Part shown: positions 1 to 64,000 of the stretch, one piece after another
Layout: each line of letters opens with the position of its first letter
Position numbering within the stretch: the stretch's first letter is position 1
Assembly: GCA_950295325.1 (NCBI GenBank)
Contig: OX485808.1
Coordinates: 9,612,501 to 9,676,500, forward strand
Length of the DNA stretch: 64,000 nt
Direction: 5' to 3'
Source of the DNA: Polytrichum commune
Taxonomy: Eukaryota; Streptophyta; Polytrichopsida; Polytrichales; Polytrichaceae
Made by a program: the position numbers and the translations under genes
The notes under the pieces: generated by a model
Told to the model about the DNA's origin: nothing
Seen by the model: the letters and a program-made list of their open reading frames with translations, nothing else
Databases searched by the model: none

Positions 1-727
1 GCCGGAGCAACACTACAACAACCCGAACCATACTAGGAAACTATGGCCTCACATTGGGCCAATGCCCATGGACGCCTTGCCGTTTGGCCTCGGGTGGGTG
101 AGGCCACACCACCTCACCCATATAAGCCTCTAGGACTCTACGCGGGGCCCCTACCCCACCGTCAACCAACCTCTTGTCTCTCTACCAAGAGTTGGGGCCA
201 AGTGGACATTTTCCCTTAGCCGCTGGGCCTAGAAGCCCCCACAGCTTCAGACCATCATAACTTCCTTGTATGATGTCTGATGCTAACACTTGACCACTCC
301 ATCTTCATCTACGCTTCATGTAGATGCCGATGGACTCCTCACTTGCCCCATTCGGGCAAGTGGTGAGGAAGTTATGCCTGTTTGAACCTTGGCAGTCCCG
401 GGAATCACTCCCAGGCACTGCTGTACCAGGGCGCTGTCCCGGGACAGCGCCCCACTCAAATGGCCATAACTCCTAGCTCACACCTCCGATTGAGGTGTTC
501 TTGAGCATTCTAGAATCACCACGCCATGAGCTACGCATAACTCATGGCCTTACCCTTGTGCCTCCTAATCTTCGTGGGTGGGAGGCGTTCCCAACGCCCG
601 GGGCCCTCACCCACACTAGGATCACTTGGGCCCTCTCACCAACGGCGCCACAAGTCCCGGGTGTCACTCCGGGGTCCCCCTTGTGCCCATGGTGTTTCGG
701 GCACTCCTCATGGAGAGGTGCGCGACA
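1..727 (-). mobile_element. LTR A, 5'-truncated by window edge
   Basis: Partial LTR of the chromovirus-like family that fills the first 49 kb. The window begins inside it and it ends at the family terminus GCGACA. In this orientation the retroelement lies on the minus strand. It carries the family's hairpins, including a perfect 24-bp palindrome at 429-452 (half-site GGGCGCTGTCCC). The sequence after 727 is host DNA, so the rest of this element lies to the left of the window. Confidence 0.85.
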
Positions 728-1075
728 ATCTTCTCTAGCCATCAGTTTTCTTTTCACTTCAGCAATTCCTGTTTTTTCTCCCCGTAGTTTACTGCTCTTT
801 CGTAATTCTCTTTTGGTATCTTTTCTGGCTAGTTTATTTTTTGTTTCTACAATCCATTCCTCTTTAATATCTTCATTAATTAGAATGCATTGATTGTGCA
901 ATACTATGCATGTTGTTACAATATGTGATATATTCCTCAAAGGTACCTCCGATTGCTTCATTATGAACCTCCATCTACCCTTTAAAATACCAAATGCCCG
1001 TTTTACACACATTTTGGTTAAAGATTGGAAAAAAATTCCAGTTTGCCTCTTTCCTTGATAATGCACCGTTCCCAC
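728..1075 (-). pseudogene. PIF/Harbinger transposase C-terminal relic
   Basis: The minus-strand reading frame contains RAFGILKGRWRF followed by HIVTTCIVLHNQ. These resemble the last conserved blocks of the DDE_Tnp_4 (HARBI1/PIF) nuclease, normally VERAFG-LK-RWR and a downstream CVLHN. The position of the third catalytic residue, Glu in the family, reads Lys here (VKRAFG). The upstream half of the domain is absent and the frame runs into the LTR at 727, so this is a dead fragment. A charged Lys/Arg/Glu-rich tail follows. It belongs to the old host DNA interrupted by the LTR insertions. Confidence 0.6.
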
Positions 1076-1144
1076 CCTTAAATGGACAGTGTATCTAAGA
1101 CCTCACCGGATATACAACGTCTCCTACAAATTTATACAATTGGA

Positions 1145-1290
1145 AATTTCCTTCTATACATGCCTGTCCAATTCTCGTCACCTAAAAGACCGCCATGGAT
1201 TTCTTTCTATACATGCCCGTCCAATTCTCGTCACCTGAAATACTGCCATGGATTTCCTTCTATACATGCCCGTCTAGTTCATGGATTTGT
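1145..1290. repeat. 53-bp tandem repeat, about 2.7 copies
   Basis: The motif TATACATGCC recurs at 1155, 1208 and 1261, a period of exactly 53 bp. Units also share CAATTCTCGTCACCT and GCCATGGAT. No coding function is evident. Confidence 0.75.
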
Positions 1291-1967
1291 GGAATTGTTT
1301 CGGCTTTAGCAGCAACAACTATTTTGCACAACTCTGATACTTCGTGGTTTTGGGAATGGACGCTGCTCAGGGATACGCTATTACAACTTGAGTTCAGATG
1401 TTACAACTTCCTCGGGTCCTCTGACCAGGAGTCCTCGGTAAACAGGAGCAGTAGTTTCAACGACAACAGCAACAACAAATTCAAGTTCTTTTCTTTTAGT
1501 AGATTCAAACTTCAGATCTAAACTTTCAAAGTTCTCTGTGAAACTAGATTAGAGGTTGGTAAGTTGTCCAACTTAACTTTGTAGACGTAACTCTACTTTG
1601 GAATCTGTCCAAGTTAGTACTTCAGATCTAGACACATTCGGATCTAAATTTCTTTTTCAAACTAAAATTCAGACTTAATTCGGGAGTTGAAACTCCAGCA
1701 AGATTAACTCAACTTCAGAGTCTGCTCAGCATAACACATCACTTCGGATATATACTCCAGAATCCTCACTCAACTTCAGACTGGACCTTAACAGACTAGA
1801 GTTATCATTTAGGATCTAGACTTCAATTTTCTCTTCTCAAACTAGGTCTCAGTATCAGCTGCAAGAGTCTGCTCAGTGTTAAGTCCAGAAAGTAACAATA
1901 CTCATCACTTTATCGCTTCAGATCTAGGCAACTTCTGATCTAAACTTCTTTCTCAAACTAGTCTCAC
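1291..1967. other. Host DNA, AT-rich, no gene recognised
   Basis: Low-complexity sequence with many variants of CTTCAGATCTAAACTT. Similar wording recurs at 32439-32686, which fits the model that both pieces are host DNA separated by retroelement insertion. The last five bases, CTCAC at 1963-1967, are the left copy of a target-site duplication whose partner is at 18439-18443. Confidence 0.5.
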
Positions 1968-2857
1968 TGTCGCAACCCTTGCTAAGCCCCTTTGACAATC
2001 TTGCCAATTTTCAATTTAAGCAAAGGTAACGAGCGCTAGCCATTCGCATTCCGCCATGCTTATGGTTAGCTCCTCCTACCCCGGACCTTATAGTTCATAG
2101 GAGGGAACCAACCCTCCTACTTTGCTTTTGGGACTCACCCCTTAATCGGTAACCATTCCTTAGATGTGGACTTCCATCCATGGAAGTCCAATCCTATGTT
2201 GATCATCGCATTGCCGGAGCAACACTACAACAACCCCAACCATACTAGGCAACTATGGCCTCACAATGGGCCAATGCCCATGGAGGCCGTGCCGTTCGGC
2301 CTCGGGTGGGTGAGGCCACACCACCTCACCCATATAAGCCTCTAGGACTTCACGCGGGGCCCCTACCCCACCGTCAACCAACCTCTTGTCTCTCTACCAA
2401 GAGTTGGGGCCAAGTGGACATTTTCCTTTAGCTGCTGGGCCTAGAACCCCCTAGCAGCTTCAGACCATCATAACTTCCTTGTATGATGTCTGATCATAAC
2501 AACCAACCACTCCATCTTCATCTACGCTTCACGTACATGCCGATGGACTCCTCACTTGCCCCATTCGGGCAAGTATTCAGGAAGTTATGCCTGTTTGAAC
2601 CTTGGCAGTCCCGGGAATCACTCCCAGGCACTGCTGTACCAGGGCGCTGTCCCGGGACAGCGCCCCACTCAAATGGCCATAACTCCTAGCTCACACCTCC
2701 GATTGAGGTGTTCTTGAGCTTTCTAGAATCACCACACCATGAGCTACGCATAACTCATGGCCTTACCCTTGTGCCTCCTAGTCTCCGTGGGTGGGAGGCG
2801 TTCCCAACGCCCGGGGCCCTCACCCACACTAGGATCACTTGGGCCCCCTCACCAACG
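1968..2857 (-). mobile_element. LTR B, left end of first minus-strand block
   Basis: Begins with TGTCGC directly after CTCAC. About 100 bp before the expected terminus it jumps into internal sequence at 'accaacgg|agtcgatgcc'. The intact junction elsewhere reads through the LTR end and 'ccaccaaacgg', so a short deletion between near-identical ACCAA(A)CGG words explains it. It serves as the 3' LTR of the element on the minus strand. The CTCAC duplication pairs it with LTR H. Confidence 0.85.
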
Positions 2858-3554
2858 GAGTCGATGCCCTCATCGACTATACTCGTAGTCGGCACACCAA
2901 TTCTCAAGTTGCCATCCTCTATGGTGCGGCATTGTGTTTACCTTAGGGCGCGACCCCCACAATGCATCTTCAAATTTGGCATAGTCCCAAAGGTGTCGTT
3001 CCTAGGTGGTCCGTTAGCGACCTTGGATCTCTCCTCCAAGGACCCAACCTACACTAGACCCACCTACTTTGGGACTCACTTGGGTTGCCCTTCCTTTGGG
3101 GCCTCCCCCGTTAGGCTTCACTAGCCTAACATGACACATCTAGGCGAGACCTCAACGCTTCCACTAAGTTGTCTCGGTTGCAACTCCGAGATGGCTTTCC
3201 ATTGTTAAGCCACGCCTCGATCGCACGGGGGTGATGCCAAGTCCCGCCCGACTCGGTTCCCACTTTGCTCTTTCGAGACATGGGTTCATGACTCCCATGC
3301 GCCAACTCTCGTTAGCTCGCGGGTAGCACTTTTATGAGCACGCGCCATCACCTTGTCCCCGCCCGGACAAGCACAAGTACAAGACTAGGACCTCATCTCA
3401 TACTTTTCTCTTTGCACCACTAAAGTTTGGAATTTATTCCCTCAAGCCAAAGAATAAGTTCATGTTGTGGAGTAATTAACCTCGAAGCTAAGTGTGCTAC
3501 TAGCGTCTCTCCCCCAATAAAGGAGATTGATGTCCTCATCAATGCCTACGCTTC

Positions 3555-6391
3555 ATTTTATTGGAATCCTTAGCCTTAGTTTCTTCAAAGTGCTTCACCA
3601 ATTCATTGGTGTTCACCATGTCTCTTGCCGCCACCCAAGCGGTTTCTTTTTCATGGTATCCTCACCATTTCACCAAGTACTCCTTTGTACATTTTCTTTC
3701 ATTTTCACTTGGGCTTCCTACACTTGAGGATGCCCTCCTACCTCATGTTGCAAATGACGTTCACAAGGTCGGGAGGTGGCCTAATCACTTGCTTGTGATC
3801 GGGCCACAAGGTGTTGTCCTTAAATGGTTTTAGGAATGAGACATGAAATGTCGGATGCACTTTGATCTTGGGCGGTAATTTCAACTTATACATGTCCTTG
3901 AACATTTGTTCCACAACGGGAAGCGGAGTTCCAATTTTGGACATGAACTTTGGAGTGAGGCCTTTCGGCTAAGTGAAGTTGTTCACATTCAACAACACCT
4001 TTTGGCCCACCTCATTCTCCACTTCGCGTCTTCCGGCATTGACTTGCACTCCGTAGCACCTTCGGGCTTTCTCCACCAACAACTTGGTCATCTCCAAGAC
4101 TTGTTTACCATCCTTGGCCAAGTCTTCACCATCTAGGTTGAACTCTAGTGTTAAATGTGCCCCCTCGAGAGCTAGGTTAATAGGTTGGAGCGCATCCACT
4201 CCATAAGCCACCACCAAAGACCACCCCTTGGTAGCCAAGTGCGTGGCTACATTGCAATTACACTCCGCTCGACCCACATAGTCCGCCCAATCTCCTTGGT
4301 CCGCCCCCACCAAGTTCCTCAAGTATTGCTTCAAGACTCCATTCACACGCTCTGCTTTCCCATCCATTTGGGAATGCAAGGCCGTGCTAAACCTTAGTTT
4401 CATTCCGACCTCCTTAGAGAAATGCATTGAAAATGCACTTGTGAACTTTGGATCTTGATCCGACACAATCACTCTTGGCAACCCGTGGTGCCTCAACCAT
4501 CCTTTGAGAAAAGACTATGCGGTCTTCAACGCGGTGGCAGTTCCCACAATCGGCACCATGTGTGCCAACTTGGCAAACCGCTCTACCATCAACAAGATGG
4601 CATCATACCCATGTGACTCCGGCAAACTTGTGATCAAGTCCATGCACATACTATGCCATGGCGCCGACGGGATAGGCAACGGTTGCAAGAAACCGCCTTG
4701 CTTTTGGTAAGAGGCTCGGTTCACTTGGCACTTTATTCACGCCTTCACAAAGTGGGTTATATCCTCCTTCAAAACCGATAGCCTCAGCTTGCCTTGTGGC
4801 ACATACACCCGACTTTGCTTGCATTTGAACAATCCGTCCACCAACTTAACCTCTTTGAGCACCTTGCTCTTGCGAATCTCACCTAAAAGCTTTTGTGCTT
4901 TGGGGTAGTTAATTTACCCCTCCCGTATCTTGCATCACAAGTTTCCTTCGCCGGCACACATTAACCACAAGGTTTGGATGGTTCTCATTGCTTGGAACTC
5001 TTCCGGTCTACTTCGCGCATCCGGCACCACATTTCCTTGGTCCGGTTTGTGGATCAAATCCACCTTCATAAGCACCAAACTATCATGCCACTGCAATGAC
5101 TTGGCGCTCACTTGCGCTTGAATGTCAAAATTCTTTTAGGACACATTGTCCATGTAGACCTTTGCTTTGTGCGACCCCAAATAGTGTCGCCACATCTTCA
5201 AGCAATGCACTACGCCAAAGATGTTCTTTGTCATGAGTTGGTTGTCTTCTTTGACAACCATCGAGCTTCATGCTCCCATATGCAATGGCCATCCAATTAC
5301 ACATAATCCACCATTGGCAAAGTCACTCACCCCCGTATGCACCTCAAAAGGTTTGTCAAGCTCCGCGAACTTGAGCACGGGCGGCGAAGAGAACTTACTC
5401 TTAAGCTCCCCAAAGACTTGGTGACAAGGCTAGTCCCACTCTTGGGATAGCCATTTCTTGCACAAGTTGGACAAGGTCGAACAACCATGAAGGTTAATGC
5501 TCCCATAAGCAATGATCAATCCATCTTGGATCAACATCCGCCAATGGTAAAGTCCTTCGCCTCCATGTGCACCTCAAAATGCTTACGAAAATCCGGAAAA
5601 TTAACCACATCTTGTGAAGAGAACTTGCTCTTGAGCTCCCCAAAGGCTTGGTGACAAGGCTCATCCCACTCTTGGGATAGCCATTTTCCTCAATAAGTTG
5701 ATTAAGGTCCTAGCAACCTTCAAAAACTCTTGAATGAAGTGATGGTAGTAGTTGGCTAGGCCAACAAATGACCTAAGCCCTTTTTGAATGAAGGGCCAAT
5801 TCTCCTTTTGGATTGCTTTGACATTCTTCATGTTCGTCCACCAACTTCCTTTGTCACCACATACCTCAAGAACTCAATCTCTCGTTGAGCAAAGTTATTT
5901 TTCACTCCTTGGCGGTAACTTTTTGGGCAACACATTGGTGAATACATCCTTGTATCTCACCAACATCCCACCCATGTGGTTTGGGGGAGGCCCATCTTTC
6001 CTAGCCTCCCCATGAGTTCCTTGGAATTGCTCCAATTGAACCACGACCATTATGTTTACCGTTTTTTATTTGGTCCATTGAGACCAAATTCAACTTGGGT
6101 CCTCCTACCATAGGAGTCTTTGTCAATTTGTAGTTCAATTCTTTGCCATCATGGCACATCACAAATGCACCGCAAGCTCACCGGCTTGCACCTCACATCT
6201 ATCATGGGAGTTTCAAAGAAGGCGGCCTTCACAATGACATGCATTTCATCTATTTCACATGGTGTGAAATTTTGACAAATATCCAATGTCCCACATTGAA
6301 AGGTTACATGCATCGCGGCCTCCTTTGTCTTATGCGGTTCGCCCTTTCCAAACCACACCTTGGTGGGCTTCACCACTCTACCAATCGGCAA
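3555..6391 (-). pseudogene. Degenerate chromovirus pol, RT core missing
   Basis: Domains on the minus strand from the 5' side: protease-RT connection about 6391-5990; RT thumb (LANYYHHF-like) about 5900-5690; RNase H start duplicated in 229-bp units about 5690-5420; RNase H about 5420-5117; zinc-finger-like integrase N-terminus about 4900-4750; first integrase catalytic block 4724-4515; second catalytic block with DQDPKF and AERVN at 4496-3969; C-terminal FHVS/LKP box at 3944-3738; chromodomain remnant with a KEYLVKW-type core near 3684-3655. The YxDD-containing RT fingers and palm are absent. A TAG at 4517-4515 separates the integrase halves and is shared with the other copies. Confidence 0.75.
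5430..5690 (-). repeat. 229-bp units at RT/RNase H hinge (2 boundaries)
   Basis: The anchor 'cccactcttgggatagcc' occurs near 5434 and again about 230 bp later near 5665. The unit encodes the RNase H entry segment (PPVLKFAE..KPFEVHTG..SDF). Other elements in the window hold 2-4 copies. Confidence 0.75.
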
Positions 6392-6579
6392 ACCCCAACT
6401 CCCTTGTGAGCTTTGGGGTCATGAAAGAATGCCTTAACTCTTTGTCAACCCATGAGATAAGTCTCCCATTCATTTGAGCCTCAAGGTACAAAATACTTGG
6501 CCTCGGCTTAAGGCTACTAGCCTTGGCCACAAAGCCATCGTCCAACATTCCGTCCTCGGCAACTTGGCTTGGCTTGGTC

Positions 6580-6815
6580 CGCAAAGCCAACTTTAAACAT
6601 TCCGTCCGCGGGACAAATTGGTTTGGTGCCACAAAACCAATTTCTAATAGTTTGTCCGCGGAACAAACATGATTTGCCTTGGTAGCACAAAGCCACCTTT
6701 CACACTTTGTCCGCGGCACGAACATGAGTTGCCTTGGTAGGATCAACCCACCTCCCAAAATTCCATCCGCGGCACGACTATGTTTTGCCTTAGTATAATG
6801 GGCCAAACTACTTTC
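6580..6815 (-). repeat. 56-bp minisatellite in gag/linker region
   Basis: The core GTCCGCGG with flanking CACGAACATG and TTGCCTTGGTAG recurs at about 6604, 6654, 6709 and 6765 (the last is ATCCGCGG). The same array occurs in other copies at 13150-13440, 23395-23650 and, on the plus strand, 34320-34480. Confidence 0.75.
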
Positions 6816-7299
6816 GCCCATTTCTTTGGGACCAATATCGGATAAAACCCACTTTGTGGCGATGCGCCATCCAACTTCTTTTCGGGACCATCGGCTTCAA
6901 TGTTCTTCAAATCTTAAAGATTCCCGATACGTCATCAAGAAGCTTTGGGGAGTTGAACATGGTATTCACCACCCGCTTTTGAAACCCCATTTAAAACGAT
7001 GTGTTTCTTAGCCAACTAGTCAATCTTAGTTGTGCCATTCATTATGGTGGTTAAATCGCACACATAGGCCTAAAAGCCTTGAGTGCCGCATTTGCACCCA
7101 TTCCAACTTCACCACATTCTAAGCAATTTGGATTGGAATTTCAATCCAATATTACCACCGTCCAAGCTTTCGGATGCATTCGGTATTCTAGCCCCCGAAT
7201 ACTTTTCGAGGTTTGTGGGAGCCCTTTCAAAGCACTCCTCCATTTTCCTCACCGAATCCACCCTCATGCCCACCATTGTCATTAGAATCAATGGTATGG

Positions 7300-8023
7300 T
7301 GTCGCAACCCTTGCTAGCCCCCTTAGCAATCTTGCCAATTTTCCTTTCTAGCAAAGGTTACAAGCGCTAACCCTTCGCATACCGCCATGCTAATGGTTAG
7401 CTCCTCTTACCCCGGACCATATAGCTCATAGGAGGGAACCAACCCTCCTACTTTGCTTTCGGGACTCACCCCTTAATCGGTAACCCATTCCTAGATGTGG
7501 ACTTCCATCCATGGAAGCCCAATCCTATGTTGATCATCGCATTGCCGGAGCAACACTACAACAACCCGAACCATACTAGGCAACTATGGCCTCACAATGG
7601 GCCAATGCCCATGGACGCCTTGCCGTTTGGCCTCGGGTGGGTGAGGCCACACCACCTCACCCATATAAGCCTCTAGGACTCTACGCGGGGCCCCTACCCC
7701 ACCGTCAACCAACCTCTTGTCTCTCTACCAAGAGTTGGGGCCAAGTGGACATTTTCCCTTAGCCGCTGGGCCTAGAAGCCCCCACAGCTTCAGACCATCA
7801 TAACTTCCTTGTATGATGTCTGATGCTAACACTTGACCACTCCATCTTCATCTACGCTTCATGTAGATGCCGATGCACTCCTCACTTGCCCCATTCGGGC
7901 AAGTGGTGAGGAAGTTATGCCTGTTTGAACCTTGGCAGTCCCGGGAATCACTCCCAGGCACTGCTGTACCAGGGCGCTGTCCCGGGACAGCGCCCCACTC
8001 AAATGGCCATAACTCCTAGCTCA
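7300..8023 (-). mobile_element. LTR C, left LTR of nested element
   Basis: Starts with TGTCGC after TATGG (7295-7299). The matching TATGG follows LTR E at 15058-15062, so C through E is one element inserted into the leader of the outer element. C is truncated at about 8023, where 'agctcac' jumps into the internal 'caccaaacggagtcgatg', losing about 250 bp of the LTR end. Confidence 0.85.
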
Positions 8024-8407
8024 CCAAACGGAGTCGATGCCCTCATCGACTATACTCGTAGTCGGCACACCAATTCTCAAGTTGCCATCCTCTATGGTGC
8101 CGCATTGTGTTTACCTTAGGGCGCGACCCCCACAATGCATCTTCAAATTTGGCATAGTCCCAAAGGTGTCGTTCCTAGGTGGTCTGTTAGCGACCTTGGA
8201 TTTCTCCTCCAAGGACCTAACCTATACTAGACCCACCTACTTTGGGACTCACATGGGTTGCCCCTCCTTTGGGGCCTCCCCCGTTAGGCTCCACTAGCCT
8301 AACGTGACACATCTAGGCGAGACCTCAACGCTTCCACTAAGTTGTCTCGGTTGCAACTCCGAGATGGCTTTCCATTGTTAAGCCACGCCTCGATCGCACG
8401 GGGGTGA
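8024..8407 (-). mobile_element. Internal 3' segment of nested element
   Basis: Non-coding 3' region of the nested minus-strand element, the counterpart of 2858-3230. It is interrupted at 8408 by a solo LTR and continues at 9382. Confidence 0.8.
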
Positions 8408-9381
8408 TGTCGCGCACCTCTCCATGAGGAGTGCCCGAAACACCATGGGCACAAGGGGGACCCCGGAGTGACACCCGGGACTTGTGGCGCCGTTGGTGAG
8501 AGGGCCCAAGTGATCCTAGTGTGGATGAGGTCCCCGGGCGTTGGGAACGCCTCCCATCCACGAAGACTAGGAGGCACAAGGGTAAGGCCATGAGCTATGC
8601 GTAGCTCATGGCGTGGTGATTCTAGAATGCTCAAGAACACCTCAATCGGAGGTGTGAGCTAGGAGTTATGGCCATTTGAGTGGGGCGCTGTCCCGGGACA
8701 GCGCCCTGGTACAGCAGTGCCTGGGAGTGATTCCCGGGACTGCCAAGGTTCAAACAGGCATAACTTCCTCACCACTTGCCCGAATGGGGCAAGTGAGGAG
8801 TCCATCGGCATCTACGTGAAGCGTAGATGAAGACGGAGTGGTTGGTTGCTGGAATCAGACATCATACAAGGAAGTTATGATGGTCTGAAGCTGCAGGGGG
8901 GGTTCTAGGCCCAGCAGCTAAGGGAAAATGTCCACTTGGCCCCAACTCTTGGTAGAGAGACAAGAGGTTGGTTGACGGTGGGGTAGGGGCCCCGCGTAGA
9001 GTCCTAGAGGCTTATATGGGTGAGGTGGTGTGGCCTCACCCACCCGAGGCCGAACGGCAAGGCCTCCATGGGCTTTGGCCTATTGTGAGGCCATAGTTGC
9101 CTAGTATGGTTCGGGTTGTTGTAGTGTTGCTCCGGCAACGCGATGATCAACATAGGATTGGACTTCCATGGATGGAAGTCCACATTGGGGAAATGGGTTA
9201 CCGATTAAGGGATGAGTCCCGAAAGCAAAGTAGGAGGGTTGGTTCCCTCCTATGAACTATTGGTCCGGGGTAAGAGGAGCTATCCATTAGCATGGCGGAA
9301 TGCGAATGGTTAGCGCTCGTAACCTTTGCTAGAATTGAAAATTGGCAAGATTGTCAAGGGGGGCTAGCAAGGGTTGCGACA
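8408..9381 (+). mobile_element. Solo LTR D with GGTGA target duplication
   Basis: Complete LTR in plus orientation (TGTCGC start, GCGACA end, 974 bp). GGTGA at 8403-8407 is repeated at 9382-9386. No internal sequence is attached, so this is a solo LTR left by LTR-LTR recombination after insertion into the nested element. Confidence 0.9.
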
Positions 9382-9819
9382 GGTGATGCCAAGTCCCGCC
9401 CGACTCGGTTCCCACTTTGCTCTTTCGAGACATGGGTTCATGACTCCCATGCGCCAACTCACGTTAGCTCGCGGGTACCACTTTTATGAGCACGCGCCAT
9501 CACCTTGTCCCCGCCCGGACAAGCCCACAACTAAGAAGTTTCTTGGTTTTATCCAAGGCCCCTCCAAGCCATGGCCCCCAATTACTCGGCTTACCCAACC
9601 TAGTTTGGCATGTCTATTCCCCCTCTTCCATTAACCAAGCACAAGTACAAGACTAGGACCTCATCTCATACTTTTCTCTTTGCACCACTAAAGTTTGGAC
9701 TTTATTCCCTCAAGCCAAAGAACAAGTTCATGTTGTGGCGTAATTAACCTCGAAGCTAAGTGTGCTACTAGCGTCTCTCCCCCACTAAAGGAGATTGATG
9801 TCCTCATCAATGCCTACGC

Positions 9820-12800
9820 TTCATTTTATTGGAATCCTTAGCCTTAGTTTCTTCAAAGTGCTTCACCTATTCATTGGTGTTCACCATGTCTCTTGCCGCC
9901 ACCCAAGCGGTTTTTTTTTTTTCATGATATCCTCACCATTTCACCAAGTACTCTTTTGCACATTTTCTTTCATTTTCACTTGTGCTTCCTACACTTGAGG
10001 GTGCCCTCCTACCTCATGTTCCAAATGACCTCCACAATGTCGGGACGTGGCCTAATCACTTGCTTGTGATCGGGCCACAAGGTGTTGTCCTAAAATGACT
10101 TTCGTAATGAGACATGAAATGTCGGATGCACTTTGATCTCCGGCGGTAATTCCAACTTATACATGTCCTTGAACACTTGTTCCACAATGGAAAACGAAGC
10201 TCCAATTTTGGACATGAACTTTTGAAGTAAGGCCTTTGGGCAAGGTGAAGTTGTCCACATTCAACAACACCTTATTGGCCCACCTCGTACTCCACTTCGC
10301 GTCTTCCGGCATTGATTTCCACTCCGTAGCACCTTCGGGCTTTCTCCACCAACAACTTGGTCATCTCCAAGACTTGTTTACCGTCCTTGGCCAAGTCCTC
10401 ACCATCTTGGTTGAACTCTAGTGTTGAATGTGCCCCCTCGAGAGCTAGGTTAATAGGTTGGAGCGCATCCACTCCATAAGCCACCACGAAAGACCACCCC
10501 TTGGTAGCCAAGTGCGTGGCTACATTGCAATTACACTCCGCTCGACCCACATAGACCGCCCAATCTCCTTGGTCCGCCCCCACCAAGTTCCTCAAGTATT
10601 GCTTCAAGACTACATTCACATGCTCCGCTTTCCCATTCATTTGGGAATGCAAGGCCGTGCTAAACCTTAGTTTCATTCCGACCTCCTTAGAGAAATGCAT
10701 TGAAAATGCACTTGTGAACTTCGGATCTTGATCCCACACAATCACTCTTGGCAACCCGTGGTGCCTCAACCATCCTTTGAGAAAAGACTATGCGGTCTCC
10801 AACGCGGTGGCGGTTCCCACAATCGGCACCATGTGTGCCAACTTGGCAAACCGCTCTACCATCAACAAGATGGCATCATACCCATGTGACTCCGGCAAAC
10901 TTGTGATCAAGTCCATGCACATACTATGCCATGGCGCCGACGGGATAGGCAACGGTTGCAAGAAGCCGCCTTATTTTTGGTAAGAGGCTCGGTTCACTTG
11001 GCACTTCATCCAAGCCTTCACAAAGTGGGCTATATCCTTCTTTATGCACCGCCAATGGTACCCCATGACACCATTCTATGGCGGCTTTTTCTTTCTCCTC
11101 TATGGCCGGCAATAGGACTATCACATTCTTCCTTCAAAACCGATAGCCTCAACTTGCCTTGTGGCACATACACCCGACTTTGTTTACACTTGAACAATCC
11201 GTCCACCAACTTAACCTCTTTGAGCACCTTGCTCTTGCGAAGCTCACCTAAAAGCATTTGTGCTTTGGGGTAGTTAATTTACCCCTCCCGTATCTTGCAT
11301 CACAAGTTTCCTTCGCCGGCACACATTAGCCACAAGGTTTGGATGGTTCTCATTGCTTGGAACTCTTCCCGTCTACTTAGCGCATCCGGCACCACATTTC
11401 CATGGTCCGGTTTGTGGATTAAATCCACCTTCATAAGCGCCAAGCTATCATGCCAACGCAATGACTTGGCGCTCACTTGCGCTTGTATGTCAAAATACTT
11501 TTAGGACACATTGTCCTTGTAGACCTTTACTTTGTGCGACCCCAACTAGTGTCACCACATCTTCAAGCAATGCACTACCGCAAAGAAGTTCTTTGTCATG
11601 AGTTGGTTGTCTTCTTTGACAACCATCGAGCTTTATGCTCGCATATGCAATGGCCATCCATCTTACACATAATCCACCATTGGCAAAGTCACTCACCCCC
11701 GTATGCACCTCAAAAGGTTTGTCAAGCTCCGCGAATTTGAGCACGGGCGGCGAAGAGAACTTGGTCTTAAGCTCCCCAAAGACTCGTGACAAACATCATC
11801 CCACTCTTGGGATAGCCATTTCTTCCACAAGTCGAACCATCGAGCTTCATGCTCTCATATGCGATGGCCATCCATCTTGCATCAACATCCGCCAATGGTA
11901 AAGTCACTCGCCCCCCGTATGCACCTCAAAAGGTTTTTCAAGCTCCGCGAACTTGAACACGGGTGGTAAAGAGGAACTTGGTCTTAAGCCCCTCAAAGAC
12001 TTGGTGGCAAGGCTCATCCCACTCTTGGGATAGCCATCTCTTGCACAAGTTGGACAAGCTTCTACAACCATGGAGCTTAATGCTCCTATAAGCAATGGTC
12101 ATCCATCTTGGATCAACATCCGCCAATGGTAAAATCCTTCGCCTTCATGTGCACCTCAACATGCTCATGAAAACCCGGAAACTTAACCACATGTTGTGAA
12201 GAGAACTTACTCTTGAGCTCCCCAAAGGCTTGGTGGCAAGGCTCATCCCACTCTTGGGATAGCCATTTTTTCCAACATGTTGACTAAGGTTCTAGCAACC
12301 TTAGAAAAACCATGAATGAAGTGGTGGTAGTAGTTGTCTAGGCCAACAAATGACCTAAGCCCTTTTCTTGAATCAAGGGCCAATTCTCTTCTTGGATTGC
12401 CTTGACATTCTTCATGTTCGTCCACCAACTTCCTTTGTCACCACATACCTCAAGAACTCAATCTCTCGTTGAGCAAAGTTATTTTTCACTTCTTGGCGGT
12501 AACTTTTTGGGCAACACATTGGTGAATACATCCTTGTATCTCACCAACATCCCACCAATGTGGTTTGGAGGAGGCCCATCTTTCCTAGCCTCCCCATACA
12601 TTCCTTGGAGTTGCTCCAATTGAACCACGACCATTATGTTTTCTATTTTTCATTTGGTCCATTAAGACCAAATTCAACTTGGGTCCTCCTACCATAGGAG
12701 TCCTTGTCAATTTGAACTTCAATTCTTTGCCATTATGACACATCATAATGCACCGCAAGCTCACCGGTTTGCACCTCACATCTAATGTGAGTTTCAAACA

Positions 12801-12972
12801 AGGCGGCCTTCACAATGACATGCATTTCATCTATTTCACATGGTGTGAAATTTTGACAAAAATCCAATGTCCCACATTGAAAGGTTACATGCATCGCGGC
12901 CTCCTTTGTCTCATGCGGTTCGCCCTTTCCAAACCGCACCTTGGTGGGCTTCCTTTCTCTATCAATCGGCAA
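9820..12972 (-). pseudogene. Degenerate chromovirus pol of nested element
   Basis: Same order as the other copies, read on the minus strand: protease-RT connection 12972-12585; RT thumb 12428-12243; hinge units down to about 11790; RNase H 11792-11490; zinc-like block 11257-11042 (YVPQGKLRLSVLKEE, AGHRG); first integrase block about 11000-10788; core 10769-10272 with DQDPKF and the catalytic Glu in AEHVN; C-terminal box about 10230-10000; chromodomain remnant about 9980-9820. There are numerous frameshifts, the RT core is missing and the shared integrase stop is present. Confidence 0.75.
11798..12260 (-). repeat. 229-bp hinge units (3 boundaries)
   Basis: The anchor 'cccactcttgggatagcc' recurs near 11800, 12018 and 12248, spacings of about 218 and 230 bp. 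This element carries one unit more than the outer element at 2858-7299. Confidence 0.7.
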
Positions 12973-13149
12973 GCCCCAACTCCCTTGTGAGTTTTGGGCT
13001 CAAGAAGGACTGGTAGCCTCTTTGTCAACACATGAGACATTTCTCCCATTCATTGAGCCTCAAGGTACAAAAGATTTGGCCTTGGCTTAAGGCTACTAGC
13101 CTTGGCCACAATGCCATCGTCTTACATTCGGTCCTCGGCAACTTGGCTT

Positions 13150-13440
13150 GGCTTGGTCCGCAAAGCCAACTTTAAACATTTCGTCCGCGGGACAAATTGG
13201 TTTGGCGCCACAAAACCAATTTCTAATAGTTTGTCCGCAAAACAAACATGTTTTGCCTTGGTAGCACAAAGCCATCTTCCCACACTCCGTCCGCGGCACG
13301 AACATGAATTGCCTTGGTAGGACAAACCCACCTCCCAACATTCCGTCCGCGGCACAAGTATGATTTGCTTTGGAAGCATAAAGCCACCTTTCAACATTCC
13401 GTCCGCGGCACCAACATGTTTTGCCTAAGTAAAATGGACC
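13150..13440 (-). repeat. 56-bp minisatellite in gag/linker region
   Basis: GTCCGCGG/GTCCGCAA cores lie at 13183, 13233, 13289, 13345 and 13401; the last three steps are exactly 56 bp. Because 56 is not a multiple of three, units shift frame, which fits the overlapping reading frames seen on both strands. Confidence 0.8.
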
Positions 13441-14066
13441 AAACAATTTGCACTCATTTCTTTGGGACCTACTTTGGCTAAAGCCACTTGTGGTGATGCG
13501 CCGCCACACTTCTCTTTGGGACCATCGGCTTCAATGCTCTTGCAAACTTGATGGTCCCCACCATGTCCTCAAGAAGCCTTGGGGACTTAAACAAGGCATC
13601 CACCACCCGCTTTTAAAACCCCACCTAAAAGGATGCATTTCTTAGAAAGCTCGTCCGTTTTAGGTGTATCCTTCATTTGTGCGTTTGAATAGCGCACATA
13701 GGCCTTAAGAGGCCCCGGGTGCCTCATTAGCACCAAGTTCATTTCAACATCCGAACCTTCGAAGCATCTCGAATTGAATTTTCAATCCAACATTAATACC
13801 CTCCAAGGTTTTGGGTGCATTCGGTATTCTAGGCCCCAAATACTATTTGAGGTTTGCGGGAGCCCTTTCAAAGGACACCTCCATTTTCCTCACCGAATTC
13901 ACCGTCATGCCCACCATTACCATTAAAATCAATGGTATGGTCAAACTCCATAAACACATGATCTTTGTTCCAATTTGAGCCTCACAACCTTTTGGAAACC
14001 CCGGGTCACCATCACAACCCTCTTATTTGATAGCCATGCTTCCCTCAAAATGCTAGCTCAAAAATT

Positions 14067-14086
14067 GGAACCCTGCTCTGATACCA
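14067..14086 (-). other. Primer binding site (initiator Met tRNA)
   Basis: On the minus strand TGGTATCAGAGC begins two bases inside the end of LTR E, the usual plant initiator-Met-tRNA primer site of Ty3/gypsy and Ty1/copia elements. It fixes the transcriptional orientation of the nested element as minus. Confidence 0.9.
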
Positions 14087-14088
14087 AG

Positions 14089-15057
14089 TGTCGCAACCCT
14101 TGCTAGCCCCCTTAGCAATCTTGCCAATTTTCCTTTCTAGCAAAGGTTACGAGCGCTAACCCTTCGCATACCGCCATGCTAATGGTTAGCTCCTCTTACC
14201 CCGGACCATATAGCTCATAGGAGGGAACCAACCCTCCTACTTTGCTTTCGGGACTCACCCCTTAATCGGTAACCCATTCCTAGATGTGGACTTCCATCCA
14301 TGGAAGCCCAATCCTATGTTGATCATCGCATTGCCGGAGCAACACTACAACAACCCGAACCATACTAGGCAACTATGGCCTCACAATGGGCCAATGCCCA
14401 TGGACGCCTTGCCGTTTGGCCTCGGGTGGGTGAGGCCACACCACCTCACCCATATAAGCCTCTAGGACTCTACGCGGGGCCCCTACCCCACCGTCAACCA
14501 ACCTCTTGTCTTTACCAAGAGTTGGGGCCAAGTGGACATTTTCCCTTAGCCGCTGGGCCTAGAAGCCCCCACAGCTTCAGACCATCATAACTTCCTTGTA
14601 TGATGTCTGATGCTACCACTTGACCACTCCATCTTCATCTACGCTTCACGTAGATGCCGATGCACTCCTCACTTGCCCCATTCGGGCAAGTGGTGAGGAA
14701 GTTATGCCTGTTTGAACCTTGGCAGTCCCGGGAATCACTCCCAGGCACTGCTGTACCAGGGCGCTGTCCCGGGACAGCGCCCCACTCAAATGGCCATAAC
14801 TCCTAGCTCACGCCTCCGATTGAGGTGTTCTTGAGCATTCTAGAATCACCACGCCATGAGCTACGCATAGCTCATGGCCTTACCCTAGTGCCTCCTAGTC
14901 TCCGTGGGTGGGAGGCGTTCCCAACGCCCGGGGCCCTCACCCACACTAGGATCACTTGGGCCCTCTCACCAACGGCGCCACAAGTCCCGGGTGTCACTCC
15001 GGGGTCCCCCTTGTGCCCATGGTGTTTCGGGCACTCCTCATGGAGAGGTGCGCGACA
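14089..15057 (-). mobile_element. LTR E, 5' LTR of nested element
   Basis: Complete LTR (969 bp) next to the primer site. The right flank TATGG (15058-15062) pairs with 7295-7299. Its start sequence ('ttagcaatcttgcc', 'cctttctagc') matches LTR C and differs from F, G and H, as expected for the two LTRs of a single nested element. Confidence 0.9.
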
Positions 15058-15211
15058 TATGGTCACAATCCACTTGCACATGATCCTTGTTCCAATTTGA
15101 GCCTCACAACCTTTTGGAAACCCCGGGCTCACCATCATAACCCGCATTTTTGATAGCCATGTCTACCTCAAAGTGCTAACTCAAATATTGGAACCCTGCT
15201 CTGATACCAAG

Positions 15212-16184
15212 TGTCGCAACCCTTGCTAAGCCCCTTTGACAATCTTGCCAATTTTCAATTTTAGCAAAGGTAACGAGCGCTACCCATTCGCATTCCGCCA
15301 TGCTTATGGTTAGCTCCTCCTACCCCGAACCTTATAGTTCATAGGAGGGAACCAACCCTCCTACTTTGGTTTTGGGACTCACCCCTTAATCGGTAACCAT
15401 TCCTTAGATGTGGACTTCCATCCATGGAAGTCCAATCCTATGTTGATCATCGCATTGCCGGAGCAACACTACAACAACCCGAACCATACTAGGCAACTAT
15501 GGCCTCACAATGGGCCAATGCCCATGGAGGCCGTGCCGTTCGGCCTCGGGTGGGTGAGGCCACACCACCTCACCCATATAAGCCTCTAGGACTTCACGCG
15601 GGGCCCCTACCCCACCGTCAACCAACCTCTTGTCTCTCTACCAAGAGTTGGGGCCAAGTGGACATTTTCCTTTAGCTGCTGGCCCTAGAACCCCCTAGCA
15701 GCTTCAGACCATCATAACTTCCTTGTATGATGTCTGATCATAACAACCAACCACTCCATCTTCATCTACGCTTCACGTACATGCCGATGGACTCCTCACT
15801 TGCCCCATTCGGGCAAGTGGTGAGGAAGTTATGCCTGTTTGAACCTTGGCAGTCCCGGGAATCACTCCCAGGCACTGCTGTACCAGGGCGCTGTCCCGGG
15901 ACAGCGCCCCACTCAAATGGCCATAACTCCTAGCTCACGCCTCCGATTGAGGTGTTCTTGAGCATTCTAGAATCACCACGCCATGAGCTACGCATAGCTC
16001 ATGGCCTTACCCTAGTGCCTCCTAGTCTCCGTGGGTGGGAGGCGTTCCCAACGCCCGGGGCCCTCACCCACACTAGGATCACTTGGGCCCTCTCACCAAC
16101 GGCGCCACAAGTCCCGGGTGTCACTCCGGGGTCCCCCTTGTGCCCATGGTGTTTCGGGCACTCCTCATGGAGAGGTGCGCGACA
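15212..16184 (-). mobile_element. LTR F, chimeric
   Basis: The left half carries the G/H-type start ('gctaagcccctttgac'). The right half carries E-type markers ('cacgcctccg', 'gagcattctag', 'taccctagtg'), whereas G and H have 'cacacctccg', 'gagctttctag' and 'acccttgtg'. This is the product expected from a crossover between LTR E and an H-type LTR. Confidence 0.8.
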
Positions 16185-16338
16185 TATGGTCACAATCCAC
16201 TTGCACATGATCCTTGTTCCAATTTGAGCCTCACAACCTTTTGGAAACCCCGGGCTCACCATCATAACCCGCATTTTTGATAGCCATGTCTACCTCAAAG
16301 TGCTAACTCAAATATTGGAACCCTGCTCTGATACCAAG

Positions 16339-17311
16339 TGTCGCAACCCTTGCTAAGCCCCTTTGACAATCTTGCCAATTTTCAATTTTAGCAAAGGTAA
16401 CGAGCGCTACCCATTCGCATTCCGCCATGCTTATGGTTAGCTCCTCCTACCCCGAACCTTATAGTTCATAGGAGGGAACCAACCCTCCTACTTTGGTTTT
16501 GGGACTCACCCCTTAATCGGTAACCATTCCTTAGATGTGGACTTCCATCCATGGAAGTCCAATCCTATGTTGATCATCGCATTGCCGGAGCAACACTACA
16601 ACAACCCGAACCATACTAGGCAACTATGGCCTCACAATGGGCCAATGCCCATGGAGGCCGTGCCGTTCGGCCTCGGGTGGGTGAGGCCACACCACCTCAC
16701 CCATATAAGCCTCTAGGACTTCACGCGGGGCCCCTACCCCACCGTCAACCAACCTCTTGTCTCTCTACCAAGAGTTGCGGCCAAGTGGACATTTTCCTTT
16801 AGCTGCTGGGCCTAGAACCCCCTAGCAGCTTCAGACCATCATAACTTCCTTGTATGATGTCTGATCATAACAACCAACCACTCCATCTTCATCTACGCTT
16901 CACGTACATGCCGATGGACTCCTCACTTGCCCCATTCGGGCAAGTGGTGAGGAAGTTATGCCTGTTTGAACCTTGGCAGTCCCGGGAATCACTCCCAGGC
17001 ACTGCTGTACCAGGGCGCTGTCCCGGGACAGCGCCCCACTCAAATGGCCATAACTCCTAGCTCACACCTCCGATTGAGGTGTTCTTGAGCTTTCTAGAAT
17101 CACCACACCATGAGCTACGCATAACTGATGGCCTTACCCTTGTGCCTCCTAGTCTCCGTGGGTGGGAGGCGTTCCCAACGCCCGGGGCCCTCACCCACAC
17201 TAGGATCACTTGGGCCCTCTCACCAACGGCGCCACAAGTCCCGGGTGTCACTCCGGGGTCCCCCTTGTGCCCATGGTGTTTCGGGCACTCCTCATGGAGA
17301 GGTGCGCGACA
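16339..17311 (-). mobile_element. LTR G
   Basis: Middle LTR of the triplication, 973 bp, with H-type markers throughout and nearly identical to LTR H, so it is a recent duplicate. Confidence 0.85.
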
Positions 17312-17465
17312 TATGGTCACAATCCACTTGCACATGATCCTTGTTCCAATTTGAGCCTCACAACCTTTTGGAAACCCCGGGCTCACCATCATAACCCGCA
17401 TTTTTGATAGCCATGTCTACCTCAAAGTGCTAACTCAAATATTGGAACCCTGCTCTGATACCAAG

Positions 17466-18438
17466 TGTCGCAACCCTTGCTAAGCCCCTTTGACAATCTT
17501 GCCAATTTTCAATTTTAGCAAAGGTAACGAGCGCTACCCATTCGCATTCCGCCATGCTTATGGTTAGCTCCTCCTACCCCGAACCTTATAGTTCATAGGA
17601 GGGAACCAACCCTCCTACTTTGGTTTTGGGACTCACCCCTTAATCGGTAACCATTCCTTAGATGTGGACTTCCATCCATGGAAGTCCAATCCTATGTTGA
17701 TCATCGCATTGCCGGAGCAACACTACAACAACCCGAACCATACTAGGCAACTATGGCCTCACAATGGGCCAATGCCCATGGAGGCCGTGCCGTTCGGCCT
17801 CGGGTGGGTGAGGCCACACCACCTCACCCATATAAGCCTCTAGGACTTCACGCGGGGCCCCTACCCCACCGTCAACCAACCTCTTGTCTCTCTACCAAGA
17901 GTTGCGGCCAAGTGGACATTTTCCTTTAGCTGCTGGGCCTAGAACCCCCTAGCAGCTTCAGACCATCATAACTTCCTTGTATGATGTCTGATCATAACAA
18001 CCAACCACTCCATCTTCATCTACGCTTCACGTACATGCCGATGGACTCCTCACTTGCCCCATTCGGGCAAGTGGTGAGGAAGTTATGCCTGTTTGAACCT
18101 TGGCAGTCCCGGGAATCACTCCCAGGCACTGCTGTACCAGGGCGCTGTCCCGGGACAGCGCCCCACTCAAATGGCCATAACTCCTAGCTCACACCTCCGA
18201 TTGAGGTGTTCTTGAGCTTTCTAGAATCACCACACCATGAGCTACGCATAACTGATGGCCTTACCCTTGTGCCTCCTAGTCTCCGTGGGTGGGAGGCGTT
18301 CCCAACGCCCGGGGCCCTCACCCACACTAGGATCACTTGGGCCCTCTCACCAACGGACCCACAAGTCCCGGGTGTCACTCCGGCGTCCCCCTTGTGCCCA
18401 TGGTGTTTCGGGCACTCCTCATGGAGAGGTGTGCGACA
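17466..18438 (-). mobile_element. LTR H, right end of first block
   Basis: Ends in GTGCGACA and is followed by CTCAC (18439-18443), which matches the five bases before LTR B. H is therefore the outer 5' LTR of the block 1968-18438. The terminus has one substitution (TGCGACA after GGTG). Confidence 0.85.
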
Positions 18439-18465
18439 CTCACGCCTCTCTATGGACTGCGGCAG
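18439..18465. other. 27 bp of host DNA between two insertions
   Basis: Holds CTCAC (partner of 1963-1967) at its left and GGCAG (partner of 32439-32443) at its right. It is the only host DNA left between the first and second retroelement blocks. Confidence 0.75.
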
Positions 18466-19441
18466 TGTCGCAACCCTTGCTAGCCCCCCCTTGACCATCT
18501 TGCCAATTTTCAATTCTAGCAAAGGTTACGAGTCGCTAACCCTTCGCATTCCGCCATGCTAATGGATAGCTCCTCTTACCCCGGACCAATAGTTCATAGG
18601 AGGGAACCAACCCTCCTACTTTGCTTTCAGGACTCACCCCTTAATCGGTAACGCATTTCCCCAATGTGGACTTCCATCCATGGAAGTCCAATCCTATGTT
18701 GATCATCGCGTTGCCGGAGCAACACTACAACAACCCGAACCATACTAGGCAACTATGGCCTCACAATGGGCCAATGCCCATGGACGCCTTGCCGTTTGGC
18801 CTCGGGTGGGTGAGGCCACACCACCTCACCCATATAAGCCTCTAGGACTCTACGCGGGGCCCCTACCCCACCGTCAACCAACCTCTTGTCTCTCTACCAA
18901 GAGTTGGGGCCAAGTGGACATTTTCCCCTTAGCCGCTGGGCCTAGAAGCCCCCCACAGCTTCAGACCATCATAACTTCCTTGTATGATGTCTGATGCTAA
19001 CACTTGACCACTCCATCTTCATCTACGCTTCACGTAGATGCCGATGGACTCCTCACTTGCCCCATTTGGGCAAGTCGTGAGGAAGTTATGCGTGTTTGAA
19101 CCTTGGCAGTCCCGGGAATCACTCCCAGGCACTCCTGTACCAGGGCGCTGTCCCGGGACAGCGCCCCACTCAAATGGCCATAACTCCTAGCTCACACCTC
19201 CGATTGAGGTGTTCTTGAGCATTCTAGAATCACCACGCCATGAGCTACGCATAACTCATGGCCTTACCCTTGTGCCTCCTAGTCTCCGTGGGTGGGAGGC
19301 GTTCCCAACGCCCGGGGCCCTCACCCACACTAGGATCACTTGGGCCCTCTCACCAACGGCGCCACAAGTCCCGGGTGTCACTCCGGGGTCCCCCTTGTGC
19401 CCATGGTGCTTCGGGCACTCCTCATGGAGAGGTGCGCGACA
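18466..19441 (-). mobile_element. LTR I, left end of second block
   Basis: Complete 976-bp LTR preceded by GGCAG and followed by the internal 3' end 'ctcacccccaccaaacgg', whose reverse complement is the purine-rich tract expected beside a 3' LTR. It is thus the 3' LTR of a minus-strand element. Confidence 0.9.
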
Positions 19442-20249
19442 CTCACCCCCACCAAACGGAGTCGATGCCCTCATCGACTATACTCGTAGTCGGCACACCA
19501 ATTCTCAAGTTGCCATCCTCTATGGTGCGGCATTGTGTTTACCTTAGGGCGCGACCCCCACAATGCATCTTCAAATTTGGCATAGTCCCAAAGGTGTCGT
19601 TCCTAGGTGGTCCGTTAGCGACCTTGGATCTCTCATCCAAGGACCTAACCTATACTAGACCCACCTACTTTGGGACTCACTTGGGTTGCCCCTCCTTTGG
19701 GGCCTCCCCCGTTAGGCTCCACTAGCCTAACATGACACATCTAGGCGAGACCTCAACGCTTCCACTAAGTTGGCTCGGTTGCAACTCCGAGATGGCTTTC
19801 CATTGTTAAGCCACGCCTCGATCGCACGGGGGTGATGCCAAGTCCCGCCCGACTCGGTTCCCACTTTGCTCTTTCGAGACATGGGTTCATGACTCCCATG
19901 CGCCAACTCTCGTTAGCTCGCGGGTAGCACTTTTATGAGCACGCGCCATCACCTTGTCCCCGCCCGGACAAGCCCACGGCTAAGAAGTTTTTTGGTTTTA
20001 TCCAAGGCCCCTCCTAGCCATGGCCCCAATTACTCGGCTTACCCAACCTAGTTTGGGATATCTATTCCCCCTCTTCCACTAACCAAGCACAAGTACAAGA
20101 CTAGGACCTCATCTCGTACTTTTCTCTTTGCACCACTAAAGTTTGGACTTTATTCCCTCAAGCCAAAGAACAAGTTCATGTTGTGGAGGAATTAGCCTCG
20201 AAGCTAAGTGTGCTACTAGCGTCTCTCCCCCACTAAAGGAGATTGATGT

Positions 20250-23049
20250 CCTCATCAATGCCTACGCTTCATTTTATTGGAATGTCTAGCCTTAGTTTCT
20301 TCAAAGTGCTTTACCAATTCCTTGGCGTTCATCATGTCTCTTGCCGCTACCCAAAGGACTTCTTTCTCATGGTATCCTCACCATTTCACCAAGTACTCCT
20401 TTGTCCATTTTTCTTTCCTTTTCATTTGGGCTTCCTACACTTGAGGATGCCCTCCTACCTCATGTTCCAAATGACGTCCACAAGGTCGGGAGGTGGCCTA
20501 ATCACTTGCTTGTGATCGGGCCACAAGGTGTCGTCCTAAAATGACTTTCGTAATGAGACATGGAATGTCGGATGCACTTTGATGTCCGGCGGTAATTCCA
20601 ACTTATACATGTCCTTGAACACTTGTTCCACAATGGAAAACGAAGCTCCAATTTTGGACATGAACTTTTGGAGCGAGGTCTTCCGGCTAAGTGAAGTTGT
20701 TCACATTCAACAACACCTTTTGGCCCACCTCATTCTCCACTTCGCGTCTTCCAGCATTGATTTGCACTCCGTAGCACCTTCGGGCTTTCTCCACCAACAA
20801 CTTGGTCATCTCCAAGACTTGTTCACGCTTCTTGGCCAAGTCCTCACCATCTTGGTTGAACTCTAGTGTTGAATGTGCCCCCTCGAGAGCTAGGTTAATA
20901 GGTTGGAGCGCATCCACTCCATAAGCCACCACCAAAGACCACCCCTTGGTAGCCAAGTGCGTGGCTACATTGCAATTACACTCCGCTCGACCCACATAGT
21001 CCGCCCAATCTCCTTGGTCTGCCCCCACCAAGTTCCTCAAGTATTGCTTCAAGACTCCATTCACACGCTCCGCTTTCCCATTCATTTGGGAATGCAAGGC
21101 CGTGCTAAACCTTAGTTTCATTCCGACCTCCTTAGAGAAATGCATTGAAAATGCACTTGTGAACTTTGGATCTTGATCCCACACAATCACTCTTGGCAAC
21201 CCGTGGTGCCTCAACCATCTTTTGAGAAAAGGCTATGCGGTCTCCAACGCGGTGGCGGTTCCCACAATCGGCACCATGTGTGCCCACTTGGCAAACCGCT
21301 CTACCATCAACAAGATGGCATCATACCCATGTGACTCCGGCAAACTTGCGATCAAGTCCATGCACATACTATGCCATGGTGCCGACGGGATAGGCACGGT
21401 TGCAAGAAACCGCCTTGCTTTTGGTAAGAGGCTCGGTTCACTTGGCACTTTATTCACGCCTTCACAAAGTGGGTTATATCCAACTTTACGCACCGCCAAT
21501 GGTACCTCTTTGACACCATTCTATGGTGGTTTTTTTTTCTCCTCTATGGCCGGCAATAGGACTATCATATTCCTGCTTCAAAACCGATAGCCTCAACTTG
21601 CCTTGTGGCACATACCCCCAACTTTGCTTGCACTTGAACAATCCGTCCACCAACTTAACCTCTTTGAGCACCTTGCTCTTGCGAAGCTCACCTAAAAGCT
21701 TTTGTGCTTCGGGGTAGTTAATTTACCCCTCCCGTATCTTGCATCACAAGTTTCCTTCGCCGGCACACATTAGCCACAAGGTTTGGATGGTTCTCATTGC
21801 TTGGAACTCTTCCGGTCTACTTCGCGCATCCGGCACCACATTTCCACGGTCCGGTTTGTGGATCAAATCCACCTTCTTAAGCGCCAAACTATCATGCCAC
21901 CGCAATGACTCGGCGCTCACTTGCGCTTGTATGTCAAAATTCTTTTAGGGCACATTGTCCATGTAGACCTTTGCTTTGTGCGACCCCAAATAGTGTCGCC
22001 ACATCTTCAAGCAATGCACTACGACAAAGAAGTTCTTTGTCATGAGTTGGTTGTGTTCTTTGACAACCATCGAGCTTCATACTCCCATATGCAATGGCCA
22101 TCCATCTTATGCATAATCCACCATTGGCAAAGTCACTCACCCCCTTATGCACCTTAAAAGGTTTATCAAACTCGGCGAACTTGAGCACGGGCGGCGAAGA
22201 GAACTTAGTCTTAAGCTCCCCAAGGACTTGGTGACAAGGCTCATCCCACTCTTGGGATAGCCATTTCTTTCACAAGTTGTCAAGGTCGGACAATCATGGA
22301 CCTTCATGCTCCCATATGCAATGGCCATACGTCTTGCATCAACATCCGCCAATGGTAAAGTCGCTCGCCCCCGTATGCACCTCAAAAGGTTTGTCAAAGT
22401 CCGCGAACTTGAGCACGGGCGGCGTAGAGAACTTGGTCTTAAGCTCCTCAAGGACTTGGTGGCAAGGCTCATCCCACTCTTGGGATAGCCATTTTTCAAC
22501 AAATTGACTAAGGTTCTAGCAACCTTAGAAAAACCTCGAATGAAGTGGTGGTAGTAGTTGGCTAGGGCAACAAATGACCTAAGCCCTTTTCTTGAGTCAA
22601 GGACCAATTCTCCTTTTGGATGGCCTTGATATTCTTCATGTTTGTCACCAACTTCCTTTGTCACCACATACCTCTAGAACTCAATCTCTTGTTGAGCAAA
22701 GTTATTTTTCACTTCTTGGCGGTAACTTTTGGGCAACACATTGGTGAATACATCATTGTATCTCACCAACATCCCACCAAAGTGGTTTAGGGGAGGCCCA
22801 TCTTTCCTAGCCTCCCCATAAGTTCTATCGAGTTGCTCCAATTGAACCACGACCCTTATGTTGGCCATTTTTCATTTGGTCCATTAAGACCAAATTCAAC
22901 TTGGGTCCTCCTACCATAGGAGTCCTTATCAATTTGAACTTCATCTCTTTGCCATTATGACACATCATAATGCACCGCAAGCACACCGGCTTGCACCTCA
23001 CATCTCTCATGTGAATTTCAAAGAAGGTGACCTTTCCAATGACATGCAC
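20250..23049 (-). pseudogene. Degenerate chromovirus pol, third copy
   Basis: Minus strand: protease-RT connection 23049-22674 (MVGGPKLNLVLMDQMK; DVFTNVLPK) runs almost directly into the RT thumb 22667-22480, so the RT core is deleted. Then RNase H 22188-21934, zinc-like block 21671-21486, integrase first block 21499-21233 ([15 protein letters not shown]), core 21214-20687 (WDQDPKF, KAERVN), C-terminal box about 20670-20480 and chromodomain remnant about 20430-20260. A TAG at 21235-21233 splits integrase. Two hinge-unit boundaries lie near 22244 and 22473. Confidence 0.75.
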
Positions 23050-23394
23050 CTCATTTATTTCACATAGAGTGAAATCTTGACAAAAATCTAATGTCCCACA
23101 TCAAAAGGTTACATGCATCGCCGCCTCCTTTGCTTCATGCGGTTCGCCCTTTGCAAACCATACCTTGGTGGGCTTGCCGGCTCTACCCGTCGGCAAGCCC
23201 CAACCCCCTTGTGAGCTTTGGGCTCATGAGAGAGTCCGTTGCCTCTTTGACAACTCATGAGACATATCTCCCATTCATTTGAGCCTCAAGGTATACATGA
23301 CTTGGCCTTGGCTTAAGGCTACTAGCCTTGGCCACAAAGCCACCATCTAATTCTCGGTCCACCGCAACAATATGTTTTGGCTCGGTCCGCAAAG

Positions 23395-23650
23395 CCAACT
23401 TTTAACATTCCGTCCGTGGAACGAATTGGTTTAGTGCCACGAAAACAATTTCTAATAGTTTGTCCGCAAAACAAACATGTTTTCCCTTCATAGCACAAAG
23501 CCACCTTCCCACACTCCGTCTGCGGCACGAACATGAATTGCCTTGGTAGGACAAACCCACCTCCCAACATTCCGTCCGCGGCATGATTATGATTTGCCTT
23601 GGAAGCATAAAGCCACCTTTCAACATTCCGTTAGCGGCACCAACATGTTT
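23395..23650 (-). repeat. 56-bp minisatellite in gag/linker region
   Basis: Variants of TCCGTCCGCGGCA recur about every 56 bp, with units around 23408, 23460, 23516, 23572 and 23628. Several cores are mutated (GTCCGTGG, GTCTGCGG, GTTAGCGG), so this copy is older or more diverged. Confidence 0.7.
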
Positions 23651-23859
23651 TGCCTAAGTAAAATGGACCAAACAATTAACACTCATTTCTTTGGGACCTA
23701 CTTTGGCTAAAGCCACTTGTGGTGATGCGCCGCCAAACTTCTCTTTGGGACCATCGGCTTCAATGCTCTTGCAAACTTGATGGTCCCCACCATGTCCTCA
23801 AGAAGCCTTAGGGACTTAAACAAGGCATTCACCACCCGCTTTTAAAACCCCACCTAAAA

Positions 23860-24833
23860 TGTCGCAACCCTTGCTAGTCCCCCTTGACAATCTTGCCAAT
23901 TTTCAATTCTAGCAAAGGTTACGAGCGCTAACCATTCGCATTCCGCCAAGCTAATGGTTAGGTCCTCCTACCCCGGACCATATAGTTCATAGGTGGGGAA
24001 CCAACCCTCCTACTTTCCTTTCGGGACTCACCCCTTAATCGGTAACCAATTCCCAAATGTGGACTTCCATCCATGGAAGTCCAATCCTATGTTGATCATC
24101 GCATTGCCGGAGCAACACTACAACAACCCGAACCATACTAGGCAACTATGGCCTCACATTGGGCCGATGCCCATGGAGGCCGTGCCGTTCGGCCTCGGGT
24201 GGGTGAGGCCACACCACCTCACCCATATAAGCCTCTAGGACTCTACGCGGGGCCCCTACCCCACCGTCAACCAACCTCTTGTCTCTCTACCAAGAGTTGG
24301 GGCCAAGTGGACATTTTCCTTTAGCTGCTGGGCCTAGAACCCCCCAGCAGCTTCAGATCATCATAACTTCCTTGTATGATGTCTGATCATAACAACCAAC
24401 CACTCCATCCTCATCTACGCTTCACGTAGATGCCGATGGACTCCTCACTTGCCCCATTCGGGCAAGTGGTGAGGAAGTTATGCCTGTTTGAACCTTGGCA
24501 GTCCCGGGAATCACTCCCAGGCACTGCTGTACCAGGGCGCTGTCCCGGGACAGCGCCCCACTCAAATGGCCATAACTCCTAGCTCACACCTCCGAATGAG
24601 GTGTTCTTGAGCATTCTAGAATCACCACGCCATGAGCTACGCATAGCTCATGGCCTTACCCTTGTGCCTCCTAGTCTCCGTGGGTGGGAGGCGTTCTCAA
24701 CGCCCGGGGCCCTCACCCACACTAGGATCACTTGGGCCCTCTCACCAACGGCGCCACAAGTCCCGGGTGTCACTCCGGGGTCCCCCTTGTGCCCATGGTG
24801 TTTCGGGCACTCCTCATGGAGAGGTGCGCGACA
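23860..24833 (-). mobile_element. Solo LTR J
   Basis: Complete 974-bp LTR inserted inside the third internal region: 'cccacctaaaa' before it and 'taaatggatgcatttc' after it restore the uninterrupted order seen near 13620. The flanks TAAAA and TAAAT match at four of five positions, consistent with a target duplication carrying one later substitution. Confidence 0.8.
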
Positions 24834-25297
24834 TAAATGGATGCATTTCTTAGAAAGCTCGTCCGTTTTAGGTGTATCCTTCATTTGTGCGTTTGAATAG
24901 CGCACATAGGCCTTAAGAGGCCCCGGGTGCCTCATTAGCACCAAATTCATTCCAACATCAATACCTTCCAAGCATTTCGAATTGGAATTTCAATCCAACA
25001 TTAATGCCCTCCAAGGTTTTGGGTGCTTTCGGTATTCTAGGCCCCAAATGTTTTTTGAGGTTTGAGGGAGCCCTTTCAAAGCACTCCTCCATTTTCCTTA
25101 CCAAATCCACCCTCATGCCCACCATTGTCATTAGAACCAATGGTATGGTCAAATTCCACTTGCATATGATCCTTGTTCCAATTTGAGTCTCACAACCTTT
25201 TGGAAACCCCGGGCTCACCATCATAACCCGCTTATTTGATAGCCATGCTTCCCTCAAAGTGCTAGCTCAAAAATTGGAACCCTGCTCTGATACCAAG
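24834..25297 (-). mobile_element. Leader and primer site of third element
   Basis: Resumed internal region after solo LTR J. The primer binding site (TGGTATCAGAGC on the minus strand) lies at about 25276-25295, next to LTR K. Confidence 0.85.
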
Positions 25298-26274
25298 TGT
25301 CGCAACCCTTGCTAGCCCCCCCTTGACCATCTTGCCAATTTTCAATTCTAGCAAAGGTTACGAGTCGCTAACCCTTCGCATTCCGCCATGCTAATGGATA
25401 GCTCCTCTTACCCCGGACCAATAGTTCATAGGAGGGGAACCAACCCTCCTACTTTGCTCTCGGGACTCACCCCTTAATCGGTAACCCATTTCCCCAATGT
25501 GGACTTCCATCCATGGAAGTCCAATCCTATGTTGATCATCGCGTTGCCGGAGCAACACTACAACAACCCGAACCATACTAGGCAACTATGGCCTCACAAT
25601 GGGCCAATGCCCATGGACGCCTTGCCGTTTGGCCTCGGGTGGGTGAGGCCACACCACCTCACCCATATAAGCCTCTAGGACTCTACGCGGGGCCCCTACC
25701 CCACCGTCAACCAACCTCTTGTCTCTCTACCAAGAGTTGGGGCCAAGTGGACATTTTCCCCTTAGCCGCTGGGCCTAGAAGCCCCCCACAGCTTCAGACC
25801 ATCATAACTTCCTTGTATGATGTCTGATGCTAACACTTGACCACTCCATCTTCATCTACGCTTCACGTAGATGCCGATGGACTCCTCACTTGTCCCATTT
25901 GGGCAAGTCGTGAGGAAGTTATGCGTGTTTGAACCTTGGCAGTCCCGGGAATCACTCCCAGGCACTGCTGTACCAGGGCGCTGTCCCGGGACAGCGCCCC
26001 ACTCAAATGGCCATAACTCCTAGCTCACACCTCCGATTGAGGTGTTCTTGAGCATTCTAGAATCACCACGCCATGAGCTACGCATAGCTCATGGCCTTAC
26101 CCTCATGCCTCCTAGTCTCCGTGGGTGGGAGGCGTTCCCAACGCCCGGGGCCCTCACCCGCACTAGGATCACTTGGGCCCTCTCACCAATGGCGCCACAA
26201 GTCCCGGGTGTCACTCCGGGGTCCCCCTTGTGCCCATGGTGTTTCGGGCACTCCTCATGGAGAGGTGCGCGACA
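25298..26274 (-). mobile_element. LTR K, shared between two internal regions
   Basis: Complete 977-bp LTR with a primer site on its left and a polypurine-side internal 3' end on its right. It serves as 5' LTR of the element to the left and 3' LTR of the element to the right. No target duplication separates them, so LTR-internal-LTR-internal-LTR probably arose by unequal LTR recombination. Confidence 0.85.
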
Positions 26275-27079
26275 CTCACCCCCACCAAACGGAGTCGATG
26301 CCCTCATCGACTATACTCGTAGTCGGCACACCAATTCTCAAGTTGCCATCCTCTATGGTGCGGCATTGTGTTTACCTTAGGGCGCGACCCCCACAATGCA
26401 TCTTCAAATTCGGCATAGTCCCATTGGTGTCGTTCCTAGGTGGTCCGTTAGCGACCTTGGATCTCTCCTCCAAGGACCTAACCTACACTAGACCCACCTA
26501 CTTTGGGACTCACTTGGGTTGCCCTTCCTTTGGGGCCTCCCCCGTTAGGCTCCACTAGCCTAACATGACACATCTAGGCGAGACCTCAACGCTTCCACTA
26601 AGTTGTCTCGGTTGCAACTCCGAGATGGCTTTCCATTGTTAAGCCACGCCTCGATCGCACGGGGGTGATGCCAAGTCCCGCCCGACTCGGTTCCCACTTT
26701 GCTTTTTCGAGACATGGGTTCATGACTCCCATGCGCCAACTCTCGTTAGCTCGCGGGTAGCACTTTTATGAGCACGCGCCATCACCTTGTCCCCGCCCGG
26801 ACAAGCCCACAACTAAGAAGTTTCTTGGTTTTATCCAAGGCCCCTCCAAGCCATGGCCCCCAATTACTCGGCTTACCCAACCTAGTTTGGCATATCTATT
26901 CCCCCTCTTCCATTAACCAAGCACAAGTACAAGACTAGGACCTCATCTCATACTTTTCTCTTTGCACCACTAAAGTTTGGACTTTATTCCCTCAAGCCAA
27001 AGAACAAGTTCATGTTGTGGAGGAATTAGCCTCGAAGCTAAGTGTGCTACTAGCGTCTCTCCCCCACTAAAGGAGATTG

Positions 27080-30000
27080 ATGTCCTCATCAATGCCTACG
27101 CTTCATTTTATTGGAATGTCTAGCCTTAGTTTCTTCAAAGTGCTTTACCAATTCCTTGGCGTTCATCATGTCTCTTGCCGCTACCCAAAGGACTTCTTTC
27201 TCATGGTATCCTCACCATTTCACCAAGTACTCCTTTGTCCATTTTTCTTTCCTTTTCATTTGGGCTTCCTACACTTGAGGATGCCCTCCTACCTCATGTT
27301 CCAAATGACGTCCACAAGGTCGGGAGGTGGCCTAATCACTTGCTTGTGATCGGGCCACAAGGTGTCGTCCTTAAATGGCTTTAGGAATGAGACATGAAAT
27401 GTCGAATGCACTTTGATCTCCGGCGGTAATTCCAACTTATACATGTCCTTGAACACTTGTTCCACAATGGAAAATGAAGCTCCAATTTTGGACATGAACT
27501 TTGGAGTGAGGCCTTCCGACTAAGTGAAGTTGTTCACATTCAACAACACCTTTTGGCCCACCTCATACTCCACTTCGCGTCTTCCGGCATTGACTTGCAC
27601 TTCGTAGCACCTTCGGGCTTTCTCCACCAACAACTTGGTCATCTCCAAGACTTGTTTACCATCCTTGGCCAAGTCCTCACTATCTAGGTTGAACTCTAGT
27701 GTTGAATGTGCCCCCTCGAGAGCTAGGTTAATAGGTTGGAGCGCATCCACTCCATAAGCCACAACGAAAGACCACCCCTTGGTTGCCAAGTGTGTGGCTA
27801 CATTACAACTAAACTCCGCTCGACCCACATAGTCCGCCCAATCTCCTTGGTCCGCCCCCACCAAGTTCCTCAAGTATTGCTTCAAGACTCCATTCACCCG
27901 CTCCGCTTTCCCATCCATTTGGGAATGCAAGGTCACGCTAAACCTTAGTTTCATTCCGACCTCCTTAGAGTAATGCATTGAAAATGCACTTGTGAACTTT
28001 GGATCTTGATCCCACACAATCACTCTTGGCAACCCGTGGTGCCTCAACTATCCTTTGAGAAAAGGCTATGCGGTCTCCAACGCGGTGGCGGTTCCCACAA
28101 TCGGCACCATGTGTGCCAACTTGGCAAACCGCTCTACCATCAACAAGATGGCATCATACCCATGTGACTCCGGCAAACTTGTAATCAAGTCCATGCACAT
28201 ACTATGCCATGGCGCCTACGGGATAGGCAACGGTTGCAAGAAACCGCCTTGCTTTTGGTAAGAGGCTCGGTTCACTTGGCACTTTAATCACGCCTTCACA
28301 AAGTGGGTTATATCCTCCTTTATGCACCGCCAATGGTACCTCTTTGACACCATTCTATGGCGGTTGTTTCTTTCTCCTCTATGGCCGGCAATAGGACTAT
28401 CATATTCCTCCTTCAAAACCGATAGCCTCAACTTGCCTTGTGGCACATACACCCAACTTTGCTTGCACTTGAACAATCCGTCCACCAACTTAACCTCTTT
28501 GAGCACCTTGCTCTTGCGAAGCTCACCTAAAAGCTTTTGTGCTTCGGGGTAGTTAATTTACCCCTCCCGTATCTTGCATCACAAGTTTCCTTCGCCGGCA
28601 CACATTAGCCACAAGGTTTGGATGGTTCTCATTCCTTGGAATTCTTCCGATCTACTTCGCGCATCCGGCACCACATTTCCACGGTCCGGTTTGTGGATCA
28701 AATCCACCTTCTTAAGCGCCAAACTATCATGCCACCGCAATGACTTGGCGCTCACTTGCGCTTGTATGTCAAAATACTTTTAGGACACATTGCCCATGTA
28801 GACCTTTGCTTTGTGCGACCCCAAATAGTGTCGCCACATCTTCAAGCAATGCACTACGGCAAAGAAGTTTTTTTGTCATGAGTTGGTTGTCTTCTTTGAC
28901 AACCAACGAGCTTCATGCTCCCATATGCAATGGCCATCCATCTTACATCAACATTCCATCATTGGCAAAGTCACGCACCCCCATATGCACCTCAAAAGGT
29001 TTGTCAAGCTCCGCGAACTTGAGCACGGGCGGCGAAGAGAACTTGGCCTTAAGCTCCCCAAAGACTCGTGACAAACATCATCCCACTTTTGGGATAGCCA
29101 TTTCTTTCACAAGTCGGACAAGGTGGGACAACCATCGAGCTTCATGCTCTCATATGCAATGGCCATCCATATTGCATCAACAACCGCCAATGGTAAAGTC
29201 ACTCGCCCCCGTATGCGCCTCCAAAGGTTTATCAAGTTCCGCGACTTGAACACGGGCGGCAAAGAGAACTTCGTCTTAAGCTCCCAAAAGACTTGGGGAC
29301 ACGGCTCATCCCACTATTGAGATAGCCCTTTTTTTCACAAGTCGCACTAGGTTCGACAATCATTAAGCCTAATGCTCCCATATGCAATGGGCATCCATCT
29401 TGGATTAACATCCGCCAAAGGTAAAGTTACTTGCCCCCGTATACACCTCAAAAGGTTTGTCAAACTCCGCGAACTTGAGCACGGGCGGCGAAGACAACTT
29501 GCTCTTAAGCTCCCCAAAGACTTGGTGACAGGGCTCATCCCACTCTTGGGATAACCATATCTTTTACAAGCCGGACAAGGTTCGACAACCATGGAGCTTA
29601 ATACTCCCATAAGCAATGGTCATCCATCTTGGATCAACATCCGCCGATGGTAAAGTCCTTCGCCTCCATGTGCACCTCAAAATACTTATGAAAACCCGGA
29701 AACTTAACCACATCTTGTGAAAAGAACTTGTATTGAGCTCCCCAAAGGCTTGGTGACAAGGCTCATCCCGCTCTTGGGATAGCCATTTTCCTCAATAACT
29801 TGAGTAAGGTCCTAGCAACCTTCAAAAACTCTCCATTGAAGTGGTAGTTGTAGTTGGCTAGGCCAACAAATGACCTAAGTCATTTTTGAATGAAGGGCCA
29901 GTTCTCCTTTTGGATTGCCTTGACATTCTTCATGTTCGTCCACCAACTTCCTTTGTCACCACATACCTCAAGAACTTAATCTCTCGTTGAGCAAAGTTAT

Positions 30001-30490
30001 TTTTCACTCCTTGGCGGTAACTTTTTGGGCAACACATTGGTGAGTACATCCTTGTATCTCAACAATATCCCACCAATGTGGTTTGGGGGAGGCCCATCTT
30101 TCCTAGCCTCCCCATACGTTCCTTGGAGTTGCTCCAATTGAACCACGACCATTATGTTTTTTATTTTCCATTTGATCCATTAAGACCAAATTCAAGTTGG
30201 GTCCTCCTACCATAGGAGTCCTTGTCAATTTGAACTTCAATTCTTTGCCATTATGACACATCATAATGCACCGCAAGCACACCGGCTTGCACCTCACATC
30301 TAATGTGAGTTTCAAACAAGGCGGCCTTCACAATGACATGCATTTCATCTATTTCACATGGTGTGAAATTTTGACAAAAATCCAATGTCCCACATTGAAA
30401 GGTTACATGCATCGCGGCCTCCTTTGTCTCATGCGGTTCGCCCTTTCCAAACCGCACCTTGGTGGGCTTGCCTGCTCTATCAATCGGCAA
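27080..30490 (-). pseudogene. Degenerate chromovirus pol, fourth copy
   Basis: Minus strand: protease-RT connection 30490-30060; RT thumb about 29880-29780; hinge units 29780-29080; RNase H about 29080-28740; zinc-like block 28506-28288; integrase first block about 28261-28066; core 28047-27520 (WDQDPKF, KAERVN); C-terminal FHVSFLKPF box 27495-27289; chromodomain remnant about 27270-27090. RT core absent; shared integrase stop present. Confidence 0.75.
29080..29790 (-). repeat. 229-bp hinge units (4 boundaries)
   Basis: Anchor variants of 'cccactcttgggatagcc' lie near 29082, 29309, 29538 and 29768, steps of about 227-230 bp. This is among the largest expansions in the window. Confidence 0.75.
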
Positions 30491-31303
30491 GCCTTAACTC
30501 CCTTGTGAGTTTTGGGCTCAAGAAGGAATGATTAGCCTCTTTGTCAACCCATGAGACATTTATCTCATTCATTTGAGCCTCAAGGTACAAAAGACTTGGC
30601 CTCGGCTTAAGGCTACTAGCCTTGGCCACAATGCCATTGTCTTACGTTCGGTCCGTGGCACAAGTATTATTTGGCTTGGTACCTATCTCCCCTCAACGTC
30701 CATTGTTGTAAGGCACCGCCAAATTTCTTATTGGGGTCATCGGCCTTAATGCTCGTGGCAATTTTGATGATCCCCGCCACAACCTCAATAAATTTTGGAA
30801 ATTTGAACTTGGTATTCACCACCCGCTTTTGAAACCCCACCTTAAACGATGTATTTCTTAGAAAACTCGTTCATCTAAGATGTACAATTCATTTGGGTGT
30901 GAAATTCGCGCATATACGCCTTAAGAGGCCCGGACGCCTCATTTCCACCAAATTCATTCCAACATCAATACCTTCCAAGCATTTCGAATTGGAATTTCAA
31001 TCCAACATTAATGCCCTCCAAGGTTTTGGGTGCATTCGGTATTCTAGGCCCCAAAATGTTTTTTGAGGTTTGCGGGAGCCCTTTCAAAGGACTCCTCCAT
31101 TTTCCTTCCGGAATCCACCATCATGCCCACCATTGACATAAGAACAAATGGTAAGGTCAATTTCCATTTACACATGATCTTTGTTCCAATTTGAGCCTCA
31201 CAACCTTTTGGAAACCCCGGTCATCATCATGACCCGCATTTTTGATAGCCATGTCTCCCTCAAAGTACTAGCTCAAATATTGGAACCCTGCTCTGATACC
31301 ACG

Positions 31304-32275
31304 TGTCGCAACCCTTGCTAGGTCCCTTAACAATCTTGCCAATTTTTGTTTCTAGCAAAGGTTACGAGCGCTAACCCTTCGCATTCCGCCATGCTAATGG
31401 ATAGCTCCTCTTACCCCGGACCAATAGTTCATAGGAGGGAACCAACCCTCCTACTTTGCTTTCGGGACTCACCCCTTAATCGGTAACCCATTTCCCCAAT
31501 GTGGACTTCCATCCATGGAAGTCCAATCCTATGTTGATCATCGCATTGCCGGAGCAACACTACAACAACCCGAAGCGTACTAGGCAACTATGGCCTCACA
31601 ATGGGCCAATGCCCATGGAGGCCTTGCCGTTCGGCCTCGGGTGGGTGAGGCCACACCACCTCACCCATATAAGCCTCTAGGACTTTACACGGGGCCCCTA
31701 CCCCACCGTCAACCAACCTCTTGTCTCTCCACCAAGAGTTGGGGCCAAATGGACATTCTCCCTTAGCCGCTGGGCTAAGAAGCCTCTAGCAGCCTCAGAC
31801 CATCATAACTTCCTTGTATGATGTCCGAGGCTAGCAACCAACCACTCCATCTTCATCTACGTTTCACGTAGATGCCGATGGACTTCTCACTTGCCCCATT
31901 TGGGCAAGTTATGAGGACGTTATGCCTCTTTGAACCTTGGCAGTCCCGGGAGTCACTCCCAGGCACTGCTGTACCAGGGCGCTGTCCCGGGACAGCGCCC
32001 CACTCAAATGGCCATAACTCCTAGCTCACACCTCCGATTGAGGTGTTCTTGAGCATTCTAGAATCACCACGCCATGAGCTACGCATAGCTCATGGCCTTA
32101 CCCTTGTGCCTCCTAGTCTCCGTGGGTGGGAGGCGTTCCCAACGCCCGGGGCCCTCACCCGCACTAGGATCACTTGGGCCCTCTCACCAATGGCGCCACA
32201 AGTCCCGGGTGTCACTCCGGGGTCCCCCTTGTGCCCATGGTGTTTCGGGCACTCCTCATGGAGAGGTGCGCGACA
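31304..32275 (-). mobile_element. LTR L
   Basis: Complete 972-bp LTR next to the primer site at 31282-31301. It is followed by scrambled LTR fragments rather than by a clean host flank. Confidence 0.85.
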
Positions 32276-32438
32276 TAACCATTAGCATGGCGGTATGCGA
32301 AGGGTTAGCGACTCGTAACCTTTGCTAGAATTGAAAATTGGCAAGATGGTCAAGGGGGGGCTAGCAAGGGTTGCGACATCCGGGGTCCCCCTTGTGCCCA
32401 TGGTGCTTCGGGCACTCCTCATGGAGAGGTGCGCGACA
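32276..32438. mobile_element. Two opposed LTR end fragments
   Basis: 32276-32378 is the terminal about 103 bp of an LTR in plus orientation (ends GGGTTGCGACA). 32379-32438 is the last about 60 bp of an LTR in minus orientation (ends GGTGCGCGACA). The block terminus is followed by GGCAG at 32439-32443, partner of 18461-18465. Confidence 0.75.
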
Positions 32439-32686
32439 GGCAGTCTCAGTTTTGGCAGTTTAAGCTTCGAAAACTTTTGGATCTTAACAGATTTAAACTT
32501 CAAATTCCAAATCTAAACTTAAAACTTCTCTTCTCAAGCTGCATTTAGTCTCAGCTATGCAGAGCTTGGTTTTCCACAGCAATTATCATATTAAATCACT
32601 AACTAGGGGAACGACTGCGAGTTACAGACGGACCTGTTGAGTTCGGAAAGCTATGGGGTTGAATCCTGAGCATAATAGTAGCTTTC
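32439..32686. other. Host DNA between second and third blocks
   Basis: AT-rich sequence resembling 1440-1960 in wording. Starts with the GGCAG duplication and ends with CTTTC (32682-32686), the left target duplication of the plus-strand element. No gene recognised. Confidence 0.6.
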
Positions 32687-33658
32687 TGTCGCGCACCTCT
32701 CCATGAGGAGTGCCTGAAACACCATGGGCACAAGGGGGACCCCGGAGTGACACCCGGGACTTGTGGCGCCGTTGGTGAGAGGGCCCAAGTGATCCTAGTG
32801 TGGGTGAGGGCCCCGGGCGTTGGGAACGCCTCCCACCCACGGAGACTAGGAGGCATGAGGGTAAGGCCATCAGCTATGCGTAGCTCATGGCATGGTGATT
32901 CTAGAATGCTCAAGATCACCTCAAGCGGAGGTTTGAGCTAGGAGTTATGGCCATTTGAGTGGGGCGCTGTCCCGGGACAGCGCCCTGGTACAGCAGTGCC
33001 TGGGAGTGATTCCCAGGACTACCAAGGTTCAAACAGGCATAACTTCCCAAAGACTTGGCCGAATGGGGCAAGTGAGGAGTCCATCGGCATCTACGTGAAG
33101 CGTAGATGAATATGGAGTGGTTGGTTCTAATGACCAAACATCATACAAGGAAGTTATGATGGTCTGAAGCTGATGGGGGCTTCTAGGCCCAGCGGCTAAG
33201 GGAAAGTGTCCACTTGGCCCCAACTCTTGGTGGAGAGACAAGAGGTTGGTTGACGGTGGGGTAGGGGCCCCGCGTGAAGTCCTAGAGGCTTATATGGGTG
33301 AGGTGGTGTGGCCTCACCCACCCGAGGCCGAACGGCAAGGCCTCCATTGGCATTGGCCCATTGTGAGGCCATAGTTGCCTAGTATGGTTCGGGTTGTTGT
33401 AGTGTTGCTCCGGCAACGCGATGATCAACATGGGATTGGACTTCCATGGATGGAAGTTCACATCTAGGAATGGGTTACCGATTAAGGGGTGAGTCCCGAA
33501 AGCAAAGTAGGAGGGTTGGTTCCCTCCTATGAACTATAAGGTCCGGGGTAGGAGGAACTAATCATTAGCATGGCGGTATGCGAATGGTTAGCACTTGTAA
33601 CCTTTGCTAGAATTGAAAATTGGCAAGATTGTCAAGGGGGCTAGCAAGGGTTGCGACA
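32687..33658 (+). mobile_element. LTR M, 5' LTR of plus-strand element
   Basis: Complete 972-bp LTR. CTTTC precedes it and recurs after LTR Q (42352-42356). Directly followed by the primer binding site. Confidence 0.92.
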
Positions 33659-33660
33659 CT

Positions 33661-33680
33661 TGGTATCAGAGCAGGGTTCC
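33661..33680 (+). other. Primer binding site (initiator Met tRNA)
   Basis: TGGTATCAGAGC starts two bases after the LTR. It matches the plant initiator-Met-tRNA primer site and fixes the plus orientation. Confidence 0.9.
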
Positions 33681-34488
33681 AATATTTGAGCTAGCACTTT
33701 GAGGGAAGCATGGCTATCAAAAATGCGGGTTATGATGGTGAGCCCGGGGTTTCCAAAAGGTTGTGAGGCTCAAATAGGAACAAGGATCATGTGCAAGTGG
33801 ATTGTGACCATACCATTGATTCTAATGACAATGGCGGGCATGAGGGTGGATTCGGTGAGGAAAATGGAGGAGTGCTTTGAAAGGGCTCCCGAAACCTCGA
33901 AAAGTATTCGGGGGCTAGAATACCGAATGCATTCGAAAGCTTGGACGGTGGTAATATTGGATTGAAATTCCAATCCAAATTGCTTAGAATGTGGTGAAGT
34001 TGGAATGGGTGCAAATGCGGCACTCAAGGCTTTTAGTGTGCGATTTAACCACCATAATGAATGGCACAACTAAGATTGACTAGTTGGCTAAGAAACACAT
34101 CGTTTTAGATGGGGTTTCAAAAGCGGGTGGTGAATACCATGTTCAACTCCCCAAAGCTTCTTGAGGATGTATCGGGAATCTTTAAGATTGAAGAACATTG
34201 AAGCCGATGGTCCCGAAAAGAAGTTGGGCGGCACATCACCACAAAGTGGGTTTTAGCCGATATTGGTCCCAAAGAAATGGGCGAAAGTAGTTTGCCCCAT
34301 TATACCAAGGCAAAACATAGTCGTGCCGCGGACGGAATGTTGGGAGGTGGGTTGATCCTACCAAGGCAATTCATGTTCGTGCCGCGGACAAAGTGTGAAA
34401 GGTGGCTTTGTGCTACGAAGGCAAATCATGTTTGTTCCGCGGACAAACTATTAGAAATTAGTTTTGTGGCACCAAACCTGTCGCGCAC
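33681..34488 (+). pseudogene. gag/leader remnant with 56-bp repeat
   Basis: Begins with a short open segment around the ATG at 33711 and then runs through stops. GTCCGCGG-type 56-bp units lie at about 34320-34480. I could not assign a capsid or zinc knuckle. The segment ends abruptly at LTR N. Confidence 0.55.
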
Positions 34489-35451
34489 CCCTCCATGAGG
34501 AGTGCCCGAAACACCATGGGCACAAGGGGGACCCCGGAGTGACACCCGGGACTTGTGGCGCCGTTGGTGAGAGGGCCCAAGTGATCCTAGTGTGGGTGAG
34601 GGCCCCGGGCGTTGGGAACGCCTCCCACCCACGGAGACTAGGAGGCACAAGGGTAAGGCCATGAGCTATGCGTAGCTCATGGCGTGGCAATTCTAGAATG
34701 CTCCAGATCACCTCAATCGGAGGTGTGAGCTAGGAGTTATGGCCATTTGAGTGGGGCGCTGTCCTGGGACAGCGCCCTGGTACAGCAGTGCCTGGGAGTG
34801 ATTCCCGGGACTGCAAAGCTTCAAACAGGCATAACTTCCTCAATACTTGCCCGAATGGGGCAAGTGAGGAAATCATCGGCATCTACATGAAGCGTAGATG
34901 AAGATGGAGTGGTTGGTTGTTATGATCAGACATCATACAAGGAAGTTATGATGGTCTGAAGCTGCTGGGGGGTTCTAGGCCCAGCGGCTAAGGGAAAGTG
35001 TCCACTTGGCCCCAACTCTTGGTAGAGAGACAAGAGGTTGGTTGACGGTGGGGTAGGGGCCCCGCGTAGAGTCCTAGAGGCTTATATGGGTGAGGTGGTG
35101 TGGCCTCACCCACCCGAGGCCGAACGGCAAGGCCTCCATGGGCATTGGCCCATTGTGAGGCCATATTTGCCTAGTATGGTTCGGGTTGTTGTAGTGTTGC
35201 TCCGGCAACGCGATGATCAACATGGGATTGGACTTCCATGGACGGAAGTCCACATCTAGGAATGGGTTACCGATTAAGGGGTGAGTCCCTCAAGCAAAGT
35301 AGGAGGGTTGGTTCCCTCCTATGAACTATAAGGTCCGGGGTAGGAGGAGCTAACCATTAGCATGGCCGAATGCGAATGGTTAGCGCTCATAACCTTTGCT
35401 AGAATTGAAAATTGGCAAGATTGTCAAGGGGGGCTAGCAAGGGTTGCGACA
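34489..35451 (+). mobile_element. LTR N inserted in plus-strand element
   Basis: Complete 963-bp LTR. Flanks AAACC and ACCAA are not a clean duplication, and the internal sequence expected between the minisatellite and 'accaaggtg' is missing. It is therefore an insertion followed by a deletion, or the product of recombination between two insertions. Confidence 0.8.
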
Positions 35452-37216
35452 ACCAAGGTGCAGTTTGGAAAGGGCGAACCGCATGAAACAAAGGAGGCCG
35501 CGATGCATGTAACCTTTCAATGTGGGACATTGGATTTTTGTCAAAATTTCATAACATGTGAAATAGATGAAATGCATATCATTGTGAAGGCCGCCTTCTT
35601 TGAAACTCACATGATAAATGTGAGGTGCAAGCCGGTGTGCTTGCCGTGCATTATGATGTGTCATAATGGCAAAGAATTGAGGTTCAAATTGACAAGGACT
35701 CCTATGGTAGGAGGACCCAAGTTGAATTTGGTCTTAATGGACCAAATGAAATATGGTAAACATAATGGTCGTGGTTCAATTGGAGCAACTCCAAGGAACT
35801 CATGGGGAGGCTAGGATAGATGGGCCTCCCCCAAACCATACTTGTGGGATGTTGGTGAGACACAAGGATGTATTCACCAATGTGTCGCTCAAAATGTTAC
35901 CGCCAAGGAGTGAATTGGAACTTTGCTCAAGAAGAAATTGAGTTCTTGAGGCATGTGGTGACAAAGGAAGTTGGTGGACAAACATGAAGAATTTCAAGGC
36001 AATCCAAGAGGAGAATTGGCCCTTGACTCAAAAAAGGCTTAGGTCATTGGTTGGCCTAGCCAACTACTACCACCACTTCATTCTAGATTTGTTTTAAGGT
36101 TGCTAAGACCTTACTCAACTTATTGAGGAAATGGCTATCCCAAGAGTGGGATGAGCCTTGTCACCAAGCCTTTGGGAAGCTCAAGAGCAAGTTCCCTTCA
36201 CAAGATGTGGTTAAGTTCCGGGTTTTCATAAGCATTTTGAGGTGCACATGGAGACGAAGGACTTTACCATTGGCGGATGTTGATCCACGATGGAGGACCA
36301 TTGCATATGAGAGCAATAAGCTCAATGGTTGTTAAACCTTGTCCGGCTTGTGCAAGAAATGGCTATCCCAAGAGTGGGATGAGCCGTGTCACCAAGCCAT
36401 TGGGGAGCTTAAGAGCAAGTTGTCTTTGCCGCCCGTGCTCAAGCTTGCGGAGTTTGCCAAACCTTTTGAGGTGCATACGGGGGCGAGTCACTTTGCCATT
36501 GGCGGATGTTGATCCACGATGGAGGACCATTGCATATGAGAGCAATAAGCTCAATGGTTGTTAAACCCTGTCCGGCTTGTGCAAGACATGGCTATCCCAA
36601 GAGTGGGTTGAGCCGTGCCACCAAGTCTTTGAGGAGCTTAAGACGAAGTTCTCTTCGCCGCCCGTGCTCAAGTTCGCGGAGTTTGACATACCTTTTGAGG
36701 TGCATACGGGGGCGAGTGACTTTATCATTGGTGGATGTTGATGTAAAAAAAAACAAAATGGCCATTGTATATGGGAGCTTGACGCTCGATGGTTGTCAAA
36801 GAAGACAACCAACTCATGACAAAGAACTTCATTGTCATAGTGCATTGCTTGAAGATGTGGCGACACTATTTGGGGTCGCACAAAGCAAAGGTCTACATGG
36901 ACAATGTGTCCTAGAAGTATTTTGACATACAAGCGCAAGTGAGCGCCAAGTCATTGCGGTCGCATGATAGTTTGGCGCTTATGAAGGTGGATTTGGTCCA
37001 CAAACCGGACCGTGTAAATGTGGTGCCGGATGCGCTAAGTAGACGGGAAGAGTTCCAAGCAATGAGAACCATCCAAACCTTGTGGCTAATGTGTGCCGGC
37101 GAAGGAAACTTGTGATGCAAGATACGGGAGGGGTAAATTAACTACCCCGAGGCACAAAAACTTTTAGGTGAGCTTGGCAAGAGCAAGGTGCTCAAAGAGG
37201 TTAAGTTGGTGGGCGG
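35452..37216 (+). pseudogene. Degenerate pol, 5' part (plus-strand element)
   Basis: Protease-RT connection 35452-35814 (MVGGPKLNLVLMDQMK), remnant of DVFTN..LP at about 35860-35920, RT thumb 35940-36125 (LANYYHHFI), hinge units 36125-36740, RNase H 36740-36925 (AIVYGSLTLDGCQRR), then linker and zinc-like block to 37216, where solo LTR O interrupts. The RT core is absent between the connection and the thumb. Confidence 0.75.
36130..36740 (+). repeat. 229-bp hinge units (3 boundaries)
   Basis: 'ggctatcccaagagtggg' occurs at about 36132, 36361 and 36590, exact 229-bp steps. 229 is not divisible by three, so each extra unit changes the reading frame. Confidence 0.85.
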
Positions 37217-38191
37217 TGTCGCGCACCTCTCCATGAGGAGTGCCCGAAACACCATGGGCACAAGGGGGACCCCGGAGTGACACCCGGGACTTGTGGCGCC
37301 GTTGGTGAGAGCGCCCAAGTGATCCTAGTGTGGGTGAGGGCCCCGGGCGTTGGGAACGCCTCCCACCCACTGAGACTAGGAAGCATGAGGGTAAGGCCAT
37401 GAGCTATGCGTAGCTCATAGCGTGGTGATTCTAGAATGGTCAAGAACACCTCAATCGGAGGTGTGAGCTAGGAGTTATGGCCATTTGAGTGGGGCGCTGT
37501 CCCGGGACAGCGACCTGGTGCAGCAGTGCCTGGGAGTGACTCCCGGGACTGCCAAGGTTCAAAGAGGCATAACGTCCTCATAACTTGCCCAAATGGGGCA
37601 AGTGAGGAGTCCATCGCCATCAACGTGAAACGTAGATTAAGATGAAATGGTTGGTTGCTAGCATTGGACATCAAACAAGGAAGTTATGATGGTCTGAAGC
37701 TGCTGGGGGGTTCTAGGCCCAGCAGCTAAAGGAAAATGTCCACTTGGCCCCAACTCTTGGTAGAGAGACAAGAGGTTGGTTGACGGTGGGGTAGGGGCCC
37801 CGCGTGAAGTCCTAGAGGCTTATATGGGTGAGGTGGTGTGGCCTCACCCACCCGAGGCCGAACGGCAAGGCCTCCATGGGCATTGGCCCAATGTGAGGCC
37901 ATAGTTGCCTAGTATGGTTCGGGTTGTTGTAGTGTTGCTCCGGCAACGCGATGATCAACAAAGGATTGGACTTCCATGGATGGAAGTCCACATCAAAGAA
38001 ATGGGTTACCGATTAAAGGGTGAGTCCCAAAACCAAAGTAGGAGGGTTGGTTCCCCTCCTATGAACTATAAGGTCCGGGGTGAGAGGAGCTAACCATTAG
38101 CATGGCGGTATGCGAAGGGTTAGCGCTCGTAACCTTTGCTAGAATTGAAAATTGGCAAGATTGGCAAGGGGGGCTAGCAAGGGTTGCGACA
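37217..38191 (+). mobile_element. Solo LTR O with GGCGG target duplication
   Basis: Complete 975-bp LTR. GGCGG at 37212-37216 recurs at 38192-38196. Removing the LTR and one copy restores 'gttaagttggtgggcggattg', the intact order seen near 46900. Confidence 0.92.
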
Positions 38192-38740
38192 GGCGGATTG
38201 TTCAAGTGTAAGCAAAGTCGGGTGTATGTGTCACAAGGCAAGTTGAGGCTATCGGTTTTGAAGGAGGAATATGATAGTCCTATTGCCGGCCATACAGGAG
38301 AAAGAAAAAACCGCCATTGAATGGCATCAAGGAGGTTCCATTGGCGGTGCATAAAGCAGGATATAACCCACTTTGTGAAGGCTTGAATCAAAGTGCCAAG
38401 TGAACCGAGCCTCTTACCAAAAGCAAGGCGGTTTCTTGCAACCGTTGCCTATCCCGTCGGCGCCATGGCATAGTATGTGCATGGACTTGATCACAAGTTT
38501 GCCGGAGTCACATGGATATGATGCCATCTTGTTGATGGTAGAGCGGTTTGCCAAGTTGGCACACATGGTGCCGATTGTGGGAACCGCCACCGCGTTGGAG
38601 ACCGCATAGCCTTTTCTCAAAGGATGGTTGAGGCACCACGGGTTGCCAAGAGTGATTGTGTTGGATCAAGATCCGAAGTTCACAAGTGCATTTTCAATGC
38701 ATTTCTCTAAGGAGGTCGGAATGAAACTAAGGTTTAGCAC
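38192..38740 (+). pseudogene. Integrase N-terminal part, degenerate
   Basis: Continuation of pol: zinc-like block to about 38320, then the first integrase catalytic block 38400-38609 ([29 protein letters not shown]), the shared stop TAG at 38607-38609, and the start of the core. Interrupted by solo LTR P at 38741. Confidence 0.75.
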
Positions 38741-39713
38741 TGTCGCGCACCTCTCCATGAGGAGTGCCCGAAACACCATGGGCACAAGGGGGACCCCGGA
38801 GTGACACCCGGGACTTGTGGCGCCGTTGGTGAGAGGGCCCAAGTGATCCTAGTGTGGGTGAGGGCCCCGGGCGTTGGGAACGCCTCCCACCCACGAAGAC
38901 TAGGAGGCACAAGGGTAAGGCCATGAGCTATGCGTAGCTCATGGCGTGGTGATTCTAGAAAGCTCAAGAACACCTCAATCGGAGGTGTGAGCTAGGAGTT
39001 ATGGCCATTTGAGTGGGGCGCTGTCCCGGGACAGCGCCCTGGTACAGCAGTGCCTGGGAGTGATTCCCGGGACTGCCAAGGTTCAAACACGCATAACTTC
39101 CTCAAGACTTGCCCGAATGGGGCAAGTGAGGAGTCCATCGGCATCTACGTGAAGCGTAGATGAGGATGGAGTGGTTGGTTGTTATGATCAGACATCATAC
39201 AAGGAAGTTATGATGGTCTGAAGCTGCTGGGGGGGTTCTAGGCCCAGCAGCTAAAGGAAAATGTCCACTTGGCCCCAACTCTTGGTAGAGAGACAAGAGG
39301 TTGGTTGGCGGTGGGGTAGGGGCTCCGTGTAGAGTCCTAGAGGCTTATATGGGTGAGGTGGTGTGGCCTCACCCACCCGAGGCCGAACGGCAAGGCCTCC
39401 ATGGGCTTTGGCCTATTGTGAGGCCATAGTTGCCTAGTATGCTTCGGGTTGTTGTAGTGTTGCTCCGGCAATGCGATGATCAACATAGGATTGGACTTCC
39501 ATGGATGGAAGTCCACATTGGGGAAATGGGTTACCAATTAAGGGGTGAGTCCCGAAAGCAAAGTAGGAGGGTTGGTTCCCTCCTATGAACTATTGGTCCG
39601 GGGTAAGAGGAGCTAACCATTAGCATGGCGGAATGCGAATGGTTAGCGCTCGTAACCTTTGCTAGAAACGAAAATTGGCAAGATTGTTAAGGGACCTAGC
39701 AAGGGTTGCGACA
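38741..39713 (+). mobile_element. Solo LTR P with AGCAC target duplication
   Basis: Complete 973-bp LTR. AGCAC at 38736-38740 recurs at 39714-39718, and excision restores 'ggtttagcacggccttg', the uninterrupted integrase core. Confidence 0.92.
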
Positions 39714-40560
39714 AGCACGGCCTTGCATTCCCAAATGAATGGGAAAGCGGAGCATGTGAATGTAGTCTTGAAGCAATACTTGAGGAACTTGGTGGGGGCG
39801 GACCAAGGAGATTGGGCGGACTATGTGGGTCGAGCGGAGTGTAATTGCAATGTAGCCACGCACTTGGCTACCAAGGGGTGGTCTTTGGTGGTGGCTTATG
39901 GAGTGGATGCGCTCCAACCTATTAACCTAGCTCTCGAGGGGGCACATTCAACACTAGAGTTCAACCAAGATGGTGAGGACTTGGCCAAGGATGGTAAACA
40001 AGTCTTGGTGATGACCAAGTTGTTGGTGGAGAAAGCCCGAAGGTGCTACGGAGTGCAAATCAATGCCGGAAGACGCGAAGTGGAGTATGAGGTGGGCCAA
40101 TAAGGTGTTGTTGAATGTGGACAACTTCACCTTGCCCAAAGGCCTTACTCCAAAAGTTCATGTCCAAAATTGGAGCTTTGTTTTCCATTGTGGAACAAGT
40201 GTTCAAGGACATGTACAAGTTGGAATTACCGCCGGAGATCAAAGTGCATCCGACATTTCATGTCTCATTACGAAAGTTATTTAAGGACGACACCTTGTGG
40301 CCCGATCACAAGCAAGTGATTAGGCCACGTCCCGACCTTGTGGAGGTCATTTGGAACATGAGGTAGGAGGGCACCCTCAAGTGTAGGAAGCCCAAGTGAA
40401 AATGAAAGAAAATGTACAAAGGAGTACTTGGTGAAATGGTGAGGATACCATGAAAAAGAAACCGCTTGGGTGGGCCGCCAGAGACATGGTGAACACCAAT
40501 GAATTGGTGAAGCACTTTGAAGAAACTAAGGCTAAGGATTCCAATAAAATGAAGCGTAGG
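39714..40560 (+). pseudogene. Integrase C-terminus and chromodomain, degenerate
   Basis: Core with the catalytic Glu block (GKAEHVN) 39714-40103; a frameshift; C-terminal box 40115-40366 with LPPEIKVHPTFHVS; chromodomain remnant about 40405-40545 with KEYLVKW, a stop, then GYHEKETAW and, after a frameshift, NELVKHFEE. The chromodomain places the family among the chromoviruses (Ty3/gypsy clade with a histone-reading C-terminal module). Confidence 0.75.
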
Positions 40561-41378
40561 CATTGATGAGGACATCAATCTCCTTTAGTGGGGGAGAGAC
40601 ACTAGTAGCACACTTGGCTTCGAGGTTACTTACTCCACAACATGAACTTGTTCTTTGGCTTGAGAGAATAAAGTCCAAACTTTAGTGGTGCAAAGAGAAA
40701 AGTATGAGATGAGGTCCTAGTCTTGTACTTGTGCTTGGTTAATGGAAGAGGGAGAATAGATATGCCAAACTAGGTTGGGTAAGCCGAGTAATTGGGGGCC
40801 ATGGCTTGGAGGGGCCTTGGATAAAACCAAGAAACTTCTTAGTTGTGGGCTTGTCCGGGCGGGGACAAGGTGATGGCGCGTGCTCATAAAAGTGCTACCC
40901 GCGAGCTAACGAGAGTTGGCGCATGGGAGTCATGAACCCATGTCTCGAAAGAGCAAAGTGGGAACCGAGTCGGGCGGGACTTGGCATCACCCCCGTGCGA
41001 TCGAGGCGTGGCTTAACAATGGAAAGCCATCTCGGAGTTGCAACCGAGACAACTTAGTGGAAGCATTGAGGTCTCGCCTAGATGTGTCACGTTAGGCTAG
41101 TGGAGCCTAACGGGGGAGGCCCCAAAGGAGGGGCAACCCAAGTGAGTCCCAAAGTAGGTGGGTCTAGTGTAGGTTAGGTCCTTGGAGGAGTTCCAAGGTC
41201 GCTAACGGACCACCTAGTAACGACACCTTTGGGACTATGCCAAATTTGAAGATGCATTGTGGGGGTCGCGCCCTAAGGTAAACACAATGCCGCACCATAG
41301 AGGATGGCAACTTAAGAATTGGTGTGCCGACTACGAGTATAGTCGATGAGGGCATCGACTCCATTTGGTGGGGGTGAG
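40561..41378 (+). mobile_element. Non-coding 3' region and polypurine tract
   Basis: About 800 bp without coding sequence between the chromodomain and the 3' LTR, present in all copies. The purine-rich tract TTTGGTGGGGGTGAG at 41364-41378 abuts the LTR and is the expected plus-strand primer. Confidence 0.75.
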
Positions 41379-42351
41379 TGTCGCGCACCTCTCCATGAGG
41401 AGTGCCCGAACCACCATGGGCACAAGGGGGACCCCGGAGTGACACCCGGGACTTGTGGCGCCGTTGGTGAGAGGGCCCAAGTGATCCTAGTGTGGGTGAG
41501 GGCCCCGGGCGTTGGGAACGCCTCCCACCCACGAAGACTAGGAGGCACAAGGGTAAGGCCATGAGTTATGCGTAGCTCATGGCGTGGTGATTCTAGAAAG
41601 CTCAAGAACACCTCAATCAGAGGTGTGAGCTAGGAGTTATGGCCATTTGAGTGGGGCGCTGTCCCGGGACAGCGCCCTGGTACAGCAGTGCCTGGGAGTG
41701 ATTCCCGGGACTTCCAAGGTTCAAACAGGCATAACTTCCTCACCACTTGCCCGAATGGGGCAAGTGAGGAGTCCATCGGCATCTACGTGAAGGGTAGATG
41801 AAGATGGAGTGGTCAAGTGTTATGATCAGACATCATACAAGGAAGTTATGATGGCCTGAAGCTGTGGGGGCTTCTAGGCCCAGCGGCTAAGGGAAAATGT
41901 CCACTTGGCCCCAACTCTTGGTAGAGAGACAAGAGGTTGGTTGACGGTGGGGTAGGGGCCCCGCGTGAAGTCCTAGAGGCTTATATGGGTGAGGTGGTGT
42001 GGCCTCACCCACCCGAGGCCAAACGGCACGGCCTCCATGGGCATTGGCCCAATGTGAGGCCATAGTTGCCTAGTATGGTTCGGGTTGTTGTAGTGTTGCT
42101 CCGGCAACGCGATGATCAACATAGGATTGGACTTCCATGGATGGAAGTCCACATCCAAGAAATGGGTTACCGATTAAGGGGTGAGTCCCGAAAGCAAAGT
42201 AGGAGGGTTGGTTCCCTCCTATGAACTATAAGGTCCGGGGTAGGAGGAGCTAACCATTAGCATGGCGGAATGCGAATGGTTAGCGCTCGTTACCTTTGCT
42301 AGAATTGAAAATTGGCAAGATTGTCAAGGGGGGCTAGCAAGGGTTGCGACA
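41379..42351 (+). mobile_element. LTR Q, 3' LTR of plus-strand element
   Basis: Complete 973-bp LTR followed by CTTTC (42352-42356), matching 32682-32686. M through Q is thus one insertion of 9665 bp including nested LTRs N, O and P. Confidence 0.92.
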
Positions 42352-42356
42352 CTTTC

Positions 42357-43115
42357 GGTGGAGTCTTAGCAACAACTCTCAGTGGGTTTTAGGAGCAGCT
42401 TCTGGTGGTGGTAGAGAGAGCGTGGTGGTGTGTTCGGGGCAGTGTTCAAGATTGAAGCCCTCGTATGAGTTTCATTTTGAAGGGCTCTCAAAATTTAGCC
42501 TTTCAATTGAAGGGCTGGTTCAAATCCAAGACGTCAATCCAAGAATATAGAAATGAAATACAAAACTCATATTAAACTTGTGCATGAATTATATGGTACA
42601 TGTTTCCAAGACAATGTGAAGAATTAAGAATCAACCATGTGACTCCATTTCTTGTAGTGACAATGCCCTACGTTTTGTTGGTTCTTGTGACAAGCATATT
42701 ATATTGAGGACTTCAATTGACATCTTCATTTTCAATTTGGGGTTGCGTTTTGAAAAGTTGTTTTGAGAGAGGTATATTCTGAAGGGCCAAATCGTGTTTG
42801 AAGGGTATTGAAGACTTCAATCTTGAGCAGTGGTTCGGGGGAGTGAGCGTGGTGGTACTCATATGTTGTTGGTATGTTGTAGTAGGTTATGCGGCGAGGA
42901 AGATGTCGTTGCCACACAACTCTCTCCTTCCTGCCTCCAAGCAGCACTTCGGGACTCAAGAGCCTCGCAACCTCAGTGCTCTCTTAGCTCTTTATTGTCT
43001 AGATTCCCACCATGCATCACATTCTGATCATAAACAATCCATACCAAGGCTACTTACCACTTACCCTCTGGCTACTTGCCTCTTTTCTCTCTTTTCAACA
43101 TCTCTTAGCCTTCAG
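42357..43115. other. Host DNA, no recognised gene
   Basis: Unique sequence continuing the host DNA before 32686. Two related segments, near 42400-42450 and 42820-42860, share GAGCGTGGTGGT and TTCGGGG. A plus-strand reading frame from 42798 runs into LTR R and shows no known domain. Confidence 0.5.
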
Positions 43116-44091
43116 TGTCGCGCACCTCTCCATGAGGAGTGCCCAAAACACCATGGGCACAAGGGGGACCCCGGAGTGACACCCGGGACTTGTGGCGCCG
43201 TTGGTGAGAGGGCCCAAGTGATCCTAGTGTGGGTGAGGGCCCCGGGCGTTGGGAACGCCTCCCACCCACGAAGACTAGGAGGCACAAGGGTAAGGCCATG
43301 AGTTATGCGTAGCTCATGGCGTGGCGATTCTAGAAAGCTCAAGAACACCTCAATCAGAGGTGTGAGCTAGGAGTTATGGCCATTTGAGTGGGGCGCTGTC
43401 CCGGGACAGCGCCCTGGTACAGCAGTGCCTGGGAGTGATTCCCGGGACTGCCAAGGTTCAAACAGGCATAACTTCCTCACCACTTGGCCGAATGGGGCAA
43501 GTGAGGAGTCCATCGGCATGTACGTGAAGCGTAGATGAGGATGGAGTGGTTGGTTGTTATGATCAAACATCATACAAGGAAGTTATGATGGTCTGAAGCT
43601 GCTAGGGGGTTCTAGGCCCAGCAGCTAAAGGAAAATGTCCACTTGGCCCCAACCCTTGGTAGAGAGAAAAGAGGTTGGTTGACGGTGGGGTAGGGGCCCC
43701 GCGTGAAGTCCTAGAGGCTTATATGGGTGAGGTGGTGTGGCCTCACCCACCCGAGGCCGAACGGCACGGCCTCCATGGGCATTGGCCCAATGTGAGGCCA
43801 TAGTTGCCTAGTATGGTTCGGGTTGTTGTAGTGTTGCTCCGGCAACGCGATGATCAACATGGGATTGGACTTCCATGGATGGAAGTCCACATCAAAGAAA
43901 TGGGTTACCGATTAAGGGATGAGTCCCGAAAGAGCAAAGTAGGAGGGTTGGTTCCCCTCCTTTGAATTATATGGTCCGGGGTAAGAGGAGCTAACCATTA
44001 GCATGGCGGTATGCGAAGGGTTAGCGCTCGTAACCTTTGCTAGAAAGGAAATTTGGCAAGATTGCTAAGGGGGCTAGCAAGGGTTGCGACA
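43116..44091 (+). mobile_element. LTR R, 5' LTR of truncated plus-strand element
   Basis: Complete LTR followed by the primer binding site at 44094-44113. Left flank TTCAG has no partner in the window because the 3' half of the element is lost after 47237. Confidence 0.88.
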
Positions 44092-47000
44092 CTTGGTATC
44101 AGAGCAGGGTTCCAATATTTGAGCTAGCACTTTGAGGGAGACATGGCTATCAAACCTGAGGGTTATTATGGTGAGCCCGGGGTTTCCAAAAGGTTGTGAG
44201 GCTCAAATTGGAACAAAGATCATGTGTAAGTGGAATTTGACCATACCATTAGTTCTAATGACAATGGTGGGCATGATGGTGGATTCGGTAAGGAAAATGG
44301 TGGAGTCCTTTGAAAGGGCTACCGCACACCTCAAAAAACATTTGGGGCCTAGAATACCGAATGCACCCAAAACCTTGGAAGGCATTAATGTTGGATTGAA
44401 ATTCCAATTCCAAATGCTTGGAAGGTATTGATGTTGGAATGAATTTGGTGGAAATGAGGCGTCTGGGCCTCTTAAGGCGTATATGCGCTCATTTCACACC
44501 CAAATGAATTGTACATCTTAGATGAACGAGCTTTCTAAGAAATGCATCGTTTTAGGTGGGTTTCAAAAGCGGGTGGTGAATACCAAGTTCAAATTTCCAA
44601 AGTTTATTGAGGTTGTGGCGGGGATCATCAAAATTGCCATGAGCATCAAGGCCGATGACCCCATTAAGCAATTTGGCGGTGCGTTACAACAATGGACGTT
44701 GAGTGGAGATAGGTACCCCGCCAAATAATACTTGTGCCGCGAACCGAATGTAAGACGATGACATTGTGGCCAAGGCTAGTAGCCTTAAGCCGAGGCCAAG
44801 TCTTTTGTACCTTGAGGCTCAAATGAATGGGAGAAATGTCTCATGTATTGACAAAGAGGCTACCACTCTTTCTTGAGCCCAAAACTCATAAGGGAGTTGG
44901 GGCTTGCCGATTGATAGAGCGGGCAAGCCCACCAAGGTGTGGTTTGGAAAGGGCGAACCGCATGAAACAAAGGAGGCCGCGATGCATGTAACCTTTCAAT
45001 GTGGGACATTTGATTTTTGTCAAACTTTCATATCATGTGAAATAGATGAAATGCATATCATTGTGAAGGCCGCCTTCTTTGAAACTCACATGATAGATGT
45101 GAGGTGCAAGCCGGTGTGCTTGCCGTGCATTATGATGTGTCATAATGGCAAAGAATTGAAGTTCAAATTGACAAGAACTCCTATGGTAGGAGGACCCGAG
45201 TCGAATTTGGTCTTAATAGACCAAATGAAAAATAAAAAACATAATGGTCGTGGTTCAATTGGAGCAACTCCAAGGAACGTATGGGGAGGCTAGGAAAGAT
45301 GGGCCTCCCCCAAAGCACATTGGTGGGATGTTGGTGAGATACAAGGATGTATTCACCAATGTGTGCCCAAAAGTTACCGCCAAGGAGTGAAAATAACTTT
45401 GCTGAACGAGAGATTGAGTTCTTGAGGTATGTGGTGACAAAGGAAGTTGGTGGACGAACATGATGAATGTCAAGGCAATCCAAAAGGAGAATTGGCCTTT
45501 CATTCAAAAGGGCTTAGGTCATTTGTTGGCCTAGCCAACTACTACCACCACTTCATTCGAGAGTTTTTGAAGGTTGCTAGGATCCTATTCAACTTATTGA
45601 GGAAAATGGCTATCCCAAGAGTGGGGTGAGCCTTGTCACCAAGCCTTTGGGAAGCTCAAGAGCAAGTTCTCTTCACAAGATGTGGTTAAATTTCCGGGTT
45701 TTCATAAGCATTTTGAGGTGCACATGGAGGCGAAGGACTTTACCATTGGCGGATGTTGATCCAAGATGGATGACCATTGCTTATGGGAGCATTAAGCGCC
45801 ATGGTTGTCGAACCTTGTCCGGCTTGTGCAAGAAAAGGTTATCCCAAAAGTGGGATGAACCTTGCCACAAAGCCTTTGGGAAGCTTGAGAGCAAGTTCTC
45901 TTCACCGCCCGTGCTCAAGTTTGCGGAATTTGACAAACCTTTTGAGGTGCATACGGGGGCGAGTGACTTTACCATTGGTGGATGTCGATCCAAGATGGAT
46001 GCCCATTGCATATGGGACCATTAAGCTTAAAGGTGGTCGAACCTTGTGCGACTTGTGAACGAAATGGCTATCTCAAGAGTGGGATGAGCCTTGTCCCAAA
46101 GTCTTTGGGAAACTTAAGACAAAGTCCTCTTTACCACCCGTGTTCAAGTTCGCGGAGCTTGAAAAACCTTTTGAGGTGCATACGGGGGGCGAGTGACTTT
46201 ACCATTGGCGGATGTTGATGCAAGATGGATGGCCATTGCATATGAAAGCATGAAGCTCGATGGTTGTCCCACCTTGTCCGACTTGTGGAAGAAATGGCTA
46301 TCCCAAGAGTGGGATGATGTTTGTCACGAGTCTTTGGGGAGCTTAAAACCAAGTTCTCTTCGCCGCCCGTGCTCAAGTTCGCGGAGCTTGACAAACCTTT
46401 TGAGGTGCATACGGGGGTGAGTGACTTTGCCAATGGTGGATTATGTGTAATTGGATGGCCATTGCATATGGAAGCATGAAGCTCGATGGTTGTCAAAGAA
46501 GACAACCAACTCATGACAAAGAACATCTTTGGCGTAGTGCATTGCTTGAAGATGTGGCGACACTATTTGGGGTCGCACAAAGCAAAGGTCTACATGGACA
46601 ATGTGTCCTAAAAGAATTTTGACATTCAAGCGCAAGTGAGCGCCAAGTCATTGCAGTGGCATGATAGTTTGGCGCTTATGAAGGTGGATTTGATCCACAA
46701 ACCGGACCAAGGAAATGTGGTGCCGGATGCGCGAAGTAGACCGGAAGAGTTCCAAGCAATGAGAACCATCCAAACCTTGTGGTTAATGTGTGCCGGCGAA
46801 GGAAACTTGTGATGCAAGATACGGGAGGGGTAAATTAACTACCCCAAAGCACAAAAGCTTTTAGGTGAGCTTCGCAAGAGCAAGGTGCTCAAAGAGGTTA
46901 AGTTGGTGGACGGATTGTTCAAATCCAAGCAAAGTCGGGTGTATGTGCCACAAGGCAAGTTGAGGCTATCAGTTTTGAAGGAGGAATATGATAGTCCTAT

Positions 47001-47237
47001 TGCCGGCCATAAAGGAGAAAGAAGCAACCGCCATAGAATGGTCTCAAAGAGGTACCATTGGTGGTGCATAAAGGAGGATATAACCCACTTTGTGAAGGCG
47101 TGAATAAAGTGCCAAGTGAACCGAGCATCTTACCAAAAGCAAGGCGGTTTCTTGCAACCGTTGCCTATCCCGTCGGCGCCATGGCATAGTATGTGCATGG
47201 ACTTGATCACAAGTTTGCCGGAGTCACATGGGTATGA
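44092..47237 (+). pseudogene. gag-pol remnants of truncated element
   Basis: Leader and gag remnants to about 44760. Protease-RT connection 44904-45293 (MPIDRAGKPTKVWFGKGEP, then RTPMVGGPESNLVLID). Remnant of DVFTNV.PK near 45350, then directly the RT thumb at about 45420-45605 with the RT core missing. Hinge units 45606-46310, RNase H 46310-46620, zinc-like block 46885-47103, first integrase block from 47116, cut off by LTR S in the middle of the GYD motif. Confidence 0.75.
45606..46315 (+). repeat. 229-bp hinge units (4 boundaries)
   Basis: 'ggctatcccaagagtggg' or close variants lie at about 45608, 45837, 46066 and 46296, steps of 229, 229 and 230 bp. Each unit repeats the PPVLKFAE..KPFEVHTG segment in a new frame. 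Confidence 0.85.
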
Positions 47238-48232
47238 TGTCGCAACCCTTGCTAGCCCCACCTTGACCATCTTGCCAATTTTCAATTCTAGCAAAGGTTA
47301 CGAGTCGCTAACCCTTCGCATACCGCCATGCTAATGGTTAGCTCGTCTAACCCCGGACCATTAGTTCATAGGAGGGGAACCAACCCTCCTACTTTGACTT
47401 CGGGACTCACCCCTTTAATCGGTACCCAACCCCTTTTATCGGTAACCAATCCTTAGATGTGGACTTCCATCCATGGAAGTCCAATCCTATGTTGATCATC
47501 GCGTTGCCGGAGCAACACTACAACAACCCGAACCATACTAGGCAACTATGGCCTCACAATGGGCCAATGCCCATGGAGGCCGTGCCGTTCGGCCTCGGGT
47601 GGGTGAGGCCACACCACCTCACCCATATAAGCCTCTAGGACTCTACGCGGGGCCCCTACCCCACCGTCAACCAACCTCTTGTCTCTCTACCAAGAGTTGG
47701 GGACAAGTGGACATTTTCCCTTAGCCGCTGGGCCTAGAAGCCCCCACAGCTTCAGACCATCATAACTTCCTTGTATGATGTCTGATTCTACCAGTTGACC
47801 ACTCCATCTTCATCTACGCTTCACGTAGATGCCGATGGACCCCTCACTTGCCCCATTAGGGCAAGTGGTGAGGAAGTTATGCCTGTTTGAACCTTGGCAG
47901 TCCCGGGAATCACTCCCAGGCACTGCTGTACCAGGGCGCTGTCCCGGGACAGCGCCCCACTCAAATGGCCATAACTCCTAGCTCACACCTCCGCTTGAGG
48001 TGTTCTTGAGCATTCTAGAATCACCACGCCATGAGCTACGCATAGCTTATGGCCTTACCCTCATGCCTCCTAGTCTCCGTGGGTGGGAGGCGTTCTCAAC
48101 GCCCGGGGCCCTCACCCACACTAGGATCACTTGGGCCCTCTCACCAACGGCGCCACAAGTCCCGGGTGTCACTCCGGGGTCCCCCTTGTGCCCATGGTGT
48201 TTCGGGCACTCCTCATGGAGAGGTGCGCGACA
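47238..48232 (-). mobile_element. LTR S, minus-strand, abutting plus element
   Basis: Complete 995-bp LTR; longer than the rest because of a local duplication around 47410-47450 (ATCGGTA motif repeated). It is inserted after TATGA in the integrase of the plus-strand element. Its right flank is the internal 3' end 'ctcacccccacc', so it is the 3' LTR of a minus-strand element. Confidence 0.85.
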
Positions 48233-48889
48233 CTCACCCCCACCAAACGGAGTCGATGCCCTCATCGACTATACTCGTAGTCGGCACACCAATTCTCAAG
48301 TTGCCATCCTCTATGGTGCGGCATTGTGTTTACCTTAGGGCGCGACCCCCACAATGCATCTTCAAATTTGGCATAGTCCCAAAGGTGTCGTTCCTAGGTG
48401 GTCCATTAGTGACCTTGGATCTCTCCTCCAAGGACCTAACCTACACTAGACCCACCTACTTTGGGACTCATTTGGGTTGCCCCTCCTTTGGGGCCTCCCC
48501 GGTTAGGCTCCACTAGCCTAACATGACACATCTAGGCGAGACCTCAACGCTTCCACTAAGTCGTCTCGGTTGCAACTCCGAGATGGCTTTCCATTGTTAA
48601 GCCACGCCTCGATCGCACGGGGGTGATGCCAAGTCCCGCCCGACTCGGTTCCCACTTTGCTCTTTCGAGACATGGGTTCATGACTCCCATGCGCCAACTC
48701 TCGTTAGCTCGCGGGTTGCACTTTTATGAGCACGCGCCATCACCTTGTCCCCGCCCGGACAAGCCCACAACTAAGAAGTTTCTTGGTTTTATCCAAGGCC
48801 CCTCCAAGCCATGGCCCCCAATTACTCGGCTTACCCAACCTAGTTTGGCATGTCTATTCCCCCTCTTCCATTAACCAAGCACAAGAGCC
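48233..48889 (-). mobile_element. Truncated internal 3' region
   Basis: Non-coding 3' region of the family, matching 19442-20090. It stops at 'accaagcacaag' (48889), where sequence unrelated to the family begins. The pol region, 5' LTR and second target duplication are missing. Confidence 0.8.
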
Positions 48890-49441
48890 ACTAACACTAT
48901 ATTCGTTAAATTGAGACTTTTTGGGCATTTTGAGACATTCATAAAAATAAGAACAAGGATAAATGGAACACATATTGGAGAAAGTTGTAAGATGCGAACA
49001 CTTTGAAGCGGGTGTTTAGACCAAAAAACCCCATATATAACTCATATTTGTGATGGTTTAGGGTGGGCAACCCAAACCTTAGACCAAATTGAAGGGGAAA
49101 CCTTAAAACATTCATATTATTGCACACAAAATATTAGAGCTTGTACGAATATGGTTTAGGTAGGGCAATCCAAACCATAGATCTTATTGAAGGGTTAATA
49201 TGTTAACCAATATAATATGGCATACAAAATATTCCAAACTCATATTTGTGATGGTTTAGGTAGGGCAATCCAAACCTTAGACCATATGGAAGGGGAAATC
49301 ATATGACACTTATATTATTGCAAATAGAACATACAAAGTATGGCATGTAAAATGCATAGCATGCTAACACCTAAACATCCATTGGATAGTGCGACCCAAA
49401 ATGTTCTTGCCTATGGCCCAAAACCCTACGCCTACTATGGC
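48890..49441. repeat. About 100-bp imperfect repeats with GGTTTAGG hairpins
   Basis: Three 24-bp inverted-repeat blocks at 49055-49078, 49153-49176 and 49253-49276 read GGTTTAGG(G)T ... CAAYCCAAACC, each followed by 'ttagaccawattgaagggg'-like text. The region lies just downstream of the last minus-strand exon and may include its 3' UTR. The arms recall the GTTTGGGT palindrome of the neighbouring genes but lack the CG-NN-CG core. Confidence 0.55.
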
Positions 49442-49759
49442 CTATCTAGCCTCGGAGAGTGCCTCTTTTTCTTTTGCTTTTTTTTCTTTTGCCTCTTTTT
49501 CTTTTGCCTCTTTTTCTTTTGCTGCGGCTTCTTTTGCTCGCATTGCTTCAACATTCCTGAAAATCTCCGCCCCGCGACTATAGCCATTCTTGGGGTGACA
49601 GCCAACAATAACACATTTTGGATTCCGTCGGCCGCCCGAATTATACGACGAAGAATTCGAATACGATGAAGTGGACTGTCTTGCATTTCTGGTCATGGAG
49701 TAGAAACGCTCCAACTCGACGGACGGATCATCCCGCATAGGTTTACGGGCGGGAGCAAC
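49442..49759 (-). CDS. Terminal exon, Lys/Glu/Ala-rich protein
   Basis: Function not recognised. The exon follows an acceptor CGCGTTGCAG and reads in phase 0 for 105 codons to a TAG at 49444-49442. Its first half is Ser/Asn-rich with a CVIVGCHPKNGYS segment. The last about 40 residues are a strongly charged A/K/E tract (AKEKEAKEKEAKEKKAKEKE) that would form a single helix or coiled coil, encoded by a CTTTTTCTTTTGC microsatellite on the plus strand. It joins in frame to the exon at 49888-50241 across a 128-bp intron (49760-49887). Acceptor, donor and phase are seen; the gene to which it belongs is inferred. Confidence 0.5.
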   Translation of the reverse strand, partial: VAPARKPMRDDPSVELERFYSMTRNARQSTSSYSNSSSYNSGGRRNPKCVIVGCHPKNGYSRGAEIFRNVEAMRAKEAAAKEKEAKEKEAKEKKAKEKEALSEAR

Positions 49760-49887
49760 CTGCAACGCGTGAATGCAAGAACACACGTGTTAGTTAAGGG
49801 AGGAAGACCCAAACGTGTCACACGTTCATTTTTTAAGTGCGGGATGATTGTAATGCGCGGTTAACCATGTTGGGGGGGGGGGTTCAC

Positions 49888-50241
49888 CTTGTCACCGGGG
49901 GCGTTCCCGTCGGAGTTGGCGAGGAGGGGCAAGGCGTCCCGCAAAGGAATAGGAAGGGTTCCACTCTTCGTTGGCCGAGCGTCCATCCGCAGCCGCCGTT
50001 GAGGTGTAATATGGCCGCCGGGTCGAGAGGGGGACGTCCGGACGCATTTGCGATTTATGCCCTTGAGCGGCGACGGGGACGCAGATCGCCGGAAGATTTG
50101 CTTGGGTGGGGGGCTATCGACGACGCCGGCGTCAATAGGCTCCTTGGAGTAGTCAATGGTTGACGCGGCGTCGTAAACAGTCTCGTAGAAGAAGCTCCCC
50201 AAGTTTGACTCGCTCACGATGTCAATCGAGGGATCCAAACG
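49888..50241 (-). CDS. Internal exon of unknown protein
   Basis: Open for 118 codons between acceptor 'GGCTCCAG|CGT' and donor 'GACAAG|GTGAAC', both phase 0. It has no ATG before an upstream in-frame TAA, so it must be joined to an earlier exon. Product is Pro/Ser/Arg-rich, starting around SIDIVSESNLGSFFYETVYD, with no domain I recognise. It lies 137 bp past the stop of the phosphatase-like exon, so it is either an alternative 3' end of the same gene or part of a separate gene. The following intron contains a run of 11 G on the plus strand (C on the coding strand). Confidence 0.45.
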
Positions 50242-50343
50242 CTGGAGCCAAAATTAAAACAAAACAAAACCCAAGGGAGGAGGGTTTGATAGAGCGCGTG
50301 AAAATCAAGATACATATGAAGCATATATTACACAAAGTGGGCG

Positions 50344-50371
50344 GGCACACACACACACATACAAACACACA
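50344..50371. repeat. CA-rich microsatellite
   Basis: Run of alternating AC with occasional T or A, in the presumed 3' UTR of the phosphatase-like exon. Confidence 0.8.
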
Positions 50372-50378
50372 TAGTGCC

Positions 50379-51191
50379 TCAAATGAGCTTGTTGAATTTC
50401 GCGTGTGAGAACAACTCTCTGTACAAATGGTCTCGTGGATCCAAGTATCTCTCGCCTATCGGATTGTTCCTAACAAAATTGTTTACAGGTAGCCCGCTAC
50501 CCCAGAGCGCCTGGAGGTATTTACTAAGGTCTAACAAAAATCGGTCCCGGACCTTCTCGACCGTCCATGTAGGGCAAACTATGAGGTTGGCCGTCGGGTT
50601 CAACATGTTCTTTGCGGCGCTGTCGTCCACCATGAGCGTGTTCTCGCGGGTGGGGCGGACGTCGTAGGGGACGCCTATCAAGGACGGACGTTGGTCCCAA
50701 AAAATGGGCTTCAAGACCTTGAGATATTGGGGGGAAGCGGGGTTGTTTGGTTTTTTGACGACTTTGCCGTCAGGTGTGTACAATATTCTACAGGCTTCTT
50801 GTGCTAGGACCATGCAGGGGGGCTCGATGCCCTTGAAGATGAACTCCACGACGGCATTGGTGTTCTCGGCCTTCATGGAGCTCCAGACGACCACCCACCA
50901 TCGTTGTTGGGCGATCTGGAGGAAGGTCCGAAGCCACGGGCGGAGGTGAACTAGTTTGCTCTTTATGAACGTGGGCGGCCCGTCGTAATTAGCGTCCTCG
51001 GGCTTGCAAAAGGGCACCGTGGGGGTCCTAGGGCAATGAACGCATTGGACGAGGACCCCGTTCAGGTCTAACACCAGGAATCGTTTCTTCGGCAGCGGGG
51101 GCGGGGCGGGTAAAACCGGGGGCGCCGCCGCGCTGCCCTCTCCGCTCCTTGGGGAAGAGCGTCGGGGAGCCGCTACGCTATGCTCCGAGCC
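50379..51191 (-). CDS. Exon encoding NIF/FCP1-type HAD phosphatase domain
   Basis: 270 codons from acceptor 'TATCCGCAG|GGC' to a TGA at 50381-50379. After about 35 Pro/Ala/Ser-rich residues comes RFLVLDLNGVLV, the HAD motif I of the NIF/FCP1 (CTD-phosphatase-like) family. WWVVVWSSM is the motif II region and NTLMVDDSAAKNMLNP is the terminal acidic motif. The expected DxD of motif I reads D-L-N, so the general acid/base Asp is replaced by Asn and catalysis may be reduced or lost. No ATG lies between the upstream in-frame TAA and the domain, so the exon needs a 5' partner. The nearest is the phase-0 donor at 51693, which would fuse it to the ParB/methylase-like protein; a separate gene with an unseen first exon is the alternative. 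Confidence 0.65.
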   Translation of the reverse strand, partial: GSEHSVAAPRRSSPRSGEGSAAAPPVLPAPPPLPKKRFLVLDLNGVLVQCVHCPRTPTVPFCKPEDANYDGPPTFIKSKLVHLRPWLRTFLQIAQQRWWVVVWSSMKAENTNAVVEFIFKGIEPPCMVLAQEACRILYTPDGKVVKKPNNPASPQYLKVLKPIFWDQRPSLIGVPYDVRPTRENTLMVDDSAAKNMLNPTANLIVCPTWTVEKVRDRFLLDLSKYLQALWGSGLPVNNFVRNNPIGERYLDPRDHLYRELFSHAKFNKLI

Positions 51192-51650
51192 CTGCGGATA
51201 CGAGCGAGAGAAAACGGGGGCGACTTATGTCATGCTATGTCCAAACGAAGCATTAAGGAAACGAGCGTTCTCGGTGCAAACACAAAAGCATTTGATTCAT
51301 TTTGGAGGGGGTGCAACAAGGGATACAAGGGATACAAGAGCATACAAAATACATTCAAACACAATATACAAGTATATAGGAGTCAAAAATGGTGATTATA
51401 TTATATACAATGCTCTATGTACATCTTGATTGGGGGAGCCGCGTTGAACGATGCGTTCAAACTAGCCTACTTCTACATCTAGAAAAAATTGAAGAGACGG
51501 GCCGCCGTGATGAAGACTTCGTTGCAAAGCCGGGGGTAGGTGGACGAACGAATGGTCGCTGGGGGTGACGAAGGGCGCGAGTGCCGGGGGGGGCCTAAGT
51601 TCGTCCTAGCTAGGGGACACGACCAAGGCAACAAGTCAAAGACCCAGGAA

Positions 51651-51672
51651 GTTTGGGTCGACCGACCCAAAC
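51651..51672. repeat. Palindrome copy, centre AC
   Basis: Perfect arms GTTTGGGTCG and CGACCCAAAC. Lies about 20 bp inside the intron after the donor at 51693. The flanking A and T extend the palindrome to 24 bp. Confidence 0.95.
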
Positions 51673-51693
51673 TGAGTGGGGTCAGTGCATTAC

Positions 51694-53172
51694 CTCGCCT
51701 TGGTCGTGCCTTGACGACGTTGATGCCGGCATCGCGTGCGCTGCCCCACCTCTGTCACCGCCGCCTCCGACGACGCCGTCAGCCGCAACCTGCTCCTGCA
51801 AAGGCTGACTGTCAGGCCTTTGTCCCAACCCAACCTCCGCATGCGCATCATGCATTGGTTCATCGACTGGGTTAGGAGTAGAGGTATCACCAGGCCCTTG
51901 CGGGCCTTCAACATCTAGCATAGGCTCGTCGACCGGGGTCTGATGGGGGACGGGGTTTGGGTCGGCCGACCCAAACCCTGCTGCTTGGCGAGGGTCGCTC
52001 TGCGACGCTGCAACGTCGGCACTGTTTGGGTCGGACGACCCAAACATGTGGGGGTCGTCCCGCTGGTGGTGTGGGGGCAAGAGGATGGGAGGCCGGAGCG
52101 GGGGGGGTGCCAACGAGCTGGACGCTCCGGGGACGCGCCAAAGGTTTGGATCATCCACCTGCTGCACAGGCGCGTAAGGACGGGCGTGCGGCTGCAGCAA
52201 ATCCGCGAAGCTGAAGGAATGCTCCAACGCCGGCCGCGGGCGGATATCCTGTGGAGGGAAGCCTGCGGGCAAGTGAGGGAATGAACTCGGGGGAGCCATC
52301 ACCAATCCCTGCGCCAGCATGCCCTGGATCACTTGCGTGATGAGGTCCGCTTGGGACGGAGTTTGGGACATCGCCCTTTGCCGCTCCTGCTCCAACAGGA
52401 GAGCCCTCAACTCCGCGACTTCGTTGCGGACAGAGGGTTCCTCGGCGGCAGCCCTCTGCAGTCGCACACGCTGCTCCTCGTCTCGGAGCATTTTTGCGTT
52501 CGCCTCCTCCACGGTGAGGACCTCCGGTTTCACCCTCACATTCCCGGCGAACGCTCTGGGGGAGGCAGGATCAGACCTCAGCTTCTTGGCGAGTTCCATG
52601 TCGTCCTCGTCCTCGGAGCTTATTGCGATCGTCTCCTCCACCGCATAGTCCCCGTACAGCTTCTTCCCCTTCATCCTTCTACGCTCCCTGAAGGTGGCCG
52701 TCGCGTCCCTCGAGTACATATCCTTGGCGTCGTCCACCGTCAACGCGGGCACCAGCCTGCTCTGCGGCGTGGCAGGCCGCATGGCCTTCTTCCGCTGAGG
52801 GGCCTCGGATTCTTGAGTGAATCCTGTTGCCCCTTCCTCCACCTCCCCCTCCACTTTCTCTGCTTCCTCCTCCGCCTCCTCCTCGTCTTCCTCCCCCTCC
52901 TCCCCAACCTCGCCACCTGCTCCCATAGACGGATTGCCCGGATGCAACCCGATGAGCGGCTCTGGCAATTGAACGGGGGCCCGCATGGCGAATTCACCCG
53001 GGTTGATTCGCCTCGCAATATCCAAAGGATTCTCGCCCCCCTCGACGATCTCTTCGACGTAGGATCCGGGTATCCAGTCGAGGATGTCCATTCTCTTGGC
53101 CAGCGCCTTTTGGGTCCTGTAGAATTGAACATCGGCATCCTCCACATAGGAGTAGATGTTCAACCCAGACAT
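51694..53172 (-). CDS. Exon 3: end of methylase-like fold, acidic and coiled-coil tail
   Basis: 493 codons in phase 0 from acceptor 'GATTGTGCAG|ATG' to a probable donor 'GGCGAG|GTAATG'; unspliced it would end four codons later at TGA (51684-51682). The first about 30 residues (NIYSYVEDADVQFYRTQKAL) continue the Rossmann-like segment begun in the preceding exon. Then follow a strongly acidic Glu/Asp block about residues 85-110, basic segments (REERRRMKGKK-like), a predicted coiled coil about residues 225-275 (EEQRVRLQRAAAEE..EVAELRALLLEQERQR), and a Pro-rich tail. Two palindrome copies at 52024-52045 and 51955-51976 are translated in the same frame as FGSSDPN and FGSADPN. Nuclear localisation is plausible but inferred. 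Confidence 0.7.
51955..52045. repeat. Two palindrome copies inside coding exon 3
   Basis: 51955-51976 (centre GC; GGG/CCC flanks extend the symmetry to 28 bp) and 52024-52045 (centre GA). They start 69 bp apart, exactly 23 codons. Both are read in the same frame as F-G-S-x-D-P-N. Confidence 0.95.
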
Positions 53173-53256
53173 CTGCACAATCAAAATCAATACTATTAGT
53201 AACACCAAATGAACATATAATGGAAAATGACTTCCAAAACAAAATAAGAATAGTTA

Positions 53257-53350
53257 GTTTGGGTCGCTCGACCCAAACTATGCATGGCCCTAGTTTGGGT
53301 CGCTCGACCCAAACTGTGCATGCCCCTAGTTTGGGTCGTTCGACCCAAAC
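53257..53350. repeat. 36-bp tandem array of palindromes in intron 3
   Basis: Copies at 53257-53278 (CT), 53293-53314 (CT) and 53329-53350 (TT), a period of exactly 36 bp with a TGCATGSCCCTA spacer. The array lies in the 212-bp intron 53173-53384. Confidence 0.95.
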
Positions 53351-53384
53351 CGAACGTATAGGGACTTCTGGGTTTTCTGCTTAC

Positions 53385-54716
53385 AATGGCTGCAAAAATC
53401 GGTTTGGACCCCCCGAAAACGTTGAAGATGCAGTCCCCTCTCTTCGTGAGGGTCCTCATCATCCGCAGGTAGAACTCCATGCGCAGCTCATCCGCGGGGT
53501 AGTTGGCGTACTTCGCCTCGTCATATAAGCTCCTGCTGGTACCCAACCCTTCTTGGACTTGGAAGAGCTTTTCCATCCTGGCTATGGGATGGTTTGGCAC
53601 CTTAACCAGCTCAGCTTTGTACACGAAGTACAAACACAGCACGTTGACGATCTTCGTCTTCTTGTCTTTCAGCGTGCTGTACGCCCCCTCCGCCGGTGCA
53701 GCAACGTAGTGAGATTTCGAGACGGCATACTCCGGCTGCAATTTGCGCACGATCTCGTAAACCTGCTCTGCCCTTCTGTCCTCGACAATCCAGAGCCAGA
53801 CGTCGACCTCCCTGAATTTGGGGCTGCCGTAGTCCACGAACTTCGACAAGAAAGGATCGTAAAAAGGGGTGCTCATAGTCCCCTCGAATGAGGCTCCAGG
53901 GATGTTCCTGAAGTCTATCATTCCGAAGGGGAAGCGGTCCCCGGCTCTAGTCCTGATCGCCTTCCTTGACTCAGAACCCGGCCAACCCTGGATCCTGAGA
54001 GGTTCGACAGTGACCATGTTGAATTGCGCATCGCCTTCGAAACTGACGATCTTCTTCTCCTTTATGAAGTTGGAGAAGGCCCGCACTGAGTGTTCGGGAA
54101 GCGCCCGGTTCCTCCCCCCCTTCACGAGCTTGGATCTGAGGAAGTCGTCTCCCGCCTCCCTCATGAGTGCCGCCATGGACGCACTGGTAAACTTATATTC
54201 GGCTTTGAAGGCCCTCCAGTGCGCCTCGTCGACCTCTCCGTCCACGATGAGCTTCTTCTCTGGCACAAGCTTGTGCAGCTCCTGGACGATGGTCGTCTTC
54301 TTCTTCCTGTTCTCCGTCCATTCCTTCATTGTGTAGCATGAAGGGACGAAGATCTTGGGTTTGGTGAAGACGATCTTAGGGTGGACCCAGCATCTCTTCG
54401 CCGTCGTCTCCACGTGTAGGATGTGGGACGCCGCTTTTCCCATCTCTGTCTCGGAGAGACCTTGAAGCGCTCTGAAGAACTCCCTCACCAGAGGCTTCAT
54501 TTGCTTGAAGCGCGTAGTCTGGTTGAAGAGCATGCCGGTGTCGGGGTCCATGAGGTCCCCCGTCTCGTGTTTTTCAAAAACACTCTTCCATCTTGCCCAT
54601 ACGGAATCGGACGCTGTGATCAAATAGATTTCTCCTCTCAGCTCGTTATACTTTTTCTGCTTGTGGCTAGCATTGTCGATCGAGGAGAATTTATTGATCA
54701 TTTGATATTTGAAGTC
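53385..54716 (-). CDS. Exon 2: DNA amino-methyltransferase-like segment
   Basis: 444 codons, phase 0 at both ends: acceptor 'CCTGTGCAG|GAC', donor 'GCCATT|GTAAGC'. The C-terminal end reads RGDCIFNVFGGSKPIFAAI and, joined to exon 3, continues MSGLNIYSYVEDADVQFY. This resembles motif I of N6-adenine/N4-cytosine DNA methylases (usually LDPFAGSGTTLIAA followed by a G-E-x-D strand). The GSG glycines are altered to GSK, and a convincing DPPY catalytic motif is not visible (VTVEPL or TPFYDPF are the nearest), so activity is doubtful. The N-terminal half is rich in charged helices and unrecognised. Together with exon 1 this recalls prokaryotic and phage ParB-methylase fusions; that comparison is inference from motif order. 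Confidence 0.6.
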
Positions 54717-54778
54717 CTGCACAGGAAGACATTAGCACATGTTAGACAACACATAATGGAAAAACAAATGCAACAGCA

Positions 54779-54971
54779 GTTTGGGTCGAACGACCCAAAC
54801 TATGAACCTGGCGAAAACATCTTAACAATTTCAGAGTTTGGGTCGACCGACCCAAACTATGAACCTGGGGACAATATCAAAATAATTTCAGAGTTTGGGT
54901 CGACCGACCCAAACTATCAACCTGGCGATGACAACAAAACAATGTAGGAGTTTGGGTCGATCGACCCAAAC
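54779..54971. repeat. 57-bp tandem array of palindromes in intron 2
   Basis: Copies at 54779-54800 (AA), 54836-54857 (AC), 54893-54914 (AC) and 54950-54971 (AT), steps of exactly 57 bp. The spacer is 'tatgaacctgg...aatttcagag'. The array occupies most of the 263-bp intron 54717-54979 and begins 8 bp after the donor. Confidence 0.95.
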
Positions 54972-54979
54972 ATACTCAC

Positions 54980-56305
54980 CTCCCATTTGGGGTTCTTGTC
55001 TTTAGCATTCTCCCTTTCCTTGGGAGGCCTTCCATAAAACTCCCACACCTCCCTCGAGGCCATGATGTTTCTGATCCACGATGCCTGATAGGCCCTCTTT
55101 TTGTTCCCCATGTTGAAGAACCTGGAGATGTCGCTGAGGACCGTCTCGTTGTCCGACCAAACCACCAAAGCCTTCCAAACTTTTAGCTTCTCCTTCTGGT
55201 TGTTCGGGTCGTCCCACTCGGTCATCAGCTGGATTTTTTTCGAGGCCTCCACACTGTGCTGCCCGTCAATCAGCCAGAAGTCTCCTTTAGAGATTGCCGG
55301 CCACATCTCAGGCGTCGGCATTCTTTTCAGCCCTTGTGGCATGACAACAATTGTCTGCCTGTCGTCCTTGAACTGCCCGCCCAAGATTTGAGCGACCATC
55401 CAGTCGACGTAGGCGTCCTCCTTGGCTCGGACGCACTTCTCTGGTGGCGCAAGGTGGCACTGCGCAATGTTGACCTCGAATTTGAAGTCCCTGCCCATGA
55501 AGAAGCAGTGCAGGCATTTTGTCTCGAAGTTGTTGTTTATTTTTTGTATTTCGCCTGCATCCACCTCTTGGCCAGGCTTCGGCATCCGGAGCTCCGGGGA
55601 AACAGGCTCGTCAGTCATCCCCGATGACTCTCTTCCCCTCTTGGAAGGGGTCGTCTGACGGCTTCCTGATGGCGTTGGCGTCTCGCTGTCAGCCGGCGTT
55701 GTTGTAGTGCTCGTCCGTCTCGAGTCTGCAGGGACCGCCCGCGGTTTCCTCACAGTTTGTGGTCTTGAGGACCCTGCGCCTTCTTCCGTCGTTGCCTTCC
55801 GCCTCACAGGCTGCTGCGTCTTGGGTTTGCTTTGCAGCGCCTTGTTGAGAACCGTGATAGCCTGTTTTAACTTCGTGAACCTGCTCGCAACCTTCGTGTT
55901 CGTTACACTACCATCTATGAATATGGCCTCCGGTTTTATGGTTTCAGGGTCGACGCAAGTCTCCTTGGCGTACAGGGGGTCGAAGGGCTCGGAGAACTGG
56001 TGCATGAACATGTGGACGTTCTGCACGGCGGAGTTCTCCAGTATCACGTCTACGTAGTCCCCGAGAGACTGGACGGACGCAACCTCCCATCCCGTCAGCG
56101 TTGCCCAGGTGTGCTGCTCGTGGGTCCCCACCTTCACCACGAATAGCAGCTTGAACATGGATGCCTTCACCACCTGAACGGACCATGCCAAAACGACGCC
56201 ATCTTTTGGGACGTAAGAATCGTCCTGTGGAGTTTCATACTCCTGCCAAAGGTGGTCTGGCGCGAGCATGAACCACCTTTCACCTGGTCTCTTTTTAGGG
56301 GCCAT
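54980..56305 (-). CDS. Exon 1: ParB-like DGQH domain protein
   Basis: 442 codons from ATG (56305-56303) to donor 'TGGGAG|GTGAGT', phase 0. The ATG directly follows acceptor 'TTGGATTGCAG', so the first exon upstream is untranslated; MAPKKRPGERWF is the natural start. About residues 1-130 form an unrecognised folded region. Residues about 150-240 are a Ser/Thr/Pro/Arg-rich linker. Residues about 255-440 carry FWLIDGQHSVEASKKIQ, which resembles the D-G-x-H-R-x-x-A box of the ParB/sulfiredoxin-like superfamily, followed by ALVVWSDNE and helical sequence with RFFNMGNKKR, as in ParB-like proteins where an Asn-rich helix follows. The usual HR is HS here. Role in DNA binding or nucleotide hydrolysis is inferred, not shown. 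Confidence 0.65.
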
Positions 56306-57865
56306 CTGCAATCCAAGAAATCGAAACTGTGAGTTTCGGTCGATCGACCCAAAGTATTGCAATGTGCATTTAACATTTGGAGGATTGACCCAAACATTTA
56401 CTTAATTTTCAAAGTCGTTTTAAAAGATCTTTTAGATTTTAAAGTGTGGTTTAGGTGGTCACCCTGTAATGTTTGGGTCGAGCGACCCAAACATGATGAG
56501 GCTGCAAATTTAGGTATCTCAACACATTCATTTCAGACTGCAATGTTTGGGTCGAACGACCCAAACAATTACTTAATTTTCGAAGTTCTTTTATATTTTA
56601 CAATGTGGTTTAGTTCTTCTCCTTGTAATGTTTGGGTCGAGCGACCCAAATATGTTAGGCTGCAAATTTAGGTAGCTCAACCCATTCATTTCAGACTGCA
56701 ATGTTTGGGTCGAACGACCCAAACAATTACTTAATTTTCAAATTTCTTTTTTATTTTACAATGTGCTTTAGTTCTTCTCCCTGTAATGTTTGGGTCGACC
56801 GACCGAAACATGTTAGGTTGCAAATTTAGGTAGCTCAACCCAATCATTTCAGACTGCAATGTTTGGGTCGAACGACCCAAACATTCACTTAATTTTTGAA
56901 GTTCTTTTATATTTTACAATGTGGTTTAGTTCTTCTCCCTGTAATGTTTGGGTCGAGCGACCCAAACATGTTAGGCTGCAAATTTAGGTACCCAAACCCA
57001 GTCATTTCAGACTGCAATGTTTGGGTCGAACGACCCAAACAATTACTTAATTTTCGAAGTTCTTTTATATTTTACAATGTGGTTTAGTTCTTCTCCCTGT
57101 AATGTTTGGGTCGAGCGACCCAAATATGTTAGGCTGCAAATTTAGGTAGCTCAACCCATTCATTTCAGACTGCAATGTTTGGGTCGAACGACCCAAACAA
57201 TTACTTAATTTTCAAAGTTCTTTTATATTTTACAATGTGGTTTAGTTCTTCTCCCTGTAATGTTTGGGTCGAGCGACCCAAATATGTTAGGCTGCAAATT
57301 TAGGTAGCTCAACCCATTCATTTCAGACTGCAATGTTTGGGTCGAACGACCCAAACATTCACTTAATTTTCAAAGTTCTTTTATATTTTACAATGTGGTT
57401 TAGTTCTTCTCCCTGTAATGTTTGGGTCGAGCGACCCAAACATGTTAGGCTGCAAATTTAGGTACCTCAACCCAGTCATTTCAGTCTGCAATGTTTGGGT
57501 CGAACGACCCAAACATTTACTTAATTTTTGAAGTTCTTTTATATTTTACAATGTGGTTTAGTTCTTCTCCCTGTAATGTTTGGGTCGAGCGACCCAAACA
57601 TAATGAGGCTCCAATGTTTGGGTCGCTCGACCCAAACAAGAGGCTGCAATGTTTGGGTCGAACGACCCAAACATTTAGTTCATTTTAGGCTGCAATTCAA
57701 ATATTTATTATATTTTAATATGAGTTTGGGTCGTCTCCCCAAACTACTGTGTTTCCAGATGCATGTTTAATGCTTGGGCAACATATACAATGCTTATGCA
57801 TTGTATATGTAACAGGAACCTAAAGGGAATGATGCAAATTGTGTGCACTGATGCAAATTGCTTAC
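56306..57865 (-). other. Intron 1 (leader intron) filled with palindromes
   Basis: 1560-bp intron in the 5' UTR: donor 'GACAAG|GTAAGC' at 57866/57865, acceptor 'GGATTGCAG' ending at 56306. It holds 17 palindromes plus three decayed ones. Leader introns in plants often raise expression, so the array is placed where it could affect transcription or splicing; that is inference. Confidence 0.65.
56333..57744. repeat. 158-bp tandem array with paired palindromes
   Basis: Two interleaved series. Centre AG (one AC): 56471, 56630, 56788, 56946, 57104, 57262, 57420, 57578. Centre AA: 56545, 56703, 56861, 57019, 57177, 57335, 57493, 57651. Successive members of each series are 158 bp apart (one step 159), with 73-74 bp from AG to AA. 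A CT copy sits at 57616. Last-base changes occur at 56630, 57104 and 57262 (AAAT) and an arm change at 56788. Decayed copies lie at 56333-56354, about 56374-56395 and 57724-57744. Confidence 0.95.
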
Positions 57866-58480
57866 CTTGTCTTTCAAACTCTTGAAAGCTGCTCTCACAA
57901 TCTGCTTCTTACAACCAGACTCAGAAACTCTGTTGTGGCACTAAAGAACAACTCTCACAAAGATCTCAGAAACACAATGAATCTCTCAAGCACCCTAAAA
58001 CTTTCTCACAAACCCCCTGATTCTTGCAAACTCAGGCCTAATTTGAAAGACCTCTACATTTCTATCACACTCGACCGTGCTCACTTCTACTCAACCTAAA
58101 ATCACTCCATGCATGAATTTTACAAAACAAGTAAGGAGTTCAACACAATAAACCGCTCCGAACTCACTCAAAGCTAACACTCTGGACCAAGAAGAGAGAA
58201 TAAGAAGAGGAAGACAATAACACGAGGAATAGAATGAGAGAAGAGGAGGAGAAGCATCAGAGAGGAGGAGAGGAATGAAGGAGAAAGAAGAATGAAGGGA
58301 AGCGGCGCGACCAAGACAAAAGCAAAAGGTGCGAGAGGAAGCGCTTGGCGCGGCGCTATGGAAAGCGGCGGCGGCGTTTCCAAGAGCGGCGCTTGGCGCG
58401 GAGGAAGAGAGGAAGAAAAAAAGAGAAAGGAAAAAGAGGAGGGGAGAGAAGGAGAGAGCGGAAGGGGTCACCCTAAACCC
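57866..58480 (-). other. 5' UTR exon of the ParB/methylase-like gene
   Basis: Ends at donor 'AAAGACAAG|GTAAGC'. The upstream part (58160-58480) is pyrimidine-rich on the coding strand (CTCTTCT runs), typical of plant leaders and core promoters. The only short ATG frame nearby stops within eight codons. The transcription start is not determined; 58300-58480 is an estimate. Confidence 0.45.
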
Positions 58481-58527
58481 TCGAATCCGGGCCATTAGAT
58501 TGCGCCGGGCCCATCAACGGCTCAGAA

Positions 58528-58592
58528 GCCTCGCGGGCCAACACCTTGCCAGGTGTCGACACCTCCTTGGTTTAGGTGGTTGCCCGCGAGGC
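58528..58592. repeat. Inverted repeat with central 14-bp palindrome
   Basis: Arms 58528-58545 (GCCTCGCGGGCCAACACC) and 58575-58592 (its near-perfect reverse complement) flank the palindrome AGGTGTCGACACCT at 58551-58564. It sits just upstream of the presumed promoter of the minus-strand gene. Confidence 0.75.
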
Positions 58593-59248
58593 TTGTGGTG
58601 TTGACACCTGCCACCCTAGGGAGATTGCCTTCCTGGTTGTCCTTGCCCCTAGGTGCGGGACATAGGAGGGCCGGCGCCTCTCTTGGCCGCCCGGCCCCGG
58701 CCTTCTAACCCGCTATTCATTAGCGGCAATTCAATACCACTCAAAAACCTACGTGGACTAAGGTATTCCACAAAATTAACACCATCACCAACTCATATTT
58801 TAATGGTGTTCAATTGAATGATCACCCGTTGGAATTGATAACATCGTTGAATGTAGCCATTATCGTTTTGGTGTATGAATAATGTAATTTATGGAATCAT
58901 ATGAGAGTGTTACAAAGTCTAAGAGGAGTAAGTCATAATTATATTGCAATCCACAAAGGCAATTACACGGTGCAATAATATAAATATGGTAACCATTCAC
59001 ATGGTTAACAGTTTAGGATTATGTATTGTAATTTATATGATGGTTGTTGGTAGAGGACAATGCTCTAGTCTATAATGGATACCCTAACAAGTAGCATTAG
59101 AGTGAACATTAATATATGTACTTAGAAGTTCACATTTGAAGTACATGGGAGAAACAAATGATTACAAATGTATCTACTGCAACCCCATGGAGTTCACATA
59201 TCATATGAAGTCATTTAAACATTCAGTTTGATGTTTGATGATGCCTGA

Positions 59249-59285
59249 ACCCTAAACCCTAAACCCTAAACCCTAAACCTTAAAC
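59249..59285. repeat. Interstitial telomere-like tract, (CCCTAAA)n
   Basis: About four perfect CCCTAAA units and one variant (CCTTAAAC). This is the land-plant telomere heptamer; in promoters it is known as the telo-box. Too short to be a telomere. Confidence 0.9.
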
Positions 59286-60094
59286 AACACAAACCATAAC
59301 TGGATGGCACATAGGTCAAATGACATGGGCCTTGGTGCTTGTAGTTTCCAATACAAATGTATATTGTCATCACAACATCCTAATTCACAAACGTGAAAGA
59401 TGGATGTGTGGTTTTTCACGAATGAACGCACTAAAGGAAATAAACGATATTGTGCTCACAAGTAGGTGATACAATATTAACCTATAACCTTGTCACCTGG
59501 TAAGAAAAGCATAAGAACTAGATTATAATGGATAGGATGTTGTTCATGTTAACATGTTATTTGGAATAGTGAAATATTATATATTAATTTAAAGTAGATT
59601 TCATGTTGTGAATGATATGAGGACATACCTTTTGAACTTTGCATGTTTTGCTCACACACATTGGTAGAGTTCAAGGGACTTCACGATAGGTTCAAACATC
59701 CTTGGAAGATTGAACGTGCCAAATGTCATTTGTGGTTTAGGGTTCCATTAATGACTTCCACATAGGTACTAGGTTATTGTCACACTTGGAGTCTTGAGGA
59801 TGAAGCAATATTGGGTGCACACATTACAACACAACATATGTTCTTTTAATTAGCAGAAATTGAAAGTTGGCCAAATTATTCAAGTTTGTCATGGCATTAA
59901 TTATTTGTTTTCAAAATATAAGTCCTCATGTGAGAGTCTAAATAATAGCATTAACTATTATATTTAGTGACTTTTAGTATATGAAGTTTTATAATACATG
60001 CACATCTTTTGTCAATATATTGTTTGAAATATACCATAATGTTTGACTACAAGTAGAGTAAAACCCCTTAATAGATATAATCTTACATATTGTC

Positions 60095-60227
60095 ATAGGG
60101 TTATTGGTATTTAGTGTATGCGTTCATATGTAGTGTATCAAAACCTTTATATCCTTTTTAGTTATATGATAGTTAGTGTTTGATACACTTAAAACGAACG
60201 CATACACTTCCCATTACTAACCCTATG
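60095..60227. repeat. Imperfect inverted repeat, MITE-like
   Basis: AGTGTATGCGTTC at about 60113-60125 pairs perfectly with 60196-60208, AGTGTATCAAA at 60132-60142 pairs with 60179-60189, and CATAGGGTT at about 60095-60103 pairs with AACCCTATG at 60219-60227. The hairpin spans about 133 bp with a loop of about 36 bp. Confidence 0.8.
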
Positions 60228-60628
60228 AGAGTAAGTAACATTAAATGTAAACTCAAACACTAAATATCCACTATGGTGATATATGGAAGTTACATATAGG
60301 GATTTAGTATTAGTAAGGATGTGAGAAAAATATACAACAATGATAAAAGGAGAAAGGAGATGGCAATAGGGAAGGTGGTGGTGTATTCATGTATAAAACT
60401 AATTATGAAAGAGTTGAAGAATAGTGTTGACCAAGTTAGGGTGGTAACAACTTTAAATATATGTTGAATTATTCATTTGGTGGTTGGGGCAACGAAGAGC
60501 CAAGCTAAATATACATTCTCTATTATTGACAAGAAGCGGGAAATTGAGTCAGAAGGTTTGAATTAACCTCCAAAGGAGACCAGGTGGGAAAGGCATCCAA
60601 AGAGGATGCCCAAAGCGGAGGCGGGTAG

Positions 60629-60636
60629 TATAAAGA
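60629..60636 (+). promoter_or_regulatory. Possible TATA box
   Basis: GTATAAAGAG in a GC-richer island, followed about 30 bp later by a CT-rich start-like segment (TTCTTTCTTTC). It is oriented toward the palindrome array and the DUF7869-type gene. Weak evidence; a retroelement LTR promoter is an alternative. Confidence 0.3.
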
Positions 60637-60849
60637 GCCCAACCCCCCCAAATGCTGGTTCTTTCTTTCATGTCCCAATCCTGAGATTGCTGCAAGCTCT
60701 CTAAGTTGGAGCTGTAATACACGGTTTGTATACGCTTCCATTCATGAGCAGCTAATTACAACAAGCATCTATGAGTTCAGTTGTCCCAAATAGGTTATAA
60801 ATAGATTAATAGAGCATCACCCGAATAAATAGGCGGATTTTGCGGAATT

Positions 60850-61808
60850 GTTTGGGTCGGTCGACCCAAACCCAGCCTTACAGTGTGGGTGCTCTCTGTA
60901 TTGAGCCAGAACCCATCCTGCCTCAAGGTTTGGGTCGATCGACCCAAACCCAGCCCTACAGTGTGGGTGCTCACTGTTGTGAGCCTGAACCCATCCTGCC
61001 TCATGGTTTGGGTCGATCGACCCAAACCCAGCCCTACAGTGTGGGTGCTCACTGTTGTGAGCATGAACCCATCCTGCCTCATGGTTTGGGTCGGTCGACC
61101 CAAACCCAGCCTTACAGTGTGGGTGCTCTCTGTTGTGAGCCTGAACCCATCCTGCCTCATGGTTTGGGTCGATCGACCCAAACCCAGCCCTACAGTGTGG
61201 GTGCTCACTGTTGTGAGCCTGAACCCATCCTGCCTCATGGTTTGGGTCGATCGACCCAAACCCAGCCCTACAGTGTGGGTGCTCACTGTTGTGAGCCTGA
61301 ACCCATCCTGCCTCATGGTTTGGGTCGGTCGACCCAAACCCAGCCTTACAGTGTGGGTGCTCTCTGTTGTGAGCCTGAACCCATCCTGCCTCATGGTTTG
61401 GGTCGATCGACCCAAACCCAGCCCTACAGTGTGGGTGCTCATTGTTGTGAGCCTGAACCCATCCTGCCTCATGGTTTGGGTCGATCGACCCAAACCTAGC
61501 CCTACACTGTGGGTGCTCACTGTTGTGAGCCTGAACCCATCCTGCAAAAAGGTTTGGGTCGCTCGACCCAAACCCAGCCCTCTAAGTGTGGGTGCTCCCT
61601 GTCGTGACCCAAAACCCATTCTGCCAAAAGGTTTGGGTCGCTCGACCCAAACCCAGCCCCTAAGTGTGGATGCTGTCTGTAGTGAGCCTAAACCCATCCT
61701 GCCAGAAGGTTTGGGTCGCTCGACCCAAATCCAGCGCCTAAGTGTGGGTGCTCTCTGTATTGAGCCTGAACCCATCCTCCCAAAAGGTTTGGGTCGCTCG
61801 ACCCAAAC
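60850..61808. repeat. 78-bp tandem array, 13 palindromes
   Basis: Copies start at 60850, 60928, 61006, 61084, 61162, 61240, 61318, 61396, 61474, 61552, 61631, 61709 and 61787; all steps are 78 bp except one of 79. Centres run GT, AT, AT, GT, AT, AT, GT, AT, AT, then CT four times, so a three-unit higher-order period (234 bp) is visible in the first nine. The 56-bp spacer carries 'cagtgtgggtgctc' and 'gagcctgaacccatcctgcc'. 78 is a multiple of three, which explains long open frames on both strands. Confidence 0.95.
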
Positions 61809-62021
61809 CCAGCCTCTAAGTGTGGTTGGGATCTGGGTGCCGGTGTGGCCACTGGCCTTCCGAAACCTTTGCAAGCCCAATGGCATAGCAGTCATATGAA
61901 CTTGTATGAGCACTGAGTATTTGCAATTTTGTTTATATATGATGGTTTTTTTGTTCTTCGATTTGAACCTACAATTTTTGTGATTTTAAGACAATGTTCA
62001 ATGTTCATGTGTGTAGGCAGA

Positions 62022-63465
62022 ATGGATGGGTTTAGTGAAATAGGGGATTGGTCATCTGATGACATGGCCACTTGGCCATCTGCATCTGATGATGACCTAG
62101 ACATTGTCGGGGAGGCTACTATGGCTGACAGTGCGGATGAAGATCATTTGGATTTACCTTCGTCTTCCGTACCGCAGTGTCCCATTGTTGAATGTACGGG
62201 ACTTTCAAGGGCTTCGTGGGTGAATTTGGAGGTGATACTTCTTAACGATAGTGGAGTTGTTGTGGCGGAGGGGATTTGCCGTAACACCCATCCGCAAGAT
62301 TGCATTGATGAAAACCCGCTTGGCACTGAGGACGTTGGGGTTGTCATATTGGAGTCGGTCGTTCATTCCGAGGTGGATCCCACTCATAGGTTCTCCCTCC
62401 GCAGGTGGCCATTGAGGAATGTCACAATTGATGGAGTTAGCTTGCGTGAACATGAGCAACGACACATGCAAATCGAAAAGGAGGTGCAATCAAACATGCG
62501 GCCGCGCAAGGGTCAAAGAAAGTACGATACATTGGCACGTCCTGCTCCGTCTGCAACTGATTGTAAACGTCAAAGGTTGCTCGGGGAGGAGTCCATTAGA
62601 GAAGTTGCCACAAAGGATTGTTGTGTGCATCGTTGTTGCCAATTGTTTCCAAGGGATAAATTGAAGGTCATCCGCGAAGAAATGTGGCTTGGAGATTTCC
62701 GTCTAAGATCCACAAGAAAACTTGATGTCCATAGGGCGATACATGTGAATGGGACGGGTCGCAAGGTCATCACCATTGAAAGCATAGACGTGTGTTGTAA
62801 GGCATGGTACACCATTCACGGTGTGTCGAAATCGGACTTTTATAGACAAGCTGCTTATGCCAAGGAAGGCCGCCGGTCCCGTCACCATGGTAACGTGGGT
62901 TTAAAGAAGCCTAGGGAAGCAACAAGGCAAGCAACGGCCACTCTAGCAACCATCATTGTCCCTCTTGCCGATGCAATGCCGCACAAAACACGCACACTCA
63001 CAACCGGTGAAAAGGTTGTGGAGAAAGTTCTTCCCACAGGCACAAAATGGAAAGACATATTGTTGGACGTTAATGCAGTTGGCGAGAAGATTGGGTTGGA
63101 GCCAATTTCATTGTCAAAATTGAGTGCAATCAAGAAACAAAACTTTAGCGAATACATTACAAAAAGACGAGGGGACAAATTTGCCAGGTGCTCTAATTGC
63201 GAGAAGTTGAAGCGCCTCCGGGATGCACACACGATGGGCACCGAGTCATATGCAGCGCATCAATTGAACTATTTCAAGCACGTAAACATGCAAGAGGCAC
63301 ACCGTAATGATTACTACACAAATAGAGCTTTGTCCATCTCCAGGCCCTTGGAGGTTCTTACGGTCATCCATGACAAAATGGACCATGCCAAAACAGCCTC
63401 CCCATGTTTTGCAAATCGAATCAAGGCCACGGATGGGTTTTTCAAGTTGCCTGTATCGGTTACAG
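62022..63465 (+). CDS. DUF7869-type protein, exon 1
   Basis: 481 codons plus one base from the ATG at 62022, chosen because it follows a plausible acceptor (TGTGTAGGCAG) and begins a sensible acidic N-terminus (MDGFSEIGDWSSDD); upstream codons are open but hydrophobic and without ATG support at the front. About residues 1-50 are acidic. Residues about 200-210 form a cysteine cluster, DCCVHRCCQLFPRDKL, followed by VCCKAWYTIHGVS, both characteristic of the large plant and animal family that ends in the DUF7869 domain and is thought to be transposase-derived. Donor 'TTACAG|GTGAAC' at 63465/63466 leaves phase 1. It is preceded by the 78-bp palindrome array. Confidence 0.7.
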
Positions 63466-63599
63466 GTGAACTTCGAAACAATGTCATGACATACCCTAAA
63501 TGTTGTTGTATTTTATTCCGTGATGTACTGGAGAACATGGATTCCTTCATAATGGTTTATTCATACATAGATGCTAATCACGTTGGGTTGGCATTGCAG
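63466..63599 (+). other. 134-bp GT-AG intron
   Basis: Donor ACAG|GTGAAC, acceptor GGCATTGCAG|GA. Splicing joins SVTG to MIAHGHGDV in frame and removes an in-frame TGA just after the acceptor. The joined V-T-G-M-I-x-H-G run is the expected family order. Confidence 0.75.
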
Positions 63600-64000
63600 G
63601 AATGATTGCACATGGACACGGTGATGTCAAATTTGCCCATTATGCTCTTGATTTGTATCCAGCGGATTCAAACCACACGATAGGATCATTTGCAAGGCTT
63701 TTACGTGATTTAGAGAAACCACCAGCCTATTCTTCAGGATTGTTATTTGAGAACACGGGTTCAACACCTTTATATGAAGCGGTGTTGGATGGAAAAGATG
63801 TATGCTTGCATTCGTTGCCCGAGCCACCCAATGAACCCGTGATTGCCAAGAAGTTGCCTCCAACTTTGCGTGTCCAATTGGACAATTGTGCCAAGGACAA
63901 TAAAAGCAGATATGTATTTGCATATTGGTCGTTGTTGGTTGCGAAAGGCATTTTCAAGGAGGTTTTTGTGTCCTTCCTATTGGTAGGCCACACGCACGAT
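63600..64000 (+). CDS. DUF7869-type protein, exon 2 (cut by window end)
   Basis: Open from the acceptor to the last base. Carries MIAHGHGDVKFAHYALDLYP, then LRVQLDNCAKDNKSRYVFAY and VSFLLVGHTHD. The L-D-N-x-x-x-x-N-K and V-G-H-T-H-D motifs are the hallmark of DUF7869, proposed to be an RNase-H-like nuclease fold with these Asp and His residues in the active site. The gene continues beyond the window. Whether it is a host gene or the transposase of an element cannot be decided here; no terminal inverted repeats were found around it. Confidence 0.75.

Follow-up and report, generated by a model that had tools for sequence, protein, structure and literature searches.

The window, a stretch of 64,000 nucleotides of the Polytrichum commune genome, ends within a large Sola-like DNA transposon which hosts all the palindromes described below. 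This element of 16.7 kb begins at position 48893 (window part 48893..64000), where the homology of two other copies also begins within a base, and extends 1,618 bases beyond the window to its right end at L039:1618, the prefix L039 denoting the stretch beyond the window. Its inverted ends read AACACTATATTCG... and ...CGAATATAGTGTT. The left terminal inverted repeat AACACTATATTCGTTAAATTGAGACTTT (48893..48920, plus strand) has its inverse at L039:1591-1618, and terminal inverted repeats, here 28 bp long, are a feature shared with the Sola superfamily. The flanks carry the target-site duplication CACT (48889..48892 and L039:1619-1622). Six copies were examined; for two, the sequence retrieved did not include the left end, and all four with both ends found showed 4-bp duplications (CACT, ATTT, AAAT and CTTA). 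A CACTA identity, our first guess from an end reading AACACTA, was dropped because these duplications measure 4 bp instead of 3. According to PMC10741241, Sola elements have 4-bp target duplications and terminal inverted repeats, some exceed 15 kb and they occur in the moss Physcomitrella. The present element shares this size, duplication length and inverted ends but differs by an extra ParB/methyltransferase/NIF gene and by its palindrome arrays. Of 1,105 candidates, 96 were scored, including the window's own copy. CCCTAAA repeats and the Sola-like element itself would fit a moss.

The two genes distinguished in the preliminary description are both transcription units of this one transposon. 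On the plus strand, a transposase-like gene runs from 61917 through the window end to about L039:1083; its start codon is not fixed. PF25273 (DUF7869) matches two pieces of it (E 2.8e-27 and 3.7e-08), the domain beginning at 63578, and candidate aspartates for a DDD transposase of the Sola type were noted by eye. The minus-strand gene comprises exon 1 (54980..56305), exon 2 (53385..54716) and exon 3 (51685..53172), the last with splice sites placed by eye, an approximate 3′ end and a frame 72% identical in the relative L056. Further along the same strand, an NLI-interacting-factor (FCP1-like) phosphatase frame (50382..51224; PF03031, E 4.5e-15) is probably a later exon of this gene.

Predicted structures assign a ParB/Srx N-domain fold to exon 1, as a ParB/Noc/Srx-fold domain at residues 274-405 (WLIDGQHSVEA), and a beta-class DNA methyltransferase fold to residues 225-444 of exon 2. 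Foldseek returned nothing at E <= 0.001 for either model (best values 5.1e-3 and 5.0e-3). Pfam gave no match for exons 1-3 and PHROGs none for exons 1 and 2; NCBIfam, searched with exons 1 and 2 only, gave a single chance-level match, and sequence searches of the PDB gave chance-level matches only. The CTP-binding box of ParB is GERRxR, and exon 1 shows DGQHSVEA at its position, the arginines being missing. The catalytic motif IV of beta-class DNA methyltransferases is (D/N/S)PP(Y/F/W). In exon 2, the family-conserved DFRxxP, which by eye falls where the corresponding strand ends, stands instead of DPPY. With these arginines and DPPY missing, the protein may have lost CTP switching or methylation. 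No DNA-reading helix or helix-turn-helix domain was pinned down, and exon 1 residues after about 400 are of low confidence in the model.

A scan of the window allowing up to three mismatches detected 41 sites of the form GTTTGGGTCG-NN-CGACCCAAAC, all within 51651-61808. Their arms are perfect in 35 sites, five carry one mismatch and one (56333) carries two. Under the same threshold, positions 1-51650 contain no site and neither do 100 dinucleotide shuffles of the window. The preliminary description had counted 40 copies, one too few; its 35 perfect copies and the absence of palindromes from the upstream retroelement part stand.

Sites are found ahead of each of the two transposon genes, within introns and, in two cases, in coding sequence. 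Most belong to tandem arrays, of which there are four with periods of 36, 57, 158 and 78 bp. A single palindrome (51651..51672), retained in L056, is found close downstream of the end of exon 3, in predicted intron 3. Two are coding in exon 3 (51955-51976 and 52024-52045, span 51955..52045) and are read as FGSADPN and FGSSDPN. Read-through frames such as VSGDRPK and FGPVGPN may point to symmetric variants of the site. The 36-bp array with three palindromes (53257..53350) lies in intron 2, and the 57-bp array with four (54779..54971) begins 8 nt past the donor of intron 1. The 158-bp array (56333..57672), which precedes the minus-strand gene, holds 18 palindromes, 13 perfect, four with one mismatch and one with two; across 30 loci (L009-L038, including the window copy L013) the 1,500 bases examined upstream contain 6 to 18 sites. 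Lastly, the 78-bp array with 13 palindromes, one with a mismatch, precedes the plus-strand gene (60850..61825). Given this arrangement in four arrays, most window copies are not independent and about 8-9 separate placements are left in the window. The reported clustering of near-identical copies is confirmed.

The palindrome arms are constrained at the sequence level while the neighbouring DNA changes. In a comparison of array units, arms differ by 1% and spacers by 24%; since every array runs on, after its final unit, into intron outside the array, spacer entropy is inflated, whereas the first-unit figures are unaffected. Nine diverged copies (L046-L054) were chosen by hand to span 91-97% identity. 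Between the window and L056, the arms at 51651, 51955 and 52024 are identical at 60 of 60 positions, against 79% for the surroundings. Element copies whose spacers diverged retain the palindromes in place.

Genome-wide, 9,231 copies have perfect arms and the reversed pattern has none, so that confinement to this locus is false. An altered-spacer control yielded 169 places; among the 50 listed, each on both strands, every one shows a spacer of 11 and is part of a 31-bp hairpin repeat (L059, L060). The central pair, described earlier as free, is variable but not free: pyrimidine-purine centres account for 38 of the 9,231 copies, all of them CA or TG, with neither CG nor TA. Searches of prokaryotic and viral sequences, which may omit the records closest to the window's genome, gave no palindrome match, and no Rfam family matches it.

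A selected RNA or cruciform hairpin, serving as a splicing aid or small-RNA source, is one alternative. Counted from splice sites placed by eye, palindromes begin 8, 34 and 21 nt into the three predicted introns. Among 76 distinct Sola-like sites, which share array ancestry and are not independent, one outer flank pair shows complementarity in 60, where 26 are expected. The next five positions beyond this pair give no such signal. Against a hairpin, a symmetric, stem-preserving arm change was seen in only one of 70 sites having two or more mismatches; these were drawn from 713 sites, mostly recent duplicates, with L003, L004, L006, L008 and L013 omitted as overlaps. The sole symmetric variant searched, GTTTCGGTCG-NN-CGACCGAAAC, has no genome copy. 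In addition, a 2-nt loop would not explain why TA and CG are avoided when AT and GC are tolerated, and the lack of an Rfam family points the same way. Since symmetric arm changes are rare, the hairpin unit suggested earlier is not favoured and we regard it as quite unlikely.

The proposed tiny, self-spreading palindromic element fares worst and appears highly improbable. The same arms do occur amid unrelated flanks in two transposon families, and 2-base direct repeats adjoin 17 of 94 distinct sites against 7.7 in shuffled pairings, an excess which leaves room for a 2-bp target duplication although these sites too share array ancestry and are not independent. Nevertheless, direct repeats of at least three bases remain at chance (one of 94, 1.8 expected), and no empty sites were noticed in the copies compared. 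Multiplication as whole array units, carriage inside large transposons and conserved positions across diverged copies all weigh against such an element. Many-copy short palindromes, some in coding DNA, are known as Rickettsia palindromic elements and from Volvox organelles; here, by contrast, they lie within transposons, are fixed in sequence and multiply as array units. Fixed arms, rare symmetric changes and few pyrimidine-purine centres together favour a site for a symmetric protein over a mobile element or RNA hairpin, in support of the symmetric-dimer reading of the preliminary description.

Sites for the transposase itself or its helper form one version of this reading. Such sites would be comparable to the subterminal repeats of CACTA elements, and 13 of the palindromes form an array immediately ahead of the transposase-like gene. 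However, perfect sites are absent from the outer 2.7 kb of the left end and from the last 3.8 kb of the right end: the palindrome is internal to transposons and is no transposon terminus, the match that had been named as a possible refutation. Sites are also intronic and coding, and a second, MULE-like transposon family has identical arms and a transposase unrelated to that of the Sola-like element. We therefore hold transposase sites to be unlikely.

Proteins of the two families do not match: tblastn of seven frames of the Sola-like element against L001, L002, L005, L007 and L057 gave nothing. The ParB-like match of the second family consists of the DGNHR box only. A profile comparison of its ParB-like exon with exon 1 reached a probability of 0.16% with an alignment and a single-sequence run also failed, so that ParB kinship of the two families is kept as a lead only. 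As the palindrome is shared with a family lacking a confirmed ParB match, a host reader fits equally well. In this serious rival, which we consider possible though rather improbable, a dimeric host protein, either a transcription factor or a chromatin protein, has its site gathered by several transposon families for expression or escape from silencing. Identical arms in families with mutually unmatched proteins and the density of sites ahead of genes and within first introns speak for it. Against it, 20 bases without a mismatch would be a long requirement for a host factor. Moreover, among the first 100 genome sites (a small sample, from the first 2.2 Mb of C1 only, out of 9,231 copies), 98 lie in or next to the two transposon families and, at this one chromosome end, none is tied to an ordinary host gene. 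Of these, 59 fall inside transposon stretches that were read (L001, L002, L007, L030, L055, L056 and L057), and 39 were assigned by position (C1:616088-617337, 624419-626089, 1189171-1190810 and 2124727-2125765); the two sites at L005 were placed in neither family.

At least two transposon families thus carry the palindrome as an integral part, ahead of both genes and within introns, and it is multiplied as array units. We give an even chance to its being a cis-acting site within large DNA transposons that serves a symmetric (dimeric), sequence-specific protein, which the element itself would encode. The minus-strand gene with ParB/Noc and DNA-methyltransferase folds would most likely encode this reader; by analogy with VANC on VANDAL motifs, the protein of exons 1-3 may read the palindrome. 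Dense arrays would concentrate the reader on the element's own control regions, where it would mark the element, guard it against silencing in the manner of VANC on VANDAL, or set up transposition, and host genes would stay untouched. Against this reading, simple half-site recognition does not account for the covarying outer flank pair.

VANDALs are Mutator-type elements. As described in PMC5735166 and PMC10398659, they bear dense tandem copies of a short motif within introns, between genes and ahead of the transposase gene, with repeat numbers differing among copies and high motif density only in the transposon. The tandem arrays found here in introns and upstream regions, with copy-variable repeat number, follow this pattern. 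In contrast, the VANC21 motif is the 9-bp, non-palindromic YAGTATTAY and not a 22-bp palindrome, and VANC targets vary considerably among related transposons whereas the present arms are constant across subfamilies and in the second family. The 4-bp duplications also differ from the 7-12 bp given for Mutator-type elements in PMC10741241, and ParB and methyltransferase folds set the present gene apart.

A ParB-fold domain encoded next to palindromic sites recalls the bacterial ParB-parS and Noc-NBS systems. parS is described as 16 bp long (PMC8494293), and a parS oligonucleotide as a palindrome containing GTTT...AAAC (PMC8367383). The parS centre is fixed while ours varies, GERRxR is not kept and the sites number thousands in eukaryotic transposons. 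Prophage ParB-type DNA methyltransferases (such as the Wolbachia met genes) have a ParB-like domain ahead of an adenine methyltransferase in the account of PMC3089641; the moss gene differs in being intron-split, altered in motif IV and borne by a eukaryotic transposon. A more specific and tentative reading, possible but on balance doubtful, is a ParB-parS-like transposon system: a ParB-methyltransferase fusion would load on thousands of self-carried 22-24 bp palindromes and mark or shield the element, the Sola-like and MULE-like families having converged on the site with their own ParB-methyltransferase genes.

Among the papers listed in searches of open-licence PubMed Central, none described the palindrome, DUF7869 or ParB-methyltransferase genes carried by plant transposons. 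To our knowledge, sequence-specific self-recognition by plant transposons is known mainly from the Arabidopsis VANC proteins. Retrotransposons that acquired methyltransferases are reported in PMC5890265. If the proposed reading is true, eukaryotic DNA transposons too would carry ParB and base-methyltransferase folds. The reading would also reveal a second, unrelated solution to self-recognition with a far clearer site and a bacterial-type protein, a protein-site pairing made directly testable by a 22-24 bp palindrome and its thousands of natural variants.

In the window, a scan allowing up to three mismatches detected 41 sites of the form GTTTGGGTCG-NN-CGACCCAAAC, all within 51651-61808 and 35 of them perfect, which confirms the cluster noticed in the preliminary description; shuffled window sequence contained none. 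Thirteen sites lie 5′ of the plus-strand gene and 18 lie 5′ of the minus-strand gene. With splice sites read by eye, the minus-strand gene itself harbors four in intron 1, three in intron 2, two within coding exon 3 and one in the predicted intron 3. Tandem arrays (78, 158, 57 and 36 bp) account for most of these palindromes, so only about 8-9 placements are independent.

Other palindromes occur nearby. A 98-bp array by the transposon left end (49039-49298) has the palindrome-like core GGTTTAGGTAGGGCAATCCAAACC. Outside 51651-61808, the window contains two further perfect 10-2-10 palindromes, GGCGCTGTCC-CG-GGACAGCGCC and GGACTTCCAT-GG-ATGGAAGTCC (18 and 14 copies), apparently located in the retroelement repeats, where they were seen in L039, the locus covering the element's right end; three window shuffles gave no palindrome of 10-2-10 form. 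The same locus (L039:4060-5220) includes a tandem array of a different 22-bp palindrome, ACCCTCTCGG-TT-CCGAGAGGGT, with nine perfect copies adjoining LTR-like repeats.

The motif is not confined to this locus, the outcome which the preliminary description had named as refuting. The genome (407.8 Mb, 64 contigs) contains 9,231 perfect-arm palindromes against a chance expectation of about 0.00025 (GC assumed 46%), and the reversed-pattern control found none in the same 407.8 Mb. No match was found in the prokaryote genome collection or IMG/VR. The same arms with spacers of 3-12 bases occur at 169 places. Among the 50 listed, the spacer is always 11, and these are a 31-bp hairpin repeat of a different kind; at L059:2527 and L060:2452 this dispersed hairpin, GTTTGGGTCGAGCAAAATGCTCGACCCAAAC, lies in a short repeat. 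At L005 (C1:475338-475391), two perfect palindromes have surroundings which could be assigned to neither transposon family.

The carrier is a transposon of about 16.7 kb. Homology to the window in two other copies begins at 48892-48893, and the termini are inverted repeats, AACACTATATTCG.../...CGAATATAGTGTT. Target duplications of 4 bp (CACT, ATTT, AAAT, CTTA) flank all four copies for which the two ends were recovered, two further copies having no left end in the fetched stretch. The plus-strand gene carries DUF7869. PMC10741241 describes the Sola superfamily as having 4-base duplications, large size and presence in moss. The window element shares these traits and fits the superfamily by them; we call it Sola-like. 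Exon 1 of the minus-strand gene gave 96 scored matches among 1,105 candidates in this genome, the window's own included; the first 33 show 99-100% identity, which indicates that some members of the family are of recent origin. Across 30 loci including the window copy, intron 1 holds 2-4 sites and the 1,500 bases upstream of exon 1 hold 6-18.

Diverged copies allow the arms to be compared with their flanks, as had been proposed. For 37 ungapped 57-bp intron-1 units from ten loci (the window and nine copies, exon 1 identity 91-97%), mean entropy of arms, centre and spacer is 0.05, 0.66 and 1.08 bit, respectively, the spacer value being inflated since the final unit in every array extends into intron sequence beyond the array. 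In first units alone, arms differ by 1.0% and spacers by 24%. In the more diverged relative L056 (exon 1 identity 85%), the arms of three exon 3-region sites are identical to the window at 60/60 positions, against 187/237 in their 60-base flanks and 1138/1437 (146 gap columns) in the remaining alignment. As 24 of 1,421 other 22-base windows are equally conserved, one kept site is unremarkable; three together are remarkable. L056 and a further locus, L055, retain the palindrome positions, yet their intron-1 spacing is 46-49; their array 5′ of the transposase has a period of about 64. In homologous proteins from a large database, the palindrome is translated in three frames (FGSxDPN, LGRxTQ, WVxRPK) where the frame overruns the exon. 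These translations are present in 16/49 exon 1 homologues (identity down to 68%) and 13/49 exon 2 homologues (down to 64%), some of which may derive from the same genome. Judged by this conservation, the palindrome is under selection.

What is selected could be a hairpin or a DNA site, both suggested earlier. Among 713 sites in the fetched loci, 176 are imperfect, and a stem-keeping symmetric change occurs in only 1 of 70 sites with at least two mismatches; a genome-wide search for the symmetric variant GTTTCGGTCG found no copies. The centre varies, as first described, but is not free: pyrimidine-purine steps make up 38 of 9,231 centres, all CA/TG with no TA or CG, where about one quarter is expected if all sixteen were equally frequent. 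The rarity of symmetric changes and this avoidance speak against a hairpin-forming unit and point to protein reading of DNA, as at the site of a symmetric dimer, the middle step perhaps being sensed via DNA shape. One feature is not accounted for by simple half-site reading: among 76 distinct Sola-like sites, 60 have a complementary next outer pair (A-T, T-A or G-C; 26 expected), as do 8/8 hand-picked window representatives, while outer positions 2-6 give no such signal. The sites may have arisen through inverted copying of an 11-base half. A tiny mobile element is not favoured as far as tested: flanking direct repeats of at least three bases are at chance (1/94). Two-base repeats are somewhat above chance (17/94, 7.7 expected).

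A second transposon-like unit is common to L001, L002, L007 and L057. One frame is read as a MULE-like transposase; its Pfam search returned nothing, and the unit has no matches to the Sola-like element proteins. It carries 32-bp arrays of the same palindrome immediately 5′ of a gene whose product has a DGNHR box, followed farther along by a DNA-methyltransferase segment (phrog_3008, E 5e-5). The outer-pair excess is absent here (9/18, 8 expected). Profile comparison gave no confirmation of the ParB-like part; should it be genuine, an identical site would accompany one kind of gene in two unrelated transposons. Another palindrome, CCCTGTGCGT-TA-ACGCACAGGG, lies 5′ of the ParB-like gene in the MULE-like unit (L002 and L057:4852-5873, five copies each).

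The evidence shows a symmetric DNA site that is carried by transposons, constrained in sequence and located in introns and noncoding control regions. We infer that a transposon-encoded dimer binds it, the main rival reader being a host protein. A ParB-type protein, if it spread from the sites, would be suited to removing silencing from the element. VANC targets are arranged in a similar way: according to PMC5735166 and PMC10398659, VANC binding to motif-dense tandem repeats lifts silencing of VANDAL elements. We regard the palindrome as real and genome-wide, and as a putative new form of transposon self-recognition, for which the reader candidate is bold but testable.
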